A stretch of DNA of 64,000 nucleotides from a virus. The position numbers were made by a program, and so were the translations under genes. How positions within the stretch are numbered: the first letter of the stretch is position 1; the number at the start of each line of letters is the position of its first letter. The notes under the pieces are model-generated. The model had not been told where the DNA came from. It worked only from the letters and a program-made list of their open reading frames with translations, and did not search any database. Below are positions 1-64,000 of this stretch, one piece after another. The stretch spans positions 1 through 64,000 of the IMG/VR virus record IMGVR_UViG_3300005253_000017; one strand, 5' to 3'.

Positions 1-1009
1 CCGCGCCAGCCACTATCCTTTCAGTTTCCGATTTCAAAAACGGAACGCTTCCCTTCTCCACTTTCCCGGAGGCCGCCTCCACGCTCGTCTTGAATCCGTG
101 AACTGCCAACCATTTCTTGGCCTCATCCACGGTGAACTCGCTGGGATTGAATCTCACGCTCTGAATCTTACTCTTTCCCCCCTTGATGCCGTAGATAACA
201 TGGATGCCCTTCCCCATCTTATCGTTCTCCCTACGCATCTCATCAAACTGGCCTGGTGCCATCTGCCAAGCCACATGCTCAGAGGGATACTTGCTGATGT
301 ACTCCAGGACCCCTGTATCAGCCCCTAAGCCGTTATCCCCGGTTTCCTCATCTATCTCCCCATCCTCAACCCTGTCGTCGCTTACAGACGTTCCTAGACG
401 CTTCCTCAGCGATTCTACGTCCCTCTCGTCCGCCGTTTCCCCCCTCGGCACCAAAACCAGGTCAAATACGGGAATAATCGGCCCCTCAAGGCCATCAGCG
501 TCCCTATGGACCGAAATGGGCAGACCCGTCTGGTCCATCACCATCTCGACCAGTCTTTTCTCCAAGTCATCAGGAAAGTCCGAATCGCCGAACTCATCAG
601 CATCCAGTCTAACCGTCACGCACTTGGCCTTCTTGGGACTCGTTACGAATTCCCCGGATAGACTCACCACAGCTTCCCTCACGGTGATGGGCGGGAAGTC
701 GCCCACGTCTATGCCCCTCAGACTCGTCCTCGTCATCTTGTGGTCAATATCGGTTTCCTTCCACGTTAAATTACGCTTCTTGGCCTCCTGGGAGAGCAGG
801 TAGTACGTTTCCAACAGGGAATCCCTGGTCATTTGGTCCTTCTTCAAATTACCATCAGCGTCATAGCCCACGCCCACCATATGGCGACGTATCTGTTGCG
901 CCCACCGACGGGCGGTCTTGAATATCTGGTTCGCCCTCTCCATGTAGTTCTTTAGCTCATGGTCCTGAACCATGACGATGTTCTTTTGATTGATGTCTTC
1001 CAGCCTCAT
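1..1009 (-). CDS. Phage structural or assembly protein, partial (runs off left edge)
   Basis: An uninterrupted leftward frame begins with ATG at 1009 and is still open at base 1, so about 336 N-terminal residues are visible. It has a good Shine-Dalgarno (AGAGGAGG, 8 nt upstream), and its ATGA start overlaps the stop of the upstream gene. The N-terminal half is charged and helical. The C-terminal visible part contains IQSVRFNPSEF and DEAKKWLAVHGF; RF...EAKKWLxxHGF segments are, from memory, common in phage prohead or XkdF-type proteins encoded after MuF genes. Position after MuF fits a head-assembly role. The function is tentative and the true length is unknown. Confidence 0.6.
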   Translation of the reverse strand, partial: MRLEDINQKNIVMVQDHELKNYMERANQIFKTARRWAQQIRRHMVGVGYDADGNLKKDQMTRDSLLETYYLLSQEAKKRNLTWKETDIDHKMTRTSLRGIDVGDFPPITVREAVVSLSGEFVTSPKKAKCVTVRLDADEFGDSDFPDDLEKRLVEMVMDQTGLPISVHRDADGLEGPIIPVFDLVLVPRGETADERDVESLRKRLGTSVSDDRVEDGEIDEETGDNGLGADTGVLEYISKYPSEHVAWQMAPGQFDEMRRENDKMGKGIHVIYGIKGGKSKIQSVRFNPSEFTVDEAKKWLAVHGFKTSVEAASGKVEKGSVPFLKSETERIVAGA

Positions 1010-1494
1010 GCGAGTTTCCTCCTCTGTAAAATTGTCATTGCTTCCTCCGTTTTAGGTGTTCTACTCTTATGCTCCAACTCATCTATCATATCGACAATCT
1101 CAAACCTATCCTCCGGGTCGGGACGGTCGAATACGAATTCCTTTACATTTGTCTTTGAACTGATGAAATTGTTAATCGTCAGGTCCATGTTGCACTTCGG
1201 GCACCTTCCGGGGGCGGGCATGCGGATTTCGGGGTGCATGGTGCAGGTCCATATAGTAGGGGCAGCGGTTGGCAAATAGCGCTCCGCCCTCAATCTTGAC
1301 AGCAGGCAACCATAGGCGTAGTTATCCATGTACCACTCCCAGGCATTAGCATCCTCCAAGCGATAGAACTTGATAGCCTTTGCTACGGCGACCAGGGCCT
1401 CGCTCTCCACCTCGTCCTTATAATTCTTGACGAACGTCCACCACTTCCTCGTAGCTCGCTTCGCTACCCTATCGACTACTTCAATCCACTCCAC
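1006..1494 (-). CDS. Sigma-70 region-2-like protein with heavy-metal-binding (HMBD-like) knuckle
   Basis: This 162-residue protein starts with GTG at 1494, just after the MuF gene; a GAGGAG lies about 13 nt upstream. Residues about 28-75 (ESEALVAVAKAIKFYR, then AYGCLLSRLRAERYL) resemble sigma-70 region 2, where a helix holding E..AL..A...Y is followed by a RxR...L segment. Residues about 83-105 carry CTMHPEIRMPAPGRCPKC followed by NMDL, nearly the consensus of the small metal-binding domain found at the N terminus of copper-exporting ATPases. The combination in one phage protein is unusual. It could be a late-transcription factor or a structural protein. The metal knuckle is clear; the sigma likeness is moderate. 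Confidence 0.6.
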   Translation of the reverse strand: MEWIEVVDRVAKRATRKWWTFVKNYKDEVESEALVAVAKAIKFYRLEDANAWEWYMDNYAYGCLLSRLRAERYLPTAAPTIWTCTMHPEIRMPAPGRCPKCNMDLTINNFISSKTNVKEFVFDRPDPEDRFEIVDMIDELEHKSRTPKTEEAMTILQRRKLA

Positions 1495-1503
1495 AACACA
1501 TCA

Positions 1504-3654
1504 CTACTCCTCTGTTATTGTCCTCCGGGGCTTGCCCTCCTGGCCCACGCTTTTCCAGCTGCATCGGCAATTCGCTACTACAAAGCCCTTAGCAATGTAA
1601 CTCTCGTCTTCCTCTACCGAAAGATTGTATAGCGTCCTCGCCTTCTTAGGGACATAAGAATCCACAACAACAATCTCAAAGTCGCCAAACTGATAATCTC
1701 CGTCATGGTTCATCAATACCCTCTGAACCTTTGATATACATGCTCCAATGTCAGCCTCAATCTCGCTCCCAGTAAAGTGCAGAACCGTCCAGCCATGAGA
1801 TTCCAGTCTATCATCCCGTCGCTTTTCTTTGTCTTTATCTTGATGCCAATAAGCCCCGTCGCACTCAATAGCTATCATACGATCTACAATCGCATAGTCA
1901 ATCCAAAGACTATCAACCGGATGGTTATACTCGGCATCTATCGAAGCGTCGAGAAGGGCCTGGCCCATAACTTCCTCAATGTAAGTCTTTTCCCCGACTT
2001 TCTCTCTACTCTTCCTTGCCAAAATAGCATTGGGATGCTTCTCTGGATGCTTACGATAGTATTCTCGTTTGTCCCTAGAATTTGCCTCCCAATATTCGGC
2101 CGAATGTTTGGATTTATGTCTTGGATTCTTCTTGCCGAGCTTCCCTAGCCTTATCTTCTCTCTTATCTCAGGTCGCTTCGCAGGATTGTTTTCGCCGCTT
2201 TGCTCCGGACGAGGGCCTTGAAGGTGCCATGTGCCATCGGCAATACTTCTGCGCATCTTTTCATTGGCCTTCTTAGTCGTGGCAAACCTATCAATGGCAC
2301 CCGACTCATATTTGTTCAACATCATCTTAGTATGAGCTTTTCCAAAACACGACTTTCCACAAAACTTATTCTTTCCTAAAGGAAATAACCGACCACACTC
2401 CGAGCAAGGTTTTGCCATTGCTCTCACCCGATCTCCAACACAAATGTCCTTAGCATATTTCCACTTACCATTGACAATCATGGGATGATCTGCCGTTATC
2501 AAAATATTGTCCCATTTAACAGGCTTTTTTATCTTGACAGAGATAATCATAGGTTTCTGTTTTGGTGTTCGGTGTAGGTGAAGAACCTTCCGAAATCGAC
2601 CCTTGTGTGTTAATACCAAATCCCCAACAGCAACTTCACCTATCTTCTTCCATCCATCAGCAGTATAAACTGGTACATTATATGAAAGGAGACAATTTAC
2701 GTGGACGGGTATGATTCCCGCACCCTCGCCCCTACGGTACATATTCCCGTCCAAGTCCGCGCACTCCAGGCAGGCATCCCCCGAAGCCTCAAACTGTATC
2801 CAGTCTATCTCGGCAACCTTGTATGACTCCAACGTTCCCTCACTCATCGCCCTAGCAGTCTCAGTCCTTGCGATCATCTCGCCGCGGTATCGCAATTTCT
2901 TTCGCCCCTCCCGGCGAACCATGCGGTCTATGCGGGCCGCTCGCTTATCCGTCAAACCACCCCGCATCTGGGAGAACCTATCGGTCAGCTTGTTATGGTA
3001 TTTGTCCAACGCCCCCCTCTGAACATGGTTTAGCATAAAGTCCCGACGCTGCCGCAGTTCCCGGCCGATGGTGGGCATGGCCTTGCCCTCTGCGATACCT
3101 CGGGAGATAGTATCCCTAAGAGCAGCCTGGAAACTATTCGTCAATTCTGTCACCCGCTTGAACGTGTAATTACTAGCCCACTCCACCGCATGCCGATTGA
3201 CGACATTCCAGGTCGTCGATACTCGGGCAATCTGTCCCCCCACCTTCATGGCCTGCCCATATATCCGCATGTGGTGCTGGCCTATTCTTCTGTCTCCTGC
3301 CATTCGGATACAATTCCAATCAGCAACAGTAGCAACGACACCAGTAAAAGGAGCAGCCTTGTCAATTTCAATTCCCTTCTGTAAGTGGTCGGCGTATTCT
3401 CTTATTCTCAGTTCCGCCTGTCTCTTTTGCAACGGCGTCTTTGGAACCCATTCGTCATACTCCTGTATACTCTCCTTTATGGGCTCTTCACCCCTAATCA
3501 TCTGGTGCTCGATACCATAGAGGATGGCCCGTTCCGCCATACCCATCCAGGAGCGGACGGAGCGGTACATGGGGATAATGTTGCGGCGGTATATCCTAAC
3601 GAACCTCTTGTGGGTTCTGGAGGTTCCGAGCTTAGTTACCGTATGTTGATGCAT
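1504..3654 (-). CDS. MuF-type phage head morphogenesis protein interrupted by an intein
   Basis: This 716-residue reading frame encodes a head morphogenesis (SPP1 gp7/MuF) protein of about 341 residues plus an in-frame intein (residues 321-695). The extein has the long helical N terminus, ARTETARAMSEGT and CLECADLDGNMY of the family. The diagnostic H-x-x-CRCSW end is split by the intein as PVHVN then CRCSW. MuF proteins sit at the portal inside the head and can be ejected with the DNA. It lies downstream of portal, protease and ADP-ribosyltransferase genes in one leftward unit, and its start overlaps the upstream gene by 23 nt. The RBS at 3654 is weak. Confidence 0.9.
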   Translation of the reverse strand: MHQHTVTKLGTSRTHKRFVRIYRRNIIPMYRSVRSWMGMAERAILYGIEHQMIRGEEPIKESIQEYDEWVPKTPLQKRQAELRIREYADHLQKGIEIDKAAPFTGVVATVADWNCIRMAGDRRIGQHHMRIYGQAMKVGGQIARVSTTWNVVNRHAVEWASNYTFKRVTELTNSFQAALRDTISRGIAEGKAMPTIGRELRQRRDFMLNHVQRGALDKYHNKLTDRFSQMRGGLTDKRAARIDRMVRREGRKKLRYRGEMIARTETARAMSEGTLESYKVAEIDWIQFEASGDACLECADLDGNMYRRGEGAGIIPVHVNCLLSYNVPVYTADGWKKIGEVAVGDLVLTHKGRFRKVLHLHRTPKQKPMIISVKIKKPVKWDNILITADHPMIVNGKWKYAKDICVGDRVRAMAKPCSECGRLFPLGKNKFCGKSCFGKAHTKMMLNKYESGAIDRFATTKKANEKMRRSIADGTWHLQGPRPEQSGENNPAKRPEIREKIRLGKLGKKNPRHKSKHSAEYWEANSRDKREYYRKHPEKHPNAILARKSREKVGEKTYIEEVMGQALLDASIDAEYNHPVDSLWIDYAIVDRMIAIECDGAYWHQDKDKEKRRDDRLESHGWTVLHFTGSEIEADIGACISKVQRVLMNHDGDYQFGDFEIVVVDSYVPKKARTLYNLSVEEDESYIAKGFVVANCRCSWKSVGQEGKPRRTITEE
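1570..2694 (-). other. Intein with Vsr/DUF559-like homing endonuclease inside the MuF gene
   Basis: Residues 321-695 of the host frame (375 aa) form a canonical intein. Block A starts at Cys (CLLSYNVPVYTADGW), block B is ITADHPMIV with the TxxH motif, and blocks F/G are YNLSVEEDESYIA ending FVVAN, before Cys+1 of the extein. The penultimate residue is Ala instead of the usual His. Between the splicing halves lie a zinc ribbon (CSECG...FCGKSC) and a PD-(D/E)xK/Vsr-like nuclease region (IDYAIVDRMIAIECD, GAYWH, then HGWTVLHFTGSEI). Insertion is exactly before the first Cys of the conserved CRC motif. Splicing is expected but not shown. Confidence 0.9.
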
Positions 3655-3835
3655 CCGAAGTAGATGCCCATGTAAGGGGCACCGATATGTCCACCTCCCT
3701 CATTCCCTCCACGTATACCTTGTAGAAAGCTATCTTTTCTGCGAACATCATGGCGATAGCATGAGAATCAGTCCACGTCAAAGGGGCAAAGCCCCGTAGG
3801 TGGAGGCCGCTCATAAATCGCCAGTTGGGGTTCAT
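3632..3835 (-). CDS. Hypothetical protein, 67 aa
   Basis: A 67-residue leftward gene begins with ATG that overlaps the upstream stop as ATGA, and it overlaps the MuF start by 23 nt. It has one hydrophobic/aromatic stretch but no clear transmembrane helix. I do not recognise it. Tight packing between portal-side genes and MuF supports its being translated. Confidence 0.65.
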   Translation of the reverse strand: MNPNWRFMSGLHLRGFAPLTWTDSHAIAMMFAEKIAFYKVYVEGMREVDISVPLTWASTSDASTYGN

Positions 3836-4023
3836 TTCTCTATATTCAACTTTTCAATAAGAGCATCAGCAAAGCGTACTGCTATTTTCTCTGCATCCGC
3901 TAATCGACCACTCGCAAGCAATCCCTGCATCGCAGCCTTGGCAAATTCCTCACGCTTAGTAAATCCACATTGGCTCTCATAATCCGGATATGCAAGGTCA
4001 TTCCCTTTAGTCGTCATCATCAT
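3832..4023 (-). CDS. Small phage protein of the RxxFAxxAMQGLLA type
   Basis: This 63-residue protein contains TKREEFAKAAMQGLLASG and AVRFADALIEKL. The arrangement resembles a small uncharacterised phage family with TLRDYFAxxAL..LLA followed by a short amphipathic helix; that likeness is from memory. It overlaps the upstream gene by 17 nt and the downstream gene by ATGA. The function of the family is unknown to me. Confidence 0.7.
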   Translation of the reverse strand: MMMTTKGNDLAYPDYESQCGFTKREEFAKAAMQGLLASGRLADAEKIAVRFADALIEKLNIEK

Positions 4024-4273
4024 TCTCCTTCATCTCAGCTTCCTTCCGGTCGTTGTCGTCATCCTGAATCTTGTTAACTATCCGAAGACCCGCTTGGCAG
4101 AACTTGCGGAACTGGGCTGGCGTGACAATACAACTCATTACTCCCACTCCTACTTCGGACAGCCCATAGCCACACTTTTTACCCACGCAGACCTTCACGA
4201 AGGTCCCATGCCCTGTGGCTTTGACATACTCCTCGTATTTCCCGCCAATCCATGCTTCAATCTCTTTACTCAT
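4007..4273 (-). CDS. Hypothetical acidic-tailed protein, 88 aa
   Basis: The gene starts at ATG 4273 behind a strong GGAGAAGGA ribosome site. The product has a compact N-terminal domain with three cysteines (VCVGKKCGYG, VMSCIV) and a C-terminal tail made almost only of D, E, N and K. No family is recognised. The tail suggests a protein or DNA-mimic interaction, but that is only a guess. Confidence 0.65.
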   Translation of the reverse strand: MSKEIEAWIGGKYEEYVKATGHGTFVKVCVGKKCGYGLSEVGVGVMSCIVTPAQFRKFCQAGLRIVNKIQDDDNDRKEAEMKENDDDD

Positions 4274-4397
4274 CTTCCTTCTCCTTCTCTTTCATTATAT
4301 ACCATTTCCTTGCCAGCTCCCTCACGCCCACGTCGGAACTGTCTTCCAGGTGCTCCAGTATGTATGAGAAAACATCACTGTTTTGCTTTTCCTTCAA
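4266..4397 (-). CDS. Small hypothetical protein, TTG start, 43 aa
   Basis: An open frame between two overlapping genes reads from TTG at 4397 (preceded by GGGGGAAG) to TAA at 4266. The predicted product is helical and charged (SYILEHLEDSS, VRELARKWYIM). It overlaps the 41-aa gene upstream by 23 nt and the next gene by 8 nt, as is usual here. The non-ATG start makes it uncertain. Confidence 0.45.
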   Translation of the reverse strand: MKEKQNSDVFSYILEHLEDSSDVGVRELARKWYIMKEKEKEDE

Positions 4398-4500
4398 GCT
4401 TCTTCCCCCGCTTCTTTCTCTTGGGCCTCACAAACACAATCTCGTCCGGCGTGCCGCCAAATCGCCTCAACCGCTCTGGGCTTAGTTTCTTCTTGGCCAT
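4375..4500 (-). CDS. Small very basic protein, 41 aa
   Basis: ATG at 4500 overlaps the TAA of the ADP-ribosyltransferase gene (TAATG), with GAGGAAAT as ribosome site. The product is highly basic: KKKLSPERLRRFGGTP then RPKRKKRGKK. This could be a nucleic-acid-binding or virion-packaged peptide. Its coupling to the ADP-ribosyltransferase and MuF genes is the only functional hint. Confidence 0.6.
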   Translation of the reverse strand: MAKKKLSPERLRRFGGTPDEIVFVRPKRKKRGKKLEGKAKQ

Positions 4501-5168
4501 TAGATTTCCTCAATGAAAATATGAAGCACTTTCCCTGCCCATTCCTGATCCACATACTTAAATCTTGCTGCTTTTGAAAACAAAACCTCAGCCTCTCCCA
4601 CATATTCCTTTGCTACACCAGCAATATCCACACCCGTTCTCGTATTCACGGTATTAAGCACAACACCGAATCCTCTTTGCTCCGGCCTGGCAAAGTCCTC
4701 TGCTATATCGAAATCCCTCGACCATGACGTTAAAGAATTAAACTTCATTGGACGAGTCGTGCTGGAAGCCTTCTTAGCGAACTTCAATGCATCTTCCCGG
4801 CTCGCAAAGGAAAGTCCCCTGTATGCTTCCTTGTCCAATATAGCGCTTCGTTTCAGCGCCTTCTCAATCAGCTTTGCGTCGTTTAACCACCTTTCCTTCA
4901 TTCCACGAAACCTGGCCCGTTTTATCCCTATCTTCTGAACTTCTCTTATGGGATCAAATCCCATCCCGCTCCAGTCCGCAAAGGCCTTAACCTCGTCCTC
5001 CGTCAAACTCTTCAACCACTCTGCTTTTGGCAATTTAGCTCCCCTAACCCCCCGCGTCTCTACAACACACTGCGGCGGAGCTGTTGCCTTCTTCAGCCTC
5101 ACGCCCGCCCGCGCCTGCTCGAACAGGTCAGCTAGTTGCTTCTGTATTGTCTGCGTCGCTTGGGTCAT
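4500..5168 (-). CDS. Mono-ADP-ribosyltransferase (R-S-E class)
   Basis: This 222-residue protein has an all-helical N terminus (1-105) and a C-terminal ART fold with the three R-S-E signatures: Arg117 in AYRGLSF, the S/T motif SLTSWS at 145-150, and the ExE biglutamate GEAEV at Glu192/Glu194. Such enzymes transfer ADP-ribose from NAD+ to host proteins or nucleic acid; the ExE pair usually marks arginine-specific members. Its place just upstream of MuF is notable, because MuF proteins and ARTs are often fused or co-injected (compare T4 Alt). It overlaps the metalloprotease gene by 41 nt. Target unknown. Confidence 0.8.
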   Translation of the reverse strand: MTQATQTIQKQLADLFEQARAGVRLKKATAPPQCVVETRGVRGAKLPKAEWLKSLTEDEVKAFADWSGMGFDPIREVQKIGIKRARFRGMKERWLNDAKLIEKALKRSAILDKEAYRGLSFASREDALKFAKKASSTTRPMKFNSLTSWSRDFDIAEDFARPEQRGFGVVLNTVNTRTGVDIAGVAKEYVGEAEVLFSKAARFKYVDQEWAGKVLHIFIEEI

Positions 5169-5577
5169 CCGTTAGAGTTTTCCAATCCTCTTCACTATAT
5201 CCGGTGCCTGGACCATCTTCTTCAATCCGCAAATACAACATCCTCAACGCCTCTGCCAGCTTGTCCCAGAAGAACTCCTTACGGTCATTCCCATCATCCA
5301 GCACCCCGGCTTCCTTGGCCAAGCTGTGCATCAATTCGTGGAACAGGGTGCTCAACTCGTCAGTCTCCTCCTCGTTCGCCTTACACCTCGCCGGGCTAAT
5401 CCACACCATGCCCGTCTTGAACCTCAGGGACGACACAGAGGTCGCCACCTCACTGGGAGATACCTTCCCCACCCAGTTTGGCGGGTCGTCCTGTACGGAT
5501 AGCTCAAAGGCCCAGTTAGACATACCCATGGCATTCTGGAACCAACCTACAGCGTGTTCAACTTCTTCTTGGGTCAT
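5128..5577 (-). CDS. Zinc metallopeptidase-like protein (HExxH)
   Basis: The 149-residue product carries TLFHELMHSLAKEAG, an HExxH zinc-binding helix of the gluzincin/ImmA-like kind, followed by an acidic region that could supply the third ligand (KEFFWDKLAEAL). The N-terminal half is beta-rich (SNWAFELSVQDDPP). Such small metalloproteins occur beside head genes of many phages. Its start overlaps the upstream 55-aa membrane gene (TAATG). Proteolytic activity is inferred from the motif only. Confidence 0.75.
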   Translation of the reverse strand: MTQEEVEHAVGWFQNAMGMSNWAFELSVQDDPPNWVGKVSPSEVATSVSSLRFKTGMVWISPARCKANEEETDELSTLFHELMHSLAKEAGVLDDGNDRKEFFWDKLAEALRMLYLRIEEDGPGTGYSEEDWKTLTDDPSDADNTEATS

Positions 5578-5744
5578 TAGGGAATTAGCCCTTTGTTTCT
5601 CTTCTCGGAATCATCCTTCAAACAAGCACTAGCTTTTTGCTGCAATTTCTTTAGCCCGTAATCTATCCATCTCTTCCGCAGTATCCATCCCCAGCCGAAC
5701 CCGGCGGCGAAGAACATGATGGAGATTATCGACAGTTCAATCAT
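5577..5744 (-). CDS. Small single-helix membrane protein, 55 aa
   Basis: ATG at 5744 to TAA at 5577 encodes an N-terminal hydrophobic helix (IELSIISIMFFAAGFGWGW) followed by a basic tail with KRW and KKLQQK. It overlaps both neighbours. Its first residues resemble those of the next upstream gene product (MIEL...), suggesting duplication. One of a run of five tiny membrane genes. Confidence 0.6.
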   Translation of the reverse strand: MIELSIISIMFFAAGFGWGWILRKRWIDYGLKKLQQKASACLKDDSEKRNKGLIP

Positions 5745-5958
5745 CGGCCTGCTCCTTATCCTTAAATTTTACCCATGCATCTTTCCAGGCCAGCATTGCC
5801 ACAGGAAGACCCACAACAGCAATACCAAAAATCAACGAATTGAGGCGGTCTCTATACGTCCACTCGTAGCCAAACCTCAAAAAGATATCCCGAAAGATAA
5901 CATATGTCAAAATGACAATCACAACATAGGCCGCTAAGAAAGCTAACAGTTCAATCAT
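5737..5958 (-). CDS. Small two-helix membrane protein, 73 aa
   Basis: The chosen ATG at 5958 has a strong GGAAAGGAAACG site and forms ATGA with the upstream stop; longer in-frame starts lack one. Two hydrophobic helices (ELLAFLAAYVVIVILTYVIF and FGIAVVGLPVAMLAW) flank a basic loop. No family is recognised. Confidence 0.65.
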   Translation of the reverse strand: MIELLAFLAAYVVIVILTYVIFRDIFLRFGYEWTYRDRLNSLIFGIAVVGLPVAMLAWKDAWVKFKDKEQADD

Positions 5959-6116
5959 TTTCGTTTCCTTTCCAACCGGCCCAAGTGGAGTCTTATATTT
6001 ACCCAATCCACAAGAACTATAAACCCGGCAAGTACACCGCTCATCGCCAAAACCAAAAAACCAAAGCAGAATACCACACACATCAACTGAAGCATCCAAA
6101 TCAAGAATTCATACAT
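5955..6116 (-). CDS. Small membrane protein, 53 aa
   Basis: ATG at 6116 overlaps the previous TAA (TAATG) and the stop overlaps the next start (ATGA). The product is almost entirely one long hydrophobic segment (MLQLMCVVFCFGFLVLAM continuing to IVLVDW) ending in a basic tail ERKRK. Function unknown; holin-like or inner-membrane accessory roles are possible. Confidence 0.6.
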   Translation of the reverse strand: MYEFLIWMLQLMCVVFCFGFLVLAMSGVLAGFIVLVDWVNIRLHLGRLERKRK

Positions 6117-6217
6117 TATCGTCTCTCTTTCCTTATCTCACAGAACAGCCAATAAATAACTGGAGCAGAAATACACCACATTCCTACAAGTATTCCGAAC
6201 GCCAACCAATCATTCAT
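6116..6217 (-). CDS. Tiny membrane protein, 33 aa
   Basis: ATG at 6217, with AAGGAAACGAAG upstream, to TAA at 6116 encodes one hydrophobic helix (LAFGILVGMWCISAPVIYW) and a basic end KERR. Overlapping junctions on both sides argue that it is translated. Too short for family assignment. Confidence 0.55.
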   Translation of the reverse strand: MNDWLAFGILVGMWCISAPVIYWLFCEIRKERR

Positions 6218-6453
6218 CTTCGTTTCCTTTCCCTACGCCATTTCGGTATCGCAATCGAGTAGTTCACTACGTAATACGCACAGGCAACCAGTATTGGCCA
6301 GGCGGCCCTGCTCACCATAATGAAGAAGGCAATCCATAACGCCTCATTGAACAGGGAGTAGATAGGCCCCCACCATACCTTCCGCATGTTCAGCGTCTCC
6401 TTGATACAGGTGGAGACGACTATGATACAGCTAATGATAAGGGTTATGGTCAC
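6214..6453 (-). CDS. Membrane protein, 79 aa, GTG start
   Basis: GTG at 6453 overlaps the upstream TGA as GTGA. Two or three hydrophobic helices (TITLIISCIIVVSTC, ALWIAFFIMVSRAAWPILVA) and a basic C terminus (KWRRERKRR) are visible. The product resembles a small phage inner-membrane protein but I cannot name a family. Confidence 0.65.
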   Translation of the reverse strand: MTITLIISCIIVVSTCIKETLNMRKVWWGPIYSLFNEALWIAFFIMVSRAAWPILVACAYYVVNYSIAIPKWRRERKRR

Positions 6454-6662
6454 AGACCTATTACCTCTGCTGTTTTTGCTTCTCTCAAAAGGGTCTTAGC
6501 TTCCTTTACCTTATCATATCGCGCTTCATCTGCATCTCCCTTACACTCAAACCCCTGCGCCGCGAACTTATTATGTGACCACCATTGTTGGTGAGATTCC
6601 GATGACCTTGCTAAGTAGTAAAAACCCATCTTCTTCGTCTTTTTCCTGACAACATATGTCAT
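6450..6662 (-). CDS. Hypothetical protein, 70 aa
   Basis: ATG at 6662 overlaps the stop of the ClpP-like gene (ATGA), making translational coupling likely; longer upstream starts would lie inside ClpP. The product is basic at the N terminus (VVRKKTKKMGFYYLARS) and helical at the C terminus. Not recognised. Confidence 0.65.
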   Translation of the reverse strand: MTYVVRKKTKKMGFYYLARSSESHQQWWSHNKFAAQGFECKGDADEARYDKVKEAKTLLREAKTAEVIGL

Positions 6663-7306
6663 CCTTTGTTCCCTTTCAATGTCCCCCAGTCGCCATCGAA
6701 TATCGAATCCGCCAGGCCCCATTGCACGGCCTCTTCAGCGGTCAGGTATACCTCGGTCTTCTCTTGCATCTTCTCTCGCAGCATGCTGTCAATCCGCTTC
6801 GGCGACCACTTCTCAAACTTGCCACCTTCCTTCATGACGTCAATGTAAACATCCAGGAACATCTGCTCCCTACTCTTCTCAAACTCTACCAGTGATACCA
6901 CTTGCTGGTACTGACCACCAAACCACATATCGCCCATATGCAGCATCACAGTGCTGCTTGGCATCAGCACGCGGCTGTCGGCCGCCTGTAGTATTATACT
7001 CGACATAGAGCGTGCATACGTGTAGGAAAGTATTGTTATTTGACAGGGACACAGGCGTATCGCATCGTAAATGGCGAATCCCTCGCAGTCAATGCCCCCA
7101 CAGGTCTTCATGTGAATCAGGATGGGCTCATCTGAATCGAGCATAAGTATCCTAAGGTTCTTGATGAACCTAGAGGCCATCCGGTATTCCACACCGGGTT
7201 CCGCTAGGTCAAGGTCATTCCCTAGCTCCAAGTGCTCCCCCACCAGCCATATCTCCCTGTTCTGCCTGTCAAGATTGAACGTATGTACCGCCGCTTCCTC
7301 AGCCAT
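6659..7306 (-). CDS. ClpP-like serine protease (probable capsid maturation protease)
   Basis: The 215-residue protein has the ClpP/crotonase-like fold signature: strand ILIHMKTCGG with the oxyanion-hole glycines, a nucleophile in TYARSMSSIILQAAD (Ser after AR, equivalent to AASMG), and the catalytic His in VMLHMG. Phage ClpP-like enzymes next to portal genes usually act as prohead protease. Here it lies between portal and MuF in the same operon, which supports that role. A small gap separates it from the upstream gene. Confidence 0.85.
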   Translation of the reverse strand: MAEEAAVHTFNLDRQNREIWLVGEHLELGNDLDLAEPGVEYRMASRFIKNLRILMLDSDEPILIHMKTCGGIDCEGFAIYDAIRLCPCQITILSYTYARSMSSIILQAADSRVLMPSSTVMLHMGDMWFGGQYQQVVSLVEFEKSREQMFLDVYIDVMKEGGKFEKWSPKRIDSMLREKMQEKTEVYLTAEEAVQWGLADSIFDGDWGTLKGNKG

Positions 7307-7320
7307 CCTGTCCTCCCTCT

Positions 7321-7527
7321 CTATTTAACACTTTTCTTGTTTATCCTTTCCGCCGTAATCCTCGGACAAAAAGGATCAGGCCAGCATTCGGGGTTGATGC
7401 CGCAAGTAGCATCATTCTGAATTCTACTAGCAATCCAATCTCCTGCAGTTTTATATCCCCCTCGCTTGGCTTTTATTTCAACCAACCTTGCCCATTTATG
7501 GGGCAGACTAACCAATATCTGTTTCAT
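7321..7527 (-). CDS. Small hypothetical protein, ribbon-helix-helix-like N terminus
   Basis: The 68-residue product starts MKQILVSLPHKWARLVEIKAK, a beta-strand then basic helix reminiscent of ribbon-helix-helix repressors, followed by a cysteine-containing tail (TCGINPECWPDPFC). ATG at 7527 has GGGAG upstream and overlaps the preceding gene by 20 nt. DNA binding is a possibility only. Confidence 0.55.
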   Translation of the reverse strand: MKQILVSLPHKWARLVEIKAKRGGYKTAGDWIASRIQNDATCGINPECWPDPFCPRITAERINKKSVK

Positions 7528-7981
7528 TCATTTTCTCCCGTCCTCCCAACCACGTTATCATCCGGCATATCTTGCCATACTCGTTGATGGCAATCCTACC
7601 ACACTCGATTTTATATCCGATGACTTCATCCGGTGACTTTTCGCTTGTTAACCAAGCAATCTCTGACTCATTTACAAACTCAAGTTCAAGCCCCCTAATC
7701 TCGGAATACCATGCTAACTGAAGAAGCCCCCTACTTAGCGGTATAACAAGAGGAGCTTCGACCCCAGAAGGAACGCCTCCCATAATGTTCAAAAGAACAT
7801 CAGTCGCCACTTCTATAATATCATCCCGTACAGGCTGTTCGCCCTCTCCGTCCCAAAGATAATTGCCACATGATACACGCAGACTACGTATTCCCTTCAT
7901 AGCTTCTGCTAACCATTTCCAAGATTCAGCGGAAAACTTAGCCAGCTCAACTGGGCTCCATTTACTGCCTAAAGATTCCAT
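7508..7981 (-). CDS. Hypothetical protein with LQLAWYS motif, 157 aa
   Basis: The core segment VIPLSRGLLQLAWYSEIRGLELEFVNES resembles, from memory, a widespread uncharacterised family with SGGIQLEW....DLEIE strands seen in bacteria and phages. No catalytic motif is visible. It overlaps both neighbours by about 20 nt within the head operon. Confidence 0.6.
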   Translation of the reverse strand: MESLGSKWSPVELAKFSAESWKWLAEAMKGIRSLRVSCGNYLWDGEGEQPVRDDIIEVATDVLLNIMGGVPSGVEAPLVIPLSRGLLQLAWYSEIRGLELEFVNESEIAWLTSEKSPDEVIGYKIECGRIAINEYGKICRMITWLGGREKMNETDIG

Positions 7982-8345
7982 CGTCGTCCTCTATTGCCTC
8001 ATTTACGTTATCCCGAATGGTCTTCCAAGCCCCGGTGCTTAGCGTGGCATCGGCACCCCTTGCCTGCTTCAGTTCATTCAGGACCGCTCGGTACAACTGC
8101 TTCACCCTAGCATTCTCCTGCCTCAGAGCCCCGTAGTCGGGGTGCTTTGTCAGCTCCAGATATCGCTCGTGGTTGGCTAGGAGCATCTTGTACAGGGTGG
8201 GACTTAGCATATAAGCGTCCGGGTCGGCCCCCTTTGTTTGCTTGCACTCTATTACGACATAGGGCTCGCCCTTCAGCTGCTGGGCGGCTTGGCCGAACTT
8301 GGAATCAATCGTATTCGTGTTTATGACCGTTGTGCCTAGTTTCAT
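7962..8345 (-). CDS. Hypothetical protein, 127 aa
   Basis: The product has an N-terminal beta region ending in VVIECKQTKG and a long C-terminal helical region (LRQENARVKQLYRAVLNEL). ATG at 8345 forms ATGA with the upstream zinc-knuckle gene. No family is recognised. Confidence 0.6.
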   Translation of the reverse strand: MKLGTTVINTNTIDSKFGQAAQQLKGEPYVVIECKQTKGADPDAYMLSPTLYKMLLANHERYLELTKHPDYGALRQENARVKQLYRAVLNELKQARGADATLSTGAWKTIRDNVNEAIEDDDGIFRQ

Positions 8346-8521
8346 TTTTCACCATCTGTAATCTTCGCCCTGCGTAACCGGAAATCAGGACAGTTCCCTT
8401 TATTTTTATCCACACAACGCCCAAATTCTATCCCAAAAGCCAAACACCGGATTGGGCGAGGTGGGTAAATTGTACCGGATAAAAGATTGTCGCATTCAAC
8501 ACAAATAGTTCTAGGAGCCAT
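8342..8521 (-). CDS. Small cysteine-rich protein, 59 aa
   Basis: ATG at 8521 to TGA at 8342. The product has a CxxC (ICVECDN) and three further cysteines (RCLAF, RCVDK, NCPDF), consistent with a small zinc-binding knuckle. Its stop and start overlap both neighbours. Not recognised. Confidence 0.6.
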   Translation of the reverse strand: MAPRTICVECDNLLSGTIYPPRPIRCLAFGIEFGRCVDKNKGNCPDFRLRRAKITDGEK

Positions 8522-8793
8522 TATTCTATCCTCCTAAAGTTTCCATTCTCCTTCGGCACTACCCACGACTCAAACACAGTACCGTCGTATTCCTCTATCG
8601 TCCTGGCCGGTTGATATTTAACTGCTCCCCGAAAACTGCTGTTGTGTATGATAAGAGGCACGGCCGGTCCCTTGTACTCGGCCTCATTGCCCTTCTTGGT
8701 ATAATGGCCTCCTGACCGCCGACACTTGCACCAACGCCACTCCCTAAGGAGGAGCAGGATGTCACAGCAATCTTTGCAGAAGAGAAGTTTCAT
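8521..8793 (-). CDS. Zinc-knuckle protein, paralogue of the 32352-32618 product
   Basis: The start at 8793 (GGGCGGAAGA site, ATGA overlap with the DUF488 gene) gives 90 residues beginning MKLLFCKDCCDILLLL. CxxC (FCKDC), WCKC, GHYT, an NSSF motif and a following QP match the 88-residue product at 32352-32618 on the other arm, so the two genes are paralogues. Probably zinc-binding; the function is unknown. Confidence 0.7.
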   Translation of the reverse strand: MKLLFCKDCCDILLLLREWRWCKCRRSGGHYTKKGNEAEYKGPAVPLIIHNSSFRGAVKYQPARTIEEYDGTVFESWVVPKENGNFRRIE

Positions 8794-9149
8794 TCTTCCG
8801 CCCACCCATCTATCATCGCCTTCAAGATATGACGATGACAATGGGGATTGCTTTCCTTCTCAAAACACAAGAGAGTAATGGTTTCTTGGTTAGCCGAACC
8901 CACCAAAGCATGAAGGTCTGGCCAACTATAGTATCGTATTTCCGATTCATACCGTCTCCCATACTCATACCAAGTCAAGTTCCCATTTTTCCAATCGTCT
9001 AGCAATCCCCATGTAGGAGCAAATTCACTACACCATTCAGCCTGAAGCTTTTCCTCCTTTATGCCCTTCGGCCAGCTTCGGGTTATGAGGATTCGCTTGC
9101 CATCCGATTTCGCTGGGGGATCAAAGAGGCATTTTGTCTTTACAGGCAT
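8790..9149 (-). CDS. DUF488 (YeaO-like) family protein
   Basis: The start at 9149 has GGGAGACGATA upstream and gives 119 residues. Family hallmarks are ILITRSWPKGIKEEKL (RxWPxGxKKE), WCSEFAPTWGLLDDW, WYEYGRRYESEI and ITLLCFEKESNPHCHRHIL (the Cys/His end of DUF488). Bacterial members are small nucleic-acid-associated or uncharacterised proteins. Its presence in a phage head operon is unusual. The family call is solid; the role is unknown. Confidence 0.8.
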   Translation of the reverse strand: MPVKTKCLFDPPAKSDGKRILITRSWPKGIKEEKLQAEWCSEFAPTWGLLDDWKNGNLTWYEYGRRYESEIRYYSWPDLHALVGSANQETITLLCFEKESNPHCHRHILKAMIDGWAEE

Positions 9150-9351
9150 TATCGTCTCCCACATTATGAACAATCACACATCGTAGAGCCATTTTCCTTA
9201 TCAATAGCTCAAGGCCTACAACCACGCCGTCTATAGCCTCATCCACACCATACACTGAAGCCTCGGCATCCGTAGGCTCGGTAGATAGGAATGCTATTCC
9301 TTCCGGTATGCTTGAGTCCTCTCTTATCCGTATTCCGAAGAAATCTTTCAT
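9121..9351 (-). CDS. Hypothetical protein, 76 aa
   Basis: ATG at 9351 has AATAGGA upstream; the gene overlaps the DUF488 gene by 29 nt. The product is acidic in the middle (TEPTDAEASVYGVDEAIDG) with a hydrophobic segment after it. Not recognised. Confidence 0.55.
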   Translation of the reverse strand: MKDFFGIRIREDSSIPEGIAFLSTEPTDAEASVYGVDEAIDGVVVGLELLIRKMALRCVIVHNVGDDNACKDKMPL

Positions 9352-9357
9352 TCCTAT

Positions 9358-9753
9358 TTACTCAGCCCCACACAGCAGACAATCGCCCGGACCATGGGCC
9401 TCATAACACTCAACTACGTCCTCTTCCCAGCTTTTGCCATAAAGGCGCTGGGCGTTACGATGCATAATAAAAGGAGCTTCAAATACCCTGGTTAACCAAA
9501 CTGACCTTGTCTTCTCGTACACCCAATTTACATACAGAAAACCGGGCACTAAACTACAGCCACCCACCATAATCCACACAGCAAACTTATCACCAGTCCC
9601 GATGAGCATCGCAATAAACAAAAGACATAGACCCAACCCCACAACCCCTTCCGAAATCCAAAACCAAACTTTTCTACGGGTATTTAATCTCTTCACTTCC
9701 TCTACTGCAACCCAAGGCTCTGCCGCCGCCATATCAACTCGCTTCCTCATCAC
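9358..9753 (-). CDS. Two-helix membrane protein with C-terminal CxxC, paralogue of 18468-18863
   Basis: This 131-residue protein begins MMRKRVDMAAAEPWVAVEEV, has two hydrophobic helices (about residues 35-75) and ends VECYEAHGPGDCLLCGAE. The product at 18468-18863 has the same length, the same AEPW start and the same GDCxLCGAE end, so the pair arose by duplication. The gene lies directly after portal; GTATAAT on this strand at 9781-9787 lies just upstream. Function unknown; the CxxC tail may bind metal. Confidence 0.75.
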   Translation of the reverse strand: MMRKRVDMAAAEPWVAVEEVKRLNTRRKVWFWISEGVVGLGLCLLFIAMLIGTGDKFAVWIMVGGCSLVPGFLYVNWVYEKTRSVWLTRVFEAPFIMHRNAQRLYGKSWEEDVVECYEAHGPGDCLLCGAE

Positions 9754-9759
9754 GTTCTC

Positions 9760-11199
9760 CTACAACTCTTCCTTCAGTCTATTATACACCTGATCCACGA
9801 TCTGTTCGCTATACCCTTCAAGCAATTCAGCAAAGTTACCTTGCATCTTTTCCAACTTTTGATTTATCTCATCCTCCCTGACCTCTAGCGATTCCTCCGT
9901 CTCTTCCAACCCCATCTCGACCAAACTAGACTTGATATAGAACTTGTTGCCGGGGTCTTCCTCAGTCTCAACGTCCACCTCGTAGCCCAGCTGTTCCCTC
10001 GCCTCGTTAGGCGTTATCATGCCGAACTCTATCTGAACGGCGAACCGCTTGGTCAGCTTATCGACATCTTCCTTGAGCAGAGGCGTGGTGTCAAAGTAAA
10101 TCTCCATCCCCTCGTGCTCAGGGAACTTGGTGAGATAGAAGTTGTTCAGAGCACCAGCAATCTTCGCCAGCTTGGGGATGATGGTGTCCCTAGCAAAGCT
10201 CTCAAGCTGCAGGGAGTAATTGTCATACTTGGCGTGCTCCAACAGCCCCACCTTGATCGGGGGAACGCCAAGCACGGCAAGTATTGCCTGCCGGTTCTCG
10301 GCCCGCCCCTTAAGGAAATCAATGTCCTTGGGATTAACAGATATGGTCTGCCACTTGAGGTTCTTTGACAGGATGAGAACTTTGCGACCCTTCCCGCCTA
10401 AAAACTCGCGGATATCTTCGCCTAGCTTCTCGACCTCGTTGGGAGTCATCCGCTGCTCAGTAGATATCAGACCCTCAGGGGTAACACCATGCAGGAAGAA
10501 ATCCAGGTTCCAAGCCGACATCTGCTTGTCCTGCTTGATTTCCTCTATCGCGGCCATCAGACTGCCCTGCCCCTCGAAGTCTTTCAACGGATGAAAATAA
10601 TGAAATGGCACAATTTGGTCAGGCCGAAACTTGTCCTTCTTGGCCCTATTCTTCTGCTGATATACATAATGATCGATACCATGTCCACTAGGCTTCTTAG
10701 GGACGGGCCGTAATCGGTATGAGGGGATAGTGTACAGCTCAACGGGCTGCTTCTTAATTATCTCCTGCTTACCGATAGTCGTAGTGGTTTTCTTCTGCAC
10801 TACCTCCCAGTAGCTATCCCCGGAGGTCTCTAGGTAGATGACCAAGGCCTCCATTAGGTCGTACCGGGTCTGGAGCTCGTTGGGCCTATTCAGTAGGTCT
10901 AAAGCAGGGTGTTCCTTCACATCCTCCTGGCCCCCCTTGCCAATTAGCCTCATCTTGATATCCAGCTGGGCTATAGTAGAGGCAATAGCAAATACCCCCG
11001 CATACGCCCATACGTGGTCAACGTATAGCTTAATCCACTGCTCGGCGTTGCTGGGGGTCATGAATGCGTCCCCAAACTCAAACAGTCCCCTAACCGAGTA
11101 CGCTGCGGCCTGTGACGCCTTAACCAATATGTCTGCGGGCATGTTCTCTAATCCCGCTGCCTCTAGCTCGCCTATGGTAGGCGGTAATTCTTTACTCAT
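9760..11199 (-). CDS. Phage portal protein (HK97 family)
   Basis: The 479-residue protein forms the dodecameric DNA channel at the capsid vertex. Family features are the N-terminal VYAYAGVFAIAST-like segment (DHVWAYAGVFAIASTIA), HPALDLLNRPNE, GDSYWEVV, a central stem region (GVTPEGLI, then LGEDIREFLGG), the VLGVPPIKVGL motif and the C-terminal crown IEFGMITPNEAREQLG. Length and order are normal. The acidic coiled C terminus (about 430-479) may contact internal proteins. It is upstream of protease and MuF, as in many siphophages. Confidence 0.95.
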   Translation of the reverse strand: MSKELPPTIGELEAAGLENMPADILVKASQAAAYSVRGLFEFGDAFMTPSNAEQWIKLYVDHVWAYAGVFAIASTIAQLDIKMRLIGKGGQEDVKEHPALDLLNRPNELQTRYDLMEALVIYLETSGDSYWEVVQKKTTTTIGKQEIIKKQPVELYTIPSYRLRPVPKKPSGHGIDHYVYQQKNRAKKDKFRPDQIVPFHYFHPLKDFEGQGSLMAAIEEIKQDKQMSAWNLDFFLHGVTPEGLISTEQRMTPNEVEKLGEDIREFLGGKGRKVLILSKNLKWQTISVNPKDIDFLKGRAENRQAILAVLGVPPIKVGLLEHAKYDNYSLQLESFARDTIIPKLAKIAGALNNFYLTKFPEHEGMEIYFDTTPLLKEDVDKLTKRFAVQIEFGMITPNEAREQLGYEVDVETEEDPGNKFYIKSSLVEMGLEETEESLEVREDEINQKLEKMQGNFAELLEGYSEQIVDQVYNRLKEEL

Positions 11200-11380
11200 T
11201 CGTCCTCATCTTCTCCTCCGTCTCCGTTTTCATTGCTTTCTTCCAATTCTCTTTCCAGTAATCATACCAAGAACGGGGTTTTAGCTCCCCATCCACCCAT
11301 ACCCACAATTCAGGACATTCACCTTCCCATTTAGGAGCATGCCATTCGCCAGCGAACCCACCACAACAAGACCCATTCAT
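11192..11380 (-). CDS. Small tryptophan-rich protein, 62 aa
   Basis: ATG at 11380 overlaps the upstream stop (ATGA) and the gene overlaps the portal start by 8 nt. The product has CCGG near the N terminus and many tryptophans (YDYWKENWKK). Not recognised. Confidence 0.55.
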   Translation of the reverse strand: MNGSCCGGFAGEWHAPKWEGECPELWVWVDGELKPRSWYDYWKENWKKAMKTETEEKMRTNE

Positions 11381-11538
11381 TTTGTCTTTGCCATCCTTGC
11401 CTCAGCACCTTCCCTAGAAAGATGGGAGCTTATCACATTGCCGTCTTTATCCTTGACAAACCACATCTTGCAGACGGGGCACTTTGCTGGCCCCTCGGCT
11501 CCGGTCTCAAATTCCTTGTTACAGAACCAGCAGTTCAT
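11377..11538 (-). CDS. Zinc-ribbon protein, 53 aa
   Basis: ATG at 11538 to TGA at 11377 encodes NCWFCNKEFE and KCPVCKMWF, two CxxC knuckles 14 residues apart, typical of a zinc ribbon. It overlaps both neighbours by ATGA. Probably a small nucleic-acid or protein-binding adaptor; the role is unknown. Confidence 0.65.
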   Translation of the reverse strand: MNCWFCNKEFETGAEGPAKCPVCKMWFVKDKDGNVISSHLSREGAEARMAKTK

Positions 11539-11933
11539 TTCCCACCCTTTGTTCTTCTCGAACGATGGCGGATAGCACTCGAGCGCCGTCGCCTAAACTC
11601 ATCATCCTTTATCGCTTGCCTTGCAGCCCACTCAATACCATCTACATGGCATTTTAGACACAAATCGTTATTACCATAAAATTCCCCCTCTTCACCGCAA
11701 ACTGCACATGTTCTCATTCCTCTCTCCTTTTTGAAGAAGGAATGAAGGTCCCAAGCTAACCGCATTTTACGAATTGCTCCCCAATCTTCATCAGCTAAAC
11801 ATGGTTTCCAAGTATGATCATCACTGCTAAGAGAATACTGCATCTCACAATCAGGACATGCTGCTACTCTCTTTATAAACCACTCAATCTTTCCCCCACA
11901 GACATCGCACATATACTGGAGTTCCGGCTTCAT
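11535..11933 (-). CDS. Double zinc-ribbon protein, about 132 aa
   Basis: The preferred start is ATG 11933 (GGGAGAG upstream; a GTG lies one codon earlier). Two separate ribbons are visible: MCDVCG...ACPDCEMQ and TCAVCGEEGE...LCLKCH, then a basic tail (FRRRRSSAIRHRSRRTKG). The arrangement suggests nucleic-acid binding. Not assigned to a named family. Confidence 0.65.
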   Translation of the reverse strand: MKPELQYMCDVCGGKIEWFIKRVAACPDCEMQYSLSSDDHTWKPCLADEDWGAIRKMRLAWDLHSFFKKERGMRTCAVCGEEGEFYGNNDLCLKCHVDGIEWAARQAIKDDEFRRRRSSAIRHRSRRTKGGK

Positions 11934-12094
11934 CACTCTCTCCCTATCCCCGCCTTAGCCATGGCAATGCACATGTCCCTGAACTTCTTAGAGCACTCGT
12001 TGGCCGGGTCGCCCTTATTGGTAGTCAGGGTTATCGCCCTAGCCGCCCGGAATCTAGCTTCTCTAGCTGTTCTTTTCTGCTTCTTGTCTTCCAA
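11933..12094 (-). CDS. Small hypothetical protein, TTG start, 53 aa
   Basis: A TTG at 12094 with AAGGAAT 7 nt upstream opens a frame overlapping the end of the holin-like gene and stopping at TGA 11933 (TGATG junction). The product is basic and helical (KRTAREARFRAARAITLTT, then CSKKFRDMCIAMAKAG). It fills an otherwise empty 125-nt gap. The start codon is uncertain. Confidence 0.5.
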   Translation of the reverse strand: MEDKKQKRTAREARFRAARAITLTTNKGDPANECSKKFRDMCIAMAKAGIGRE

Positions 12095-12371
12095 GTTCAA
12101 TTCCTTGATTAAGCGTTTCGGTCAACCTCTCTGCCTCAATCTCGAAGACATCAAGCGATGTCCGCTCCTTGTCTATTCTCCCCTCTACGACGACATACCC
12201 TATCGCAACCGCCACCATGCCCACGATTGTGCCCACCCTTACGATTACCTCGGTCACCTGGTCCCCGTACTCGGGTGCAAACATGGCAACGAGTAGGCCA
12301 ACCTCCACGGCCGCAGTCGCCAGGAATTTGCGGCTAGTGAACTTTGTTAGAATCTCTGGTAGTGTCTTCAT
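12063..12371 (-). CDS. Holin-like membrane protein, 102 aa
   Basis: Layout: basic N terminus with FTSRKFLATAAVEVGLLVA (helix 1), a short loop APEYGDQ, VGTIVGMVAVAIGYVVVEG (helix 2), then a charged helical tail. This two-helix layout with a (T/S)SRKF entry is common among small phage membrane proteins annotated as holins. It is not adjacent to an endolysin here, so holin is a tentative call. Confidence 0.6.
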   Translation of the reverse strand: MKTLPEILTKFTSRKFLATAAVEVGLLVAMFAPEYGDQVTEVIVRVGTIVGMVAVAIGYVVVEGRIDKERTSLDVFEIEAERLTETLNQGIELGRQEAEKNS

Positions 12372-12862
12372 TTGTCCTTCCTTCCATATTTCAAAGAAGC
12401 ATCTTCGATTAACTTGTCTGCGGCAGCAAACGAAAACCGCTTAAGATAAGCCATAACTTCTTTTCTCGTTGCCAATCTCTTTGTCATCTTTGGACAAGAA
12501 TCATAGCCACCGCCCAAAAGATGTTGATATAGTTCTTCCCTCTCGACGATAAAGCAAAGATTATCGCTGTCTGCCACAATCTCCCCCGGCTTGAACTCGG
12601 GCTCTATCTTGCGAAGAACTAATCGTGGTCCCCAAATCCAAGCGGGGATCATCTGAAGCGCCCCCACTCCACGACTATCCATTCCCCACTCACCCTCCTT
12701 TAATTCCCGATAGTCCCATGTCAGCTCAAACCCATCAGGCGCTATAGGGAGTTTATCAAGAAGCTTGGCGAGTTCCATCCACTGTTCTGACCTCACCAGA
12801 GGTATCCACGTCCCCTCGACCGCCTCACGCATCGCCTTTGCCCATTCTTTCGTGTTCATCAT
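12368..12862 (-). CDS. Hypothetical protein, 164 aa
   Basis: ATG at 12862 overlaps the preceding stop (ATGA) with AAGGAG upstream; a second ATG follows immediately. The product is mixed alpha/beta with many tryptophans and no recognisable catalytic motif. Function unknown. Confidence 0.6.
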   Translation of the reverse strand: MMNTKEWAKAMREAVEGTWIPLVRSEQWMELAKLLDKLPIAPDGFELTWDYRELKEGEWGMDSRGVGALQMIPAWIWGPRLVLRKIEPEFKPGEIVADSDNLCFIVEREELYQHLLGGGYDSCPKMTKRLATRKEVMAYLKRFSFAAADKLIEDASLKYGRKDK

Positions 12863-13050
12863 CCTTCTCCTTTGTCTCTTTCCAACAAATCGCCATAGAA
12901 ATTAGATGGTGGCATACTTTCATTCTCATCAAGACCAACACAACACCACGCAGCAAGAGCTAATCGCCTAATTTCTTTGCTAAAGTCACAATCCTTGCTG
13001 CTTAACCGTTCCTCGTGGTCGTCCAACAATTCCTTAAGGTACTTGTTCAT
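12859..13050 (-). CDS. Hypothetical acidic protein, 63 aa
   Basis: ATG at 13050 has AAGGAGAAGG upstream. The product is helical, with AAWCCVGLDENES in the middle. It overlaps both neighbours by 4 nt. Not recognised. Confidence 0.6.
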   Translation of the reverse strand: MNKYLKELLDDHEERLSSKDCDFSKEIRRLALAAWCCVGLDENESMPPSNFYGDLLERDKGEG

Positions 13051-13448
13051 CCTTCTCCTTCATCTACCGGCTGTACAGGCTGACTCATTATATACCCCGC
13101 CCCAAGCAGGCCCAATAGAACATCGGTTATCAACAGCGAATACAGGATACAATAAGCATACTCGTTCCTCACCCCATCCAGGGTCTCATTGTCCGGCAAA
13201 CCAAAGGCTGTGCCTATTGCGTCCCACATCTTATCATTGCCATCCCGCCTTCTGCTCATCAGCATCCTTATCGTATCACACAGGGGTCCACCGGTCCCCT
13301 TAATGTCGTCCTCCTTAAGACCCTGATTGAGCCCCATGCTCCTTAGGAAGGTCCCCAGCCCGGCCAGGGACGAGTGCTTGGTGGCCATCATCTCCGTGGC
13401 CTGGTCAAACCAGCATAGGGCCTTTGTGAGGTTGTTGGTTTCAGTCAT
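13047..13448 (-). CDS. Hypothetical protein with C-terminal hydrophobic helix, 133 aa
   Basis: ATG at 13448 overlaps the HNH gene end, and a coding-strand GTATAAT (13454-13460) sits just upstream. The N-terminal 95 residues are helical and soluble; residues about 98-120 (YCILYSLLITDVLLGLLGAG) form one membrane helix. Not recognised. Confidence 0.6.
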   Translation of the reverse strand: MTETNNLTKALCWFDQATEMMATKHSSLAGLGTFLRSMGLNQGLKEDDIKGTGGPLCDTIRMLMSRRRDGNDKMWDAIGTAFGLPDNETLDGVRNEYAYCILYSLLITDVLLGLLGAGYIMSQPVQPVDEGEG

Positions 13449-14281
13449 ATTCTATTATACACTCCTGACTCCACGCTATCGACCATCGTCACCAACACAT
13501 CGGGATTGTCTTCACTTAGGAAGCTCGCCCATCCACCCCCGGGCAGTTCGCCCCTTGTTATGGCGGAGAATAGGGGGGAGAGGGCTTGGGTCATGCCTCT
13601 CCTATTAAGCCTCATATGACAGGCGGTACAAAAGGTAATGAGATTGCTTAACCTTACGTTTACCTTTTCCTCATCAATATGATGAACGGTCAACTTTCTT
13701 GAATTTCCAATTTTTGTTCGGTGTGCTATCGAAGAGATGCCGCAAATCTGGCATTTGTGGCCGTCTCGCTTTCGAACAATTTCTCTAAGTTCCGGCGTCC
13801 ATTCGAGAGGATAAGATTCTGAAGAAGCCCCGCCTCTCCAACTCGGGTTCCTTTCCCCGGATTGGTTTTTACTCTGCTTCAATCGAAGCTCTGGGTGTTT
13901 TCTAAACGTTTCTCTACGTTTCTCAAGTTGCTTACGTGCAAGTTCAGGATTTTTGTTATAAATCTCCTTTAATGCCTCACTTTTTCTAGTTGCAAGAGTA
14001 GGATCATTGACGTGAGCTCGTTTAGCAGACTCACGCATTTTGAGCCTTTCTTTCGGATTTTTATAACGCTTCACTTGCCCTTTGTGCTTTCTTCCCCTAG
14101 TCTTCTGACAGTTAAATTCAACTTTCGGATAAAGTCTTTTCAGTTGGCTTACTGTCAAATGGTGTTTTTTTAGGTGTGTAGGAACTATTCCCTTAAATCT
14201 TTTCCCGCAACCGGGAACCGGACAAACAACATAGTCAATCCCCTCATATTCTTCCGTCCCATCAAAGAAAGGCTTAATCAT
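13445..14281 (-). CDS. HNH homing endonuclease with MucR-like zinc finger and NUMOD repeats
   Basis: The 278-residue free-standing endonuclease has an N-terminal MucR-like zinc finger (VCPVPGCGKRF...HLKKHHLTV), basic KxPE-type NUMOD repeats (residues about 70-150, e.g. NPELARKQLEKRRETF) and a C-terminal HNH centre (CQICG, LTVHHIDEEKVN, LSNLITFCTACH). It sits directly after the large terminase gene, a common place for intron-less homing genes. The same architecture appears at 37092-38195. The C-terminal 45 residues after HNH are unassigned. Confidence 0.85.
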   Translation of the reverse strand: MIKPFFDGTEEYEGIDYVVCPVPGCGKRFKGIVPTHLKKHHLTVSQLKRLYPKVEFNCQKTRGRKHKGQVKRYKNPKERLKMRESAKRAHVNDPTLATRKSEALKEIYNKNPELARKQLEKRRETFRKHPELRLKQSKNQSGERNPSWRGGASSESYPLEWTPELREIVRKRDGHKCQICGISSIAHRTKIGNSRKLTVHHIDEEKVNVRLSNLITFCTACHMRLNRRGMTQALSPLFSAITRGELPGGGWASFLSEDNPDVLVTMVDSVESGVYNRI

Positions 14282-15615
14282 TATTCACCCACCAATGCAC
14301 TAATCGTATAACCAAACCCCGATCCTGCGAAACAATATGCAAAACTATCAGCATAGTCCGGGCTGTGTCCCAGCCTCTCTGTGATTTTATCCTTTTTTTC
14401 AATTTGCACTGTTCGCTCTGTAGTACTCCTATGAAATTTGATGACACCAAGTTCATTGATGATTTTACTATCATTGGGTAGACTTATCTTTCCGACCTCT
14501 AACAATTCTCTCAACTCAAAGTATATCTCAGTCCGGTAATTGAAAAATCTGTCATCATTACTCTTTGCTCCCCCTATTATGTATTCGATAGGTAGCCCCA
14601 TGGCCGCGAGATGATCGGCGATGGGTTTGCCAAGTCCAATCGCGTCGATTTTAATTAGAGAGGGAGCATATTTATCTGCCAAGTGCTGGATTAACGCTAC
14701 TAAGTCCATCGTATCCTTACTACCAGACGTACCTACAACAGTTCCTCTCATACCCTCCCTCATCGTAATGACACTCAAGTCTCCTCCAGCGCCGACGTCC
14801 ACGCCAAACTCAACGGGTAAACCAGGTTCCGTTTCCCGCTTAGCAGCAGCTATTAACCAATCTGCAGGTAAAACAGCCTCAAAATCGACAAGCGATTCCC
14901 AGTCGCCATCTACAAATTTCCGCTCCCATCCAGGAATATGAGCAAACTGTATACGCAGCATATTTTCATAATCCTTTGCTACATGAGGATTGTCAGTTAC
15001 CTTGCTCTGAATGAACTCATGGTCTGGTCTTGATTCGTCGATCCACCGTTGTTTCACCCAACCCAAAGACGGATTACTGGTGCCAGCAATTCGGGCCGGG
15101 GGAAACTCGATTTTACCGGTTAAGACATTCTTTGCCTTTATCCGCATGATACGTGTTGAGAGAAACGTAAAAGCGTCTTCGGGCATGTCGGTAACTTCAT
15201 CCACGAACAGCTCGCTGAGTTCCAAAGACCGCAAAATTGAGAAGGGATCGCCAGAGGCCGACGAGCTAGGTTTGAGTCCCCCATACCTAAGCGTACTGCC
15301 ATTGTAGAACTCTATCAATCGATTAGACTGATTATGCTCCTTCACGAACTTCCCCGGACTACCAGAATCGGGATCGTCGATTCCTAAAATCCACTTCTTC
15401 ATCGTCTCATAGGTAGTCCCAGTAAAGGCGTGATTCTCCCATCTGAATATCCCCACTTTGTTCCCCGCCCAATAAAGACAATGACGAAGTGCGTCATTAC
15501 AAATCCAGACTGACTTGCCCCCTGCTGTTGCCCCCCCATAGAGAATGTACTTAGCCCTTGAATTATGAGCGATGAGCTGCCTAGCCGTCGGGATGTACTT
15601 AAGCTCTACCTCCAT
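14281..15615 (-). CDS. terL: Terminase large subunit
   Basis: The 444-residue DNA-packaging motor has an N-terminal ATPase with Walker A YGGATAGGKS (residues 26-35), Walker B ELFVDEV and the coupling motif ...AGTSNP. The C-terminal RNase H-like nuclease has acidic residues in FGVDVGAGGD, IKIDAIGLGKPIADHL and HSPDYADSFAY. Length is normal for this class. It starts at ATG 15615 with GGAGG directly upstream and a TTTACA-17-TATAAT promoter overlapping the leader, so the mRNA leader should be only a few nucleotides. The HNH gene follows immediately. Confidence 0.97.
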   Translation of the reverse strand: MEVELKYIPTARQLIAHNSRAKYILYGGATAGGKSVWICNDALRHCLYWAGNKVGIFRWENHAFTGTTYETMKKWILGIDDPDSGSPGKFVKEHNQSNRLIEFYNGSTLRYGGLKPSSSASGDPFSILRSLELSELFVDEVTDMPEDAFTFLSTRIMRIKAKNVLTGKIEFPPARIAGTSNPSLGWVKQRWIDESRPDHEFIQSKVTDNPHVAKDYENMLRIQFAHIPGWERKFVDGDWESLVDFEAVLPADWLIAAAKRETEPGLPVEFGVDVGAGGDLSVITMREGMRGTVVGTSGSKDTMDLVALIQHLADKYAPSLIKIDAIGLGKPIADHLAAMGLPIEYIIGGAKSNDDRFFNYRTEIYFELRELLEVGKISLPNDSKIINELGVIKFHRSTTERTVQIEKKDKITERLGHSPDYADSFAYCFAGSGFGYTISALVGE

Positions 15616-15621
15616 CCTCCA

Positions 15622-15655
15622 ACTGCATTATACCAACATGAGAGGGAAATGTAAA
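15622..15655 (-). promoter_or_regulatory. Sigma-70-like promoter of the terminase unit
   Basis: On the leftward strand TTTACA (15650-15655) and TATAAT (15627-15632) are 17 nt apart. The -10 is only 12 nt from the terminase start codon, so transcription would begin at about 15620, inside the GGAGG. That gives a nearly leaderless terminase message, while transcripts from upstream read through. Confidence 0.7.
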
Positions 15656-15723
15656 GAAGAAAAAGCAAGATTTCGTAAAAATCTTTTTGCCAGAGATGAT
15701 ATTCTAAATATTTGGGTTAATGT

Positions 15724-15927
15724 TTAGGTATCCTGTTCACACTCACACTCATTGTACCCCTCTTTATTCCCAACACACTCGCCATCCTTCCAAGTCTCTT
15801 CGAGAAGCTCTGCGATAGCCTTTGTCATCGCGGCAATGCTAACGACAATATAGCCAGACGGTTTCTCACATTCTTCCTCCCCCAACCGTCTCAACAAGCT
15901 TACCGCCTGATATTCCATCTCAGTCAT
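15724..15927 (-). CDS. Hypothetical protein with Cys/Glu-rich tail, 67 aa
   Basis: ATG at 15927 has TAGGAGAAGAA upstream. The product has a helical N terminus, a hydrophobic core (YIVVSIAAMTKAIAELLEE) and a C-terminal tail with three cysteines (ECVGNKEGYNECECEQ). The next 108 nt before the terminase gene hold only promoter sequence. Not recognised. Confidence 0.65.
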   Translation of the reverse strand: MTEMEYQAVSLLRRLGEEECEKPSGYIVVSIAAMTKAIAELLEETWKDGECVGNKEGYNECECEQDT

Positions 15928-15935
15928 TTCTTCTC

Positions 15936-16079
15936 CTACAACACACCAGCAATCATATAGACACAGAGAACATCACAAACCATGGCCGTCAGCCAAAGGA
16001 GAACGGCCCCACTCATATCTCCCGCTTCCCTGCCCCTTAATACAAGCCACAGCCCTATGCCAAATGCCATCGTTATCAC
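15936..16079 (-). CDS. Small membrane protein, GTG start, 47 aa
   Basis: GTG at 16079 is preceded by AGGAGAAAGAAA; TAG is at 15936. Two hydrophobic helices (ITMAFGIGLWLVL and AVLLWLTAMVCDVLCVYMIA) fill most of the protein. No family assigned. Confidence 0.55.
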   Translation of the reverse strand: MITMAFGIGLWLVLRGREAGDMSGAVLLWLTAMVCDVLCVYMIAGVL

Positions 16080-16096
16080 TTTCTTTCTCCTATCGG

Positions 16097-16303
16097 TCAG
16101 ACATAGCAATAAAGATAGTCATCCTCGACAATGTGATAGGCATCATAATTGTCCGCCTCTTCCATCGCCTCTTTCAATGAATCATATACATCCTCACACA
16201 CAAAGGCCCTTTCTACCACGTCCCACATCCACACCTCATAGTACGTCTCAGCCTTACACTTCGTCCTTCGCTTGGTCTTTACAATCTTTGCCTCAGCCTT
16301 CAT
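16097..16303 (-). CDS. Hypothetical protein, 68 aa
   Basis: ATG at 16303 has TAGGAGAGAAG upstream. A basic N terminus (AKIVKTKRRTKCK) is followed by an acidic, tyrosine-rich C terminus (EEADNYDAYHIVEDDYLY). Not recognised. Confidence 0.6.
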   Translation of the reverse strand: MKAEAKIVKTKRRTKCKAETYYEVWMWDVVERAFVCEDVYDSLKEAMEEADNYDAYHIVEDDYLYCYV

Positions 16304-16313
16304 CTCTTCTCTC

Positions 16314-16487
16314 CTATCCAGTTAGCTCAATTATTGACCACGCTACAACACAACCAAACATTGCCATAATAATGACATGCCCCATTAGAAGTTCCCTTGA
16401 ACCCTCACCAGAGCCCCAACGGAAATAAAGCCAAGGAGTCGCCACGATCCCTAGCAGACCTACTATCAATACCATTAACCATACCAT
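16314..16487 (-). CDS. Small two-helix membrane protein, 57 aa
   Basis: The start at 16487 is chosen because AGGAGATAGGAAA precedes it; an upstream in-frame ATG lies within the next gene. Two hydrophobic helices (VWLMVLIVGLLGIVATPW and VIIMAMFGCVVAWSIIEL) are visible. Unknown function. Confidence 0.6.
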   Translation of the reverse strand: MVWLMVLIVGLLGIVATPWLYFRWGSGEGSRELLMGHVIIMAMFGCVVAWSIIELTG

Positions 16488-16491
16488 TTTC

Positions 16492-17649
16492 CTATCTCCT
16501 ACATGACAGAACGAAAGCTGTTCTATGCTGCATAGCAGCCAATACCGAGGATTCATTTACGACTTTCCACTGTCTCTGGTCCCTCGGCGGATTGTCACCA
16601 ATAATTTCCACCACCACCATAATGTGTCTTGTCTTAGGTGGGTCAGCATCCATGAGCCGGGGGGTCACATAACACCGGGCCTCATCTTCTGGCAGTCCCA
16701 CTATCCTGGCATACCTCGTAGCCCCCTTCCCACTCGCCAGTACGACATATCCGCCCAGCTTCATGAACCGGAGATTCACCCCCAAATTTCCTATTGCCGA
16801 CCTATCGGGGTCTCGCCGATCATTCCTGATATGAGCATCGGGTATCCTGACCACCCCAATAGTATTCCCAGCTTCCCGAGAATAGGACAGGGCGATGAGC
16901 TGATGGCGATCAGGCCGCTCCTCTCTGCCAAGCAAAACAAATCCCCTTATCTTTGGGGGGAGGCCACGGATGTAATGCTGTGAATTTCTGCCCAGATATT
17001 CCTCTGTCATTTCGTCGATAAGGACACTTAGCGGGGGCGGATAGTGCCCCGGATTGTTGGAATAATGAAACTGAAATTCAAGGGCGTCCCTCGCTTCAAA
17101 GGAACACCCCCAAGCCTTGCATATCCTGGGCCATTTATCAGCCTCCTTCATCCTTCCTAGGGTATCCCAGTTTCCTAGTACAACTTCCCCTAGTACCAAC
17201 CCATTCTCGCTTATCATCATACCCACAGAATCGTTATAGGACTTCTCGTTCTCTTTTATAGCGGCTACGAAAACAGAGGCAGCCATGGAAAGCCCGACAC
17301 CCAATATACCAAGAGCGATAAGAACCTCAATTAACGTAAATCCTCTCGGTTTCTTTTCTCCTTTTATGGAGGCAGTTCTCCATTTCTCCTTCGCCTCTTC
17401 CATGGCCTTCCTATGGACATCTATCTCTTCCAAGTACTCATCCCTGATAGCCCGACACTCATGACAGTACCCCTCCCAATTCGTTTCCAATTGACCCGAA
17501 TACCAACCGCTATGGCATTCATTACAGGCAAACCTACCACACACACCGCAGCGAACGAAGAAGCCCCTTAAGTCAAGATGGTCCCCACACCAATCACAGT
17601 AGTACCGTTCTACTGTCTTGCTGACTGTCTCTTTAACACACGCCATCAC
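16492..17649 (-). CDS. Zinc-finger protein fused to a prepilin-like (type IV pilin/T2SS) domain
   Basis: The 385-residue product starts with a treble zinc region (C18/C21, C34/C37, C42/C45/H46, C62/C65), then a charged helix. Residues 99-120 match a class III signal: KKPRG, cleavage site G103/F104, Glu at +5 and FTLIEVLIALGILGVG, continued by the usual pilin helix (AASVFVAAIKENE). A 250-residue beta-rich body follows. In normal prepilins the leader is short. An internal ATG at residue 83 with AGGAAGG upstream would give a 21-residue leader, so a separate prepilin could be made. I know of no standard phage role. Confidence 0.75.
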   Translation of the reverse strand: MMACVKETVSKTVERYYCDWCGDHLDLRGFFVRCGVCGRFACNECHSGWYSGQLETNWEGYCHECRAIRDEYLEEIDVHRKAMEEAKEKWRTASIKGEKKPRGFTLIEVLIALGILGVGLSMAASVFVAAIKENEKSYNDSVGMMISENGLVLGEVVLGNWDTLGRMKEADKWPRICKAWGCSFEARDALEFQFHYSNNPGHYPPPLSVLIDEMTEEYLGRNSQHYIRGLPPKIRGFVLLGREERPDRHQLIALSYSREAGNTIGVVRIPDAHIRNDRRDPDRSAIGNLGVNLRFMKLGGYVVLASGKGATRYARIVGLPEDEARCYVTPRLMDADPPKTRHIMVVVEIIGDNPPRDQRQWKVVNESSVLAAMQHRTAFVLSCRR

Positions 17650-17851
17650 TTCTCTCCTCAGTCATTTTAATAAGCAATAACATGAGTGTGCCCGTATCTA
17701 AAGAATACTTAACCTGATTATCGCTTAATAGTTCGCATTCGAGTAACCGTGAGACAGAACCAAGAGTATGACCATCCCCGGCATTCTCGGCAGTAAAATG
17801 GAGCTTACCGCAGGCATCACTATCAAAGACACGCTCATATTCAATCTTCAT
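17633..17851 (-). CDS. Hypothetical protein, 72 aa
   Basis: ATG at 17851 has AAGGAGAGAAG upstream and overlaps the previous stop; the gene overlaps the zinc-finger/prepilin gene by 17 nt. The product is beta-rich then helical (TLMLLLIKMTEE). Not recognised. Confidence 0.6.
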   Translation of the reverse strand: MKIEYERVFDSDACGKLHFTAENAGDGHTLGSVSRLLECELLSDNQVKYSLDTGTLMLLLIKMTEERSDGVC

Positions 17852-18405
17852 CTCTTCTCTCCTTCAAAATCATCGGTCCAATCGGATTCCTTTTCCTCAA
17901 TCAGCTTCTGCTCTATTATACCCCCCTCAATTACCTGTGGCAAAGGCAAAGGCATTCCGGGGGCGTAAATGATGACTTTCGTGCCTCCCTGCTCCTGGCC
18001 TCCTCCCACCTCTCTCTCTACCCTGGCAACGGCTATCGCGGCTTCCCTTTTGGCACCTATCTCCAATACTGTTTTCATGGAATCGAGCATCATCTCGGCA
18101 TAGGCCGGACCCTTGTCCATGAACGCCGCGATTCCTTTCGCCATGTCCCTGTTATCCTTGCCCCCACACTGGAGAATATAGGTCATAAATCCCTCAATGA
18201 TATCCTTGTTGACCTTGTTCCCACTACCCTTCGGTCGCCCGGCTCCCGGATTCTTGTTTTCCTCCGGGGGCTTCTTCTGATATTTGGATTTCGGGGGACG
18301 GTGTTCCGGGAATTCTCGATAGTGCTTTGCGAATCCCGGCCCCGAAGTGGCCATGAATTTGCATCCCTTGAACTTGCATTCCAACGGCCACTTATTGTTT
18401 GGCAT
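17848..18405 (-). CDS. Putative terminase small subunit with C2H2 finger
   Basis: The 185-residue protein begins with a C2H2-like finger (CKFKGCKFM...FAKHYREFPEH), then a basic AT-hook-like AGRPKGSGNKVNKD, a helical middle and a C-terminal VIIYAPGMPLPLPQV segment. GRPKGS-type linkers followed by helices are frequent in small terminase subunits, and it is encoded 2.2 kb upstream of the large subunit. A transcription regulator is the alternative. A coding-strand GTATAAT lies at 17915-17921. Confidence 0.5.
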   Translation of the reverse strand: MPNNKWPLECKFKGCKFMATSGPGFAKHYREFPEHRPPKSKYQKKPPEENKNPGAGRPKGSGNKVNKDIIEGFMTYILQCGGKDNRDMAKGIAAFMDKGPAYAEMMLDSMKTVLEIGAKREAAIAVARVEREVGGGQEQGGTKVIIYAPGMPLPLPQVIEGGIIEQKLIEEKESDWTDDFEGEKR

Positions 18406-18467
18406 CGTTTTCCTCTTTCTTTGTCTCGGGCGTGTCCTCTACGCTCTGGTTGTCTTATTTATTCTCT

Positions 18468-18863
18468 TTACTCCGCACCACAAAGCGGGCAGTCGCCCCC
18501 CATGTGGGATTCGTAACACTCAACACTAGCCGCCATCCAATCCTCTCCGTAACACCGCATGGCATTATTTATAATGCGATAAGGTGTCCGAAACACTCGC
18601 CCTGACCACACTTTTGCCGCCCTCTCGTAAGTAAAGTGCAGCCACATCGCGGGCATACCAAGAGCAAGCGCCCCCACGAAAACGCCATAAGCAAGTTGCT
18701 CCGGCACACCGAAGGCGACACCCACCCCTACGAAACAAAGGCCAAGGATCATCATCGCGATATGAAACCAAGCCCACCGTTTCTGCCGTAGACGGAGCCT
18801 CGACACTTCCCTTGCCGCAATCCACGGTTCAGCTTCCTCTATATCAACTTGCCTACGCTTCAT
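18468..18863 (-). CDS. Two-helix membrane protein with C-terminal CxxC, paralogue of 9358-9753
   Basis: The start at 18863 (GGAGAAGGAGAAG upstream) gives 131 residues, exactly the length of the paralogue. Shared features are KRRQVDIEEAEPW, two hydrophobic helices, GRVFRTPYRIINNAMRCYG and the ending GGDCPLCGAE. Function unknown. The 62 nt between its stop and the next gene show no signal. Confidence 0.75.
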   Translation of the reverse strand: MKRRQVDIEEAEPWIAAREVSRLRLRQKRWAWFHIAMMILGLCFVGVGVAFGVPEQLAYGVFVGALALGMPAMWLHFTYERAAKVWSGRVFRTPYRIINNAMRCYGEDWMAASVECYESHMGGDCPLCGAE

Positions 18864-19164
18864 CGCTCTTCTCCTTCTCCGCCATGCTGCGGAGGTCTGC
18901 ATCACATTCGTCAGCCTCGCGTTTGAGGTCATAAATTACACTGTCTAAGCCCCGCGAGTGAGGCGGCGGCTGTATCGAGTTGAGTTTTTGCACCGCCCGC
19001 CTCAGCGCATCCTTCCTCGCGGTAGCAAGCTGCTCGCGGAAGTCTTCGATCAACTCTGCCGATTCGGTGTATACCCGCTCGTCCAGGGCAAGGTGCTCGT
19101 CATGCGCCCGCGCAGCACGCACGCGCAGGTATTTCGGTAGGTCAAGTTTCTTAGCCTTCGCCAT
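18853..19164 (-). CDS. Helical hypothetical protein, 103 aa
   Basis: ATG at 19164 is followed by a basic, wholly helical protein (LPKYLRVRAARAHDEHL, then REQLATARKDALRRAVQKL) likely to form a coiled coil. From here to 20159 the DNA is clearly richer in G+C than the neighbouring genes. Not recognised. Confidence 0.6.
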   Translation of the reverse strand: MAKAKKLDLPKYLRVRAARAHDEHLALDERVYTESAELIEDFREQLATARKDALRRAVQKLNSIQPPPHSRGLDSVIYDLKREADECDADLRSMAEKEKSDEA

Positions 19165-19546
19165 CGTCTTGCTCCTGCATAGCCGCGATAAACGCCTTGG
19201 TGATTGCCATCGCGGGGGTCTTTCCCCCTACAGCTTTTTTCCGATCAGGCCACAACCCTGCCCAGTACCGCCTGTTCCCAGCGGGGCCATATTTGGTCAA
19301 CTGCCATTGCGGGAACGTCTCCATGAGTGCGAACGCCGCCTCGATGGAGGTGGTGTAGGAAGGGACAATATCCGTTCGGCCCGCAATTCCCGGTTCCTTA
19401 GCCGGGTTCTGTCCAAACCAATGCCCAAGTTTCGGGCGTTCGTGAACAGCTATCCAGCCCGCTTGCCCCGCAGCCCACGCGTTCAGACAACCATCGTCAA
19501 CGCTATGCTCGCCGAGGGGGCGATTGCAGTGGGGGCAGGGGTTCAT
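19151..19546 (-). CDS. Phage ABA-sandwich domain protein
   Basis: The 131-residue protein has an N-terminal zinc knuckle (CPHCNRPLGEH) and then DIVPSYTTSIEAAFALMETF, WQLTKYG, and TPAMAITKAFIAAM, which match the small phage ABA-sandwich family as I remember it. Members are found in many phages and have no known biochemical role. Confidence 0.7.
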   Translation of the reverse strand: MNPCPHCNRPLGEHSVDDGCLNAWAAGQAGWIAVHERPKLGHWFGQNPAKEPGIAGRTDIVPSYTTSIEAAFALMETFPQWQLTKYGPAGNRRYWAGLWPDRKKAVGGKTPAMAITKAFIAAMQEQDDGEG

Positions 19547-19785
19547 GGCTTCTCCTCAAAAAACCAGTGGAGAATCGCGGGCGGGAGACATAGGAGGACA
19601 GCCACCAACACACCAGGGCCAAGCGTTAGACTCCACGCGAACCACTCCCATTTGACGCACGACGAGGTCGGCTCATCCCCAGGCCGACCACCCATTGCCC
19701 AAATGCCCCGGCTGATCGGATACGCAATCAAGCCGCATAGCACCCAGCCCGCAAAGAAACACAGTAGGACGGCCCAGTCCATCAC
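19543..19785 (-). CDS. Membrane protein, 80 aa
   Basis: ATG at 19785 (a second ATG follows) overlaps the previous gene by 4 nt. Two hydrophobic helices (VLLCFFAGWVLCGLIAYP and SLTLGPGVLVAVLLCLP) are separated by a loop with a single Cys. Not recognised. Confidence 0.6.
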   Translation of the reverse strand: MMDWAVLLCFFAGWVLCGLIAYPISRGIWAMGGRPGDEPTSSCVKWEWFAWSLTLGPGVLVAVLLCLPPAILHWFFEEKP

Positions 19786-20159
19786 CCACCCTCCTTACGC
19801 CCCGGCGGGGTAGCGAGGGCATCAGGAATAAACATCCCACTCCCAATATCCGCCCCTAGGCAGTTCCCGCAGCGATCTGCTTCGTCATCGAGCCCCGTAG
19901 GATCGTAGACGACGGTTTCTCTTGCGGTATCTGCCACCCCACACTCAGGACACCGATACAGCCTGATTCCGCCCTTCTCCAACTCCTTCACCCGCTCCCG
20001 CAGCGTATCGTTCTCCTCGCGGGCGGCGGTGAGCTGGTTATCCTTACAATCACGGCCACCTATCCCATGCAATCTTTGACACTCATGTTTTTTATCCCCA
20101 ACCCAATATTCCGATTTCCATTCCATCGCATGACCACAGTCCCGGCATTTCTCATTCAT
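19782..20159 (-). CDS. Double zinc-ribbon protein with coiled coil, 125 aa
   Basis: An N-terminal knuckle CRDCGHAMEW, a coiled coil (REENDTLRERVKELEKG) and a C-terminal ribbon CPECG...CGNCLG are visible. It opens a high-G+C block of four genes after a 204-nt gap. Possibly an adaptor or nucleic-acid binder. Not assigned. Confidence 0.6.
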   Translation of the reverse strand: MNEKCRDCGHAMEWKSEYWVGDKKHECQRLHGIGGRDCKDNQLTAAREENDTLRERVKELEKGGIRLYRCPECGVADTARETVVYDPTGLDDEADRCGNCLGADIGSGMFIPDALATPPGRKEGG

Positions 20160-20296
20160 TTCAAGTCTCCCTAAAATCGTTTGTAAGGCCCTGTCTCCAA
20201 AAACACGTGGTTCTACCTATTTGTCGTCCTAGCGTCGCTCACAGACGATCCTCAGCGTTCCTAAGACGTTTCACGAGCCTTTCCCTTATGCCTAAG

Positions 20297-20342
20297 CGGC
20301 AGGACGGGAGTCGAACCCGTCAGTAAGGAGCGACCTCACTGC
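20297..20342 (-). other. tRNA-like fragment with canonical T-arm
   Basis: On the leftward strand a perfect T-arm (stem ACGGG/CCCGT, loop TTCGACT with all B-box invariants) is preceded by a 4-5 bp hairpin with a 7-nt loop and enclosed by GGCAG/CTGCC. No D-arm or full 7-bp acceptor stem can be drawn, and no CCA is encoded. It may be a tRNA remnant, a copied tRNA 3' end used as an attachment site, or a tRNA mimic. The rest of the 20160-20363 gap shows nothing else. Confidence 0.35.
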
Positions 20343-20363
20343 CTTTCTGTCGCCTGTTCATCC

Positions 20364-21362
20364 TCATACCACCAACGCCATTGCCTTATCGAACGCATCC
20401 TGCCGAATCTTCGCCGCCGTCCCGAACCACTCAGAATCAAGGCGACGTTCCGGCTTACTGCTATTCAGGTGACGATGAGTCAGAAACTCCGTCACGCTAT
20501 TATACGCTCCCCAGACCGTGCCTCTCACACCGTTCATCTGGGAGCCCTTACCACCACCCTCGAAGTTGTGGAGCAGCACGCCACGCTGTCTCGCTCGAAG
20601 GGTATTGTGCTTGGCCTCAGGATTATCCGGGAAGATATCACAGAAATATTCCTTGGCCCCGGTCAGCGTAATATCCTTCGCCGCCATGGCCCTATACTTC
20701 TCGCCTGTCTTGTCGAATACCTTATTGGCGATACCCAGAAGCTCCAGGGCATTGCTAAACTGCCATTTCAGGGAGCCAGCATGCCAGACTCGGGCCTGGA
20801 TTCCACCGCCCGACACAGCGGCCGTCAGCGTGTTGTTGCAGACTACCCTAATCGGCGTGAACATCATTCGGGCGGCCTCGGAACCGTCGTGAGTGGAGGT
20901 GACAAGCAGATACTTATCGGTAATGTCACCCTCAACTACCTCAATGCTGTTGGGCAATTTCACCAACACCCAGACTCTTCGGCCACCGTTGATGACGCCC
21001 GCCGTGTGGTAGATGGCGGCTCCCTCTTGGGTCAGCATCTCACCCACCTCAAACAACTCACGGTTCTGGATGGGAACATATCGGTCGGAAACGTCACCGA
21101 GGACATAGTCCTCCTCGCCGGGGTTCTTGTCTGACCTAACCACAGCATACCGGCCCGGAACCTTGAACACAGCCTGGCCAGACTTGCCCACGACGTACAT
21201 CTGGGACTTCTCGGCCAGCCAGTCCATGCCAGAGGCGATGATTGCCGCCTCCTTGTTGGGCACCTCGTCCAGGCCCACGCCCAGTCCATGCCAGGGCGGT
21301 CCATCCGCGTTGAGATACATCATACGGGCAACTCCATCGGTCCTGAAGTCTAACATGTGCAT
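20364..21362 (-). CDS. DUF932 / TIGR03299-type phage-plasmid protein
   Basis: The 332-residue protein shows the family landmarks PPWHGLGVGLDE near the N terminus, YAVVRSD, YVPIQNRELFEVG, GGRRVWVLVKLP, YLLVTSTHDGS and the central FTPIRVVCNNTL, then WGAYNSVTEFLTHR. Members are abundant in phages and plasmids; a role in DNA protection or anti-restriction has been suggested but is not proven. GTATAAT on the coding strand at 20499-20505 lies within the gene. Confidence 0.9.
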   Translation of the reverse strand: MHMLDFRTDGVARMMYLNADGPPWHGLGVGLDEVPNKEAAIIASGMDWLAEKSQMYVVGKSGQAVFKVPGRYAVVRSDKNPGEEDYVLGDVSDRYVPIQNRELFEVGEMLTQEGAAIYHTAGVINGGRRVWVLVKLPNSIEVVEGDITDKYLLVTSTHDGSEAARMMFTPIRVVCNNTLTAAVSGGGIQARVWHAGSLKWQFSNALELLGIANKVFDKTGEKYRAMAAKDITLTGAKEYFCDIFPDNPEAKHNTLRARQRGVLLHNFEGGGKGSQMNGVRGTVWGAYNSVTEFLTHRHLNSSKPERRLDSEWFGTAAKIRQDAFDKAMALVV

Positions 21363-21377
21363 TTCATTTACCGCCTT

Positions 21378-21578
21378 TCAGTCCGTGATAAGGGCCACTA
21401 TCCCGACGATGACAAGCCCGATGAGTGCAATCGCCAGGACAGCGGCGACCGGCAGCCATAGGGGGCTGACCACCCACCACCACGACCATCCTATCACGCC
21501 GCACAGCTTCAGTATGATGAATAGGATTGTCAATACCGAACAAAAGCTTATGCTGATTTTGCTTTCACCGGCGCTCAT
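21378..21578 (-). CDS. Small membrane protein, Fragile-X-F-like family
   Basis: The start at 21578 (AGGGAGAAG upstream, ATGA overlap) gives 66 residues. LTILFIILKLCGVIGWSWWW followed by VVSPLWLP matches the small two-helix phage/bacterial family often named transmembrane Fragile-X-F protein. The second helix is AVLAIALIGLVIVGIVALI. Function unknown. Confidence 0.75.
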   Translation of the reverse strand: MSAGESKISISFCSVLTILFIILKLCGVIGWSWWWVVSPLWLPVAAVLAIALIGLVIVGIVALITD

Positions 21579-21667
21579 CTCATTCTTCTCCCTATCAAAA
21601 TCCCTAACGTCATCATAACGCTTGATACTATAGCACTCGTCAAAAAAGTTATCCACCAATCACTCAT
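21575..21667 (-). CDS. Tiny membrane protein, 30 aa
   Basis: ATG at 21667 with AAGGAGACTCAAA upstream, TGA at 21575 overlapping the next start. One hydrophobic helix (WWITFLTSAIVSSVMMTLGI) and a basic RRMR end. Strong RBS and coupling support translation; no family. Confidence 0.55.
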   Translation of the reverse strand: MSDWWITFLTSAIVSSVMMTLGILIGRRMR

Positions 21668-21686
21668 TTTGAGTCTCCTTCAATAA

Positions 21687-21770
21687 CTAAAGTACATCCA
21701 CATCCCTAAAACCACCCCCGACAAGCAGGCCAACAAAAAGCCGAAGTAGATTATTTTGCTCAGGTCCATT
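21687..21770 (-). CDS. Tiny hydrophobic protein, 27 aa
   Basis: ATG at 21770 has an excellent AAGGAGAATGAAA site; TAG is at 21687. The product has one short hydrophobic stretch (IIYFGFLLACLSGGGF). It is very short and could be a leader peptide. Confidence 0.4.
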   Translation of the reverse strand, partial: NGPEQNNLLRLFVGLLVGGGFRDVDVL

Positions 21771-21771
21771 T

Positions 21772-22125
21772 TCATTCTCCTTCCGGCTTCCATGAAAACC
21801 ACTTGTCCTTAACAATGTGGCCAATCATCATGATTTCACCATAGGGGTCCTCGCGGATCACGCGAACGTGCGCTCCTGGTATCTCTTCCCACGAATCCAC
21901 CCCCAGCGTGTCCAGCAGCTCCCTTATCTTGTTCGCGAAGTAATTGTCGGGAAAACGACTGTCCACAGGTGGTCCCCCATCAAGGCGATAGGGGCAATTG
22001 TAGCTCTGGCCGCTACCGGAGAACTCCATCTGGATACTGGCAGTCAACAGGCCGTGGTGTTCGACGCCGAGCATTGTTCGCATGATTCTGCCATTCTCAA
22101 CGTGATGTTCTTTTGCTGGTTTCAT
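21772..22125 (-). CDS. Conserved phage protein with DSWEExxGxHVRV motif, 117 aa
   Basis: The protein matches a recurrent small phage family: RIMRTMLGVEHHGLLT, a glycine-rich GSGQSYN, LLDTLGVDSWEEIPGAHVRV and a C-terminal KWFSW. The order is start-strand, LGVEDHG-type motif, then GVDSWEDLKG. The fold is probably beta-sheet; the role is unknown. Confidence 0.7.
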   Translation of the reverse strand: MKPAKEHHVENGRIMRTMLGVEHHGLLTASIQMEFSGSGQSYNCPYRLDGGPPVDSRFPDNYFANKIRELLDTLGVDSWEEIPGAHVRVIREDPYGEIMMIGHIVKDKWFSWKPEGE

Positions 22126-22150
22126 CTCGTTCTCTTCTCTCTTTTACACT

Positions 22151-22384
22151 TTACATATGCTGCGGAAGAATCGGCTTACCAAACCACTCCTCATACAGCA
22201 CTTCATTCGCCTTCCCCTTCTCACTCCCATCGAACCCGGCCGACTCCTTCACGACGATCCGTTTCGGATATTCAGGGGTATCGAAGTGAATCTCGAACTC
22301 GCCGTCTAAGCTTCCATCCTCCCGCTCGTCGCCGGTAACAAATCCGACCTTTAACACATTTCCAGGGCTCAATTGAATTTTCAT
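22151..22384 (-). CDS. Hypothetical beta-rich protein, 77 aa
   Basis: The start at 22384 has AGAAGGAGAAAAAG upstream. GTATAAT on the coding strand (22403-22409) overlaps the stop of the upstream gene and sits 19 nt before this start. The product is mostly strands (DGEFEIHFDTPEYPKRIVV). Not recognised. Confidence 0.6.
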   Translation of the reverse strand: MKIQLSPGNVLKVGFVTGDEREDGSLDGEFEIHFDTPEYPKRIVVKESAGFDGSEKGKANEVLYEEWFGKPILPQHM

Positions 22385-22403
22385 CTTTTTCTCCTTCTCT
22401 CTA

Positions 22404-22640
22404 TTATACACCGGAAAAACAAGGATGGGAAATTTTCTTCAGAAAACTCCCCCAATTCATCCATTGCGTCAGACCGAGGGCCTGGGCTTGCTCCCGGTCA
22501 TAGACATCCTCGCCGTTCTCGTGCAGCACCACACACTCCTTGGCAAGGGGCCGGAACAGATATGGCTCCCGGCAGATTGGGCACCAGAAGTACCCGTTCC
22601 GCCACTCGATTGTTCTTGCTTGCTCATGCGCTTGTTTCAT
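22404..22640 (-). CDS. Zinc-binding hypothetical protein, 78 aa
   Basis: ATG at 22640 with GGAGACAACC upstream. FWCPICREPYLF and AKECVVLHENGED give a possible CxxC...CxxxH site; ALGLTQWMNWGSFLKK follows. Its TAA lies inside a TATAAT hexamer. Not recognised. Confidence 0.6.
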   Translation of the reverse strand: MKQAHEQARTIEWRNGYFWCPICREPYLFRPLAKECVVLHENGEDVYDREQAQALGLTQWMNWGSFLKKISHPCFSGV

Positions 22641-22679
22641 GGTTGTCTCCTTTTCAATAATCCAGTAAGGGCTAGGCGA

Positions 22680-22910
22680 TTAGATAACGTCAAATATTGC
22701 AAACGGATCAGTTAGGATTCGCTTATTCTCGGCGTAGATTGCATTATCGTCTGGCAATTGTTGAAAATGAGTGTAGAGCTTCGCTAGCACAGGACGACGA
22801 AAGCCCCTTACGTCAATTATCAGTTTAGCACACATAGCACAGAGCGAATCACCCGTGGCGTACTTAGTGCCAGTTCGCCTGAGTTCTTTTGTGGCTTCTG
22901 CATAATTCAT
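22680..22910 (-). CDS. Hypothetical protein, 76 aa
   Basis: ATG at 22910 with TAGGAGACAAGAAA upstream. LCAMCAKLIIDVRGF contains a CxxC. The product is basic N-terminally. This gene and the next four share a near-identical (A/T)AGGAGACA ribosome site, suggesting one set of early leftward genes. Confidence 0.6.
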   Translation of the reverse strand: MNYAEATKELRRTGTKYATGDSLCAMCAKLIIDVRGFRRPVLAKLYTHFQQLPDDNAIYAENKRILTDPFAIFDVI

Positions 22911-22926
22911 TTTCTTGTCTCCTAAA

Positions 22927-23133
22927 TTACAGCAAGGACAGGCCGTTATGTTCGGCGTCCTGTTCTTCTTTGCCTGTGAGAAGATTGACCAGCTTGTCAG
23001 ACAATTCGGTCAATTGGTCCGGGCCAGAATACTCGACAGGACCGACATCCTCGACACGGGCGACCTCTTGCATGAGGTCCATCATTGCACCCACCAGCAA
23101 CTCAGCATCATCGGTATTCATCGTGACTTTCAT
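22927..23133 (-). CDS. Hypothetical acidic protein, 68 aa
   Basis: The start at 23133 has AAGGAGACAACC upstream; the longer frame would overlap the preceding gene. The product is acidic and helical (DDAELLVGAMMDLMQEVAR). Not recognised. Confidence 0.6.
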   Translation of the reverse strand: MKVTMNTDDAELLVGAMMDLMQEVARVEDVGPVEYSGPDQLTELSDKLVNLLTGKEEQDAEHNGLSLL

Positions 23134-23146
23134 GGTTGTCTCCTTC

Positions 23147-23410
23147 TTAGGCCAACACCACATTACGAAACCACTCAGCAAATTTCGTATCGTTCATGTC
23201 ATCTACGTTACTAACACCGGACAGATAGTTAGCGATACCGCTAACAGTCAAATCCACGATACCCTTATCACCGTTTAGTACGAACTCGAACAACGCCCCA
23301 TCATCATCTCGAAGATACTCAACTTCCTGCGTTGCTATCCAATTCCACACATCTTTCATCTCGTCGAGCGTTAGATAGCTCAACACTTCTTGAATTTTAT
23401 TCCTGTTCAT
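23147..23410 (-). CDS. Hypothetical acidic protein, 87 aa
   Basis: ATG at 23410 with AGGAGACAGGAA upstream. Helical and acidic (YLTLDEMKDVWNWIATQEVE). Possibly a small host-takeover protein, from its early position; no motif supports more. Confidence 0.6.
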   Translation of the reverse strand: MNRNKIQEVLSYLTLDEMKDVWNWIATQEVEYLRDDDGALFEFVLNGDKGIVDLTVSGIANYLSGVSNVDDMNDTKFAEWFRNVVLA

Positions 23411-23471
23411 TTCCTGTCTCCTATCAAAAGGTCTAAATCCGATACCGAACTATTCAATTGTAAGGTAAGGC

Positions 23472-23693
23472 TTAGGTTTGTCCGCGCTGTAAATACGGGA
23501 TAGCATCGTTAATACGCTGCTGAACACCTTCCCAGAATTGGTGAATAATTTCACGCCCTGTGCAGGGCCACCAACATGTCAGCCCTTGCTTGAATTCAGC
23601 GTCAAGGTTAGCTTTGGCAAGCTTGATTCCGCGAACATAGGCCCGCAGGGAAATTGCACGTTCGATTCCTGGACAGTAAATTGTGCGTGTCAT
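23472..23693 (-). CDS. Hypothetical protein, 73 aa
   Basis: ATG at 23693 with AGGAGAATGGAGTT upstream. Two cysteines in TCWWPCTGRE and a mainly helical fold. The 61 nt downstream contain AAGGTAAGG but no gene. Not recognised. Confidence 0.6.
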   Translation of the reverse strand: MTRTIYCPGIERAISLRAYVRGIKLAKANLDAEFKQGLTCWWPCTGREIIHQFWEGVQQRINDAIPYLQRGQT

Positions 23694-23761
23694 AACTCCA
23701 TTCTCCTATCATCGACCGATTCGTCTTCTTCACTATCCTCAACTGCTCTGATCCTTGTCTC

Positions 23762-24019
23762 CTATTCTGCATCTGCCATTGCAAATTGAACTGTTTCATG
23801 CCAAGCGCTTGCCGCTTGATCAAAAAGGGGATAGGTTCTCAGGTCAGCAACCTCGCCACAATCTGCATCAAAGATACAAATCGCTCCCCTCATATCCTTG
23901 GAACGGTTTGCCTTGTACAGTTCATAGTCAAGTCCACCAATCCGAATTATGTTTTCCAAGGTAGACTCAAAACCCGCGATCCGTTGAACCTCGCCGATTG
24001 TCTTGATTCTTGCATTCAT
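23762..24019 (-). CDS. Hypothetical protein, first gene after the leftward promoter, 85 aa
   Basis: ATG at 24019 follows ACTAGGAGATGAGGAC, a leader shared almost base for base with the gene starting at 63968. The product is mixed alpha/beta with RGAICIFDADCGEVADL. It is the promoter-proximal gene of this leftward set. In the 68-nt gap after it, a second AGGAGACAAGG is followed by ATC rather than ATG, so a decayed gene start is possible. Confidence 0.65.
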   Translation of the reverse strand: MNARIKTIGEVQRIAGFESTLENIIRIGGLDYELYKANRSKDMRGAICIFDADCGEVADLRTYPLFDQAASAWHETVQFAMADAE

Positions 24020-24067
24020 GTCCTCATCTCCTAGTTCAAGGACCCTATTCGATTTTCACTCTATTAC

Positions 24068-24095
24068 ATTATACGCCCTATCAGGAAAAAGTAAA
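24068..24095 (-). promoter_or_regulatory. Leftward promoter TTTACT-16-TATAAT
   Basis: On the leftward strand TTTACT (24090-24095) and TATAAT (24068-24073) are separated by 16 nt. The predicted start is about 40 nt before the ATG at 24019, leaving a 5' leader with AGTGAAAATCGAATA and a strong AGGAGA site. The duplicate at 63894-63921 keeps the same spacing, which supports function. Confidence 0.8.
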
Positions 24096-24138
24096 CCCCT
24101 AAAATAAAAAAATCTGCCCCTTTTTTCTGTCCCACAAC

Positions 24139-24154
24139 CCTTTGTAAACAAAGG
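24139..24154 (-). terminator. Hairpin after the 24157 gene
   Basis: CCTTTG-TTTA-CAAAGG (6-bp stem, 4-nt loop) begins 3 nt after the stop at 24157. It lacks an immediate U-run, but a T-rich tract (24103-24112) follows 27 nt later, after an A-run. It probably acts as a weak or two-part terminator in front of the promoter. Confidence 0.5.
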
Positions 24155-24156
24155 AC

Positions 24157-24930
24157 TTAGCCAAACATCCCCTTGAGGGCCGCCGGTATACCGACCTTCC
24201 ATGTCCTCTCGGAACCCAGCCAACTGGGTGGAACGGCCCCCTTGAGCCCCCCATGGGCGTCCTCCACCACGTCGAGCAGCAGGGTTATCAACTGCCCCCT
24301 TGGTAGGGGCTTATCTTCCCGACCCTTCAGCCACTCCCCGGCCACCATGAAACTCTCGTAGTCCTGTCCAGGATTCTTCAGCCCGAACGCCTTACGCCCC
24401 AAGAACTTCTTGGCATAGGCGTTGGCTATCGCCAGGGTCAGGCCGGGGTCCTTATCGGGGAGCTTTTTCTTGCCATCCTTCGTCCACCAAAGCCCCACCC
24501 GTTTTGCATGGCAGTCGGTGACTTTCCGCAGGAATCCGCCGAGATGGGAATAGCCGTGGTTACGGCCCTCCCAGATATGGCGATCTTGGCGGCAGGCCTC
24601 GAAATAGCTCCCCATTCGCTCCAGCAGCTTTGACACACCCACCTCCTTGATCGCCTTCTTGAACACGCCGCCATGAGTGTCAACCTCGTCTATCGTAATG
24701 GGATTGTTCCTCGACTCCTGGACGGCCTCGTAACGGATGTACGGATGCTCGTTCCAGGCGTTGACCAGCGTGAGGACATCGGCATCCAGACGGGCCCCGG
24801 TTCCCTCGCCCCTTATAATCTCCGCCCTGCTCGCCTTGGTGGGAAGGATGATGAACGAGACGGGGGCACCGGAAGCAATCGCCTCCCTCTGGCTTTTTGT
24901 CAACTTGATCTTGATTTCGACCATCTTCAC
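24157..24930 (-). CDS. Early leftward protein of unknown function, 257 aa
   Basis: This is the first gene left of the divergence point, with its own TTTACA-15-TATAAT promoter. The N terminus (about 1-70) carries KLTKSQREAIASG and strand-rich sequence. The middle holds YFEACRQDRHIWEGRNHGYSHLGGFLRKV. The C-terminal part is glycine- and lysine-rich. The middle segment faintly recalls DnaD-like replication-initiation domains, but I would not assign it. A DNA-binding early regulator or replication protein is possible. Confidence 0.65.
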   Translation of the reverse strand: MKMVEIKIKLTKSQREAIASGAPVSFIILPTKASRAEIIRGEGTGARLDADVLTLVNAWNEHPYIRYEAVQESRNNPITIDEVDTHGGVFKKAIKEVGVSKLLERMGSYFEACRQDRHIWEGRNHGYSHLGGFLRKVTDCHAKRVGLWWTKDGKKKLPDKDPGLTLAIANAYAKKFLGRKAFGLKNPGQDYESFMVAGEWLKGREDKPLPRGQLITLLLDVVEDAHGGLKGAVPPSWLGSERTWKVGIPAALKGMFG

Positions 24931-25312
24931 CTCAGACCATTATACCCTGGGAGGTCAAATGTAAATATTTTTCGGGTGCAAAAGCTAGTATAATAATAGC
25001 TGTTTCTTCTTCTTCTGTTTCTTCTTCTTTATTATACTAGCAAAACACCCCTCCAAATGTTTGCTTTTCTTAGGTTTCGAGTAAATAATTCAACCGAAGA
25101 GCCTTAGCGGAATAGGGACTTATGAAAATGGCATTTCCCGATTTCTCGTCAAACGTTAATATTTGGCCGAATCTTTAGGAAATATTAACACTTTGGATGT
25201 TTGGGACTAGGAGAGGCTGAAAAATTTCTTGAGAAAATCCGTTGAAACGGGAGGCCGAGGGTATAATGGGATGAAGGCAAAAGACACTCGACAACTTGGA
25301 AAGGAGCAAACG
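24931..25312. promoter_or_regulatory. Divergence region with two inverted repeats (origin or switch candidate)
   Basis: No gene is supported in these 382 nt. A perfect 13-bp inverted repeat, GCTAGTATAATAA (24984-24996) and its complement (25029-25041), brackets a polypyrimidine tract of TTC repeats; each arm contains an inward-facing TATAAT. A second perfect 10-bp inverted repeat, GTTAATATTT (25155-25164) and AAATATTAAC (25180-25189), lies 110 nt further on. A rightward GTATAAT is at 25261-25267. Leftward and rightward transcription part here, so an origin, operator or early switch is plausible. Confidence 0.6.
24939..24965 (-). promoter_or_regulatory. Leftward promoter TTTACA-15-TATAAT
   Basis: On the leftward strand TTTACA (24960-24965) and TATAAT (24939-24944) precede the ATG at 24930 by 8 nt after the -10, so this message too would be nearly leaderless, like the terminase transcript. 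Confidence 0.65.
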
Positions 25313-25516
25313 ATGCAAGGCAAAAAGACAGACGCCGGGAAACGCTGTAAGGTGGTAATCATGGATGACGATGATCAGAAAGTCCGCGATGCTATGCTGC
25401 TGGAGAAAGATGTCCGTGACGAATCGTGGTCGATATTTGTCTTTGATTGGAAGTGTGTGAGCTTTGCCTCGTACCCAGAAATTCTCGAAATTGGCGATTT
25501 TGTTGCCCCACGTTGA
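25313..25516 (+). CDS. First rightward gene, hypothetical, 67 aa
   Basis: ATG at 25313 has AAAGGAGC upstream and lies 45 nt after a TATAAT (25262-25267); an in-frame ATG at 25271 lacks a ribosome site. The product is a mix of basic start (KKTDAGKRCK) and acidic core (VVIMDDDDQKVRDAM). As the first early gene it may be a host-takeover factor. Not recognised. Confidence 0.6.
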   Translation: MQGKKTDAGKRCKVVIMDDDDQKVRDAMLLEKDVRDESWSIFVFDWKCVSFASYPEILEIGDFVAPR

Positions 25517-25560
25517 AAACCGACGTGTATAATGGAATAGGTAAGCTAGAAAGGAACACA

Positions 25561-25848
25561 ATGATGAGAAGCAATGTAATTCGAGACCCTGAATTGGACC
25601 CCGAACCCGGAAATGAATCCGAGCCCGAATCAAAGGTGGAAATGGATTGGTGGCTTCGCAAGACTAAGAAGGGCTACATGGAAGTTTGGTGTAGAGAGCA
25701 TAACGATCCCGATGTAAAGTGGATCGTGATGACCATCGGTCCTGGGGGTGTCGCACTGGCGAATGATATCGTGGATGATATCGGTATCGCTAAAGATGAT
25801 GGAGATGCCATTGTCTCTCTCGGCGTTGATATCAACTACTACGGGTAA
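25561..25848 (+). CDS. Hypothetical acidic protein, 95 aa
   Basis: ATG at 25561 (ATGATG) with AGAAAGGAACACA upstream and GTATAAT at 25527-25533. The N terminus is proline/glutamate-rich (DPELDPEPGNESEPESK) and a compact domain follows (KWIVMTIGPGGVAL). Its start MMRS.IRD resembles that of the gene at 32140. Not recognised. Confidence 0.65.
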   Translation: MMRSNVIRDPELDPEPGNESEPESKVEMDWWLRKTKKGYMEVWCREHNDPDVKWIVMTIGPGGVALANDIVDDIGIAKDDGDAIVSLGVDINYYG

Positions 25849-26051
25849 CACAGAAGTTGCCGGACAGCTGATTGAAAACCGAATATGAGAGGCGGCGGTA
25901 CAGGGAATGTGCCTGCGGTCATAAATCGGGTGGAAGAACCGCTCAATGCGTACTGGCCGTGAATAAAAGCCAGCCCGAATAAGAATGATTCGTCCTGTCG
26001 GTGAGAACCCGGCCTGTCTCTCAAGTTTTTTGACGACCGAAAGGAAATGAA
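25849..26051 (+). ncRNA. Possible structured RNA or long leader
   Basis: These 203 nt hold no convincing gene but several short perfect hairpins: CAGG/CCTG, CTGGC/GCCAG closing an 11-nt loop, CGAAT/ATTCG, and an outer CCGGACAG near 25861 that can pair (one bulge) with CCTGTCGG near 26003. A T6 run (26024-26029) follows. It could be a small RNA, an attenuator for the next genes or the 5' part of the larger RNA downstream. Confidence 0.35.
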
Positions 26052-26237
26052 ATGGATGAGTTCGAGGAAACCCGTGCTGTAATCAGCCTTCTTTGGAAGT
26101 TTATTCAACCTTCACCCGGTCAGCCTCCATTGGGATCGAAAGAATCCGATGAAAGAGAGATCGGCTATGGTGTGACGTATATGGCTGTTCGACTTGCCGC
26201 TATAGAAATGGGAGTCGATTACATCTCCCCACTATGA
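26052..26237 (+). CDS. Hypothetical protein, 61 aa
   Basis: ATG at 26052 follows CGAAAGGAAATGAA. The product is helical (EETRAVISLLWKFIQ, then YMAVRLAAIEMGVDY). It is one of only two short genes flanked by the structured segments. Not recognised. Confidence 0.6.
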   Translation: MDEFEETRAVISLLWKFIQPSPGQPPLGSKESDEREIGYGVTYMAVRLAAIEMGVDYISPL

Positions 26238-26246
26238 GGAAACGAA

Positions 26247-26360
26247 ATGACCGATGACGAACTTAGAAAAAAGATAAGGAAAGACCCACTTGGGAATGGT
26301 GGGTACGCCACGAGGATTTGTCGAGGCTGTCACAACTACTTGACTGATCCAAGAGGGTAG
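26247..26360 (+). CDS. Small hypothetical protein, 37 aa
   Basis: ATG at 26247 with GAGGAAACGAA upstream; TAG at 26360. The product is basic, then has ATRICRGCHNYLTDP, half of a zinc finger. A perfect 7-bp hairpin starts at the base after its stop codon. It may be a truncated gene whose 3' part was replaced by the RNA locus. Confidence 0.5.
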   Translation: MTDDELRKKIRKDPLGNGGYATRICRGCHNYLTDPRG

Positions 26361-26760
26361 CACCGATACGGCTAAGATTATAGATCGGTGTTCTGCATGC
26401 TTTGATGAGTAAACTCCAAGAATTCGTTTGATATTTGACAACCAAATAGGATATACCTGTCCGCGGTACGAGACAATCGTACGCCGACCCGAAGATACTA
26501 GGGTGAATGCTTCGCAAGGAGCGGTGTATCAATGCCGGATGAAAAGACCGGCCGGACAGGTTTTGATATAAGGCTCGCCTAAAGGCCATGACAACCGCAA
26601 GCCCAGTCCGTACCTGACGACCGATGTGGGCTGGCTCCGGCGATAAATTGTCAGGCTCTATTTCGCTGATTGGCCGATTGTCTTAGCGGGCAGAAAGGCT
26701 CGCCTTTCAATATACTGGATAGGCGGTGCGGGACAGCCGCACAGGCATCGGGGTTACTCG

Positions 26761-26802
26761 TTTGGGAACCACCCATTCCATAGGCTTGGGAACCACTCAT
26801 TC
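26761..26802 (+). repeat. Tandem 24-nt repeat inside the RNA candidate
   Basis: TTTGGGAACCACCCATTC (26761-26778) and CTTGGGAACCACTCATTC (26785-26802) are 16/18 identical and start 24 nt apart. They lie in the least-paired part of the RNA candidate and could be protein-binding or loop-receptor elements. Confidence 0.7.
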
Positions 26803-27189
26803 GATACTGCGCTCTGCTGCGTTACATGCCTGGGAAGGACAGGCCATATCCAGCGATACCCCGGTGGCCAGACAGGTGCAAGGTGTTTGGGATATACCAC
26901 CGGGGACTTGCGGCGGCCCAGGTACGAGCTGGGGCATGTGCACCGTTAACCGTACTACACACGGAAGCTAGGAGGTGCCAATCCTCCCCGCCGCTTTGAG
27001 CTAGCTGGTTAGAGCAGCAGTGGTCACAGCAGAGTGTGACAGGGTAAGGGAATGCATATAATAATCGTAACCCTTGCTGACCGATGGGATATAGACCCAC
27101 TAAGGGAGCCTCGAAACTCTCTGCTGCTTTCGGAATCGCAAGTTCGTATAACCACGAATAACTCAACATCGAAGACAAGGAGAATCGAG

Positions 27190-27276
27190 ATGTCAAGTAG
27201 GCAACATTCCTCAGAAGATTGTTTCCGCGATTCCGGCCCGAAGGGCGTTCCTTCGGGAAATTTTAAAGACAAGTGA
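27190..27276 (+). CDS. Very small hypothetical protein, 28 aa
   Basis: ATG at 27190 follows ACAAGGAGAATCGAG, a strong ribosome site; TGA is at 27276. The frame runs through the terminator-like hairpin at 27237-27257. It may be a leader peptide or a small toxin-like product; equally it may be chance. Confidence 0.35.
   Translation: MSSRQHSSEDCFRDSGPKGVPSGNFKDK
27237..27264 (+). terminator. Terminator-like hairpin at the end of the RNA region
   Basis: CCCGAAGG-GCGTT-CCTTCGGG is a perfect 8-bp stem with a 5-nt loop, followed by AAATTTT. It lies 21 nt before the TATAAT (27286-27291) that precedes the next gene set. Confidence 0.6.
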
Positions 27277-27284
27277 TTCAGAGT

Positions 27285-27291
27285 GTATAAT
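27285..27291 (+). promoter_or_regulatory. GTATAAT element before the HARE-HTH gene
   Basis: GTATAAT is followed by AGAGTAGGAGAATGAG and the ATG at 27308, the same layout as at 28599 and 22403. No good -35 box is present. With the terminator just upstream it probably starts the replication operon. Confidence 0.55.
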
Positions 27292-27307
27292 AGAGTAGGA
27301 GAATGAG

Positions 27308-27856
27308 ATGACAGACGATGAGAGAACGGCGTACATTGAGGCGTGCCCGGCGTTCGGGCTGGACGAGAAAGGTGAATCGGCATTCGATATGAGCACTGAG
27401 GAATGTCAGCTATGCGAACAGCAGGACCGAAACACGCACAATGCCTGTTGGGAAGAGTGGAAGCAGGCCAACCCGCCTCAGGCTCAAGAGGTAGGAGAAC
27501 CGCAGGTAAAAATGACTGTTGAAGATAATGGGGCCGAGATTCCCGAGGCCCCCAAACCTGAGAAGGAGAAGCAAGAAATGGCAGAGACAGAGAAAAAGAC
27601 GAAGGTGGTGAAGGAAACAAAGGAAAAGAAGATGTCTCAACTTGATGCCGCTGTGGTTATTCTTGGCGAAGCTGATGGACCTCTCAACTGCAAAGAGATG
27701 GTCAGCAGGATGGCTGAGAAGGGACTGTGGAGCAGTCCAAAGGGCAAGACACCAGCAGCAACTGTTAATGCTGCCATCATTCGTGAAATCAATAAGAAGG
27801 GCGATGAGTCTCGCTTTCGCAAAGTATCAAGAGGCATGTTCTCTCTGAATGGTTGA
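27308..27856 (+). CDS. HARE-HTH domain protein
   Basis: The 182-residue protein has an N-terminal Cys motif (EECQLCEQQDRNTHNAC), an acidic-then-lysine linker (about 65-108) and a C-terminal HARE-HTH winged helix: LDAAVVILGEADGPLNCKEM, MAEKGLW, TPAATVNAAIIREI, and the wing RFRKVSRGMFSL. HARE-HTH domains occur in the RNA polymerase delta subunit, restriction enzymes and chromatin proteins, and are thought to sense modified DNA or bind RNA polymerase. It overlaps the DNA methyltransferase gene, which suggests a modification-linked role. Confidence 0.85.
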   Translation: MTDDERTAYIEACPAFGLDEKGESAFDMSTEECQLCEQQDRNTHNACWEEWKQANPPQAQEVGEPQVKMTVEDNGAEIPEAPKPEKEKQEMAETEKKTKVVKETKEKKMSQLDAAVVILGEADGPLNCKEMVSRMAEKGLWSSPKGKTPAATVNAAIIREINKKGDESRFRKVSRGMFSLNG

Positions 27857-28604
27857 ATTGAAAGAAACATACCCTGAAATCCAATCCGTCCTCGACGGCG
27901 AGTCTAAGGGCTGCATCATCCAAGGTGATTGTCTCGACGTAATGAGGGAAATACCAGACGGGTGTGTCGATGCGGTGATAACTGATCCGCCGTATGGGAT
28001 TCCATTGGGGGCTGCGTTTGTCAGGGGTGGAACAAAACTAATTGAAGATGGATCGGGAAGTTTCAACGAGAACGGATCGTGGTCATGGCTCGCCGATCCC
28101 ACTTGGCTAAGAGCTGGCGGGAATATCGCAGCGTTCCACAAGCGGGGGGATGGTTTGCCATCGCATGTGCTCACATGGCATAAGTTTTATCTGGTCAAGG
28201 ATGCACCGCCGCCAACACCGCGGCCAGTGTTCGTCAGCGCCGTGGAAGAGTGTTCTATCGGCCGGAAACCCGGAAAGTCTCGATGGTTCGGCGGGGGATA
28301 TGTCCCGAATTATTGGCATGGTATGACGCCGAATCAGGCAAATAAGTCCCACGGACATCCATCGGAAAAGCCCTTGGTGGCAGTGAGTGTTCTTGTGGAT
28401 GCCTTATCTGATTCAGGTGACATCATCCTTGACCCCTTCTGCGGGTCTGGCACAACCTGTGTGGCAGCAAAGAAATTAGGCAGGAGATACATAGGTATTG
28501 ACATTGAACAAAAATACTGCGACATTGCCCGTGATCGCCTTCTCGGACTAGAAGGCAAGCGACTGGGCAGCCAGCACAAACACAAGGGATTCTTTGATGT
28601 ATAA
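27849..28604 (+). CDS. DNA methyltransferase, N6-adenine/N4-cytosine, beta class
   Basis: The 251-residue enzyme has catalytic motif IV DPPYG (residues about 47-51) first, a target-recognition region, then SEKPL and the SAM-binding motif I LDPFCGSGTT near the C terminus. That order defines the beta class. It modifies adenine-N6 or cytosine-N4; the target is unknown. No cognate nuclease is beside it, so it is probably an orphan that protects phage DNA. Its stop codon lies inside GTATAAT at 28599. Confidence 0.92.
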   Translation: MVELKETYPEIQSVLDGESKGCIIQGDCLDVMREIPDGCVDAVITDPPYGIPLGAAFVRGGTKLIEDGSGSFNENGSWSWLADPTWLRAGGNIAAFHKRGDGLPSHVLTWHKFYLVKDAPPPTPRPVFVSAVEECSIGRKPGKSRWFGGGYVPNYWHGMTPNQANKSHGHPSEKPLVAVSVLVDALSDSGDIILDPFCGSGTTCVAAKKLGRRYIGIDIEQKYCDIARDRLLGLEGKRLGSQHKHKGFFDV

Positions 28605-28622
28605 TAGACAAGGAGAACAAAG

Positions 28623-29675
28623 ATGAAACGAACAAAGCTGATTGAAGCAATGGAAAAGCTCTACCCCGCAGTCGCGACTAATCCCATACAAGAAGAGATG
28701 GGAGACTTTCGCGTATCGGGCAATACCCTCAGGGCCGCAGATGGCCTCATTATGGTACAGGTAAAGATGGACGAGGATACCGGCCTTGACTGCCGTGTGC
28801 CTGCCGCCCCGGTGTACAAGCTCTTGACGTCCTCCACGATGGACGAGATTGAGCTGTCTGCCAACGACGGCAAGCTAGTCGTAAAGGCCGACAAGCACAA
28901 GCTCCGGGGTTCCTACTCCATCCAGGAGGAGGCTCCGTACCTTGACGACCTAAAGTTTGACGTTGAGGAATGGCAAGACATCCCCAAGGGCATGATATCA
29001 GGCATCCGAATGTGCCGATTCGCCGCCTCCAAAGATGCGAGTCGCGGCGTGCTTCTCGGAATCCTGTTAGAAGGCAAGGACATCATAGCGGCGGACGGAT
29101 TCCGGATTGCACAGTACCAGATGGGCACAGATGTGGGAGGCCCATATGTTCTATCCCCAGAGTTGATTGCCCAGGTTGTCCACTACGGCGAGACGATAAC
29201 GGGCTGGGCAGTGGTTGACAATGTGGCCTACTTCAAGGTAGGCGACGATACAATAGTAGCTGGCCGATGTTTGGAGGGCCAATACCCACCGGCCAAGGAA
29301 TTCCTGCAGGAGGCAAAGACGCTGGATAAGACATTCGTACTGCCTGAGGAACTGGTAGAGGTCCTGAACCGCCATGACAAGCAGCTTACCGAGGTCGCCC
29401 TAGAAGACCGCGAAGTGACAGTTACCATCGACGGCGGAACCGTCAAGATATCGTCTACCGACGATGTAACATATGAGCTTGAGGAGACATTGGGCGAAGG
29501 GGATGGAGACGAGACAGATGGAGCAAAGCTGAAGTTCAGCATCACGCCTACGTTCTTGGCGCAGGTGCTCAAGGAGAGCCGCAAGATGCGGTTCGACGAC
29601 AAAAGTAAGTTCATCTGTTTCAAGTCCCGAGACGAAGGCAAATTCACATATTTGGCGACAGTCGAAAGACTATGA
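28623..29675 (+). CDS. dnaN: DNA polymerase sliding clamp (DnaN-like)
   Basis: The 350-residue product is slightly shorter than bacterial beta clamp (about 366) but keeps landmarks: LRAADGLIMVQVKM, the central GILLEGKDIIAADGFRIAQY (ATDGHRLA equivalent), GRCLEGQYPPAKEF (EGRFPDY equivalent), and the C-terminal strand FICFKSRDEGKFTYLATVERL. It should encircle DNA and tether the polymerase encoded next, with which its stop overlaps (ATGA). A GTATAAT element and AAGGAGAACAAAG precede the start. Confidence 0.9.
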   Translation: MKRTKLIEAMEKLYPAVATNPIQEEMGDFRVSGNTLRAADGLIMVQVKMDEDTGLDCRVPAAPVYKLLTSSTMDEIELSANDGKLVVKADKHKLRGSYSIQEEAPYLDDLKFDVEEWQDIPKGMISGIRMCRFAASKDASRGVLLGILLEGKDIIAADGFRIAQYQMGTDVGGPYVLSPELIAQVVHYGETITGWAVVDNVAYFKVGDDTIVAGRCLEGQYPPAKEFLQEAKTLDKTFVLPEELVEVLNRHDKQLTEVALEDREVTVTIDGGTVKISSTDDVTYELEETLGEGDGDETDGAKLKFSITPTFLAQVLKESRKMRFDDKSKFICFKSRDEGKFTYLATVERL

Positions 29676-32143
29676 AGTCATTCTTCTTTGACGAATCAGA
29701 GATAGCCCCTAGGACGACCAAGAGGAAAGCCCGGTCCTTTCATTCCTGTCCCTGTGGGTTAGATAAGGACTGCAAGTCCCCCAAGATGCCCCCCCACGGC
29801 GATAATCGGCTGAATATAGCCGTAGTCGCCGAGGCACCGGGCAAGGATGAGGACCTAAATGGGATTCCCCTGGTAGGTAAGGCGGGCCAGTTCCTTCGGG
29901 GATGCCTGCGGAAGTTCGACATTGACCTGGACGATGAATGTATCAAGCTGAACGTCATCCAGTGCCGTCCGCCGGGCAATAGGACGCCGACCCAGGACGA
30001 GTTGCTGGCCTGCCGCCCCCGAGTCACCAAGCAACTTCAGGAGATTCAGCCGGACCTAATATTCGCCTTCGGCACCCCGGCGATATCCGAGATATTGAGG
30101 GATGCTCCCTTCGCCGTCAATGCTACCAATATGCACGGTAGGGTCGTACCGAGCAACCTATGGAACTGCTGGGTGGCCTGCGGATTCCATCCTTCTTGGT
30201 TCATCCGGGAGAAGCACCAGTATGACAATAGGATGATGGAGGTGCTGGAGGCCGGTCTATCAATGGTGGGGCCGTATAATGCATTTGAAGACCAGCGGTT
30301 AGATGAAGATGCGTTTGAAATTGTGACTACGGTAGACCGGGCAAACGAACTGCTTCATTGGTTGGATACACACAAAGAGATATCGTTCGACTACGAGACC
30401 AATTCCCTGAGCCCATATACCAAAAAGAGCAAGTTACTGACTGTTTCATTTGCTAACACTCCGGAATTCGGATATTGCATTCCGCTGGAACATCCTCAAG
30501 CAAGGTGGACGGCAGATGAGTTGGCTCGCATATATGTTTTACTGGAACAGTGGCTAATCCGCGATGTTCCCAAAATCATCCAGAACTGGCAATTTGAGGA
30601 GCTGTGGAGTCAGGTCAAGCTTGGTGGCGGAATAAACAACGTCATCTGTGATACGATGGTGAGGGAGCATGTACTGGATAACCGGCGTGGGGTATGTGGC
30701 CAAGAGTTCCAGACCTATGTCCGGTACGGCGCTTTGTATAAGGGGCAGGTCAACCCTGCTGACCTAGAGCACGAATTCCTACAGACCGTCGCCAGGTATA
30801 ATTGTTTAGATGCTCGATATCTTTTGAAGTGGAAACAGGATCAAGATAAACAGATAATCCCTGACCTAGAACGGGCATATCAACTGTTCCATGAGGCAAT
30901 TCCCGTAATGGTCTCCCTGAAGCAACGGGGCATTAAGGTAGACAGAGAACGCCTTGACGAGCTGGAAAAGGAAACACAGGACAGCCTCGACATACTGACC
31001 GGCAAACAGGGGGCCGATTGCCTTACTGAGTACCAAAAGAAGTATGGCAAGACATGGGACAGCGGTTCCCATCAAGCACAGAAACGTCTGTTCTATGGCG
31101 TAATGGGATTAAGCCCCCTGAAGCTGACAGGTAAGGGCACCGACACCGACAACCCGGATGACTGCGCGACGGACGCTGAGTCGCTAAAGTTCCTGTTAAA
31201 GCAGGTTGAATCCGACTCAGAAAACGCAAAGATTATCGAATCCTGTCAGCATCAAGCCCATTTGGTAAAATTAGCTGGATATTGTAAGGGATACAGGAAG
31301 TTAATGGGGGACGACGATTTACTGCATCCAAGTTTTCTGCTCCATTCCGTATCGTCGTACCGTTCAAGTAGCGTTGATCCTAACTTCCAGAACATCCCTG
31401 TTCGGCTGCCCCTATTAGCGAGATTAAGATCATGCCTCATCCCTCAGCATGATTGGCTGATGGAGCTGGACTTCTCCGGGGCCGAGGTCAGAATGCTGGC
31501 CTGCGAGTCAAAAGACAAGAGGCTCATCTACAACATCCGGAACAACGTGGATTATCACAGACACTATGCTGCCTTACTCTATCAAAAACCGGAAAACGAG
31601 ATAACTTCCGAGGAGCGATACAAGGGCAAGAACGGATTCACGTTCCCAGAGTTCTATGGCGACTACTATAAGGGCATAGCAAAGAACAACCCCCAGTGGA
31701 CCGAGAAGCGAATACAGGAGGTCGAGGAGATATTCTGGGACGACCTAGCGGACCTGAAGGCATGGAAGGAAAAGCTAGTTCGGTTCTACCAGAAAGAGGG
31801 ATACATTCCATATAAGACAGGATTTAGGGCAAAATATGGCAGACAGGGGTTCTTGAACCACAAGCAAATAGGTAACTTCCCTAGTCAGGGGCCGTCGTTC
31901 CATCGTTTGCTCAAGGTGCTGCTAATAATGGAAAAGCAGATGAGGGAGCGGAAGATGGAAAGCTGGATATGCGGCCAGATTCACGACTCAATTGTTTTTG
32001 ACGTAATTGACGCAGAGGTCGAGGACGTGGAGGAGATGGGGCGTATAATAGTAAAGAGGTCGATATGGGACTGGGACAAGGCGGTTCCATGGGAGGCCGA
32101 ATGGAAGATAGGCCGAAACTTGCTTAAAATGGAGAAGATATGA
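29672..32143 (+). CDS. polA: Uracil-DNA glycosylase-like / family A DNA polymerase fusion
   Basis: The 823-residue polymerase has three parts. Residues 1-205 are a family-4 uracil glycosylase-like domain: AEAPGKDEDLNGIPLVGKAG, NVIQCRPPGNRTPTQDE and GFHPSW. Residues about 230-400 are the 3'-5' exonuclease (D240 and E242 in SFDYETN; ExoIII ARYNCLDARY). The polymerase has motif A DFSGAEVRMLA (D600), motif B NGFTFPEFYG and motif C QIHDSIVF (D772), with HDS instead of HDE. SPO1-like phages have a comparable N-terminal domain. Whether the glycosylase is active is unknown. Confidence 0.93.
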   Translation: MKSFFFDESEIAPRTTKRKARSFHSCPCGLDKDCKSPKMPPHGDNRLNIAVVAEAPGKDEDLNGIPLVGKAGQFLRGCLRKFDIDLDDECIKLNVIQCRPPGNRTPTQDELLACRPRVTKQLQEIQPDLIFAFGTPAISEILRDAPFAVNATNMHGRVVPSNLWNCWVACGFHPSWFIREKHQYDNRMMEVLEAGLSMVGPYNAFEDQRLDEDAFEIVTTVDRANELLHWLDTHKEISFDYETNSLSPYTKKSKLLTVSFANTPEFGYCIPLEHPQARWTADELARIYVLLEQWLIRDVPKIIQNWQFEELWSQVKLGGGINNVICDTMVREHVLDNRRGVCGQEFQTYVRYGALYKGQVNPADLEHEFLQTVARYNCLDARYLLKWKQDQDKQIIPDLERAYQLFHEAIPVMVSLKQRGIKVDRERLDELEKETQDSLDILTGKQGADCLTEYQKKYGKTWDSGSHQAQKRLFYGVMGLSPLKLTGKGTDTDNPDDCATDAESLKFLLKQVESDSENAKIIESCQHQAHLVKLAGYCKGYRKLMGDDDLLHPSFLLHSVSSYRSSSVDPNFQNIPVRLPLLARLRSCLIPQHDWLMELDFSGAEVRMLACESKDKRLIYNIRNNVDYHRHYAALLYQKPENEITSEERYKGKNGFTFPEFYGDYYKGIAKNNPQWTEKRIQEVEEIFWDDLADLKAWKEKLVRFYQKEGYIPYKTGFRAKYGRQGFLNHKQIGNFPSQGPSFHRLLKVLLIMEKQMRERKMESWICGQIHDSIVFDVIDAEVEDVEEMGRIIVKRSIWDWDKAVPWEAEWKIGRNLLKMEKI

Positions 32144-32352
32144 TGAGAAGCAAAACAATAAGAGATTCAAGAGGATCAGCCGTCCGCGTGAGTCGCTATA
32201 AGGGAGAGGGGATATGGATAGATGTAAAAGAAAGACACCAACGTACAGGGGCAGTATTTGCATCAAATTGTCTTATCACCCCGAAGAATCTTCGTATTTT
32301 TGGCGAGGCCTGTATCCGAATAGCCGATGGGGTGGAAAGAGAGAATGCGTAA
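32140..32352 (+). CDS. Hypothetical protein, 70 aa
   Basis: ATG at 32140 overlaps the polymerase stop. A basic beta-rich product (SRYKGEGIWIDVKERHQRT), possibly nucleic-acid-binding. Its first residues resemble those of the 25561 product. Confidence 0.6.
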   Translation: MMRSKTIRDSRGSAVRVSRYKGEGIWIDVKERHQRTGAVFASNCLITPKNLRIFGEACIRIADGVERENA

Positions 32353-32618
32353 TGAAACTCCTTTATTGTCCACGTTGTAAAGATGTATTTACGTTACGAT
32401 CAATCTCTCGAAGTTGTTTCTGTGGAGAGGCTGTGGGACATTACACAGGCGAATTAACCGCTGTTTACGATAATGGTATTCCCATTGGTTTCAAAAACAG
32501 TAGCTTCATGGATGCTCTTGACAACCAACCCACCAAGCATACCGGACCCGAATGTGGCAAGAGATTCGAGGCATTTGTCATTGAGGAGGAATGCCCGACT
32601 ATGAAGAGAATTGATTAA
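32352..32618 (+). CDS. Zinc-knuckle protein, paralogue of the 8521-8793 product
   Basis: ATG at 32352 overlaps the previous TAA. The 88 residues begin MKLLYCPRCKDVFTLR and include CFCGEAVGHYTGE, IPIGFKNSSF and DALDNQPT, matching the left-arm paralogue. A further CGKRF and ECPT are present. Probably zinc-binding; unknown role. Confidence 0.7.
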   Translation: MKLLYCPRCKDVFTLRSISRSCFCGEAVGHYTGELTAVYDNGIPIGFKNSSFMDALDNQPTKHTGPECGKRFEAFVIEEECPTMKRID

Positions 32619-33553
32619 TGCTCTACCAAACAGTAAGACCAAAGACACTCGACGACTTCATTGGCAATAAGTCGGCAATCGCCGCCCTCAAGAAGGCGGT
32701 CAAGGCCGATTCTGCCAATCGTGCCCATTGCTATTTGTTCAAGGGACCATCAGGATGCGGCAAGACAACGTTGGCCAGGATAATGGCCGCCGAGTTCGGG
32801 TGCAAGGACTTTGACATTGTAGAGAAGAATGCGGCGAGCGAGCGGGGAATTGACATGGCGAGGGACCTCCAGAGATATGCCGAGGCTGCCCCGTTCAGTG
32901 GGGGCGGTAGGGCGGTGATACTGGATGAGGTCGCAGCCCTGACAAAAGATGCTCAAAATGCTTTGCTCAAGACCTTCGAGGATATCCCGGAGTTTGCATA
33001 CTACTTCCTTTGCACCACGAATCCCAACAAGCTGCTAGAGACAATACGGACCCGCTGTGAGCACATAGAGGTAAACAAGCTGGGCGATGAGGAAATAATT
33101 GACTTATTGATTGAGGCCATTAACACAACCAAGATGAATAGCCCAGGCGATACCGTGATTGAAGCAATTGTAGATAACGCCGAGGGCTGTCCCCGTATAG
33201 CATTAGTCCTGTTAGAAAAACAGGAAGGATTATTACTGAAAGATGCAATTAAGGCGGTTCAGTCATTCACCACACAGGAAAAGGGCGTTCTCGATTTATG
33301 CAAACAAATTGTGGCCGGGGGAACGTGGAAGCAGATAACGGCGACGTATAATAAGCTAGGACTTGCAGACAGAGACCCAGAGAAAGTGAGACGAAGCATA
33401 TTGGGATACTTGAGATCATGTTTGTTGCGAAGCAAGGGAAGCGAGGCGGAAAAGTTTGCCTCGATGATAGAGGAACTAACGGACCACACCTATGACTCCG
33501 GAGAGGCCGGGCTGGTGTGTATGCTGTTCAGGGCAAGTAGGACAGGAGCGTGA
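32618..33553 (+). CDS. Clamp loader ATPase (DnaX/RFC small-subunit-like)
   Basis: The 311-residue AAA+ protein shows FIGNKSAIAALK (RP/YR entry), Walker A KGPSGCGKTTLA, Walker B VILDEV, sensor 1 CTTN, and IRTRCEHI (SRC-like arginine finger). A C-terminal collar domain follows. It would load the clamp encoded at 28623 for the polymerase at 29672. Only one clamp-loader subunit is visible in the window, so it may act as a homo-oligomer or with a host partner. Confidence 0.9.
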   Translation: MLYQTVRPKTLDDFIGNKSAIAALKKAVKADSANRAHCYLFKGPSGCGKTTLARIMAAEFGCKDFDIVEKNAASERGIDMARDLQRYAEAAPFSGGGRAVILDEVAALTKDAQNALLKTFEDIPEFAYYFLCTTNPNKLLETIRTRCEHIEVNKLGDEEIIDLLIEAINTTKMNSPGDTVIEAIVDNAEGCPRIALVLLEKQEGLLLKDAIKAVQSFTTQEKGVLDLCKQIVAGGTWKQITATYNKLGLADRDPEKVRRSILGYLRSCLLRSKGSEAEKFASMIEELTDHTYDSGEAGLVCMLFRASRTGA

Positions 33554-33554
33554 G

Positions 33555-33785
33555 ATGACTAAGACAGTGAAGGGCAAAGTGGTAAAGAATGTTAAATTGC
33601 CAACCGTAAAAGCCCACAAAGAATATGTCGTATTGTATTATGACCAGCACGATGAATGGGATGTTGATACCGCATTGACAACGGTAAAGAAAGAGGCGGA
33701 GCGGGATGCGGAAGAGTTTTTGTCTGAAGACACGGGAATTCGCGTAGCTCTCGTTGTTGAGATTTCTTTACCAGCAATAGAATAA
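33555..33785 (+). CDS. Hypothetical protein, 76 aa
   Basis: The start at 33555 with GACAGGAGCGTGAG upstream is preferred. Beta-alpha content (YVVLYYDQHDEWDVD, VKKEAERDAEEFL, VALVVEISLP). Not recognised. Confidence 0.6.
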   Translation: MTKTVKGKVVKNVKLPTVKAHKEYVVLYYDQHDEWDVDTALTTVKKEAERDAEEFLSEDTGIRVALVVEISLPAIE

Positions 33786-33801
33786 CAGAAAGGAAACTTA
33801 C

Positions 33802-34971
33802 ATGAGCAAAGCTAGGCAATCGAGGAGAGACGCAGCGAGGAAGGACCGACAGGAGGCCGAGAAGGGCGACGGATTCCAGAACCGGCAGGCATTCATCGTG
33901 GGACAGGAAACATTGGAGGACCTGAATATATCCCAGTATACGACGGCTTCTGCCGAAGATGGGGGTGAGCTAGTCCATAAGGCTCACTTACTCCCAGCCC
34001 ACAAGGATGACCCGGACCTGTTGGCGTTCAAGTTGTATTTCCACCGGAGCATCGGGGCCAACGACCAGTCGGCCTTGTGTCCCAAGTGGATGGCCCAGTA
34101 CCTCCATGAATTGAGTGTGGAAATACCGGCCGAGATAAGGTCGGCCAAGTGTCCTGTCTGTGAGGAGCATGACAAGGAACTGGAATACTACAAGAAGCAC
34201 AAAGACGGCGTAGGTGAAAAAGAGCGCAAGGAACTGTACGCCGTCGTCAGGAATCTCCAGCCGTTCTCCGGCGGTTTCTCCGACCCCAAACCGAAGGCGA
34301 TGCTCGGATGGGTTGTGGATGCCACCGACAAGGATACCGAGGAAGAGGGTACGAAGTTCTTTATCATGCCCTACACCAAGGTATACAAACTGGGTATCCT
34401 GGACCAGTCGGAGGACATGACGGAAACAGATGAGGGTGGTGACCCAGAGTTTATCGATTTATTGGACCCGGTAAATGGATATGTATTCATGTTCAAGCGG
34501 TGGGGTCTAAAATGGTACGATGTAGACTATGGGGGATACCGCGTAAAGAAGCGAGGATGGGATATCAGCGACTGGTGCAAGGACGTTCCGCGCTTCCTGG
34601 ACGTGCTGAAGTTCCATACCTACGACGAACTCGCCGAGATGCTCGGTACGGTTGATGAGGAGGGTGGCAATGAAGATTTGAAGAACGAGCTTGAGGATGA
34701 GTTTGACAAGGGCAGGGACGCGGAGCCCCGCACCCGCAGACGTAGCCGAAGAGAATCAAAGGATGAGACGGAAGCACCAGATGAGGAACCTCGCAGGAGA
34801 CGCAAACGAGAACCTGAGCCCAAACCCGAACCGGAATCAAAAGAACCCAATGAAGAGCCTAACCCTTACGACGAGCCAGAAGAATCAGAAGAGAAGGAAG
34901 AGGTGAGTGAAGCAACCCGCACGATTCAGGAGCGGATTAAGGAGCGTAGGCGGAAGAGGAACGAGGAATGA
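33802..34971 (+). CDS. Single-stranded DNA-binding protein, gp32-like
   Basis: The 389-residue protein has a basic N terminus, a core with a zinc ribbon (CPKWMAQYLHEL ... KCPVCEEHDKELEYYK) and FFIMPYTKVYKLG, and a long low-complexity C terminus (about 305-389) alternating arginine and acidic residues. This order (basic tip, zinc-stabilised core, acidic tail) is that of T4 gp32-type proteins. It is placed between clamp loader and recombinase genes. The extended Arg/Glu-rich tail is longer than usual. Confidence 0.8.
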   Translation: MSKARQSRRDAARKDRQEAEKGDGFQNRQAFIVGQETLEDLNISQYTTASAEDGGELVHKAHLLPAHKDDPDLLAFKLYFHRSIGANDQSALCPKWMAQYLHELSVEIPAEIRSAKCPVCEEHDKELEYYKKHKDGVGEKERKELYAVVRNLQPFSGGFSDPKPKAMLGWVVDATDKDTEEEGTKFFIMPYTKVYKLGILDQSEDMTETDEGGDPEFIDLLDPVNGYVFMFKRWGLKWYDVDYGGYRVKKRGWDISDWCKDVPRFLDVLKFHTYDELAEMLGTVDEEGGNEDLKNELEDEFDKGRDAEPRTRRRSRRESKDETEAPDEEPRRRRKREPEPKPEPESKEPNEEPNPYDEPEESEEKEEVSEATRTIQERIKERRRKRNEE

Positions 34972-35501
34972 AAGATACGGACCAAGAACAATACACCAAG
35001 TTAAGGCGAAAGTTGGTCGTCCATATTCACGCCCTGCACAAGGACGCCCAAAACCAGCCATCCCTCGCCTGTGACTCCGGCGAATTGGCGGCTGAATTGA
35101 AGGCGGTATCCAAGAGACACAAATTACTACTGGATGAGGTAAAGGCCGAGGCTGATAGGGATATCCGAAACAATCCGGATGAGTTCGGACTGGCCAAGGT
35201 AACGGAGTCCGCAGTTAAATCGGCAATTGACCTGCACCCGGATGTGCAGAGGGTGGTCAGGGAATCCATAGACGCCGACCTGGATGCCGACAAGGCGACG
35301 ACATTGGCGAATGCCTTTGAGCACCGACGTAGCATGATTAAGAATGAGATACAGTTGTACCTTGGCGAATACTGGGGTGATGTGGAGGTCAAGGAGCACG
35401 AAATGCGGAAGGCTTCTGGGCAGTTGGATGATGATAGGGAAGAAAGGATAACGAGGAAACGACGTGCCAAAAGAACGCCGGAAGATAAAACCAATAACTG
35501 A
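34968..35501 (+). CDS. Recombination-associated helical protein, 177 aa
   Basis: Largely helical with EFGLAKVTESAVKSAIDLHP and FEHRRSMIKNEIQLYLGEYW near the C terminus. Proteins ending in H(R/K)RxxL...LYLxxY are regularly encoded between SSB and RecA in phages and may be mediators of recombinase loading; this is a contextual inference. It overlaps the RecA gene by 38 nt. Confidence 0.6.
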   Translation: MKDTDQEQYTKLRRKLVVHIHALHKDAQNQPSLACDSGELAAELKAVSKRHKLLLDEVKAEADRDIRNNPDEFGLAKVTESAVKSAIDLHPDVQRVVRESIDADLDADKATTLANAFEHRRSMIKNEIQLYLGEYWGDVEVKEHEMRKASGQLDDDREERITRKRRAKRTPEDKTNN

Positions 35502-36627
35502 ATTGAAGCGAGAGGGACTGCCACCCTGTAAGTATTACCTATCCACGGGCTCCACCCTGCTGGACCTCGCCATATCGGACAGGTATCCGGGGGGTGTGGG
35601 TTCCGGAAGGGTCGTCCATATCTACGGTGACAACTCTACAGCCAAATCTGTATTGGCCCAAGAGATTCTCGGTTCTGCCCAGCGCATGGGCGGTCACGCG
35701 ATATTCGAGGACGCAGAAATCACGCTGGACTTCGACAGGGCTCAGGAAATCTTTGGACTCCACACAGGACCATGGAATCAGGAATCATTAGCCGCGATAG
35801 ATGAGGACGAGTATGCTTTGGAGAATATGGTCAAGATTGACGACAAGTTCACCTATCGAGTTCCTGAAAGTATTGAGGGTCTATTCGACGAGGAAATAGG
35901 CCCGGCCTGCCAATTGATACAGGATGGAAGACTCAACCAACCTGTGGCGATGGGCATCGATACCTTCAGCGCCCTGCCATCCCTTGCCGAAGCCAGGGCC
36001 GACCTGATAGACGCCACATATGGCACATCGAGGGCAAAGATGTTCTCTACAGCGTTTAGGAAGCACCTTGTGGCTATCGCTAAGAGTAACCTAACAATCG
36101 TGGCCCTCGACCAGACGCGAGAGAAGCTGGGGGTATCATTTGGAAAGAAGCACGCAGTATCCGGGGGCAAGGCAATTCAGTTCTATGCCAGTACACGGGT
36201 ACTGCTAAAACACCGGGAGACGCTGAAGAACAAACATGGACAACCTACGGGGATACGAATAAATTTCGAGGTTGAAAAGAATAAAATTTCGCCTCCCTTT
36301 AGGACAGGATTTTTTCTCCTAGAATTTGATTTTGGGATTGATGATTTGGCGTCTAACCTTCAATGGTTATCCGAACAGAAGATAGACAGCAAGCTCACTA
36401 CAGCTAGTAGCTGGTGGTCATGGGATGGGAAGAAAGTCCAGGGCCGGGATGCGTTGGTAAAGATAGTTGAGGATAATGACATGGAGGTGGATGTTGAAAA
36501 AGAAGTCGCAAGAGTCTGGCGCGTCCTACATAGTACTCCTGTACGAAAGAAACGGACACGAACATCTGATAGTCAAGATAGAGGAGACTCTGTGGACATG
36601 GAGGAACAGGCGGTGGGTGAATCTTGA
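35464..36627 (+). CDS. recA: RecA/UvsX-like recombinase
   Basis: The 387-residue protein starts with GTG at 35464 (GAGGAAACGAC upstream). Features: YYLSTGSTLLDLAISD, Walker A variant HIYGDNSTAKSVLA (Ala replaces the usual Gly before Lys-Ser), FEDAEITLD, Walker B-like VAMGIDTFSAL, LTIVALDQTRE and GGKAIQFYASTRV of loop L2. A charged C-terminal tail follows. It should pair single strands during phage recombination-dependent replication, with SSB encoded 0.5 kb upstream. Confidence 0.9.
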   Translation: MPKERRKIKPITELKREGLPPCKYYLSTGSTLLDLAISDRYPGGVGSGRVVHIYGDNSTAKSVLAQEILGSAQRMGGHAIFEDAEITLDFDRAQEIFGLHTGPWNQESLAAIDEDEYALENMVKIDDKFTYRVPESIEGLFDEEIGPACQLIQDGRLNQPVAMGIDTFSALPSLAEARADLIDATYGTSRAKMFSTAFRKHLVAIAKSNLTIVALDQTREKLGVSFGKKHAVSGGKAIQFYASTRVLLKHRETLKNKHGQPTGIRINFEVEKNKISPPFRTGFFLLEFDFGIDDLASNLQWLSEQKIDSKLTTASSWWSWDGKKVQGRDALVKIVEDNDMEVDVEKEVARVWRVLHSTPVRKKRTRTSDSQDRGDSVDMEEQAVGES

Positions 36628-37025
36628 AGAAGAAAAAGAAAAAGAAGAGCAAGCTTCAGAAGAAGAAGGATGATCTACGAAGTCGGTATTGGCGAAATCG
36701 AGCGGACGAGGAATGGAGAAAAAGAGTAAAAGAACGGGACGGGAATCAGTGTGCAATCTGCAACTCGGACAAGAATCCTCAGTGTCATCATTTAGTAGAT
36801 AGAACTATAAAGACTCTGAGACACGAGCCGATGAATGGACTGGTTTTGTGTCCGTCCTGCCATAAATTTTCTAGGCAACGAAGTGCACATCGAGGCCCTT
36901 TACCGTTTGCAGAATGGTTACGAAATTTCCGGTTGGAACAATATAGATGGGTACAGATGCATTGGCAGGATAAAGACGGCGAATACAATTACAAGCAGGC
37001 GTATAATGAGTTGAAATCCGGTTAG
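36624..37025 (+). CDS. HNH nuclease-like protein with poly-lysine start
   Basis: TTG at 36624 overlaps the RecA stop (TTGA). Eight lysines follow almost directly (KKKKKKKSKLQKKK), then a compact HNH: CAICNSDKNPQCHHLVDR, LVLCPSCHKF. It may be a homing or packaging-associated nuclease. A GTATAAT lies at 37001-37007 in its last codons. Confidence 0.75.
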   Translation: MKKKKKKKSKLQKKKDDLRSRYWRNRADEEWRKRVKERDGNQCAICNSDKNPQCHHLVDRTIKTLRHEPMNGLVLCPSCHKFSRQRSAHRGPLPFAEWLRNFRLEQYRWVQMHWQDKDGEYNYKQAYNELKSG

Positions 37026-37084
37026 GCCTGGTACGGTTCGGTCCGGTTAGGTCAGGTACGGAAAGGTGTGGTAAGGTAAGGTTT
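37025..37084 (+). repeat. (GGTNN) pentanucleotide microsatellite
   Basis: Between two HNH genes, GG occurs at every fifth base for 12 units, and GGT in 10 of them: GGCCT GGTAC GGTTC GGTCC, then GGTTA GGTCA GGTAC GGAAA, then GGTGT GGTAA GGTAA GGTTT. The periodicity is exact. It precedes a T-rich run and the next ATG at 37092; the last AAGG units may serve as ribosome site. Confidence 0.9.
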
Positions 37085-37091
37085 TTCTTTT

Positions 37092-38195
37092 ATGACACAG
37101 ATAGCGATAGAGGTTGAAAACATCGACTATGTGGTGTGCCGAGTGTGTGGTAGGGGATTTGAAATCCTATGCGACAACGGCCATTTGAAGATTCACGATA
37201 TGACCGTCACCCAGTATCGTGAAAAGTACCCTGGTGCTCCGACGATCTCTCAGAAATATCGAGAGAAGACAAGCGGTAAGAACCACTATGCTTGGAAAGG
37301 TAGAATGGGTAGGTGGATTCCAAGGTGGCGTGAAGGGATATTTTGGATTCAGTGCTTGGAGTGTGGTAAGCGAATGAAGAGGGTTGGTTATTCTCATTTG
37401 CGAATTCATGACATGACTCCCACTCAGTATCTAGAGAAACATCCGGGTGCGCCGACTTGTTGTCAAAAGAGTTTGGAGAACGTAAGTGGGAAAAATCATT
37501 GTCTTTGGAACAGCAGACGTAAAAAGGGGTTTATCGCCAGATGGCGTCGTGGCGAGTTCTGGGTAGAATGTCCGGTTCCCAGTTGTGAAGTAAAGTTGCG
37601 GGTGCTCAGTAAACATATGAATATCCATGGCATCAAAGGGGAACAAGTGAAGGAACTTTACCCCAGTGCTCAACTCGTGTGTCGGCGGAGTCATGAAATA
37701 AGAAGCGAGATAAAGATCGGACCGAACAACGGTATGTATGGACAGACCTATAAATGTCAAGAACAAACCAAAAAGAAGATAAGTGAGGCAAGAAAGCAAT
37801 GGTATCAAATACATTCGGAAGCGAACGTTGGTCCCAATAACCCGGCATGGAAAGGCGGTGTCTCCTTTGAACCTTACGGCCTCGATTGGACAGACCCTCT
37901 CAAGCAACTTATCCGCAATTCCGACGACAATATCTGCCAAATGTGTGGCAAGGTAAAAGAGGAAAATACACAAAGGTGTCAAGAACTCGATGTTCACCAT
38001 ATCGATTTTGTTAAGATGAACTGTGACCCCAGCAACCTAATCACACTCTGTCGTTCCTGTCATTTAACTGTCGATGAGGACGACCCTGAAATCCGCAAAG
38101 TCTTCTATGCGATAACCGCCGAGAGGGACAATACCTTGGCAGAACAGCATATACAAAACTATCGACCGGCCGTGTTGGCCAAGGCAATAGCATGA
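37092..38195 (+). CDS. HNH homing endonuclease with three MucR-like fingers
   Basis: The 367-residue protein has three repeats of a C-x2-C...H-x3-H finger followed by (T/K)xxQ(Y/V)xExYPGAP: VCRVCGRGF, QCLECGKRM and ECPVPSCEV. A NUMOD3-like SGKNHY/GPNNGMYG region and an HNH core (ICQMCGK, DVHHIDFVKMN, SNLITLCRSCH) follow. It shares architecture with the gene after terL. Probably a free-standing homing endonuclease between recA and the sbcC-like gene. Confidence 0.85.
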   Translation: MTQIAIEVENIDYVVCRVCGRGFEILCDNGHLKIHDMTVTQYREKYPGAPTISQKYREKTSGKNHYAWKGRMGRWIPRWREGIFWIQCLECGKRMKRVGYSHLRIHDMTPTQYLEKHPGAPTCCQKSLENVSGKNHCLWNSRRKKGFIARWRRGEFWVECPVPSCEVKLRVLSKHMNIHGIKGEQVKELYPSAQLVCRRSHEIRSEIKIGPNNGMYGQTYKCQEQTKKKISEARKQWYQIHSEANVGPNNPAWKGGVSFEPYGLDWTDPLKQLIRNSDDNICQMCGKVKEENTQRCQELDVHHIDFVKMNCDPSNLITLCRSCHLTVDEDDPEIRKVFYAITAERDNTLAEQHIQNYRPAVLAKAIA

Positions 38196-39283
38196 TAAAG
38201 TCGCTTGACATTCAAAACTTTCAGAGTCACGCCAATACGAACTTGGAGTTCAGTCCCGGCCTGTCCGTGCTGATAGGCTCGAATGACGCAGGGAAAAGTT
38301 CTATCATCCGCGGTTTGCTTTGGGTTTTCAGGAATCGGCCTCGTGGAAAATCATTCATTCGACACGGCTCAAACGGTGAGTGTATTTTCACCATCCATAT
38401 GGATGACGATACCATAGAACGATATCGCAAAGGTTCCACAAACACCTACACGCTCAACGATGAAGAACCATTTGAAGCCCTCGGCTCCGACGTGCCCCAG
38501 GAGATCGCCGACCGCCTCAATATCCAGGAAATCAACGTCGCAGCCCAGCTCGACGGACACTTCCTAGTTCTTGATAGCCCCGGCAAGATAGCGTCCGCCC
38601 TCAATGATGTCGTCCACCTCGACGAGGCCGAGCGGTGCGCCGATGAACTATCCGGCGATATTCGGCAAAACAAGAGAGAGGCCGACAGACTCCAGGAACT
38701 GGAAAAGACGCTAGAAACGTCCCTAAGCCTCTATCACAAGCTTCCCGTGTATTCCCATAGGGTAGAGGAGGCAAACGCCCTACAGACCAGCCTGACGGCT
38801 TCTAGGGCGACCAGGCAGGACCTCATAGAGTGGTTATCCGAGGTTTGGGCGGTGGACGAGATATTGGCGACCATTACGGTGCCCGAAGGGATGGATGAGA
38901 AGATAGGGGAAGTCGAGAAACTCTACGCGGAATGCCGGGAGATGACGCTGAACGTTTGCTCCCTAGACGCCCACGTGGACAACCTCCTCCAGATAACCGC
39001 CGAGCTTCAGGTATTGAGGGATGTTGACAAGGGACAGGAAATCTATGACGAAATGTCCGGCCGACTGGCGGAACTTGATCGAACGGAGGTTGAGCGAGAC
39101 GATTTGTCCGAATTGGTGGCCAAGATTCAGGTAGAGGAGGAAGTAATAATTGACTTGGATGACGAGGTAGGCAGGATGGAAGGCGTGTATAATAGCCTGT
39201 TGGAGAAGATAGAGAACTGTCCCGTGTGCGGGCAGGAGCTTGACGATAAGCATAGGCAGATGGTACTGGAGAACTTGAAATGA
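38192..39283 (+). CDS. SbcC/Rad50-like ATPase, N-terminal half ending at the zinc hook
   Basis: The 363 residues carry the ABC N-lobe (SLDIQNFQSHANTNLEFS, Walker A IGSNDAGKSSIIRG, Q-loop region), one coiled-coil arm, and end at the zinc hook NCPVCGQELDD. No Walker B is present. The complementary C-lobe is encoded by a separate gene at 41707-42330, with SbcD between. Two subunits may join through Zn at the hook. The start overlaps the HNH stop (ATGA). Confidence 0.88.
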   Translation: MIKSLDIQNFQSHANTNLEFSPGLSVLIGSNDAGKSSIIRGLLWVFRNRPRGKSFIRHGSNGECIFTIHMDDDTIERYRKGSTNTYTLNDEEPFEALGSDVPQEIADRLNIQEINVAAQLDGHFLVLDSPGKIASALNDVVHLDEAERCADELSGDIRQNKREADRLQELEKTLETSLSLYHKLPVYSHRVEEANALQTSLTASRATRQDLIEWLSEVWAVDEILATITVPEGMDEKIGEVEKLYAECREMTLNVCSLDAHVDNLLQITAELQVLRDVDKGQEIYDEMSGRLAELDRTEVERDDLSELVAKIQVEEEVIIDLDDEVGRMEGVYNSLLEKIENCPVCGQELDDKHRQMVLENLK

Positions 39284-39462
39284 TTCCTAAAAGTGACATG
39301 GATAGATTGATTAGCCAAGTTAGGAAAGAAAGGGCAAAAGACCCACGGTATAATCACAATACGTTTGAACTTAAGCCAGACGGAACGTGGGTAGAAACGG
39401 AAAGCGATATAGAGATAAGCAACATAACCGCTAAAATCGTATCTGTGGAGAATTTAGGATGA
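39280..39462 (+). CDS. Hypothetical protein, 60 aa
   Basis: ATG at 39280 overlaps the previous stop. Basic helix (MDRLISQVRKERAKDPR) then strands (FELKPDGTWVE). It resembles small phage proteins encoded next to recombination nucleases, but I cannot name it. Confidence 0.6.
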   Translation: MIPKSDMDRLISQVRKERAKDPRYNHNTFELKPDGTWVETESDIEISNITAKIVSVENLG

Positions 39463-39722
39463 CTGTAAGAGAACTGATTGAGGAACTTCGGAAAATAGAC
39501 GGTGATAAAGTAGTCATTATCCAAAAAGACCGTGAGGGTAATGGATATTCTCCGCTCAGTGACGTGGATGGCGAGGATGTCTATGTCCCCGAAACTACGT
39601 GGTACGGTAAGAGATTCCTGGCAAAGCTTACCCCGGAACTAGAAGAACAGGGATACGGCGAGGGAGATGTCGTTGAAGAGGGAGAAGGGCAACCTGCGGT
39701 GTTCCTCTGTCCGGTGAATTGA
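39459..39722 (+). CDS. Conserved small phage protein (TVRELIEELRKIDGD)
   Basis: TVRELIEELRKIDGDKVVII and REGNGYSPLSDV are typical of a widespread phage/plasmid family of about 90 residues with one N-terminal helix and a beta-sheet. Function unknown. Overlaps the previous gene by 4 nt. Confidence 0.75.
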   Translation: MTVRELIEELRKIDGDKVVIIQKDREGNGYSPLSDVDGEDVYVPETTWYGKRFLAKLTPELEEQGYGEGDVVEEGEGQPAVFLCPVN

Positions 39723-39723
39723 G

Positions 39724-39984
39724 ATGAATGGTGATAAGAGCGTTCGAGCTATTGTGAGTGAATGGCTTTTCTGTAACGACTATGATGGACTTGTATCTGA
39801 AGGATGCGAATGCGGGTGTCGTCTTGGAGATTTAGTTCCCTGCGATAGTCCCTGTGAGACTTGTATCGCCGGATATGAAGGCCCAGACCCAGAGGGAGAC
39901 TATGACTGGATGATCTATCTTTCCAAGAAAGCTGCCCATGAGGCAAGGAAGCAACTCTCTGCAAAAGAAAATGAGCAAGATTAG
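39724..39984 (+). CDS. Conserved Cys-rich phage protein, 86 aa
   Basis: SVRAIVSEWLFCNDYDGLVS, then ECGCRLGDLVPCDSPCETC and AGYEGPD. The cysteine pattern GCxCxLxDLxPC...C is a recurring small phage family likely binding zinc. Unknown function. Confidence 0.75.
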   Translation: MNGDKSVRAIVSEWLFCNDYDGLVSEGCECGCRLGDLVPCDSPCETCIAGYEGPDPEGDYDWMIYLSKKAAHEARKQLSAKENEQD

Positions 39985-40108
39985 ATACCATTTCGTAACT
40001 TTCCTGGTCATCGTCGGGTCGCTGCTGCTTGCTCCCCTGTACTTTCTTTGGTTCTGTGACAAGATAACCGGGGACTTGATTCGTGACCTATGGAAGGGGA
40101 AAAGATGA
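39971..40108 (+). CDS. Small membrane protein, 45 aa
   Basis: ATG at 39971 to TGA at 40108, overlapping both neighbours. One hydrophobic helix (FVTFLVIVGSLLLAPLYFLW) with a basic tail. Not recognised. Confidence 0.6.
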   Translation: MSKIRYHFVTFLVIVGSLLLAPLYFLWFCDKITGDLIRDLWKGKR

Positions 40109-41043
40109 AAATTCTATTATGGGGCGATGGGCATTTACGGGTTCGGACACCGCAGGGCCGGACCGATGAGAATTTCATGGAAACTTGTCTTGGCAAAGTT
40201 CAGCAGATATTGGAAATCTGCATTGTAGAAAAATGCGATGCTATGATACAGACTGGGGACTTCTTTGACTCACCAAACCCTAATGGTGAATTGGTTAGCG
40301 AAGTCATCGCACGTCTTCGATGGCAAAAAGAGGAACTTGAAAAATGCCGCTTCTTTGTAATACATGGACAGCATGATTTGTCATATCATACTGAAGCCTC
40401 TATGAGACGGTCGATGTTAGCAATTTTGGCTGCTGCTGGAGTAGTTATCCCCCTTCGAGTTGGAAATGGATGGTGGGATAGAGGCGATAAGGAACATTTC
40501 TCAGGTTCTTGTTTCGGTCAGGAAATCCTCCCCGTGACATTGACATCAGGTAATACGTTTGAAGTCCTCGTCGCCCACGTGATGGTCGGCGACCGCCCGT
40601 TGTGGCCTGGGCATGACTTGACCGGACCAAAGCAGTTCATGCGGAAGCATCCTGGATATGACCTCTACGTGCTGGGTGACTATCACTATCCGTTTTCCGT
40701 TCAAGTAGGAAATATCTGGGCCATCAACCCCGGAGCCATGCTAAGATTGACTAGAAGCAAGAGGGACCGGGAACACCGGCCGAAGGTTGTCATCTTCGAC
40801 ACCGAGACACGAGAGCCAAGGGATATCTACCTAAATGTAGAACCGGCAGAAAGTGTGTTTATTGAGAAGGATGAACCAATGGAGCAGGACGAACATAGGT
40901 TTGACGAGTTAGTGAGCAAACTCAAGGAAACCGGCGAAATCGGCGTATCGTTTGCTGACAACCTCGCCGCCCATTTTGAGGCCGATGACACGCCGAAAGA
41001 AATTCGAGAGAAAATCCTGGAACACCTGACGAGCGGGGTATAA
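40105..41043 (+). CDS. sbcD: SbcD/Mre11-like metallophosphoesterase nuclease
   Basis: The start at 40105 (GGAAGGGGAAAAG upstream) gives 312 residues. Metallophosphoesterase motifs are LLWGDGHLR (GDxH), QTGDFFDSP (GDxxD), IHGQHDLSYH (GNHD variant with Gln), LVAHVM and VLGDYHYP (GHxH-equivalent). The C-terminal region probably binds the SbcC-like coiled coil. It lies between the two halves of that ATPase. The Gln in place of Asn in GNHD is unusual. Confidence 0.88.
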   Translation: MKILLWGDGHLRVRTPQGRTDENFMETCLGKVQQILEICIVEKCDAMIQTGDFFDSPNPNGELVSEVIARLRWQKEELEKCRFFVIHGQHDLSYHTEASMRRSMLAILAAAGVVIPLRVGNGWWDRGDKEHFSGSCFGQEILPVTLTSGNTFEVLVAHVMVGDRPLWPGHDLTGPKQFMRKHPGYDLYVLGDYHYPFSVQVGNIWAINPGAMLRLTRSKRDREHRPKVVIFDTETREPRDIYLNVEPAESVFIEKDEPMEQDEHRFDELVSKLKETGEIGVSFADNLAAHFEADDTPKEIREKILEHLTSGV

Positions 41044-41049
41044 TAGGGT

Positions 41050-41322
41050 ATGAGCGACATAACCAAGAAGACCAAGGAAGCAAAGATAGCCCTCGACAAG
41101 GCCAGGACGAAAAGGGCCGAGTTGATAGGCCGTCGAAAGCAACTGCTGGAGACATTGGGCACCAAGTGGGGCATCGGCACGGTTGAGGAAGCCGAGAAAC
41201 GGATAGAGACCTTAGAGGTTGATACCGAGGAAAAGGAAGAGCAACTTCGGGAACGGGTATCTGACCTTGACGATATGATGGCAGAGATGAAAGGAAACGG
41301 CAATGGATGCGAATCAAGTTAA
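41050..41322 (+). CDS. Coiled-coil protein, 90 aa
   Basis: ATG at 41050 lies 6 nt after TATAAT (41039-41044). The product is almost wholly coiled coil (KARTKRAELIGRRKQLLE, VEEAEKRIETLEVDTEEKE). Its position between SbcD and the SbcC C-half suggests it might bridge the coiled-coil arms; inference only. Confidence 0.65.
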   Translation: MSDITKKTKEAKIALDKARTKRAELIGRRKQLLETLGTKWGIGTVEEAEKRIETLEVDTEEKEEQLRERVSDLDDMMAEMKGNGNGCESS

Positions 41323-41710
41323 CGATGTCATTGACAAGCTCGCAGACAAGATGGGTATGGCGGCAGATAAGGTGCAACCATTGGCCGAACGGGTTGTTTC
41401 TGAATTTCAATCTCAGGCAACCGTAACGGCAATATGCTGTGGAATATTGGTAGTTATTGGTATTGTCTTGCTGCCATTCTTGCTTCGCATGGGAATTCGA
41501 GCGACAAAAGAAGAGAGGATTATTAAAAATCCTGGCGGATATTATGAGGGGCGTGGATATCCAGGACGGGCAAGTGCCCGAATGGCTGTAGGATTCGCTT
41601 CCAGTATTATAACTACAATTCTTACATTCGTTTGTGCTGTGGAAACGATTATTCATGTTCGCCATGCTGTTGCCCCCACCTATTATCTCTTACAAGGATT
41701 GCTGGGTTGA
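41303..41710 (+). CDS. Two-helix membrane protein, 135 aa
   Basis: An N-terminal amphipathic segment (VNDVIDKLADKMGMAADKV) precedes helix ICCGILVVIGIVLLPFLL and a second helix SIITTILTFVCAVETII. Similar DVIDKLADKLG-type membrane proteins are frequent in phages; the role is unknown. Confidence 0.65.
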   Translation: MDANQVNDVIDKLADKMGMAADKVQPLAERVVSEFQSQATVTAICCGILVVIGIVLLPFLLRMGIRATKEERIIKNPGGYYEGRGYPGRASARMAVGFASSIITTILTFVCAVETIIHVRHAVAPTYYLLQGLLG

Positions 41711-42330
41711 CTAACCTACAACAACATTCAGAGTTTCTGATAAAGACTTTGGCGGAGAGGGACCGGCTCCAACAGGAGCTTGACAAGACCTCCCGTGGGA
41801 AGGAGAATGCGCTGTCAGGTGTGCTGTTGAGTGGGAGGGCCAGGGATATTGTCAATTCTGTTTTAGTTCTGACACAGGAGAAAGTTTGCACTTTTGTAGA
41901 GGACGTGGTCTCCCTGGCCCTCTCCGTAGTTTATGGTGATGAGTACAAGTTTGAGCTGGAATTCGATGTCAAGCGAAATCAGTCCGAGGCCACGCCGTGG
42001 ATTCTCAAGGACGGCGATAGATTCTCGCCGAGGGAAGAGGTGGGCGGCGGAGTGCTGGATGTTACATCGTTATCTCTGAGGTTCGCTTTCTGGTCCCTAA
42101 TGGTCCCCAAGCCTGCCCCGGTGTTTATACTGGACGAACCGGGGAGATTTCTGTCGAGGGACAAGCAGGGGCAGTTCGGGAGGATGCTGAAGGAGCTTTC
42201 CGAGATGCTGGGCGTCCAGATAATCATGGTAAGTCACAGTACGGATATAATAGAACAGGCAGATAAGGCATACGAGGTCGTTCAGGAGAACGGCGTGAGC
42301 AAATGCCTACCGATAGGAGAAATGGCATGA
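41707..42330 (+). CDS. SbcC/Rad50-like ATPase, C-terminal half
   Basis: The TTG at 41707 (TTGA junction; AAGGA upstream) gives 207 residues. Coiled coil (EFLIKTLAERDRLQQELD) leads to the ABC C-lobe: signature-like GGGVLDVTSLSLRFAF, Walker B VFILDEPGRFLS, and switch IIMVSHSTDII. It lacks Walker A, so it must combine with the 38192-39283 product. Overlaps the next gene by ATGA. Confidence 0.85.
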   Translation: MTNLQQHSEFLIKTLAERDRLQQELDKTSRGKENALSGVLLSGRARDIVNSVLVLTQEKVCTFVEDVVSLALSVVYGDEYKFELEFDVKRNQSEATPWILKDGDRFSPREEVGGGVLDVTSLSLRFAFWSLMVPKPAPVFILDEPGRFLSRDKQGQFGRMLKELSEMLGVQIIMVSHSTDIIEQADKAYEVVQENGVSKCLPIGEMA

Positions 42331-42650
42331 AGGTAAGAAAGAAAATCAGTAAGAAGGCTTTTATGAAACTGGGGCTTTCATCGGGAGTTAAGGAACTCTT
42401 TGAAGAGACATTCAAGGGACAATGGCCAATATCTATCCAAAGGGCCGTGAAATTTGCCTATGGAACCCTTGGTGATGCTTTCATGGGACTCGAAATAATG
42501 AGGTGGGCATTGACGGGGACGCCAGAAGAGGTTCGTTGGCAATATAGGAATATGGCTATTAAGAATAAACAGAATAATGGTCCCTGTTACTCACGAAACA
42601 GAGACATTAGGCGAGCATATAAAAGAAACGATCTAAGGTTTGCAGGATGA
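42327..42650 (+). CDS. Hypothetical protein, 107 aa
   Basis: The start at 42327 overlaps the previous stop. Basic and helical (KVRKKISKKAFMKLGL; IMRWALTGTPEEVRWQ). Not recognised. Confidence 0.6.
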   Translation: MKVRKKISKKAFMKLGLSSGVKELFEETFKGQWPISIQRAVKFAYGTLGDAFMGLEIMRWALTGTPEEVRWQYRNMAIKNKQNNGPCYSRNRDIRRAYKRNDLRFAG

Positions 42651-43189
42651 GACTCAGACTCAGTATGGACAACTATCTCTGGAAGCTAGCCTTTCAAGTG
42701 GCCGAGCGTTCCACATGCGATAGGTTCAAGGCCGGGTGCGTGGTGGCCAAGGATGGAGTTATCGTAGCGACCGGCTACAATGGGTCGGTGGACGGGGAGC
42801 CTCATTGCGATGAGGCGGGACATGAATTGATTCACGTGATGAATTTTTCAGCTAATTCAGAAGACAATATCATCACACATGGAGATACTATTGTCGCTCA
42901 CTGTATTCGCACCATCCATGCCGAAATCAACTGCATCATCAACGCGGCAAAGGTTGGGCAGTCCCTGGAAGGATGCGATTGGTATCTCAATGGTGTGCCG
43001 TGTAAGCCCTGCTCTATGGCGATTGCCAGGCTATATCCACACAGAATCTTTTTTCCCTCTGACATATATCCCGCCGAGGGTATAATAGAGTGGTGGCAGA
43101 ATCGATTAGGCAGAGGTCCGTTTGTTACACCACGCGAAATCATTACAAAACCGTCAAATAGTCTCAAAGAAATAGGAGTCATGGAATGA
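42647..43189 (+). CDS. dCMP deaminase-like protein
   Basis: The 180-residue cytidine-deaminase-fold protein has TCDRFKAGCVVAKDG, ATGYNGSVDGEPHCDE, the zinc/proton-shuttle HAEINCIINAA and the zinc CxxC in GVPCKPCSMAIA. It should convert dCMP to dUMP for dTTP supply. The extra C/H (HCDEAGHEL) matches the second zinc site of dCMP deaminases. No thymidylate synthase is in the window. CTGACA-16-TATAAT (43059-43086) inside it may start the next genes. Confidence 0.9.
   Translation: MRLRLSMDNYLWKLAFQVAERSTCDRFKAGCVVAKDGVIVATGYNGSVDGEPHCDEAGHELIHVMNFSANSEDNIITHGDTIVAHCIRTIHAEINCIINAAKVGQSLEGCDWYLNGVPCKPCSMAIARLYPHRIFFPSDIYPAEGIIEWWQNRLGRGPFVTPREIITKPSNSLKEIGVME
43059..43086 (+). promoter_or_regulatory. 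Internal promoter candidate CTGACA-16-TATAAT
   Basis: CTGACA (43059-43064) and TATAAT (43081-43086) are separated by 16 nt, about 100 nt before the next gene and 300 nt before the lysis-like cassette. Of the GTATAAT sites inside genes, this has the best -35 match. Confidence 0.5.
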
Positions 43190-43392
43190 AACACTGGGAT
43201 AGGTTAGAATTGGCGACGCAGAACAAGGTGTGGGATATTCTTCGACAAAGCCCAGATGCAAGCGTAGATCGTTTTTCTACTCATAGCTTAGAACATCTTA
43301 TAGACGACCTGATTGACGTGCTATTTGACGACGACCGTCTTGTAGAGGAAATGAAACAGTTGTATGAAACCAGGAAAGGAATTCAGATATGA
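43186..43392 (+). CDS. Hypothetical acidic protein, 68 aa
   Basis: ATG at 43186 overlaps the previous stop. Helical and acidic (LEHLIDDLIDVLFDDDRLVEE). Not recognised. Confidence 0.6.
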   Translation: MKHWDRLELATQNKVWDILRQSPDASVDRFSTHSLEHLIDDLIDVLFDDDRLVEEMKQLYETRKGIQI

Positions 43393-43697
43393 AGAAGGTA
43401 ACGATGTGCGTAGTATTGATGGCAGTCCTCGTGGGGCTGATGGGTTGTGCCAATATCCCGACCGGTGTGAAGTCTGCCCTCTACACGGCGGAAATCACCC
43501 TATCGGAGACGGTGAAGGACGCCGAGGCCGGGACGAGGGAGCCGTGGGCTATCCCCCCAGATTCTACCCCCGAGGAAGTCTTAGGTTCCCGCCTGGAGCA
43601 AGTGGAACTGCTGCTTAAGACAATGGAACAGGCGGCCAAGAACCTCCAGGCGGTCTCGAACTTTTTCCGCACAGGCAAGGAAGCACCAGGAGAATAA
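43389..43697 (+). CDS. Lipoprotein, possible outer-membrane spanin component
   Basis: A lipoprotein signal MKKVTMCVVLMAVLVGLMGC places the lipidated Cys at residue 20. The mature part is helical (VEDAEAG-like TVKDAEAGTREPW, LEQVELLLKTMEQAAKNL). Its position next to two other lipobox proteins suggests a lysis role (Rz1-like o-spanin), but sequence alone does not prove it. Confidence 0.65.
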   Translation: MKKVTMCVVLMAVLVGLMGCANIPTGVKSALYTAEITLSETVKDAEAGTREPWAIPPDSTPEEVLGSRLEQVELLLKTMEQAAKNLQAVSNFFRTGKEAPGE

Positions 43698-43698
43698 C

Positions 43699-44016
43699 AT
43701 GATCGAGCAAGGAGACTATTTCGTGGTGCAACGCGGATATCGGAGTTATATCGATATCGGTGGGTGTTTCGTTTACGACCGTTCTTACATGGGGTGGGTG
43801 TTCAAGGTAGTCGTAATCAGCGGAGAGATGGTCGTCTGCGATTGCGTCCATGTTTCCAACCCCGAGAGAGACTACCAGCGCAAGCAGATCGGTGAACGGT
43901 TCAACCTCAACAAGCGTGAACTTGACCTGCACCGTGTAGGCCAAGGCTACCTCGACGCGCTGGAGATCAAGCCCACACCGCAGAGGAAGGGCATCAGCGC
44001 GTGTAATTATGAATAA
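43699..44016 (+). CDS. Hypothetical protein, 105 aa
   Basis: A beta-rich protein (YFVVQRGYRSYIDIGG, WVFKVVVISGEMVVCDC) with a basic helix (ERDYQRKQIGERFNLNKRE). Not recognised. Confidence 0.6.
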   Translation: MIEQGDYFVVQRGYRSYIDIGGCFVYDRSYMGWVFKVVVISGEMVVCDCVHVSNPERDYQRKQIGERFNLNKRELDLHRVGQGYLDALEIKPTPQRKGISACNYE

Positions 44017-44464
44017 CATCTTGCTAACCATGATGGTCTCCTTTTCGGTCGGTGGATGCGGTACGGCGGGCGGTGTTGTATTGAGGAATGTCGGTGACCC
44101 CGGCATAACCCTTAATGCCCCTGCTGCCCGTCGTGCCCTAGACTTACTTCGCCAGCACGAGTCGGTGAATGGAACCCAGATGGTGGGCGATGGCGGACTC
44201 GCCCAGGGATGGCTGGGTCAGCATGAGGCCAACTGGAACGAGGGCTGCGAGTACATTGGCCAAGACTGGCAGTGGCCGGAGGATACGCGAGACCTCTGGA
44301 AATGCGAGATGGTGGCAATGGCTTATTGGTGTAAGTATTCGCTGGAGTACCTCGATAGAACCGAGGAGCTGATACGACGACACAGACTTCCGTTCGCACC
44401 CTACCGAATTGACAATGACACCTATTTGAGGAGAGTATTATCGTGGCAGAAAATGAAGGACTGA
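44009..44464 (+). CDS. Lipid-anchored lysozyme/transglycosylase-like protein
   Basis: MNNILLTMMVSFSVGGC is a probable lipoprotein signal (Cys at 17). The mature domain has LLRQHESVNGTQMVGDGGLA followed by QGWLGQHEANW, like the catalytic Glu and VGDxGxAxGxLQ motif of small phage transglycosylases, and a helical C terminus. I take Glu in RQHES as the candidate catalytic residue. It would be the murein hydrolase of the cassette; confidence is moder­ate. Confidence 0.55.
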   Translation: MNNILLTMMVSFSVGGCGTAGGVVLRNVGDPGITLNAPAARRALDLLRQHESVNGTQMVGDGGLAQGWLGQHEANWNEGCEYIGQDWQWPEDTRDLWKCEMVAMAYWCKYSLEYLDRTEELIRRHRLPFAPYRIDNDTYLRRVLSWQKMKD

Positions 44465-44832
44465 CAAGCGACCTGTCGCAAGCAATCGCCACCAAGCTTA
44501 TCGAGCTGATGCAAGAGATGTTCGATGATGAACAGGAAATCTTTGACATCGTGAAACCCATCATTCCCGCCCTTGTGGGATTGGGCATTCAGGAAGGGAT
44601 TGAGGCTGCGGAAACAGCCCTAGCCGGTCTTGGCGAGGATGATACATATCTAGCCTGGAAGACAATCATTCAGGCCAGTAGTCCGGAAGGCCGCATCGAC
44701 ATCATGGAGCGAACCCGGCAGATGGCGATTGAGGATAAGATTAAGAAGCTAAAACAGGAGAAGGCAAGATGGGACGTACTCAAACTTTCATTGCGAATAG
44801 CTGTCTCTATGTTGGGCTTGCTGTTGCTCTAG
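44443..44832 (+). CDS. Hypothetical protein with C-terminal hydrophobic helix, 129 aa
   Basis: GTG at 44443 (GAGGAGAG upstream) overlaps the previous gene by 22 nt. Helical protein (KLIELMQEMFDDEQEIFDIV) ending in LRIAVSMLGLLLL, a tail-anchor-like helix. It could be a holin or antiholin in the cassette; uncertain. Confidence 0.6.
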   Translation: MAENEGLTSDLSQAIATKLIELMQEMFDDEQEIFDIVKPIIPALVGLGIQEGIEAAETALAGLGEDDTYLAWKTIIQASSPEGRIDIMERTRQMAIEDKIKKLKQEKARWDVLKLSLRIAVSMLGLLLL

Positions 44833-45281
44833 TCGCTCTGTCCGGCTGTGACGGTGTAGAGAAGGATGCCTTTAAGGCCGATGTCAACGCCGAGATAAAG
44901 GCCAAGATTGCCTCACCTGAGTTCCAGGCGGCGTTGGCCAGGGATATCAAGGGCAAGATTGAGTTTCGGCTTGAGCAGGAACTGAAGCAATCCGTGGGAC
45001 AGCAGACGGGCGGACTGAACATAGGGATGATAACTTTGGACACATCCTGGCTGACTTGGCTGTCGCCGATTCTGTTCGGTCTGTTGGTATTCATCTGGTT
45101 GAGGAAGCGGAAGGCTATCAAGACGGTGGATATGCTAGTGAAGGGCATTGACGACGAAGCAATTGAAAGATTGGAAAGCCCTGCTCCTGCTAGAGAACGA
45201 TTCCGTTCAATGGCCCTATCGAGAGGACTGGAAAAATTCCTGAGAAAGAGAATCAAGAAAGTACGAAAGTCCCGTCGTTGA
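44769..45281 (+). CDS. Lipoprotein with transmembrane helix, unimolecular spanin candidate
   Basis: An N-terminal signal with lipobox VALSGC (Cys 27) is followed by a helical periplasmic stretch (VNAEIKAKIASPEFQAAL, RLEQELKQSV), a transmembrane helix WLSPILFGLLVFIWL and a basic tail. An outer-membrane lipid anchor plus a C-terminal inner-membrane helix is the layout of u-spanins that fuse the two membranes at lysis. It implies a Gram-negative host. The 50-residue cytoplasmic tail is longer than in known u-spanins. Confidence 0.6.
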   Translation: MGRTQTFIANSCLYVGLAVALVALSGCDGVEKDAFKADVNAEIKAKIASPEFQAALARDIKGKIEFRLEQELKQSVGQQTGGLNIGMITLDTSWLTWLSPILFGLLVFIWLRKRKAIKTVDMLVKGIDDEAIERLESPAPARERFRSMALSRGLEKFLRKRIKKVRKSRR

Positions 45282-45835
45282 TTACCTCATCGGGTATCCT
45301 ATTTCCCTTAGAAGGATTCACCGAAGACGACGTGACGCTAGAGGACATCGCCTACCATCTATCTATGATAAGCAGATGGAACGGGGTAATACAAAAGCCG
45401 TTTTCCGTTCTGGAGCATTGTCTATACTGCGAGGAACTGGTGCGACATAGCTTTTATGGTGCATCCGTTACAACACGACTTTATGCTCTATTACACGATG
45501 CACACGAAGCATATACCGGAGATATCCATACCGCCCTCAAAAAGAAGTGCCCCTATATCGAGGAGTTTCAGCAACGGCTGGATATTGTCATTTACAAGAA
45601 ATTCGGTATCGAACCCCCCGATAAGCTGATTCTGCCTACAATTGAATGGGCGGACCGGAAGGCCAAGCTTGGAGAGGCATATCAATTCTTACCTCGTGGG
45701 GCGTACAAGGCAATTTTAGGCGATAAGAAACCCCCGGAACTGTTGCCTATCGGGTGCTCATATGGTGACAAACGAGAGAAGGCCCGACAGAGGTATACTA
45801 ACACATTGAAGGGGTTGCTTGGTGAGATTAAGTGA
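45278..45835 (+). CDS. HD-domain phosphohydrolase (YfbR-like)
   Basis: TTG at 45278 overlaps the previous stop (TTGA). The 185-residue protein has FSVLEHCLYCEEL (first His), the HD pair ALLHDAHEAYTGDIHTALK, and a later EWADRKAKLGEA (Asp). Such HD proteins dephosphorylate deoxynucleoside monophosphates; in phages they are part of nucleotide metabolism or modified-base pathways. Fits with the dCMP deaminase nearby. Confidence 0.8.
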   Translation: MITSSGILFPLEGFTEDDVTLEDIAYHLSMISRWNGVIQKPFSVLEHCLYCEELVRHSFYGASVTTRLYALLHDAHEAYTGDIHTALKKKCPYIEEFQQRLDIVIYKKFGIEPPDKLILPTIEWADRKAKLGEAYQFLPRGAYKAILGDKKPPELLPIGCSYGDKREKARQRYTNTLKGLLGEIK

Positions 45836-47133
45836 ACAAGAGTCTTCTTCTTCTCTGTCAAGAGGCTAAGGTTGAACCCCTTGGCTTGATGCATCTTGCG
45901 GCGGTATCGGAGGACGAGGGCTGGGATACGACAATTAAGCCAGTAGATTTCAATGAAGGATTTTATAGTGAGGATGTAGCATCTGATATTATAGGATTTT
46001 CTCTCTATACTGGAATTCACAAACGGGCATATCAATGGATGGGTCGTCTTCGTGAGATTGGCCGAAGAGTTATCGTTGGCGGTCCTCATGCATCCTACTT
46101 TCCTAAGGAATGTGCTGAGCACGCCGACGTGGTAGTGGTCGGAAGGGGACAGGAACCCCTGAGACAAATCCTTAGCGGGAATATGAAGTCAAAGATTATC
46201 TGTGGTAACAATACAGAGCCCCTATCAATACCGTCAAGGAAGGGATTCTACGCCAACTATCCAGATTATAAGGCAAGCCCCATCAAGTCGATGATGGCAA
46301 GTCTGGGGTGTCCCTATAAATGTAGCTATTGTTACAATAGCATGAAGCGGATATTTCCTCACCGGTCCCGCGACGTTGGCGACCTCCTAGTAGAACTGGA
46401 ACAACTGGAAAATCTGTCTCAGGAAACACAGCTTATCTACTTCCAGGATGATGTATTTGGCATGGACCTGACTTGGCTTCAGGAATTTGCCGAGCGATGG
46501 TCATTCCCCTATCATGCCCAGACACGTATCGAATTCCTAGACCCGCAGAAAGAATCCGCCCGCAAGAGGATAGCGTTATTGAAAAAGTCAGGATGTACCG
46601 GATTGACTGTGGCTATAGAGACGGCCAATGAGACAGTGCGCAAGGATGTTCTCGGTAGGACAATGACTAACGAAGCTTTCTTTCGGGCATTCGATTGGCT
46701 ATCTATGCGGAACTTCAAGGTAAGAACGGAACAGATGCTGGGATTGCCGACGCCCGATCCACTGGAGACGGACCTAGATACTCTAAAAATGAACGTGGAA
46801 CTAAGGAGAGAGACGGGTTTGCCGACAATGGCCTGGGCGTCGGTTTTCGTTCCCTACAAGGGCACAGAGATATGGCGATACTGTAAGGAGCACGGATACT
46901 ATAATGGGGAGAACGATGACGCTCCGGCGAGCTTCTTTGAGAAATCAGTATTGAATTTCTCCGATGACTGCAAGGACCGCATGAAGTGGTTAGCCGATAA
47001 TTTTCATCTTTTGGCATTGATTCCGAATGGCCACAAGGTAGCGAGACAAGCGGTGTATAATGATATGAAGGACTTGGCGAGTTTGACCAAGTATCACCTG
47101 TATGACTCGGAACTGTATGGAGTGAAGAAATGA
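45832..47133 (+). CDS. B12-binding-type radical SAM protein
   Basis: GTG at 45832 overlaps the previous stop. Residues 1-140 form a cobalamin-binding-like Rossmann domain (DIIGFSLYTG, RRVIVGGPHASYFP, DVVVVGRGQEPL). The radical SAM core follows with SLGCPYKCSYCYN (CxxxCxxC), then LIYFQDDVFGMD and EQMLGLPTPDP. Such enzymes methylate or rearrange unactivated carbons. No clear DxHxxG cobalamin motif is seen. It opens the glycan module, so a sugar or lipid substrate is plausible. Confidence 0.88.
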   Translation: MNKSLLLLCQEAKVEPLGLMHLAAVSEDEGWDTTIKPVDFNEGFYSEDVASDIIGFSLYTGIHKRAYQWMGRLREIGRRVIVGGPHASYFPKECAEHADVVVVGRGQEPLRQILSGNMKSKIICGNNTEPLSIPSRKGFYANYPDYKASPIKSMMASLGCPYKCSYCYNSMKRIFPHRSRDVGDLLVELEQLENLSQETQLIYFQDDVFGMDLTWLQEFAERWSFPYHAQTRIEFLDPQKESARKRIALLKKSGCTGLTVAIETANETVRKDVLGRTMTNEAFFRAFDWLSMRNFKVRTEQMLGLPTPDPLETDLDTLKMNVELRRETGLPTMAWASVFVPYKGTEIWRYCKEHGYYNGENDDAPASFFEKSVLNFSDDCKDRMKWLADNFHLLALIPNGHKVARQAVYNDMKDLASLTKYHLYDSELYGVKK

Positions 47134-47414
47134 GCCATGATAACCGATTGTGCCCGCGGTGCGAAGCCCTGGCCGTAATGTTCTCGGACCATGAGGTAAA
47201 TAATACCACTGGTATGGGCCTGAGATGCGCGAACCGATGCGGTTGGATTTTGACTATGAAGGATGTTCAGAAACGATTAGACGACGCGATAGAATCTCTA
47301 CGTTGGTTGGTACACTTGCATTCAGGAGTAAGTAAATCCGGAGGGAAGCCAAACAGCGATGAATGGGCAGAAGCCATTAGTGTAGCGTGTTCGGAATTAA
47401 ACAGAGCGGAGTGA
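47130..47414 (+). CDS. Zinc-ribbon protein, 94 aa
   Basis: LCPRCEALAVMFSD and LRCANRCGW give CxxC and CxxxC pairs; the C terminus is helical. Overlaps the radical SAM stop (ATGA). Unknown function. Confidence 0.6.
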   Translation: MSHDNRLCPRCEALAVMFSDHEVNNTTGMGLRCANRCGWILTMKDVQKRLDDAIESLRWLVHLHSGVSKSGGKPNSDEWAEAISVACSELNRAE

Positions 47415-47418
47415 AAGA

Positions 47419-48303
47419 ATGACGGAAGACAAAAAGAAAACAATGGTAGCCTCGCCGTTCGTCGGCGAACTTGGCTGGGAATTGTTCACGTGGCAGCCGG
47501 TGATGAGGAACCATTTCCTCCAGAGTGGCTGTGACCGAATGGTAGTCTACACGGACCAGCCGGGTAAGGAGAGCATCTACCAGTTCGCGGATGAGGTTCG
47601 GGTGATGGATAACGTGCCCTCCCATGAATCCGAATGCATGTTATGGCACAACTTCAACGAGGGTTTCAAGCTGGAACTGGATGCCCTGATAAAGGAAACA
47701 CTAAAGCTGGGCAAGGAGGAATTCGGCGAGGACACGCAGTTCTTCACCTACGCGATGTTCCAGCCGAAGTTCAACTACGAATTCTATGAAAGAGGAGCCC
47801 CAGATTTGCTGAGGGCGGACCCGAATTTTGCCTTCGAGGCCGTTCGCATAAAGGATGCCCCAGTAATTGCTCTCTGCATCCGAGACCGGCCGATGAGTGA
47901 CTATCGAAATTGGGAATTCGAGAACTGGTACGAGCTGGCCGACCTGCTGTTGGCGGACGGATACAATGTTATGGCATTGGGCCGTATACGAGACTTGGCC
48001 GAGTGGAATATGCCAGGGGGCGTCATGGACCTTGTAAACAAGACGAGTATCAACGACGCCATTAACTATATGTCAGGATATTGCGACTTGGCCGTGGGCG
48101 GTGGAACCGGTCTCCACCATATCGCCTCCCGCTGCGGCAAGGACCACATGGCCTGGGGAACCGAAAGGACCCAGCTGAGGCTCTGCGAGACTAACTGGTT
48201 TGGGGCCAAACAGCACTGCTATGTCTGGGGATGGGACCCTGATGTGGACCAGGTGTACGAATACGTTTCCCACTTCCTGACCCAAGGAGAATTCAAGCCA
48301 TGA
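47419..48303 (+). CDS. GT-B type glycosyltransferase-like protein
   Basis: The 294-residue protein begins VASPFVGELGWELFTWQP (Gly-rich acceptor-side loop) and has VIALCIRDRPMSDYRNW, NVMALGRIRDLAEW and the C-terminal CDLAVGGGTGLHHIAS, the nucleotide-sugar-binding type motif seen in heptosyl-/fucosyltransferase-like GT-B enzymes. It overlaps the deacetylase gene. Donor and acceptor are unknown. Confidence 0.75.
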   Translation: MTEDKKKTMVASPFVGELGWELFTWQPVMRNHFLQSGCDRMVVYTDQPGKESIYQFADEVRVMDNVPSHESECMLWHNFNEGFKLELDALIKETLKLGKEEFGEDTQFFTYAMFQPKFNYEFYERGAPDLLRADPNFAFEAVRIKDAPVIALCIRDRPMSDYRNWEFENWYELADLLLADGYNVMALGRIRDLAEWNMPGGVMDLVNKTSINDAINYMSGYCDLAVGGGTGLHHIASRCGKDHMAWGTERTQLRLCETNWFGAKQHCYVWGWDPDVDQVYEYVSHFLTQGEFKP

Positions 48304-49043
48304 CAGACAGACCGCAGGTAATGCTGACATTTGACGACGGAACGGCGGACCATTTCGACGTTGCTCACCTCCTAAACGACTATGGATTAAAGGGTACATT
48401 CGGAATTGTTACGGATAAGATAGGCGCTGTTGGGTTCCTACTGAGAGAGACCGTATCCCAAGACATGAAGGATATGGGTCACTGCATTTGTAACCATTCT
48501 AACACACACTCATGGTCTGGTAACGGTCAACCAAAGCCCGGCGTGCCCGTCCTTGACAAAGACGGACTGACTGCCGACTACCTGGAGGCCAAGAAGATGC
48601 TCAATGATGTGGGTCTCCACGGCGACATCCTGATGCTGCCTTTCGGTTCTACCAATGTAACCGGACCCGATCACCTCCAGGAACTGAAAGAGGAATTCCG
48701 CTGGATACGGATGACGATAGGGACGCCGGTGCCGGAGAACCTTGGATGGTGGGCAATGACAGGCGGCAAGAGACTGTATCCAAGTGGATATAATGATCCA
48801 GTGATAGGTATTACAGCTGCAGCTGATGTCCGGCATCCCAACGCCGTCAGGGAGGCCGTGGACAACGCCATAGCCTGCGGGTCGCTGGCCGTGCTGGTCT
48901 ACCATAGGGTATGCCACGTGGTGGGCGATACGATGGACGTGACCTGGAAACGCTTCCAGCAAGACATAGACTACATCGCGGATAGGGCAGGGGCTGGCGA
49001 GATTGATTGCGTAACGCCATTGGATTTGGTGGGAGAAAAGTAA
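48300..49043 (+). CDS. Polysaccharide deacetylase (NodB-like)
   Basis: NodB motifs: MLTFDDGTADH (MT1 with catalytic Asp), CNHSNTHSW (MT2 HxxxH zinc site), MLPFGSTN (MT3), and VLVYHRV (MT5-like). The 247-residue length is usual. It would remove acetyl groups from an N-acetylated sugar in the glycan made by the surrounding genes, or from host surface polymers. Confidence 0.88.
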   Translation: MTDRPQVMLTFDDGTADHFDVAHLLNDYGLKGTFGIVTDKIGAVGFLLRETVSQDMKDMGHCICNHSNTHSWSGNGQPKPGVPVLDKDGLTADYLEAKKMLNDVGLHGDILMLPFGSTNVTGPDHLQELKEEFRWIRMTIGTPVPENLGWWAMTGGKRLYPSGYNDPVIGITAAADVRHPNAVREAVDNAIACGSLAVLVYHRVCHVVGDTMDVTWKRFQQDIDYIADRAGAGEIDCVTPLDLVGEK

Positions 49044-49240
49044 TGGACTTATGCTCAAAATACATGAGAGACCCATCTGAAAAACCGGAATGGGAATACA
49101 GTGTACCTTGCTCAATATGTGGGGTTGATATCATAACGGGCTGTAATATAATCGACCCATCCCCAGATGCATGTCCCAACTGTTTCTATGAGGGAAAGCT
49201 TTGGGCTGCCCAGCAAGCATTCAAGAGCAAACAAAAATGA
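49043..49240 (+). CDS. Zinc-ribbon protein, 65 aa
   Basis: ATG at 49043 overlaps the deacetylase TAA. VPCSICGVDIITGC and ACPNCFYEGK form a ribbon. Unknown function. Confidence 0.6.
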   Translation: MDLCSKYMRDPSEKPEWEYSVPCSICGVDIITGCNIIDPSPDACPNCFYEGKLWAAQQAFKSKQK

Positions 49241-49256
49241 ATCCGGGAGAGAAGTG

Positions 49257-49622
49257 ATGAGAACGTACAACGCAATGAAAGCGGCTAAAAATTTGCTGTC
49301 ACGAGCAACTTGGCGACGCGCTTATGTTTATGAGGAAGATACAGCCAAAGCGGAAGAGAGCATTGCCAAGGTGCTAAGGAAGGCTTACAAGGCCGGGCGA
49401 AGGGATGAACAGGCAGATAACATGTTTCAATTTTCCCCACTCTTACAAGTTACTGATGAAGACGGAAGGCATTGGTTCGACGGTCCCGAACTGGGTAATT
49501 GTGAACTCTGTGGTTTATCCGGGCATGGAGGCGAGCATTTTATCAACGGTGGAGTAGTTTGCGACAACCCAGATGGTCCGTGTGCATGTGGTGCTTGGCA
49601 TCATAATGGAAAACCTCATTAA
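49257..49622 (+). CDS. Cys/His-rich hypothetical protein, 121 aa
   Basis: The start at 49257 with GGGAGAGAAGTG upstream. Basic helical N terminus, then ELCGLSGHGGEHF and DGPCACGAWHHNG, a probable zinc site. Not recognised. Confidence 0.6.
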   Translation: MRTYNAMKAAKNLLSRATWRRAYVYEEDTAKAEESIAKVLRKAYKAGRRDEQADNMFQFSPLLQVTDEDGRHWFDGPELGNCELCGLSGHGGEHFINGGVVCDNPDGPCACGAWHHNGKPH

Positions 49623-49640
49623 CAAAAGAGACAAAGATCA

Positions 49641-49736
49641 ATGAGCCATAGAAATAAACACAGCAAGGGCAGGCGACGGCGAAAAGTAGGCTCCACAAAG
49701 CGCCGGAACCGCCGAAAGCAGAGGAAGGACAAGTAA
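49641..49736 (+). CDS. Tiny extremely basic peptide, 31 aa
   Basis: ATG at 49641 to TAA at 49736, with AGAGACAAAG upstream. About 20 of 31 residues are Lys, Arg or His (HSKGRRRRKVGSTKRRNRR). Could be a DNA/RNA-condensing or protamine-like peptide. Confidence 0.5.
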   Translation: MSHRNKHSKGRRRRKVGSTKRRNRRKQRKDK

Positions 49737-49737
49737 C

Positions 49738-49968
49738 ATGGCTAATAGTGAAATCCCTGCCAATAATCCGATACAAGGAAAGGGTTGGAAAAAGATATTC
49801 GATGAGGACACAGTAAAAAGAGTATGCGAACAGATAGCTGATTGGGATAACTGGGAACATGAAGAGTTCTTCGATTTAGCATGGGCAGGTGAAAAGCTAG
49901 ATGAGAAACCTAAGGCTGTTCATCGCATGGTACAGTTTATCATGACGCGTGCAAACGATGAGATATAG
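49738..49968 (+). CDS. Hypothetical protein, 76 aa
   Basis: ATG at 49738 follows CAGAGGAAGGACAAGTAAC. Helical, tryptophan-rich (ADWDNWEHEEFFDLAW). Not recognised. Confidence 0.6.
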   Translation: MANSEIPANNPIQGKGWKKIFDEDTVKRVCEQIADWDNWEHEEFFDLAWAGEKLDEKPKAVHRMVQFIMTRANDEI

Positions 49969-49971
49969 ATT

Positions 49972-50835
49972 ATGAGATACGCTGTAGGCATACCGACGTG
50001 CGGGCGAGAAGAACTACTGTGGACTACGCTGCGGGCGTTTGTCAATCAGGACCATCCACCGGAGCGGATATTCGTGGTAGACAATAATGATGACCACTAT
50101 GCCGAGTATTCGGAGTATTGTGTTGCCGATCCTGGGAAGCCCGTTTATTGTAACACCAAGATGTGGAAACCACCAGAAGACCTACAGGATAAAGTCACTA
50201 TTGTTGGAAATGACTACTTCGTATTCGGTGATTCAGCAGGAGGCCAAACAGCCCTGCGGCATATGACGGAGGCCAAGTTCGATGTGGGCATACGATGGGA
50301 CGACGACCTTGTGCCGGAGCCCGACTGCATCGGCAAGTTGGTCAAGCTCGTTATGTATACGAACACACCCGTGGCTGGGGGCATGTATCCGTCAAACAAC
50401 CCAGACTATCCGAATCCTGATATTAAGTTGCCGCACTCCACCGGCATGTCTTTCCGTGACGAGGGCGGGGGTATTCATTCAGGCGACGGACACCGAAAGC
50501 ATCTGCAGTTTTTCCGCTGGGAGGGCCGCAATCGATTACTGCCAGCGAACTACTTGTATTCATCCTTTGCGTATGACATCAAGACGGCCAATCTTGTCGG
50601 TGGATTCTGTATAGAATACTCTCGTCACTCATTCCGAGCCGATACCGACTTCGCGATGAGAATGAACAAGGTGAAGCCTCCCCTGATGATCGATACGTCC
50701 GCCGTCGCCATCCATCATTGGGGCGAGGGTGGGACGAGGACGATCAAGGACGAGGAGAAAACGGAAATGATGAATCACGACTTAGAGTTGTTCGCTCGCC
50801 GGATGAGGAGTATGGGAATCAACCCGGACTACTGA
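49972..50835 (+). CDS. GT-A type (GT2-like) glycosyltransferase
   Basis: The 287-residue protein starts AVGIPTCGREELLWTTLRAF and has IFVVDNND, the metal-binding IRWDDDLVPEP (DxD), GGMYPSN and HRKHLQFFRWEGR. This is the family 2 layout with a nucleotide-sugar GT-A fold. The start ATG overlaps nothing, but the stop overlaps the next start. Cytoplasmic; no membrane helix. Confidence 0.88.
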   Translation: MRYAVGIPTCGREELLWTTLRAFVNQDHPPERIFVVDNNDDHYAEYSEYCVADPGKPVYCNTKMWKPPEDLQDKVTIVGNDYFVFGDSAGGQTALRHMTEAKFDVGIRWDDDLVPEPDCIGKLVKLVMYTNTPVAGGMYPSNNPDYPNPDIKLPHSTGMSFRDEGGGIHSGDGHRKHLQFFRWEGRNRLLPANYLYSSFAYDIKTANLVGGFCIEYSRHSFRADTDFAMRMNKVKPPLMIDTSAVAIHHWGEGGTRTIKDEEKTEMMNHDLELFARRMRSMGINPDY

Positions 50836-51407
50836 TGGAATTCGAATACACACAAGATTGGTATGAGACTGAATACCACAGAGGACTGACCGATAAGGCT
50901 GAGATAGACCCAGCAACTTTCCATCCTGAACGAGACACGGAGTGCCTGACGGACCTCGACCTCAGCAGGGAACACGATATTCTCGTGTGCGGTTGTGGGG
51001 GAGGCGATGACACATGGCTGATGGTAAACAAATTCGGCCTGAAGCAACTAATTCATGGAATAGATTGGAGCCAACCTGCGGTAGATTTTTGCAACCAATA
51101 CTTTGATGGACAGATGAAAGCCATCCAAGGCTGCGTATCAAATATGCCATACGCGGAGGGGACGTTTGACCGTATACTGGCAATGGATATCACCGAGCAC
51201 TTGCCAGGATTCATCTACCTTGTATTCCTGACAGAAGTCCGCCGAGTATTGAAGGTGGGTGGCAAGGTAGCGATATTGCCGGGGATGACATTGTTGCCTG
51301 AGCACGTCAATTTGATGCCTCTAGAAATTACTCTCAAACACGTTAAGAGACTCGGATTCAAGACACTCATAGTAAGGGACGAGTGGATAATAGCGGAGAA
51401 GGTATGA
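50835..51407 (+). CDS. SAM-dependent methyltransferase, class I
   Basis: The start at 50835 overlaps TGA of the glycosyltransferase. Motif I is ILVCGCGGGDDTW; IHGIDWSQPAVDFC and FDRILAMDITEHLP are motifs II-IV, then RRVLKVGGKVAIL. 190 residues, methyltransferase type 11-like. Probably methylates a sugar or sugar precursor of the module. Confidence 0.85.
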   Translation: MEFEYTQDWYETEYHRGLTDKAEIDPATFHPERDTECLTDLDLSREHDILVCGCGGGDDTWLMVNKFGLKQLIHGIDWSQPAVDFCNQYFDGQMKAIQGCVSNMPYAEGTFDRILAMDITEHLPGFIYLVFLTEVRRVLKVGGKVAILPGMTLLPEHVNLMPLEITLKHVKRLGFKTLIVRDEWIIAEKV

Positions 51408-51685
51408 AGAGATACGGAAATGTAGAACAGACGATTGTCACAAAACGGGAATGTATTGAATTACGATGCGACCTGTGTGGGCGAATAGCGGAGAATCCCA
51501 ATTGGGAATCCGGTCCTTTTGAATACTGTACTGTTGGAACGGGTAAAGGCTCTTTAAAATCGACATCTTCAGTAGATGGTGACTTTGATTGGCAGGAATT
51601 GGATTTATGCCACGAATGCGCCGACTGGCTGATAGATGAGATACGACACCATCGCATTACACGGGAACAAGAAGACAGATTATGA
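51404..51685 (+). CDS. Zinc-binding hypothetical protein, 93 aa
   Basis: CDLCGRIAENPNW and DLCHECADWLIDE form two CxxC knuckles about 60 residues apart. Overlaps both neighbours by ATGA. Unknown function. Confidence 0.65.
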   Translation: MKRYGNVEQTIVTKRECIELRCDLCGRIAENPNWESGPFEYCTVGTGKGSLKSTSSVDGDFDWQELDLCHECADWLIDEIRHHRITREQEDRL

Positions 51686-52644
51686 ACCTCGCATGGCTAG
51701 TAACTCCCGAGCAGTCAGTTCCCCCGCCCATGTACGGGGGCGCGGAATGCGTAACCGATATCCATATTCGCCACCTAATCAGAATGGGACATACGGTTGA
51801 CCTCTATTGTGGACCTAACAGCTCCTGTCCAGCGACGAACGTAATAGAGGCCCACAAGCCGTCCATGACCGAGGAAGACTATCTTGTAAAACGCATCGAG
51901 GAAAACTGGAAAGACTACGACTGCATCATCGACTATTCGGCCTACCACATAGCCGGACAGAAATTTCCCAATGCTTTGTCCCTGATGGGTGGCGACCCGT
52001 TCAAGAAGTATCCCCACGATAAGGTCAGGAATCGAGTCTACAAAAGCAAGGAATTCGGCCGTCACTATGACTGTGGAAACCATCCTGTACTCCATAACGT
52101 TATCGAGTACGACCCCAGTTCCGTTCCGCTTGGAGCAGGCGGCGAATACGTTCTCTTTGTGGGAATTATCCACCGCTGCAAGGGCATTCACCTTGCCGGG
52201 AAAGCCTGTAAAAAGCTCGGGCTAGACTTCATAGTCGCGGGACCAATCCGCGACGAGGAATACTGGGAGGACATCAAGGACTATGCCACGGAATACGTCG
52301 GCGAGATAGGGTATGACAAGAAGCATGAGCTTATGTCTAACGCCTATGCTTTTGCCCACCCAGTCCAGTGCTGTGACTGCGACCCCCTCGGACCAAAGGA
52401 AGCGATGTTAAGGGGAACCCCGGTTATCGCCTGTCCCAGCGGCGGTGTATCGGAGTCCGTTACGCCGGGAGTTAGCGGATACTTCGCAGTCAACGCAAAG
52501 CAATTCGAGAATGGATTCGAGTCCGTGTTCGCCCTCAACCGGGAGCTAGTCCGACAGGATATCCTAGCGAAGATTGACCCCATTCTGATAACCGATACAT
52601 TGATAGACCTGTGCCGACGGGTGAAGGAGGGAATCTCTTGGTAG
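51682..52644 (+). CDS. GT4-type glycosyltransferase
   Basis: The 320-residue GT-B enzyme has PPPMYGGAECVTDIHIRHL (N-domain Gly loop), YVLFVGIIHRCKGIHLAGKA, VGEIGYDKKHELMSNAYAF, and the donor-binding DPLGPKEAMLRGTPVIA (E-x7-E-like) followed by CPSGGVSE. It is complete. Probably adds a sugar to the glycan built by the module. Confidence 0.9.
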   Translation: MNLAWLVTPEQSVPPPMYGGAECVTDIHIRHLIRMGHTVDLYCGPNSSCPATNVIEAHKPSMTEEDYLVKRIEENWKDYDCIIDYSAYHIAGQKFPNALSLMGGDPFKKYPHDKVRNRVYKSKEFGRHYDCGNHPVLHNVIEYDPSSVPLGAGGEYVLFVGIIHRCKGIHLAGKACKKLGLDFIVAGPIRDEEYWEDIKDYATEYVGEIGYDKKHELMSNAYAFAHPVQCCDCDPLGPKEAMLRGTPVIACPSGGVSESVTPGVSGYFAVNAKQFENGFESVFALNRELVRQDILAKIDPILITDTLIDLCRRVKEGISW

Positions 52645-53594
52645 AAAAGGTTCTAGTGCATGAGGCAAATGCCTTTTCCTACAACGACCCGAGCGGGATC
52701 AGTGTCAGGACGATCCTAGACAGCATTGCAGAGGCGTTCCAGGGGATGGGATATCAGATTACGCGATGGCAAAGCCAGACATCGAACTATCCCCTCTCCA
52801 TAAAGTTCAAGTATGCTATCTTTTGGGGAGGAACCCAATCGTGGTTTCCCCCGGTGAAGATGAATTGCATAGACCATGGAACCGAGATACTCTATGCAGA
52901 GGTGGACGACTTCGGGCGATACTGGGAAGAAGGTAAGGGTGACGACATGCCATTCATCCTCTGTCGAAGTCTAAGCCCCTTTGCCCCGAACATCGGGGGT
53001 GTCGGCGGATCGAGAGTAATGGGAACTGAATTTCCATCCAACGGAGAAGATGTCTCCGTCCGAGATGGTGACTTGCTAGTAATTCTCCAGCACGAAAAAA
53101 ATCTTAAACTGCACCGCGATGTCTGTCCCATCTACCGGGACAGTACGGAATGGCTAAAGGACTTGGTAAACTGCTCTGTCCTTCCCATTAGGGTCCGAAA
53201 GCATCCTTCCTACAAGATACTTCAAAGCACATGGGATATTATCAATCAATATCCCAATGCCCGGTGGGACGATATTGATGACTTGGACGAGTCAATGGGA
53301 CAGGCCACCGCCCTGGCGTGTATAGACTCCCACTGCGGTGTCAGGGCGATCAAGGAGGGCATTCCCGTCCTGACCTATGGAATGGCCGTCTACAGGCATC
53401 CTGGCGTATCCTGGCGGTGCGTGGGATGGGAGGATACGGTGAAATACACAAACCGACTGAGACGAAAGAAGTGCGACTTAGACCGAGGAGCTATGAGGGA
53501 ATTCATCGGATATCTGGAGCGGAATACGTGGAAGCTCTCGGACCTACCGGAGAGACTGGAACGGTTTCTAGGAGGTGAGACCTTTGTTCCTTGA
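52638..53594 (+). CDS. Capsular polysaccharide/KpsS-like glycosyltransferase
   Basis: The TTG at 52638 (GGAGGGAATCTC upstream) gives 318 residues. The C-terminal half has VILQHEKNLKLH, VRKHPSY, ALACIDSHCGVRAIKEG followed by IPVLTYGMAVYRHPG, the layout of capsule synthesis transferases where a Ser/Cys-rich turn precedes a GKPVxxLG segment. A relation to Kdo-type transferases is possible. Function inferred from motif order and context. Confidence 0.65.
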   Translation: MVEKVLVHEANAFSYNDPSGISVRTILDSIAEAFQGMGYQITRWQSQTSNYPLSIKFKYAIFWGGTQSWFPPVKMNCIDHGTEILYAEVDDFGRYWEEGKGDDMPFILCRSLSPFAPNIGGVGGSRVMGTEFPSNGEDVSVRDGDLLVILQHEKNLKLHRDVCPIYRDSTEWLKDLVNCSVLPIRVRKHPSYKILQSTWDIINQYPNARWDDIDDLDESMGQATALACIDSHCGVRAIKEGIPVLTYGMAVYRHPGVSWRCVGWEDTVKYTNRLRRKKCDLDRGAMREFIGYLERNTWKLSDLPERLERFLGGETFVP

Positions 53595-55026
53595 TGCGAA
53601 AGAGTTTGGCAATGTCTCCCATCCCCAAGAGGACTACCAGAACTGGGCTGAGATGGGATATGGAACCAGGTTGTCAAGGAAACTAGAGATTGATATTACT
53701 TCTCATTGTGATTTGAAATGTCATAACTGCGACAGGTCTTGTCGTCAAGCTCCTACTGAAAACTATATGACGGTTCAGCAGATATCGGCCTTCGTCCGGG
53801 ACTCTCTGTCTTACACCAAAACCAAACCCTGGGACCTCATCAAGCTAACCGGTGGAGAACCCAGCTGTCACCCGGAACTAAGGAAAGTCATCGAACCCTT
53901 TTTACGGTATAAACAAGCCTATCCGACCCTGAAAATGTGGTATAACACTCACGGATGTGGACAACGTGCTCAAGAGAGTATGGGGCTTGCCCGTTCTTGT
54001 CCCTGGATTAACCACGTGAATAGCAGTAGCAAGACAGGCCCTATCGTCCCAACACATGATAGTTACAACAAGGCCCCGGTTGACTATGGGCTACCCGGTG
54101 CTGTCTGTCCCCGACCATGGGACTGTGGGATGAGCCTGACATACTATGGCATTTATCCCTGCGGGCCAGGCGCGGCAATTGCCCGCGTGTTCGGCCTTGA
54201 TATCGCCATTCAGTCTATGTCAGCCTTGACGCATGAAGCGATACTAGAACAGTTGGAAGTCCTTTGCCCCCTGTGTGGACACTCTCCCACCGATATCAAG
54301 GAGTACAACATTGGGGCAAAAGAAGTCGTCTCGTCCTCGTGGGAAAAGGCGTATAATGATTATAGAGAGAAGCCCCCAAAGATGAGACGAATCTACGACA
54401 GATTGCCACAGTTCAAAGGTGTATGGAGTAGTAAGAAAAGGCAAGCGGCGATAGACATGCTGGCGGCGATTGACGAAGTTTTCTCGCTTCATGGAGTTGG
54501 GTGGATGCTGATTTATGGAACGTTGTTGGGATGCATACGCCACGGGGGACAGATTCCGTGGGACGATGACATGGACATCACGATTAACAAAAATGCTGCG
54601 GGAGGATTTGCGGACGCCCTGGATGACCTCCACGAAAGGGGATACAGTTGGGCGGAGGAAGATTCTCCCCAAAACGGACACTACCTGAAGATGTTTCCTA
54701 AAACCGGCGAGCAGGAGCGATACTACCGCAAGCCGTTCGTGGATATCTTCTCATATGTGGAGACGGAGGATAAGATTGACTTCTGCTCGAATGGACAGAC
54801 GCCCCCACCTCTAAAGCCATTTTCAAAGACAGATATTTTGCCACTGGTACGACGGGACTTCTGGGGCCTATCACTTCCGACGCCGAATAAATCGTCGGTG
54901 TTTCTGGACCGACACTACCCCGGTTGGGACAAGCAGTGTGTAAACTTTAAGCGAAACAGATATAGCTTATCGAACCTGAGTATGAGCATTGACGAATTGC
55001 GGCCCTTTCACGAGTTCAAGATATGA
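53584..55026 (+). CDS. Radical SAM - LicD-family fusion protein
   Basis: TTG at 53584, 8 nt after AGGAGG, is preferred over GTG at 53575. The N-terminal 250 residues are a radical SAM enzyme: DITSHCDLKCHNCDRSC (CxxxCxxC), KLTGGEPSCHPE, and extra cysteines (AVCPRPWDCG, IYPCGPG, CPLCGHS) for auxiliary clusters. The C-terminal 200 residues are a LicD nucleotidyl/phosphotransferase: MLIYGTLLGCIRHGG then IPWDDDMDITI. LicD proteins transfer phosphocholine- or phosphoglycerol-like groups to glycans. The two domains share one uninterrupted frame. A GTATAAT (54351-54357) lies at the domain boundary. Confidence 0.88.
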   Translation: MFLDAKEFGNVSHPQEDYQNWAEMGYGTRLSRKLEIDITSHCDLKCHNCDRSCRQAPTENYMTVQQISAFVRDSLSYTKTKPWDLIKLTGGEPSCHPELRKVIEPFLRYKQAYPTLKMWYNTHGCGQRAQESMGLARSCPWINHVNSSSKTGPIVPTHDSYNKAPVDYGLPGAVCPRPWDCGMSLTYYGIYPCGPGAAIARVFGLDIAIQSMSALTHEAILEQLEVLCPLCGHSPTDIKEYNIGAKEVVSSSWEKAYNDYREKPPKMRRIYDRLPQFKGVWSSKKRQAAIDMLAAIDEVFSLHGVGWMLIYGTLLGCIRHGGQIPWDDDMDITINKNAAGGFADALDDLHERGYSWAEEDSPQNGHYLKMFPKTGEQERYYRKPFVDIFSYVETEDKIDFCSNGQTPPPLKPFSKTDILPLVRRDFWGLSLPTPNKSSVFLDRHYPGWDKQCVNFKRNRYSLSNLSMSIDELRPFHEFKI

Positions 55027-55616
55027 AACAACGAGAATACAAAGACTATGAGGCGTATGTTCAACACCAAAAAGAGGCCCGCTGGTCGGGTAAGGAGGAG
55101 GAATACTTCAAGCTTCATCATAAGAAGCACTTAATAGAATTTAGATTGTGGTTTGCGACAGCCGTTCCCCATATTACCTTCAAAGACTCTAGGTCGATAT
55201 GCCTTGGTCCATCGTTCTGTGCAGAGGTGGTAATACTCAGGGAGTTAGGAAGCAACTGCATTGGATTGGACCTGATTGCGACACCGCCCTGGAGCATTGC
55301 AGGTGACTTCCACAATGTGCCATTCGGAGATAAAGAATTCGACTTTGTTTATAGCAACGCCCTCGATCATGCAAATGACTTGAACAAGTTTGTATCCGAA
55401 GCAAAAAGGATAGTAAAACCAGATGGGTTGATAATGTTTCATCTACATTTAGGCCAGGGATGTGACAGGGGATACGAGTCTATGTCTATTCAGATTCCAG
55501 AGGATATCTTACACAGATTGCCGGAATTTGAGGTATTGCTAAACCAACCCATCGATCCCTATCCATCAGGCAGCAGAAACATGAACTGGACATTATTATT
55601 GAGGAAACCGAAATGA
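55023..55616 (+). CDS. Methyltransferase-like protein, class I
   Basis: 197 residues with RSICLGPSFCAEVVIL (weak motif I), NCIGLDLIATPP, VPFGDKEFDFVYSNALDHAND and AKRIVKPDGLIMFHLH. Motif I lacks the GxGxG, so activity is uncertain. Overlaps both neighbours by ATGA. Likely part of the glycan module. Confidence 0.75.
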   Translation: MKQREYKDYEAYVQHQKEARWSGKEEEYFKLHHKKHLIEFRLWFATAVPHITFKDSRSICLGPSFCAEVVILRELGSNCIGLDLIATPPWSIAGDFHNVPFGDKEFDFVYSNALDHANDLNKFVSEAKRIVKPDGLIMFHLHLGQGCDRGYESMSIQIPEDILHRLPEFEVLLNQPIDPYPSGSRNMNWTLLLRKPK

Positions 55617-56026
55617 TAGTAGGATACACAGTAGGCACATTCGACCTATTCCATGTCGGGCATTTGCGATTGCTTGAAAAGGCGGACGCAATGTGTGATA
55701 GGCTCATCGTAGGAGTAAACCGGGATGAGTATATTATGGATAGAAAACCCAAGCCAATTATCCCGTTGGAACAGCGAATCGAAATTCTCAGGAGCTGTTG
55801 GTTTGTTGACGAGGTTGTCGTGCCTCCCCTTGACAAAATAGAGACATGGCAAATTCTACGATTCAATGTGTTTTTCATGGGCGATGACTGGCAGGGAACG
55901 TTAGAATGGATTGACCGAGAAGAAGAGTTTATCGAAGCAAATATCCCTGTCGAGTTCATCTATCTTCCAGTTACTGAGGGTATAAGATCAAACAACATAC
56001 GGAGGCGATGCTGTGATTCGGGATAG
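55613..56026 (+). CDS. Cytidylyltransferase (TagD/glycerol-3-phosphate type)
   Basis: 137 residues with VGTFDLFHVGHLRLLEKA (HxGH), VGVNRDEYI, LEQRIEILRSC (RxxxL), MGDDWQG and a C-terminal VTEGIRSNNIRRR (ISTTxIR-like). It should make a CDP-alcohol such as CDP-glycerol, a donor that a LicD-type transferase could use. That pairing with the 53584 fusion is inference. Confidence 0.9.
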   Translation: MIVGYTVGTFDLFHVGHLRLLEKADAMCDRLIVGVNRDEYIMDRKPKPIIPLEQRIEILRSCWFVDEVVVPPLDKIETWQILRFNVFFMGDDWQGTLEWIDREEEFIEANIPVEFIYLPVTEGIRSNNIRRRCCDSG

Positions 56027-56438
56027 TGACCTAGTACGAGTGTTACAAGAGGATGGAATAAATGATGTTGATATCCACACATTCGTAGACTGCGATATAA
56101 CCAATCTTGCGAAAATTCGATGTTTCATGGGCAAGGAGGGGAATTGGGCAGTGCGAGTGACCTACAATAAGCACTTCGGAGGTGTAGTCATCCAACAGAT
56201 GCCGGGAGAAGGGAATCGGTTTCATTTTCATCCCAATGCCGCTGAGTGTTGGGTAATATTAGAGGGAACGTTCATCTGGTGGATACATGGGGCTCCTCAG
56301 CACGTCACCGCCGGGGATATTGTAAATGTACCTGCCGGGGCTCACCATAGAATACGAGTGATAGGCGACAAACCTGCCGTTCGGTTCGCCGTTACGGTGC
56401 CTGACGTAGTACACCAATTCGAGGATGATAATGCCTAG
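56013..56438 (+). CDS. Cupin-domain protein
   Basis: GTG at 56013. Cupin motif 1 is EGNRFHFHPNAAECWVILEG (HxHxxxxE) and motif 2 GDIVNVPAGAHHRIRVIG. Single-domain, 141 residues. Probably a sugar epimerase/isomerase-like or metal-binding enzyme in the glycan module; the reaction is not predictable. Confidence 0.85.
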   Translation: MIRDSDLVRVLQEDGINDVDIHTFVDCDITNLAKIRCFMGKEGNWAVRVTYNKHFGGVVIQQMPGEGNRFHFHPNAAECWVILEGTFIWWIHGAPQHVTAGDIVNVPAGAHHRIRVIGDKPAVRFAVTVPDVVHQFEDDNA

Positions 56439-57165
56439 ACATGTGTTCATCACTGGCGGTTCACGGGGCATAGGCAGAGCGACGGCGGAAGCGTTCCTAG
56501 AAGAGGGCGACTACGTTACGATCATAAGTCCCAATACAGTCATGACAGCTGTGAGGGAATTAAGGAAGAAATTCCCCGAAAGAATCAGATGTGTTGAAGG
56601 GGATATATCTGATTCAGATGCCGTGCCCCAACATATGAATAAAGCAAGGGCAATGTTGGGTCCGATAGAAGTGCTGGTAAATTGTGCGGGTATTTTTACT
56701 CCTAATACTGAACTGACTACTATATCTTCTTGGAATAAGGTGATCGCTACTAACCTTACTGCCTGTTTTCTAACAAGTCAAGAAGTAATAGGCCACATGA
56801 TGCACGCGAGGCGGGGAAAGATTATCAATGTCTCATCTATCGCAGGTTTATCATACTCCAAATTGGGATCGGAGGCCTACACGGTAAGTAAGGCCGGAGT
56901 AATCGCGCTTACAAAACACCAAGCGGCAACTTATGGACCGTGGAATATCAATGTCAACTGTATTTGTCCCGGTCAGACACAAACCGATATGCTCAAATCT
57001 TGTTATTCACCCAAAAGTGATGATGAAGAGATGTTAATGAAAAACATACCAATGTTAAGGTTCGCCCGCGCCTATGAACAAGCAAGTGTAATAGTCTTTC
57101 TGGCGTCAGAAGCCGCCAGCTACATCAACGGAGCAATAATCAACGTGAGCGGAGGCCAACAATGA
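56431..57165 (+). CDS. Short-chain dehydrogenase/reductase
   Basis: The start at 56431 is 7 nt after GAGG; ATG at 56425 is too close. Classical SDR features: FITGGSRGIGRATAEAF (TGxxxGIG), VLVNCAGIF (NAG-type), KIINVSSIAG (Ser), AYTVSKAGVIAL (YxxxK), and CPGQTQTDML. 244 residues, NAD(P)-dependent. Probably oxidises or reduces a sugar or polyol precursor. Confidence 0.92.
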   Translation: MPRHVFITGGSRGIGRATAEAFLEEGDYVTIISPNTVMTAVRELRKKFPERIRCVEGDISDSDAVPQHMNKARAMLGPIEVLVNCAGIFTPNTELTTISSWNKVIATNLTACFLTSQEVIGHMMHARRGKIINVSSIAGLSYSKLGSEAYTVSKAGVIALTKHQAATYGPWNINVNCICPGQTQTDMLKSCYSPKSDDEEMLMKNIPMLRFARAYEQASVIVFLASEAASYINGAIINVSGGQQ

Positions 57166-57899
57166 AAACGATAGCGCTAGTGGCGGCAAAGGGAACAAGC
57201 AAACGGGTAGAAAGTAAGAGCATTCGGCCATTCGCGGGCATGAACCTCACGACCCTGAAACTTCAGACACTACTGAAGGTCAAACATCTTGATGGAATCG
57301 TGCTGTCATCGGAAGACCCGGCCGTCCTGAACAAGGCCGCCCAATTCCGAATCCTTCAACACAAGAGAGATGTTTATTTCTCCTTGGACACAACACCAAT
57401 GAGCGAGGTTTACCAGCATCTGGCTAACGCAGTAATGAAGAACTTCGGGAACGATACCGTGATAGTCTGGACGCCTATAACAAATCCGCTGATTCTGCCA
57501 AAATCATTTGATGAGGTAATCGAAACGTATTACGATAGAGTCGCTAACAGCCAACACAAGACGTTCAATTACGATTGCCTTCACACAGTTACGAGGATTC
57601 ATGACTATATATTTGATGGGTGGAACAGAAAGCCAACAACTTTTACTTCATTCGCCGGGACGCGCTCGAACCAAATCCATGCCTTCAAGCTCAACCTCGG
57701 AGCCTGTATCCTTCCGGCCAGTAAAATGCGAAAATGGAAAAGCATTCTAGGCGAGACGCCATATTTCGAGTTTGTAGACCGAAACGAGTTCATGGACATC
57801 GACTACCCGGAGGAATTCGCGTTTGCTGAAATGCTCTATCGGTCGCGGGAAAAATCCAAGCCTATGCCGAAGCCAACAGCAAAGAAAGAAACCAAATGA
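57162..57899 (+). CDS. CMP-sugar synthetase-like (NeuA/acylneuraminate cytidylyltransferase family)
   Basis: 245 residues beginning ALVAAKGTSKRVESKSIRPF (nucleotide-binding loop of NeuA/KdsB) with GIVLSSEDPAVL, VIVWTPITNPLIL and EFMDIDYPEEFAFAE. It should form an activated CMP-sugar. The loop GTSKR(V)xxK differs from the usual (A)GSKRxxxK. The C-terminal KPMPKPTAKKE tail is basic. Confidence 0.85.
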   Translation: MKTIALVAAKGTSKRVESKSIRPFAGMNLTTLKLQTLLKVKHLDGIVLSSEDPAVLNKAAQFRILQHKRDVYFSLDTTPMSEVYQHLANAVMKNFGNDTVIVWTPITNPLILPKSFDEVIETYYDRVANSQHKTFNYDCLHTVTRIHDYIFDGWNRKPTTFTSFAGTRSNQIHAFKLNLGACILPASKMRKWKSILGETPYFEFVDRNEFMDIDYPEEFAFAEMLYRSREKSKPMPKPTAKKETK

Positions 57900-58837
57900 A
57901 GATACTCGTAACAACCCACCCATTCGGTGATCCCAATCCGACACCAAGAAGGCAGCTCGACGGGCGGGATGTCATCTATAACCCCGAGGGCCGGAAGTTG
58001 AAGAAGGGCGAGCTGAAGAGAATTCTGATTCAATGCCAGCCTGACATCATCATAGCCGGGACGGAAGAATACGCGGAATGGACACTCGACCTCGTGTCCA
58101 ACCTTGCCATGATAAGCCGAGTTGGAATCGGCATCGATGGCATTGACCTGAAGGTTTGTGAAGAACGGGGGATAGTAGTCACCAACACGCCAGATGCCCC
58201 CAGCAATGCGGTGGCTGAACTCACCATCTGTCAGATGCTCAATATGCTCAGACGGGTCCAGGAGGCCGACAGGGCCATGAGGGAAGGTAATTGGTATCGC
58301 CATATCGGCCGGGACATCCGAAGCTGTGACATCGGGGTGATCGGCTGTGGGCGGATAGGCAGATTGGTCTTGGAGAAGGTGGCGGGCCTCAAGCCCCGAA
58401 GGATATTTGCCAACGATATTATCCCAGAACGTTGTCGGGGAATAGAAAGAACGGAGCCGGAGAGCAAGCTACAGATATTCGCTTCCTGCGACATCATCAC
58501 CATTCACATTCCCTTCGAGGAAAGGAACCTCCACTATGTCGGGCCGAGGGAATTCAATTTGATGAAACCGGACGCCTGTCTAATAAATATGTCACGGGGA
58601 GCTATCGTAGATGAAGGCGCTCTATATGACTGGCTGGAGGTGGGAGACGGTTCTGCGGCAATAGACGTGTTTACCAAGGAGCCATACTCGGGGCCACTGG
58701 TGAAGCTAGATAACGCCTATCTCACGCCCCACCTTGGCAGCTGTACGCGAAAGAGTAGATTCGACATGGAGGTGGGAGCGGTTGAAGAGGTGCTAAATCT
58801 TCTGGAGCACAAGGAATTCAACAATAGGGTGGTATAA
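57896..58837 (+). CDS. D-2-hydroxyacid dehydrogenase (SerA-like)
   Basis: 313 residues with VGIGIDGIDLKVCEERGI, NTPDAPSNAVAELTI, Rossmann loop IGVIGCGRIGRLVLEK, INMSRGAIVDEGALYDWL (Arg) and the catalytic His in TPHLGSCT. NAD-dependent oxidation of a 2-hydroxyacid; in this context perhaps supplies a glycan substituent. Its TAA is within GTATAAT and forms TAATG with the next gene. Confidence 0.92.
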   Translation: MKILVTTHPFGDPNPTPRRQLDGRDVIYNPEGRKLKKGELKRILIQCQPDIIIAGTEEYAEWTLDLVSNLAMISRVGIGIDGIDLKVCEERGIVVTNTPDAPSNAVAELTICQMLNMLRRVQEADRAMREGNWYRHIGRDIRSCDIGVIGCGRIGRLVLEKVAGLKPRRIFANDIIPERCRGIERTEPESKLQIFASCDIITIHIPFEERNLHYVGPREFNLMKPDACLINMSRGAIVDEGALYDWLEVGDGSAAIDVFTKEPYSGPLVKLDNAYLTPHLGSCTRKSRFDMEVGAVEEVLNLLEHKEFNNRVV

Positions 58838-59046
58838 TGAAAACTAGGAGTGTCGAAGATATTGAAAAGCCTTTACGATACGGATTCGATAAGAGGGGGG
58901 CGGCAGACGGTTTTGAAAGTGCCGTAAATTGGCTAATTAAGGCAGCCGCTAGTTGGGCAGTTACTGCACAAACGGAAGCGGCAAATGGGGAGTGGTGGCG
59001 ACAACAATATTGGAGTCAACATGATAAGAGTAGAAAGACTGATTAG
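58837..59046 (+). CDS. Hypothetical protein, 69 aa
   Basis: ATG at 58837 shares bases with the previous stop. Helical, Trp/Ala-rich (WLIKAAASWAVTAQTEAANG). Not recognised. Confidence 0.6.
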   Translation: MKTRSVEDIEKPLRYGFDKRGAADGFESAVNWLIKAAASWAVTAQTEAANGEWWRQQYWSQHDKSRKTD

Positions 59047-59296
59047 AGCCGGGTGTCCGCTGTGTGATATGCAACGACTGACCAAGTGGTACGAGGTTAC
59101 GGAAACATATATCATCTGTAACTGCAAGAGCTGCGGGACGCCCATGCTTGTCTGGCGGGACCACGACCCGCCGAGCGAGGGACAGCGGGAGCAATTGTTG
59201 CGGATAGCAAGGATGAAATATCCGGGCATGGAGATTGACGAGGAGCAGAGGACGATAAAGGACCACTATCACTTTCATATCGGGAGGAAGAAGTGA
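59021..59296 (+). CDS. Zinc-binding hypothetical protein, 91 aa
   Basis: ATG at 59021 (TTGGAGTCAAC upstream). GCPLCDMQR and CNCKSCGTPML form a ribbon; DHYHFHIGRK ends it. The layout CPLCxxxR...IxCxSC...(W/R)xHxxxP is a small phage family of unknown role. Confidence 0.7.
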   Translation: MIRVERLIRAGCPLCDMQRLTKWYEVTETYIICNCKSCGTPMLVWRDHDPPSEGQREQLLRIARMKYPGMEIDEEQRTIKDHYHFHIGRKK

Positions 59297-59475
59297 GGGA
59301 TAAGAAGGGTACGTCAAGTCCAGGGGCAACTACAAAGCCCAGTGCTATTGAAGAATACAGAACCATAATTGAGAGAAGAAAAATGGAGCGGGAAAAGCGG
59401 GCGAAGCGACTGAAGCAATTCCAAGAGCAGGCCGAGAACGGGGAACCGTTGGAGTATAATGAGACCTCGCGGTGA
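59293..59475 (+). CDS. Basic helical protein, 60 aa, GTG start
   Basis: GTG at 59293 overlaps the previous stop. Long helix (EYRTIIERRKMEREKRAKRL). Unknown. Confidence 0.55.
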   Translation: MRDKKGTSSPGATTKPSAIEEYRTIIERRKMEREKRAKRLKQFQEQAENGEPLEYNETSR

Positions 59476-59920
59476 AAGAATCAGCCAGAAATATCCTTGG
59501 CGTCGAGATAGTTATGGTAATTATATCTGTGCCCTGTGTGGCAAATGCTGCAATGGACGGCGAAAGTACTGTTCTACTGAATGTCAAGACGTAGTTTATA
59601 TTGAATGTGATCCTGGTTTCGCACGAATGAAAGTTCGACAACGTGACCACGGAGTGTGTGCAATATGTGGACGGGATTATGGAATGTTAAAAAGAACACT
59701 TCGTCGAGTTCGAGAAATTGATTGGGTAGCTTGGGATTGGATTAGAGAGGCACTTGGACTCGGTAATCGAACACATTTCTGGGAGGCGCACCACAAGATA
59801 GCTGTTGCCAATGGGGGTGGTGGTTGCGGGCTCAATGGGTACGAAACAATCTGCTTTAGGTGTCACCCAAAATTGACCGGTGTGCAACGAAAGGCAAGAA
59901 ATCAAGACAAGGGTGAATAG
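59459..59920 (+). CDS. HNH nuclease-like protein with zinc fingers
   Basis: The start lies within GTATAATG. CALCGKCCNGRRKYCSTEC is an N-terminal zinc finger; VCAICGRDYG and WEAHHKIAVANGGGG, YETICFRCHPKLTG form the HNH. 153 residues. Similar HNH proteins accompany phage restriction or homing functions. Confidence 0.8.
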   Translation: MRPRGERISQKYPWRRDSYGNYICALCGKCCNGRRKYCSTECQDVVYIECDPGFARMKVRQRDHGVCAICGRDYGMLKRTLRRVREIDWVAWDWIREALGLGNRTHFWEAHHKIAVANGGGGCGLNGYETICFRCHPKLTGVQRKARNQDKGE

Positions 59921-59928
59921 AGCGTATA

Positions 59929-60108
59929 ATGAAATATAGGTTCGGTTACGGTCGATGCCGTACCTGCCGACGGTTGCTCGCCTCGACTAAACAGGGATTG
60001 GCGTACCGGCATGGGCATACGAAACGCAGACCGACGCCGTGCAAGGGTTCAAAAGAACCATTAACCAATAGGCGAATCAGGCCCAAGCATGCTGGATATC
60101 TTTGGTGA
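59929..60108 (+). CDS. Small basic Cys-containing protein, 59 aa
   Basis: ATG at 59929 is part of GTATAATG; TGA at 60108. RCRTCRRLL and HTKRRPTPCKGSKEP suggest a zinc or RNA-binding miniprotein. Previously empty 200-nt gap before primase. Not recognised. Confidence 0.6.
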   Translation: MKYRFGYGRCRTCRRLLASTKQGLAYRHGHTKRRPTPCKGSKEPLTNRRIRPKHAGYLW

Positions 60109-60118
60109 ACGGTGAATA

Positions 60119-61054
60119 ATGACAACGAACAAGCTCCAGCAAACCCTCAAGGCTCTCAGGATACCATTTCAGGAATCTACAAAGTGCCTGAACATCAACT
60201 GTCCATTCTGCGTGGGCAAGTCAAGCGGGCGTAGGGATGACAAGTTTCGCTGCGGGATATTCCCGAACGTCTTACGATACTATTGCTTTAGGTGTCACCG
60301 CAAGGGGAGCTTCTACGATATCCTCAGTACCCTGCTGGGATATACCCGAAGTGAATACGCTCGGACCGTAGACAAAGCCCCGGACCTACAGGACAAGGAC
60401 GTGCTGGATATCATACGGGAAAATCTACATGGTGTTCCTACGGTCAAGGCCAAGAAGGCGGACAAGATAGAGTTGCCCCCAAGTAGGGGGGTCACCCCCG
60501 AACTGGTGGGGGATCAGCCCCTACTCAGGCAATTCCTAGTCGATAGGGGAATCAGCCTACGGACCTGCAGTGACTACATGGTACGATATACTGGTGTAGC
60601 CGGACAGCATGCACAGAGACTCATCATCCCGATATATGACGACAACCAGAATCTCGTGGCCTGGCAGGGAAGGGACGTTTCCAGCAAGGCGAAGCTGAAA
60701 TACTTTACCAACGGTCCCATCATGGACTACCTGTACTGGACAGTATCAGTAGAACCGCCGTACAGAATCTATCTGGTAGAGGGAGCGATAGACTGCTGGC
60801 GTATGGGGCACAATGCTGTGACATGCTTTAGCAAACAGCTCACGCGGGGACAGAGGGCAAAGCTGGTGACAGACGACTACATAAAGGAACTAGTGCTGTG
60901 CTGGGATTCGGATGCGTATAATGAGGCGAGGGGAACTGCATTAGATTTGGCACCGATAATGAGAACCGGGGTGGTCCGCCTGCCGGAGGGCGAGGACCCC
61001 GACAGTTTGGGGGCGAAGGCAGTAAGGGAGCTTGATATTGAATGGCTAAACTGA
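60119..61054 (+). CDS. DNA primase (DnaG-like, CHC2 + TOPRIM)
   Basis: 311 residues. Zinc domain NCPFCVGK...YYCFRCHRKG (residues about 28-62), linker, then TOPRIM with IYLVEGAIDCW (Glu) and LVLCWDSDAYNEA (DxD). A RLIIPIYDDNQNLVAWQGR segment is typical of DnaG. Shorter than bacterial DnaG (about 580), lacking the helicase-binding C terminus. The helicase is encoded next with a 13-nt overlap. Confidence 0.92.
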   Translation: MTTNKLQQTLKALRIPFQESTKCLNINCPFCVGKSSGRRDDKFRCGIFPNVLRYYCFRCHRKGSFYDILSTLLGYTRSEYARTVDKAPDLQDKDVLDIIRENLHGVPTVKAKKADKIELPPSRGVTPELVGDQPLLRQFLVDRGISLRTCSDYMVRYTGVAGQHAQRLIIPIYDDNQNLVAWQGRDVSSKAKLKYFTNGPIMDYLYWTVSVEPPYRIYLVEGAIDCWRMGHNAVTCFSKQLTRGQRAKLVTDDYIKELVLCWDSDAYNEARGTALDLAPIMRTGVVRLPEGEDPDSLGAKAVRELDIEWLN

Positions 61055-62445
61055 ACCAGCACCTCCAGGACTCATTTCTGAGATTAGCACTCACTGACAC
61101 CGAGTTTCTGAAGCTCACCATAGGACGAATGAAGCCGAAGTTCTTCACCTCCTACCTAACAGAGAACATCGCCCAACTCTGTTACGACTATTACGCCCAG
61201 TTCCAAGAGGCACCGAACCAGCACTTCAAGGACCAGCTCTCTAGGTTTTTGGAAGACAAGCCCGACGACGAGATAGAAGAATACCGCAGATATCTCAAAA
61301 AGCTGGAGGAGCTTCACGAGCCAAACAAGGCTTTCATCCTTTCCCGCGTACACGAGTTCGTGCGCGTGCGAGAGCGCGAGATAGCGTTGGTCAGGGCATC
61401 CGAACTACTGGTTAGGGAGAACGACCTAGAGGGTGCCGACAACGTCCTATACGCGGCCCTACAGTCCGGCATACCGGAGGAGGACGCGGGGCTGGACTAC
61501 CTTCGGGACTATTCTAATATCACCAATAGGGAACGGGAGACATATTTGGTTCCTACGGGGATTCAAGCATTGGATAGACTGATAGGGGGATACAACAGGG
61601 GACAGCTTTTGGTCTGTTTAGGGGGATACAAGGCAGGCAAGACGTTCTTTCTCTCCCACCTTGCCAAGACTGGCCTTCACCATGGCCTGAACATACTCCA
61701 TATCTCAAACGAGGTCTCGCAGTGGGTACAGGAACTTCGGTACGATATGATGTTCACCGCTAGGGGAAGCAAGCGGATCGGTCAGGAGGTAGGCTATTGG
61801 AAATGGACCCCAGCTAAGGGACATCAATATCATACATCCAAGATTCGGTCCGTATACCAAACTGACGTGGCAATAAAGGCTCGCAAACGGATGCAGCGGT
61901 TCGGGGGCAGACTCAGGATCAAGAAATATCCCATGGGCCAATGTAGTCCGCCTGAAGTGGAACGTTTCCTCAATTACCTGGAGGCGTTTGAAGACTTTAC
62001 CCCCGATATTCTGCTCATTGACTACTTGGATATTATGGACCTGTCGGGGTTTGGCAAGGAACTTAGGCATCAGTTGAACGGGGTCTACATCTGGGCGAAG
62101 GGACTGGCAGACCGTAGAAATATCCTCGTGGCAACGGTGTCCCAGGTAACTAGGAGCGCTTTGAAGAAACGGTATGTATCGCAGAGGGACGTGGCGGAGG
62201 ACGCCAGGAAATGCGGGAATGCCGATATCATGTTGGCAATAGGTAGGGGAGACAATGAAGTGCGAAACAACCTGGCTGGTATTTCAGTAATAGCCAACCG
62301 CGAGGGACAACAGGACGTAAGCTGCACGATAAGTTTATGCTATGATTTGGGACAGTTCTGCATCTCGTCCTGGATAGGCGTGGACGTGGACAACGAGATA
62401 TTTGAGATAGGGAAAGAGGATGAAAAATCCCAAGGACCTAACTGA
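61042..62445 (+). CDS. dnaB: Replicative DNA helicase (DnaB-like)
   Basis: 467 residues: N-terminal helical domain, then a RecA fold with VPTGIQALDRLIGGYNRGQ, Walker A LGGYKAGKTFFLSHLA, catalytic Glu in HISNEVSQW, and Walker B DILLIDYLDIM, followed by TVSQVTRSALKK and the arginine region. Works with the upstream primase at the fork. A diverged member: the Walker A lacks the usual Thr-Ser pair but is intact (GxxxxGKT). Confidence 0.9.
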   Translation: MAKLNQHLQDSFLRLALTDTEFLKLTIGRMKPKFFTSYLTENIAQLCYDYYAQFQEAPNQHFKDQLSRFLEDKPDDEIEEYRRYLKKLEELHEPNKAFILSRVHEFVRVREREIALVRASELLVRENDLEGADNVLYAALQSGIPEEDAGLDYLRDYSNITNRERETYLVPTGIQALDRLIGGYNRGQLLVCLGGYKAGKTFFLSHLAKTGLHHGLNILHISNEVSQWVQELRYDMMFTARGSKRIGQEVGYWKWTPAKGHQYHTSKIRSVYQTDVAIKARKRMQRFGGRLRIKKYPMGQCSPPEVERFLNYLEAFEDFTPDILLIDYLDIMDLSGFGKELRHQLNGVYIWAKGLADRRNILVATVSQVTRSALKKRYVSQRDVAEDARKCGNADIMLAIGRGDNEVRNNLAGISVIANREGQQDVSCTISLCYDLGQFCISSWIGVDVDNEIFEIGKEDEKSQGPN

Positions 62446-63829
62446 AAAAGAGGTAAAGTCAATCCTTTGGGGTGTCGATTTTAAGACGAAGCCTCTCCAT
62501 CACCAGGCAGTCTCCCTCATCTGGGCAGCGGACGCCGGGAAACGGATAGCCTACTGGCATGACATAGGAACGGGCAAGACCCTGACGAGCCTGTACACAC
62601 ATCAACTCTGGGGGACTAGAAGGCTCTTGGTAGTATGTCCCAACTCAGTGGTCGAGGGGTGGGAGCAGCAGATAGCTGAGCACACCGATCAGAGTTATCA
62701 TCTATTGAGGGGAAGCAAGACCGAGAGACGGGCGATGATTCAGAATAACGGCGATATCTGGATTGTCAATTATGAGGGACTAAGGGTGTTGTTCGGTGAT
62801 TACCACGGAGAGGGCAAAGAGAAACGATGGCTCCTGAATCGGCATCTAATCAAGGAGGCTGAATTCGACGGTATTGTATTCGATGAGATGCACCACCTGG
62901 CTCATTCTAAGACCATTCAATCCAAGGCAGCTGTTGCCCTGAGCAGCAGCGCGGTTCATGTCATAGGAATGACAGGCACGCCCATCTCAACAGGGGAGGC
63001 CGATCTATGGGCGGAATATTATGCCCTGGATGGGGGCGAGACGTTGGGGACGGGCATAATGGCATTCCTACGAAAGTACTTTGAACAGGACTACTGGGGG
63101 AAATGGAGGATCAAGAAGGATGAGCTAGAGAATATCCTAGAGAGAATATCACCGACCACGTTAAGGTATTCTAGGGACGAATGCTTCGATTTGCCCGAGC
63201 GTATGTACGAAGAGCGGTATTGCGACATGACAGCCGAGCAGAAAAAACTGACACAGGAGATCATCGGGGATAAGACAATCGACAGCAGAAACAAGGGCAA
63301 CAAGTTCTCGCAGGTCGCGGGCGGCTTTTTGATTAAGCGAACGGGCACAACAAGGCTGAAGAAGAATCCCAAGCTTGACGAACTGAAGGAGGTCATCCGG
63401 GGGATGGTAGGCAAGGGCATCGTATTCCACGCCTACATTGAGGAGGGAAGGATGATAGAGGAACGACTGACCAAGATGGGCATAGGTCACGCGGGCATCC
63501 GGGGTGAAGTCAAGGACCAGGCGGCGGAGCTGCGGCGATTCAAGAGCGACCCGAAGTGCCGCGTGTTGGTCGCCCATCCCCGGAGCGGGGGCGAGGGACT
63601 AAATCTCCAGCACGCTTCAACCGCTATCTTCTACGGCAACGGGACGTTCGGAGCGGGGGTGCGGAGCCAGGCGGAGGGGCGCATCTGGCGGCTGGGGCAG
63701 GAGCAGGAGTGCCTCTACATCGACCTGCTCTGCCGGGATTCAGTGGACGAGCTGCGGCTGGACAGGGTGGAATCCCAGGCCGAAATCGCGGAAAAGGTGA
63801 CCTCCTGGGTGGAAAAGCATGGGGGCTAA
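62420..63829 (+). CDS. SNF2-family DNA helicase/translocase
   Basis: 469 residues: motif I WHDIGTGKTLTSL, Ia RRLLVVCPNSVV, II VFDEMHHLAHS, III MTGTPIS, then the second lobe with IVFHAYIEEG, motif V RSGGEGLNLQHAS and VI RSQAEGRIWRLGQEQ. SNF2 proteins translocate on DNA to strip proteins or restart forks. It ends the replication unit just before the duplicated terminator/promoter cassette. Confidence 0.92.
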   Translation: MKNPKDLTEKEVKSILWGVDFKTKPLHHQAVSLIWAADAGKRIAYWHDIGTGKTLTSLYTHQLWGTRRLLVVCPNSVVEGWEQQIAEHTDQSYHLLRGSKTERRAMIQNNGDIWIVNYEGLRVLFGDYHGEGKEKRWLLNRHLIKEAEFDGIVFDEMHHLAHSKTIQSKAAVALSSSAVHVIGMTGTPISTGEADLWAEYYALDGGETLGTGIMAFLRKYFEQDYWGKWRIKKDELENILERISPTTLRYSRDECFDLPERMYEERYCDMTAEQKKLTQEIIGDKTIDSRNKGNKFSQVAGGFLIKRTGTTRLKKNPKLDELKEVIRGMVGKGIVFHAYIEEGRMIEERLTKMGIGHAGIRGEVKDQAAELRRFKSDPKCRVLVAHPRSGGEGLNLQHASTAIFYGNGTFGAGVRSQAEGRIWRLGQEQECLYIDLLCRDSVDELRLDRVESQAEIAEKVTSWVEKHGG

Positions 63830-63882
63830 GTCTTTGTTTTATAAGGGCTTACAAAGAAGGTGAAAAAAGACTTGGTTTTTTT
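63828..63882 (+). terminator. Rho-independent terminator candidate after the SNF2 gene
   Basis: AAGTCTTTGT (63828-63837) can pair with ACAAAG (63851-63856) and ACTT (63870-63873), followed by GG and a T7 run at 63876-63882. It begins at the stop codon and ends the rightward replication unit. Confidence 0.6.
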
Positions 63883-63893
63883 CTATTTTGGGG

Positions 63894-63921
63894 TTTACTT
63901 TTGGCCGATGTAACGTATAAT
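63894..63921 (+). promoter_or_regulatory. Rightward promoter TTTACT-16-TATAAT
   Basis: TTTACT (63894-63899) and TATAAT (63916-63921), 16 nt apart, identical to the leftward copy at 24068-24095. It drives the partial gene starting at 63968 and whatever follows outside the window. Confidence 0.8.
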
Positions 63922-63967
63922 GATAGTAGAGTGAAAATCGAATAACCTTGAACTAGGAGACAAGGAC

Positions 63968-64000
63968 ATGAATCAAGAACGACAATACCAGGCTACTGAA
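63968..64000 (+). CDS. Start of a gene, truncated by the right edge
   Basis: ATG at 63968 follows ACTAGGAGACAAGGAC. Eleven residues are visible (MNQERQYQATE). The first bases (ATGAATCAAGAA) resemble those of the gene at 24019, so the duplication includes at least the start codon region. Confidence 0.6.
   Translation, partial: MNQERQYQATE

Follow-up and report, generated by a model that had tools for sequence, protein, structure and literature searches.

A (pre)pilin is defined by a leader ending in Gly or Ala and followed by 20–25 hydrophobic residues, usually with Glu at +5; the leader normally stays in the cytoplasm with the body on the far side of the inner membrane, long leaders are present in some prepilins, and filaments are initiated from a tip complex of minor pilins (PMC10191384). 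The phage proteins Tip, Aqs1 and PfsE are known to shut down type IV pili through binding of PilB or PilC (PMC8764522). Besides, class III signals are encoded by phages in the pilin-like PHROGs families phrog_11596, 13280, 10597 and 3433 ('pilin'). The protein analysed here, P0001, has such a signal in common with these families, but the match to them was confined to the signal helix region (E-values of 5.5e-4 to 0.17). Judged from its sequence, P0001 is very likely a planctomycete-type prepilin carried by a phage.

The window analysed is a stretch of 64,000 nucleotides and is part of a 103,840-base IMG/VR contig. Profile matches to a portal protein (9760–11199, minus strand; PF04860, E = 1.6e-64), a terminase large subunit (TerL; 14281–15615, minus strand; phrog_2, E = 1.1e-30), a tape measure protein and a head-tail adaptor identified the contig as belonging to a tailed phage, in agreement with the initial annotation, which had described the gene as phage-borne. 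The contig presumably also encodes polymerase-, clamp-, clamp-loader- and RecA-like proteins, as recognized by eye. TerL is located downstream of the prepilin gene (16492–17646, minus strand, stop codon included). On the other side, two genes upstream, a gene at 17848–18405 (minus strand) encodes a product with a GRPKGS motif and without any family match over the cut-off; on this motif only, we guess it to be the terminase small subunit, which would place the prepilin gene between the two terminase genes. A 72-aa gene (17633–17851, minus strand) overlaps the prepilin start by 14 bases, and a gene for a 57-aa membrane protein with the putative start MVWLMVL (16314–16487, minus strand; gtaggagataggaaaATGG) begins 4 bases past the prepilin stop. 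Elsewhere in the window, a Mu F-like head morphogenesis protein with an apparent intein containing a DUF559-type endonuclease (1504–3654), a DUF488 protein amid the head and packaging genes (8790–9173; PF22751, E = 1.9e-23) and two similar small membrane proteins with CLLCGAE and CPLCGAE at their C-termini (9358–9753 and 18468–18932) were found, all on the minus strand. The G+C content was locally up to 57% at 18000–21000, compared to about 49% elsewhere.

The minus-strand frame at 16492–17649 was shown to be open and intact, as previously listed. The GTG listed as its start was not retained: the likely start is the next codon, an ATG at 17646, which is found 7 bases after a GGAG Shine-Dalgarno motif (gaggagagaagtgATG). 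From this ATG, the coding part without the stop codon (16495–17646, minus strand) specifies 384 residues. The cleavage and methylation-type signal proposed in the initial annotation, KKPRG/FTLIEVLIALGILGVG (17275–17343, minus strand), has Gly-1 at residue 102 (17341–17343), Phe+1 at residue 103 (17338–17340), Glu+5 at residue 107 and a hydrophobic helix up to residue 124. It was matched by Pfam N_methyl (PF07963; E = 1.6e-8, 34 bits compared to a cut-off of 21; residues 100–123 of the GTG-started frame) and by TIGR02532 (E = 9.9e-8, over cut-off). Gly102, Phe103, Glu107 and the PF07963 match all agree with the (pre)pilin definition given above. No second GFTLIEV-type motif was found elsewhere in the 103.8-kb contig. 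With both models over their cut-offs and this motif being the only one of its type in the contig, the signal is not a chance occurrence. The nearest curated models were those of PilV (TIGR02523; 31.4 bits, cut-off 52.2) and GspI (TIGR01707; 22 bits, cut-off 44.35), neither cut-off being reached.

The mature pilin-family part comprises residues 103–384 (16495–17340, minus strand), of which residues 103–377 aligned with a prepilin family from Phycisphaerae. Residues 83–384 were searched against 397 genomes of the class to which the Phycisphaerales MAG G001 belongs, and 98 of these gave matches at E ≤ 1e-4 (best 1e-14), with identity reaching 59% over the signal helix and two matches extending to about residue 265. 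The bacterial relatives have about 210–270 residues past the cleavage site. A profile built from 18 of these Phycisphaerae prepilins gave 105 bits with residues 103–377. A body-only model was built from 15 members whose search matches did not go past query position 82, which limits circularity; it gave 23–24 bits with the phage body, compared to at most 6.6 bits for decoys (2,000 shuffled sequences and 202 other frames from the phage). The body aligned to the family end to end, and its reading frame runs on to the conserved S and T positions at the C-terminal end. Identity to eight Phycisphaerae members was 24–32%, and 16 of the 22 positions invariant among these eight were kept. Among well-conserved positions, 35 of 55 were kept in all (21 of 28 at the N-terminus and 14 of 27 in the body). 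The phage branch was long (2.35 changes per column); together with the 35 of 55 positions, this means that P0001 may have lost its function as a pilin.

When the body alone was searched as a single sequence against genomes of Planctomycetota (392) and Phycisphaerae (397), all matches were at chance level and none was a prepilin, which shows that a profile is needed to see the homology of the body. Smith-Waterman comparison of P0001 with 98 assorted prepilins likewise gave no signal in the body. Longer planctomycete prepilins (L076 and similar) had been tried as the family and were rejected, the early profile matching P0001 by the N-terminal part only. AF2 prediction of the mature part from a shallow alignment gave a pLDDT of 36.8, with a helix from residue 105, of which only the first ~20 residues were confident. 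Prediction of a second phage prepilin, L135 (see below), with P0001 as the second row of a shallow alignment gave a pLDDT of 33.7, only the N-terminal helix being confident.

Taken together, the profile evidence supports assignment of the C-terminal body to the prepilin family, as a minor prepilin of planctomycete PilV/GspI type; a pilin fold, with a globular head carried by a long α1 helix, is predicted from this homology. A non-pilin fold of the body had been named beforehand as evidence against a pseudopilin, and the body proved homologous to Phycisphaerae minor prepilins. The proposed relation to pseudopilins holds as regards the prepilin family, with the planctomycete PilV/GspI type as the relative rather than the proteobacterial GspH, GspI and GspJ proteins as such. 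At 17 of the 24 bacterial loci examined, three to four prepilin genes were present within 3 kb, as is typical of operons for minor pilins or pseudopilins. In the phage contig, neither a flanking prepilin gene nor another GFTLIEV-type motif was found. The Phycisphaerae minor prepilins (L105–L124) and P0001 share the class III signal, Glu+5, a full-length body and a common F..A....S.....G.....N.L core after the helix. P0001 differs from them by an added 102-residue zinc leader, a C2H2-like insert and a location outside a gene run.

The zinc region described previously ahead of the signal was confirmed as a zinc-type domain at residues 17–64 (17455–17598, minus strand) with four CxxC motifs at 17, 33, 41 and 61, all within the N-terminal 98 residues; Pfam zinc matches were weak and none was over the cut-off (Prok-RING_2, E = 0.011). 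The only relative found for this leader was a small stand-alone zinc protein from another viral contig (L160), which showed 50% identity to residues 22–49 (28 residues aligned) and had CNECHSGW in common with it. No significant similarity to the other zinc proteins of this phage was detected, no relative was found across 208 Phycisphaerae genomes, and no zinc leader on any other prepilin was met in the literature searched. In addition, a C2H2-like finger (C-x4-C-x12-H-x6-H) that had been overlooked in the initial annotation was found at residues 176–201 (17044–17121, minus strand), inserted into the body without a counterpart in the bacterial relatives. Its ligands and their spacing are identical to those of a finger at 18301–18378, the N-terminus of the 17848–18405 product. 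The local score between the two fingers was 83, compared to 67 for the best of 2,000 shuffles, and similarity at the DNA level is gone. Both the zinc leader and the finger are missing from the bacterial members examined, a distribution that would be explained by capture of a host gene and its subsequent alteration within this phage lineage, but not by sequences having been joined recently in assembly. Other C2H2-like motifs in the window were three repeats in an HNH-like protein (37092–38195, plus strand) and a similar finger ahead of an HNH domain (13445–14281).

A chimera of phage and host DNA formed during assembly had also been considered beforehand, and the metagenomic nature of the contig and the bacterial origin of the gene family would fit it. 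The finger common to the prepilin and the nearby phage gene argues against such a chimera. Besides, phage genes are tightly packed on both sides of the prepilin gene with the same strand and Shine-Dalgarno style, no prepilin genes flank it, and identity to any bacterial copy is only distant. An assembly chimera is thus highly improbable.

The internal Met suggested earlier as a start is present (17401–17403, minus strand; residue 82 from the ATG, 83 in the initial numbering). It is preceded by ataggaaggccATG, a plausible ribosome site in which aggaagg lies 3–9 bases 5′ of the codon, and a product started here would have a leader of 21 residues with a net charge of +3. The gene might therefore specify two products, a full-length anchored zinc protein and a short-leader prepilin started at Met82, which would be compatible with all other readings. 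Against this, aggaagg could be mere coding sequence, and there is no close relative for a conservation test; we regard the two-product arrangement as doubtful.

Single-protein searches revealed no close relatives of P0001 among IMG/VR viruses or GenBank phages. Scanning viral contigs with a profile detected the same prepilin family on the 109,228-base contig IMGVR_UViG_3300023210_000015 (L135), which is a phage by its portal gene. The L135 prepilin has 239 aa and gave 166 bits with the bacterial model over its full length. It differs from P0001 by a short leader, by lack of the zinc domain and finger, and by Ser at -1, a position stated to be Gly or Ala in prepilins (PMC10191384); its contig showed no match to the terminase of this phage. 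In the parts compared, the two contigs shared only a B12-binding/radical SAM gene and an endonuclease domain (E ≤ 1e-4); the former encodes the B12-binding radical SAM protein found at 45832–47133 (plus strand) in the window. Descent of both phage prepilins from one ancestor was neither supported nor rejected (AU p = 0.43).

A second planctomycete-type prepilin was found on the viral contigs L014 (8361–9806) and L045 (90–839), the two copies showing 34% identity over 307 columns; a Phycisphaerae relative (L130) showed 31% identity to the L045 prepilin. Phage-type methyltransferase genes were present near both copies, and no virion genes were seen near them. The L014 prepilin is extended in frame at its N-terminus by about 105 residues, which contain no cysteine cluster. 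On another viral contig (L020, 5463–5987), a SEC-C zinc motif is joined to a prepilin signal, both PF02810 and PF07963 being over cut-off. This protein resembles P0001 in that a zinc-binding stretch lies directly ahead of a class III signal in a phage, but the motif is of SEC-C type and the body is short and unrelated. Phage prepilins thus recur, with a zinc-type stretch just ahead of the signal in at least two cases, and a gene met repeatedly in unrelated phages is less likely to be an accidental passenger.

The prepilin family and, weakly, the terminase point to Phycisphaerae (Planctomycetota) as the most likely host. Terminase relatives in Phycisphaerae genomes showed 26–31% identity, not clearly better than those of known phages, and no prepilin of the P0001 family was present near them in the stretches examined. 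No phages of planctomycetes were named in the literature searched by phrase.

Neither a prepilin peptidase (PF01478, A24) nor an assembly ATPase (PF00437, T2SSE) was found in the contig, the control genomes being positive for both; host machinery would therefore be needed, and P0001 probably uses it. We propose that a tailed phage captured a minor prepilin of PilV/GspI type, probably from its Phycisphaerae host, and that the captured gene was reshaped by joining of a zinc-type domain in front and insertion into the body of the C2H2-like finger that it has in common with a nearby phage gene. P0001 would insert N-in via its hydrophobic segment, so that the zinc domain would face the cytoplasm and the body would lie beyond the inner membrane. 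Host prepilin peptidase would then cut after Gly102, or the bulky leader might block cutting so that P0001 would stay anchored; in either form it could enter or jam the minor-pilin tip complex of the host. Because assembly starts from this complex, small amounts of a decoy subunit could suffice. Host pili or the secretion pseudopilus would thereby be blocked or altered during infection, for instance to exclude superinfecting phages. For this reading as a whole, i.e., a captured and reshaped minor prepilin that enters or jams the tip complex and blocks or alters pili or the pseudopilus, we estimate a probability of roughly 0.45. That a host filament, whether of a type IV pilus or of type II secretion, is interfered with or remodelled is by itself put forward tentatively.

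The same protein might act at the membrane only, as a zinc-domain host-takeover or regulatory protein for which a captured prepilin provides the hold on the inner membrane, the pilin body drifting and the filament left untouched. The long leader, which has its own strong start, the finger inserted in the body, the long phage branch and the lower retention of well-conserved positions in the body (14 of 27) than at the N-terminus (21 of 28) would be expected of such an anchor. However, the body has retained its full length and its frame up to the conserved S and T, and the L135 phage keeps the body without a zinc leader; we consider a mere anchor rather unlikely. Replacement of a host minor pilin, with the filament kept or changed (e.g., so that a receptor, or a secretion activity of use for release or spread, is preserved), would agree with the conserved Glu+5 and family core and with the recurrence of the prepilin family across unrelated phages. 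The finger and zinc leader would be odd for a faithful substitute, and a filament function of P0001 is hypothetical, which makes such substitution less probable still than an anchor. A captured decoy that enters or jams the tip complex is the reading we prefer. A wider proposal, that minor prepilins were taken up by planctomycete phages more than once and became decoys poisoning or reprogramming host type IV filaments, with the zinc domain of P0001 as a plug or switch on processing, is speculative and on present evidence unlikely. P0001 provides a testable handle on planctomycete phages.

The effect proposed for P0001 resembles that of Tip, Aqs1 and PfsE, by which host pili are shut down against superinfection (PMC8764522), but these proteins are not pilins and bind PilB or PilC. 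The known phage control of type IV pili operates through small inhibitors of motor or platform proteins, whereas a phage-made pilin subunit with a zinc leader would, if the proposal is true, represent another route, acting on the filament itself.

Follow-up and report, generated by a model that had tools for sequence, protein, structure and literature searches.

Genomic setting of the locus

The locus lies in a 103,840-bp (103.8-kb) IMG/VR virus record, the first 64 kb of which are the stretch of DNA analysed here (the window). The record belongs to a phage of bacteria known from environmental DNA alone. This phage is an orphan: among 50,697 phage records, the listed best relatives of its polymerase and terminase are ~22-28% identical. 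Genes are directed leftward until ~24.9 kb and rightward from ~25.3 kb, and the GC skew switches at this change of direction, ~1 kb upstream of the candidate RNA region. The rightward block opens with small ORFs at 25313, 25561, 26052 and 26247. The candidate RNA region comes next, followed by genes for a HARE-HTH protein (27308-27856, + strand; Pfam PF05066, E 2.8e-13), a DNA methyltransferase, a sliding clamp and a family A DNA polymerase. The last of the small ORFs (26247-26360, + strand) encodes 37 aa with a CxxC motif and has a codon score of 0.12 (scored in the frame of 26248-26361); its last base adjoins the start of the RNA.

According to a crude gene call, the candidate RNA region is the longest gap in the whole genome, and 26361-27190 (to ~27264) is the sole large noncoding gap in these 103.8 kb of tightly packed genes. 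A second large gap of 1.3 kb at 67.7-69.0 kb was an artefact of the crude caller, which had missed a 354-aa ORF. Earlier in the rightward block, another noncoding gap, of 203 nt (window 25849-26051), has no folding excess (z -0.5). At the left of the window, 1504-3654 on the - strand encodes a 716-aa protein resembling MuF-type head proteins, with a putative intein interruption recognized by eye from the translation.

ORFs between 26361 and 27307 have codon log-odds of ~0 or below, compared with 0.1-0.5 in most real genes. None of the ORFs tested from the RNA region scored above a curated Pfam cut-off, and tblastn of three of them against phages gave no match. Hence, the view of the earlier note that the interval holds no credible protein gene is upheld.

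Fold strength and predicted architecture

On the + strand, 26361-27264 has a minimum free energy of -330.1 kcal/mol with a z-score of -3.4; when 100 shuffles were used the z-score was -4.0 and none of them folded as well. In a same-size comparison, 35 gene windows ranged from -2.0 (best) to +1.3 against -3.4 for the RNA region, which is thus the strongest fold among the windows tested at its size. Perfect Watson-Crick stems spanning <=130 nt were counted and compared with shuffles. Those of at least 7 bp number 10 (4.4+/-2.0 in shuffles), those of at least 8 bp number 6 (1.1+/-0.9, a roughly six-fold excess) and those of at least 9 bp number 3 (0.3+/-0.6). The helices listed in the earlier note are all present where it had placed them, and the number of stems exceeds shuffle expectation. 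They cannot all coexist, however, since CCTGGG/CCCAGG competes with a likelier hairpin, CCCAG/CTGGG at 26917-26933.

The architecture was predicted from a single sequence with pair probabilities, so that the fold rests on statistics. A 5' hairpin (D0, 26361-26390, CACCGAT/ATCGGTG) with a pair probability of 0.92 begins right behind the upstream ORF's stop codon. The main body is closed by the long-range helix P1 (26393-26410/27004-27020, mean pair probability 0.98), which encloses D1 to D5, while D6, D7 and D8 come 3' of it. In D1 (26455-26561; z -3.9, 1 of 400 shuffles as good) a perfect 9-bp helix, ACCTGTCCG/CGGACAGGT at 26455-26463/26553-26561, closes a junction of three hairpins, with GTACGA/TCGTAC inside the D1 helix. 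D2 (26584-26657) is an arm in which GCC-TGACAA/TTGTCA-GGC surrounds AGCCCA/TGGGCT; its pair probability is ~0.8-0.9, and taken alone it is not significant (z -1.6). D3 is a 194-nt branched arm (26663-26856) in which the 21-nt unit TTGGGAACCACYCATTCSATA is duplicated in tandem (26762-26782 and 26786-26806). D4 (26859-26905; pair probability 1.0, z -3.4) combines a 9-bp helix, CCCCGGTGG/CCACCGGGG at 26859-26867/26897-26905, with a 7-bp helix and a GATATA bulge. Its loop GGTGCA (26875-26880) is complementary to TGCACC (26939-26944) between the arms of D5, with which it may form a putative pseudoknot.

D5 (26910-26994) is a cloverleaf-shaped domain with a GCGGCGG/CCGCCGC stem and a GGAGG-TGCCAAT-CCTCC arm. 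Alone it is not significantly stable (z -1.2). The ten best hits of a covariance model of D4-D5 in the control, a tRNA-rich Streptomyces phage, were all tRNA genes, and the model scored a tRNA of a related phage no better than the best control tRNA (19.9 versus 19.2 bits). Therefore, the geometry of D5 is tRNA-like in overall shape only. D5 matched neither the Rfam tRNA model nor ARAGORN at default threshold, and a true tRNA was rejected, since the D4-D5 model picks tRNAs generally and the tRNA model rejects D5.

Beyond P1, D6 (27027-27126; z -2.7 on the + strand) is an arm with CAGCAGAG/CTCTGCTG. In D7 (27130-27236; z -3.9 on the + and -4.6 on the - strand) the helix CGGAATCGC/GCGATTCCG surrounds the ribosome-binding site and start of a small ORF. 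D8 (27237-27257; z -3.4) is the terminator-like hairpin CCCGAAGG-GCGTT-CCTTCGGG.

Strand bias of the fold

On the - strand, too, the region as a whole folds well (z -2.8), which would suit DNA palindromes. For 26361-27190 alone, however, the z-score is -3.0 on the + strand (0 of 60 shuffles as good) and -1.1 on the - strand (9 of 60). The body enclosed by P1 (-3.1 versus -1.3) and D3 (-3.5 versus -0.9) behave likewise. By contrast, 27130-27257, comprising D7 and D8, is a palindromic stretch that folds strongly whichever strand is taken, and as 27130-27236 is equally strong on either it counts less as evidence for RNA. Since the signal is confined to the + strand up to the small ORF at 27191, it resembles that of an RNA rather than that of DNA palindromes. 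The structured entity is thus most likely a + strand RNA with a core from 26361 to ~27190 that has no coding bias. The structured noncoding locus noticed before is borne out, and the strand test strengthens it.

3' end and transcription signals

Although the terminal hairpin D8 is real, its proposed role as a terminator is weak. It is followed only by AAATTTT, which is no proper U-tract, it was not called a terminator, and a terminator scan found no canonical terminator at the RNA region. D8 moreover lies inside a possible 28-codon ORF (27191-27276, + strand) with an AAGGAG ribosome-binding site, a good Shine-Dalgarno sequence. This ORF overlaps D7, has a codon score of 0.07 and matches no family above cut-off; it sets a bound to the 3' end of the RNA.

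Copies of the motif GTATAATRG recur a short way upstream of genes, and those nearest upstream of the RNA are at 25262 and 25528; the nearest promoter-like motif is GTGTATAATGG (25528-25533, + strand). Neither motif recurrence nor a promoter scan gave a clear promoter directly upstream of the RNA. Downstream, both point to a promoter-like motif of the next gene, GTGTATAATAG (27286-27291, + strand), 22 nt upstream of the HTH gene. This layout (25528, then 27286) argues that the RNA is the 3' part of the upstream operon and not the leader of the downstream one. A promoter-like module, TTTACTTTT..GTATAATGATAGTAGAGTGAAAATCGAATA, occurs in three nearly identical copies: at window 24073 (-), at 63916 (+) and at 92174 of the same genome (+; L004 8174). 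At 92481-92576 (+; L004 8481-8576) of this genome lies a match to the Rfam type II hammerhead ribozyme (41 bits, gathering score 37).

Comparison with known RNA families

The covariance models of Rfam 15 gave no hit at gathering scores in the whole window. At E<=10 only one irrelevant sub-threshold hit was obtained in 25.8-27.4 kb. When D5 was considered as a tRNA, the best sub-threshold Rfam match was a Tymovirus tRNA-like model (E 1.7), which was dismissed as chance level. The models of group I and II introns, RNase P RNA, tmRNA and other Rfam families were likewise unmatched in the RNA region. Consequently, GOLLD, ROOL, introns, RNase P, tmRNA and tRNA are excluded as recognizable members. 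In the search that the earlier note had proposed, neither GOLLD nor ROOL matches, even at E<=10. ARAGORN found no tRNA or tmRNA in the window, and the nearest tRNAs of the genome are at ~101-102 kb, ~75 kb from the RNA. The suggested likeness to the setting of GOLLD and ROOL is therefore imperfect, as it does not extend to proximity to tRNA genes.

As GOLLD and ROOL illustrate, phages produce enigmatic RNA particles as large as ribosomes. Both RNAs assemble into RNA-only nanocages; the GOLLD linker can hold tRNAs, and ROOL is usually found close to tRNA islands (PMC12286853). The present RNA resembles GOLLD in its ~0.8 kb, its phage setting and its many nested helices, and the tRNA-like shape of D5 recalls the tRNAs that GOLLD can carry; unlike GOLLD, it has no Rfam match and no nearby tRNA gene. 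With ROOL it has in common that it is large, branched and phage-borne, but it fails the ROOL model and has no tRNA genes near it, whereas ROOL usually accompanies tRNA islands. Large ncRNAs that are abundant, supported by RNA-seq and of unknown role were described for gp139-gp140 of ICP1 (PMC7567579) and as lnc001/lnc002 of phage K (PMC9241854). Like these stretches of lytic phages, the present locus lacks ORFs over ~0.8-1 kb and falls outside known families. Whereas those RNAs rest on RNA-seq, ours is known from sequence, and it has no DNA similarity to any phage record searched.

Search for relatives

A blastn search of the region against 50,697 phages and 72,556 plasmids returned nothing beyond 30-nt chance matches. 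Three loop or repeat motifs scanned through IMG/VR gave chance coincidences only, none with matching stems or flanks, and one motif scanned through GTDB contigs gave none. Polymerase, terminase and clamp peptides retrieved no close kin, and a helicase alignment against GTDB contigs none either. The replicative helicase as query led to an 87.2-kb relative, G001 (helicase 60%, polymerase 54% identical), and to a more distant one, G002.

The genes around the locus keep their order in G001: those at 24157, 27308, 28623 and 29672 have homologues at L126 2979, 4877, 7266 and 10738. At the matching place the RNA is missing; two protein genes stand there instead, one a putative radical-SAM protein of QueE type (by eye), and only 37 nt precede the HTH gene. 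When G001 and the nearly complete G002 sequence were searched with models of D1 and D4-D5, no homologue of the RNA appeared, and the only notable hit was a tRNA. Given its lack at the syntenic place, the RNA would be either an accessory of this lineage or diverged beyond recognition, in collections that may lack the records closest to this genome.

Another part of G001, the ORF-poor gap L131 7780-8295 (- strand), folds strongly (z -4.8), has no Rfam match of its own and is a candidate second large phage RNA. It contains a perfect long-range helix, ATTGCTTCCCTG/CAGGGAAGCAAT, and immediately precedes two tRNAs, one whose anticodon arm is abnormal and a tRNA-Lys. Like the present RNA it is ORF-poor, folds strongly and has one domain closed by a CCTGTC/GACAGG helix, but it differs in genomic place and in standing beside two tRNA genes. 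At the corresponding place our phage carries an HNH-endonuclease-like gene, a tRNA-like sequence and a tRNA-Phe. Homology between the two regions was considered and set aside, as neither local alignment nor reciprocal models were convincing. Local alignment against shuffles gave p ~0.08. Covariance model R1 scored 15.5 bits in the gap, but its score on the opposite strand was almost as high (13.7). In the reverse test, model R3 did not return D1 on the + strand; homology is therefore unproven.

Further structured elements were noted in these relatives. G001 carries eight tandem hairpins ~60 nt apart at L129 4680-5190 (~18.68-19.19 kb; z ~-5), whose stems differ yet are self-complementary, with TGTCACCC conserved in each loop. 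At L135 17100-17470 in G002 and at L117 3391-3537, a tRNA-Leu(UAA) is predicted whose anticodon loop carries a 54-nt insertion; other interrupted tRNA-like pieces, which have GAGCCGAA in common, flank it.

Interpretation

The computations show a noncoding locus with a significant multidomain fold and a + strand bias that belongs to no known family, has no homologue in the collections searched and is absent from the matching place of G001. It agrees with large structured phage ncRNAs as a kind in lying within 0.5-1 kb, being noncoding and being significantly structured, and it is a candidate for a large structured phage RNA outside GOLLD and ROOL. We regard it as somewhat probable that the phage encodes a + strand structured ncRNA of ~0.8 kb, the 3' part of an early operon, that serves as a trans-acting scaffold and is a lineage-specific accessory. 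This reading draws on the significance of the fold, the excess of stems, the strand bias of the core, and the lack of coding signal and of an Rfam family. It further draws on the promoter-like motif between the RNA and the next gene, the absence from the syntenic place of G001, and the precedents of the large ncRNAs of ICP1 and phage K and of RNA nanocages. The RNA would share the transcript of the early operon, which has its nearest promoter-like motif at ~25.5 kb, and would end before the new motif at 27286. Presumably it is released from the operon transcript by cleavage or by termination. It could then, as the analogy with GOLLD and ROOL suggests, act in trans as a scaffold with a partner or as a multimer, and it may be a lineage-specific accessory rather than a core part of replication.

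The main rival is a role in cis: as a long leader or intergenic regulator, the structure could control either the small ORF at 27191 or the HTH/methyltransferase/replication operon downstream, by attenuation, sequestration of the ribosome-binding site or RNase processing. The region does lie directly upstream of the co-directional replication operon, and the small ORF starts within D7. We nevertheless consider such a role unlikely: a promoter-like motif separates the RNA from the next gene, ~0.8 kb with many domains far exceeds known leaders, matches to riboswitch or leader families are lacking, and the related phage manages with just 37 nt before the same gene.

Less plausible still is decaying or non-functional DNA, for instance a relic of a tRNA or other RNA, that folds by compositional accident. 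The missing conservation, the tandem 21-nt duplication in D3, the cloverleaf shape of D5 and a tRNA D-arm-like AGCTGGTTAGAGC near 27003-27015 would fit it, but none of 100 shuffles folds as well, there is no remnant of a known protein or RNA family, and this is the sole ORF-less gap of its size in a tightly packed genome. That palindromes of a DNA-level element, such as a replication origin or packaging signal, merely resemble RNA structure is very improbable. The GC skew switch ~1 kb upstream and the equal folding of D7 and D8 on both strands are in its favour, but the core is significant only as + strand RNA, and neither iterons nor an AT-rich unwinding element were seen in the sequence.

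The proposal of a large structured ncRNA in the early region outside GOLLD and ROOL thus stands, while its designation as a new class is not established: blastn, loop motifs and covariance models found no homologue of this one sequence, and hence there is no covariation. An undescribed class of large ornate phage RNA, with a branched body, a long-range closing helix and an internal cloverleaf, assembling, independently of GOLLD and ROOL, into a scaffold or cage made of RNA only, is conceivable, yet we hold it to be doubtful. If correct, the present RNA would be a third unrelated RNA of GOLLD/ROOL size and, together with the strongly folding gap in the closest relative, would point to a repeated origin of such RNAs. 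It would also suggest that they are undercounted, because Rfam families need many homologues. The phage would then offer a fresh system for asking what large phage RNAs do.
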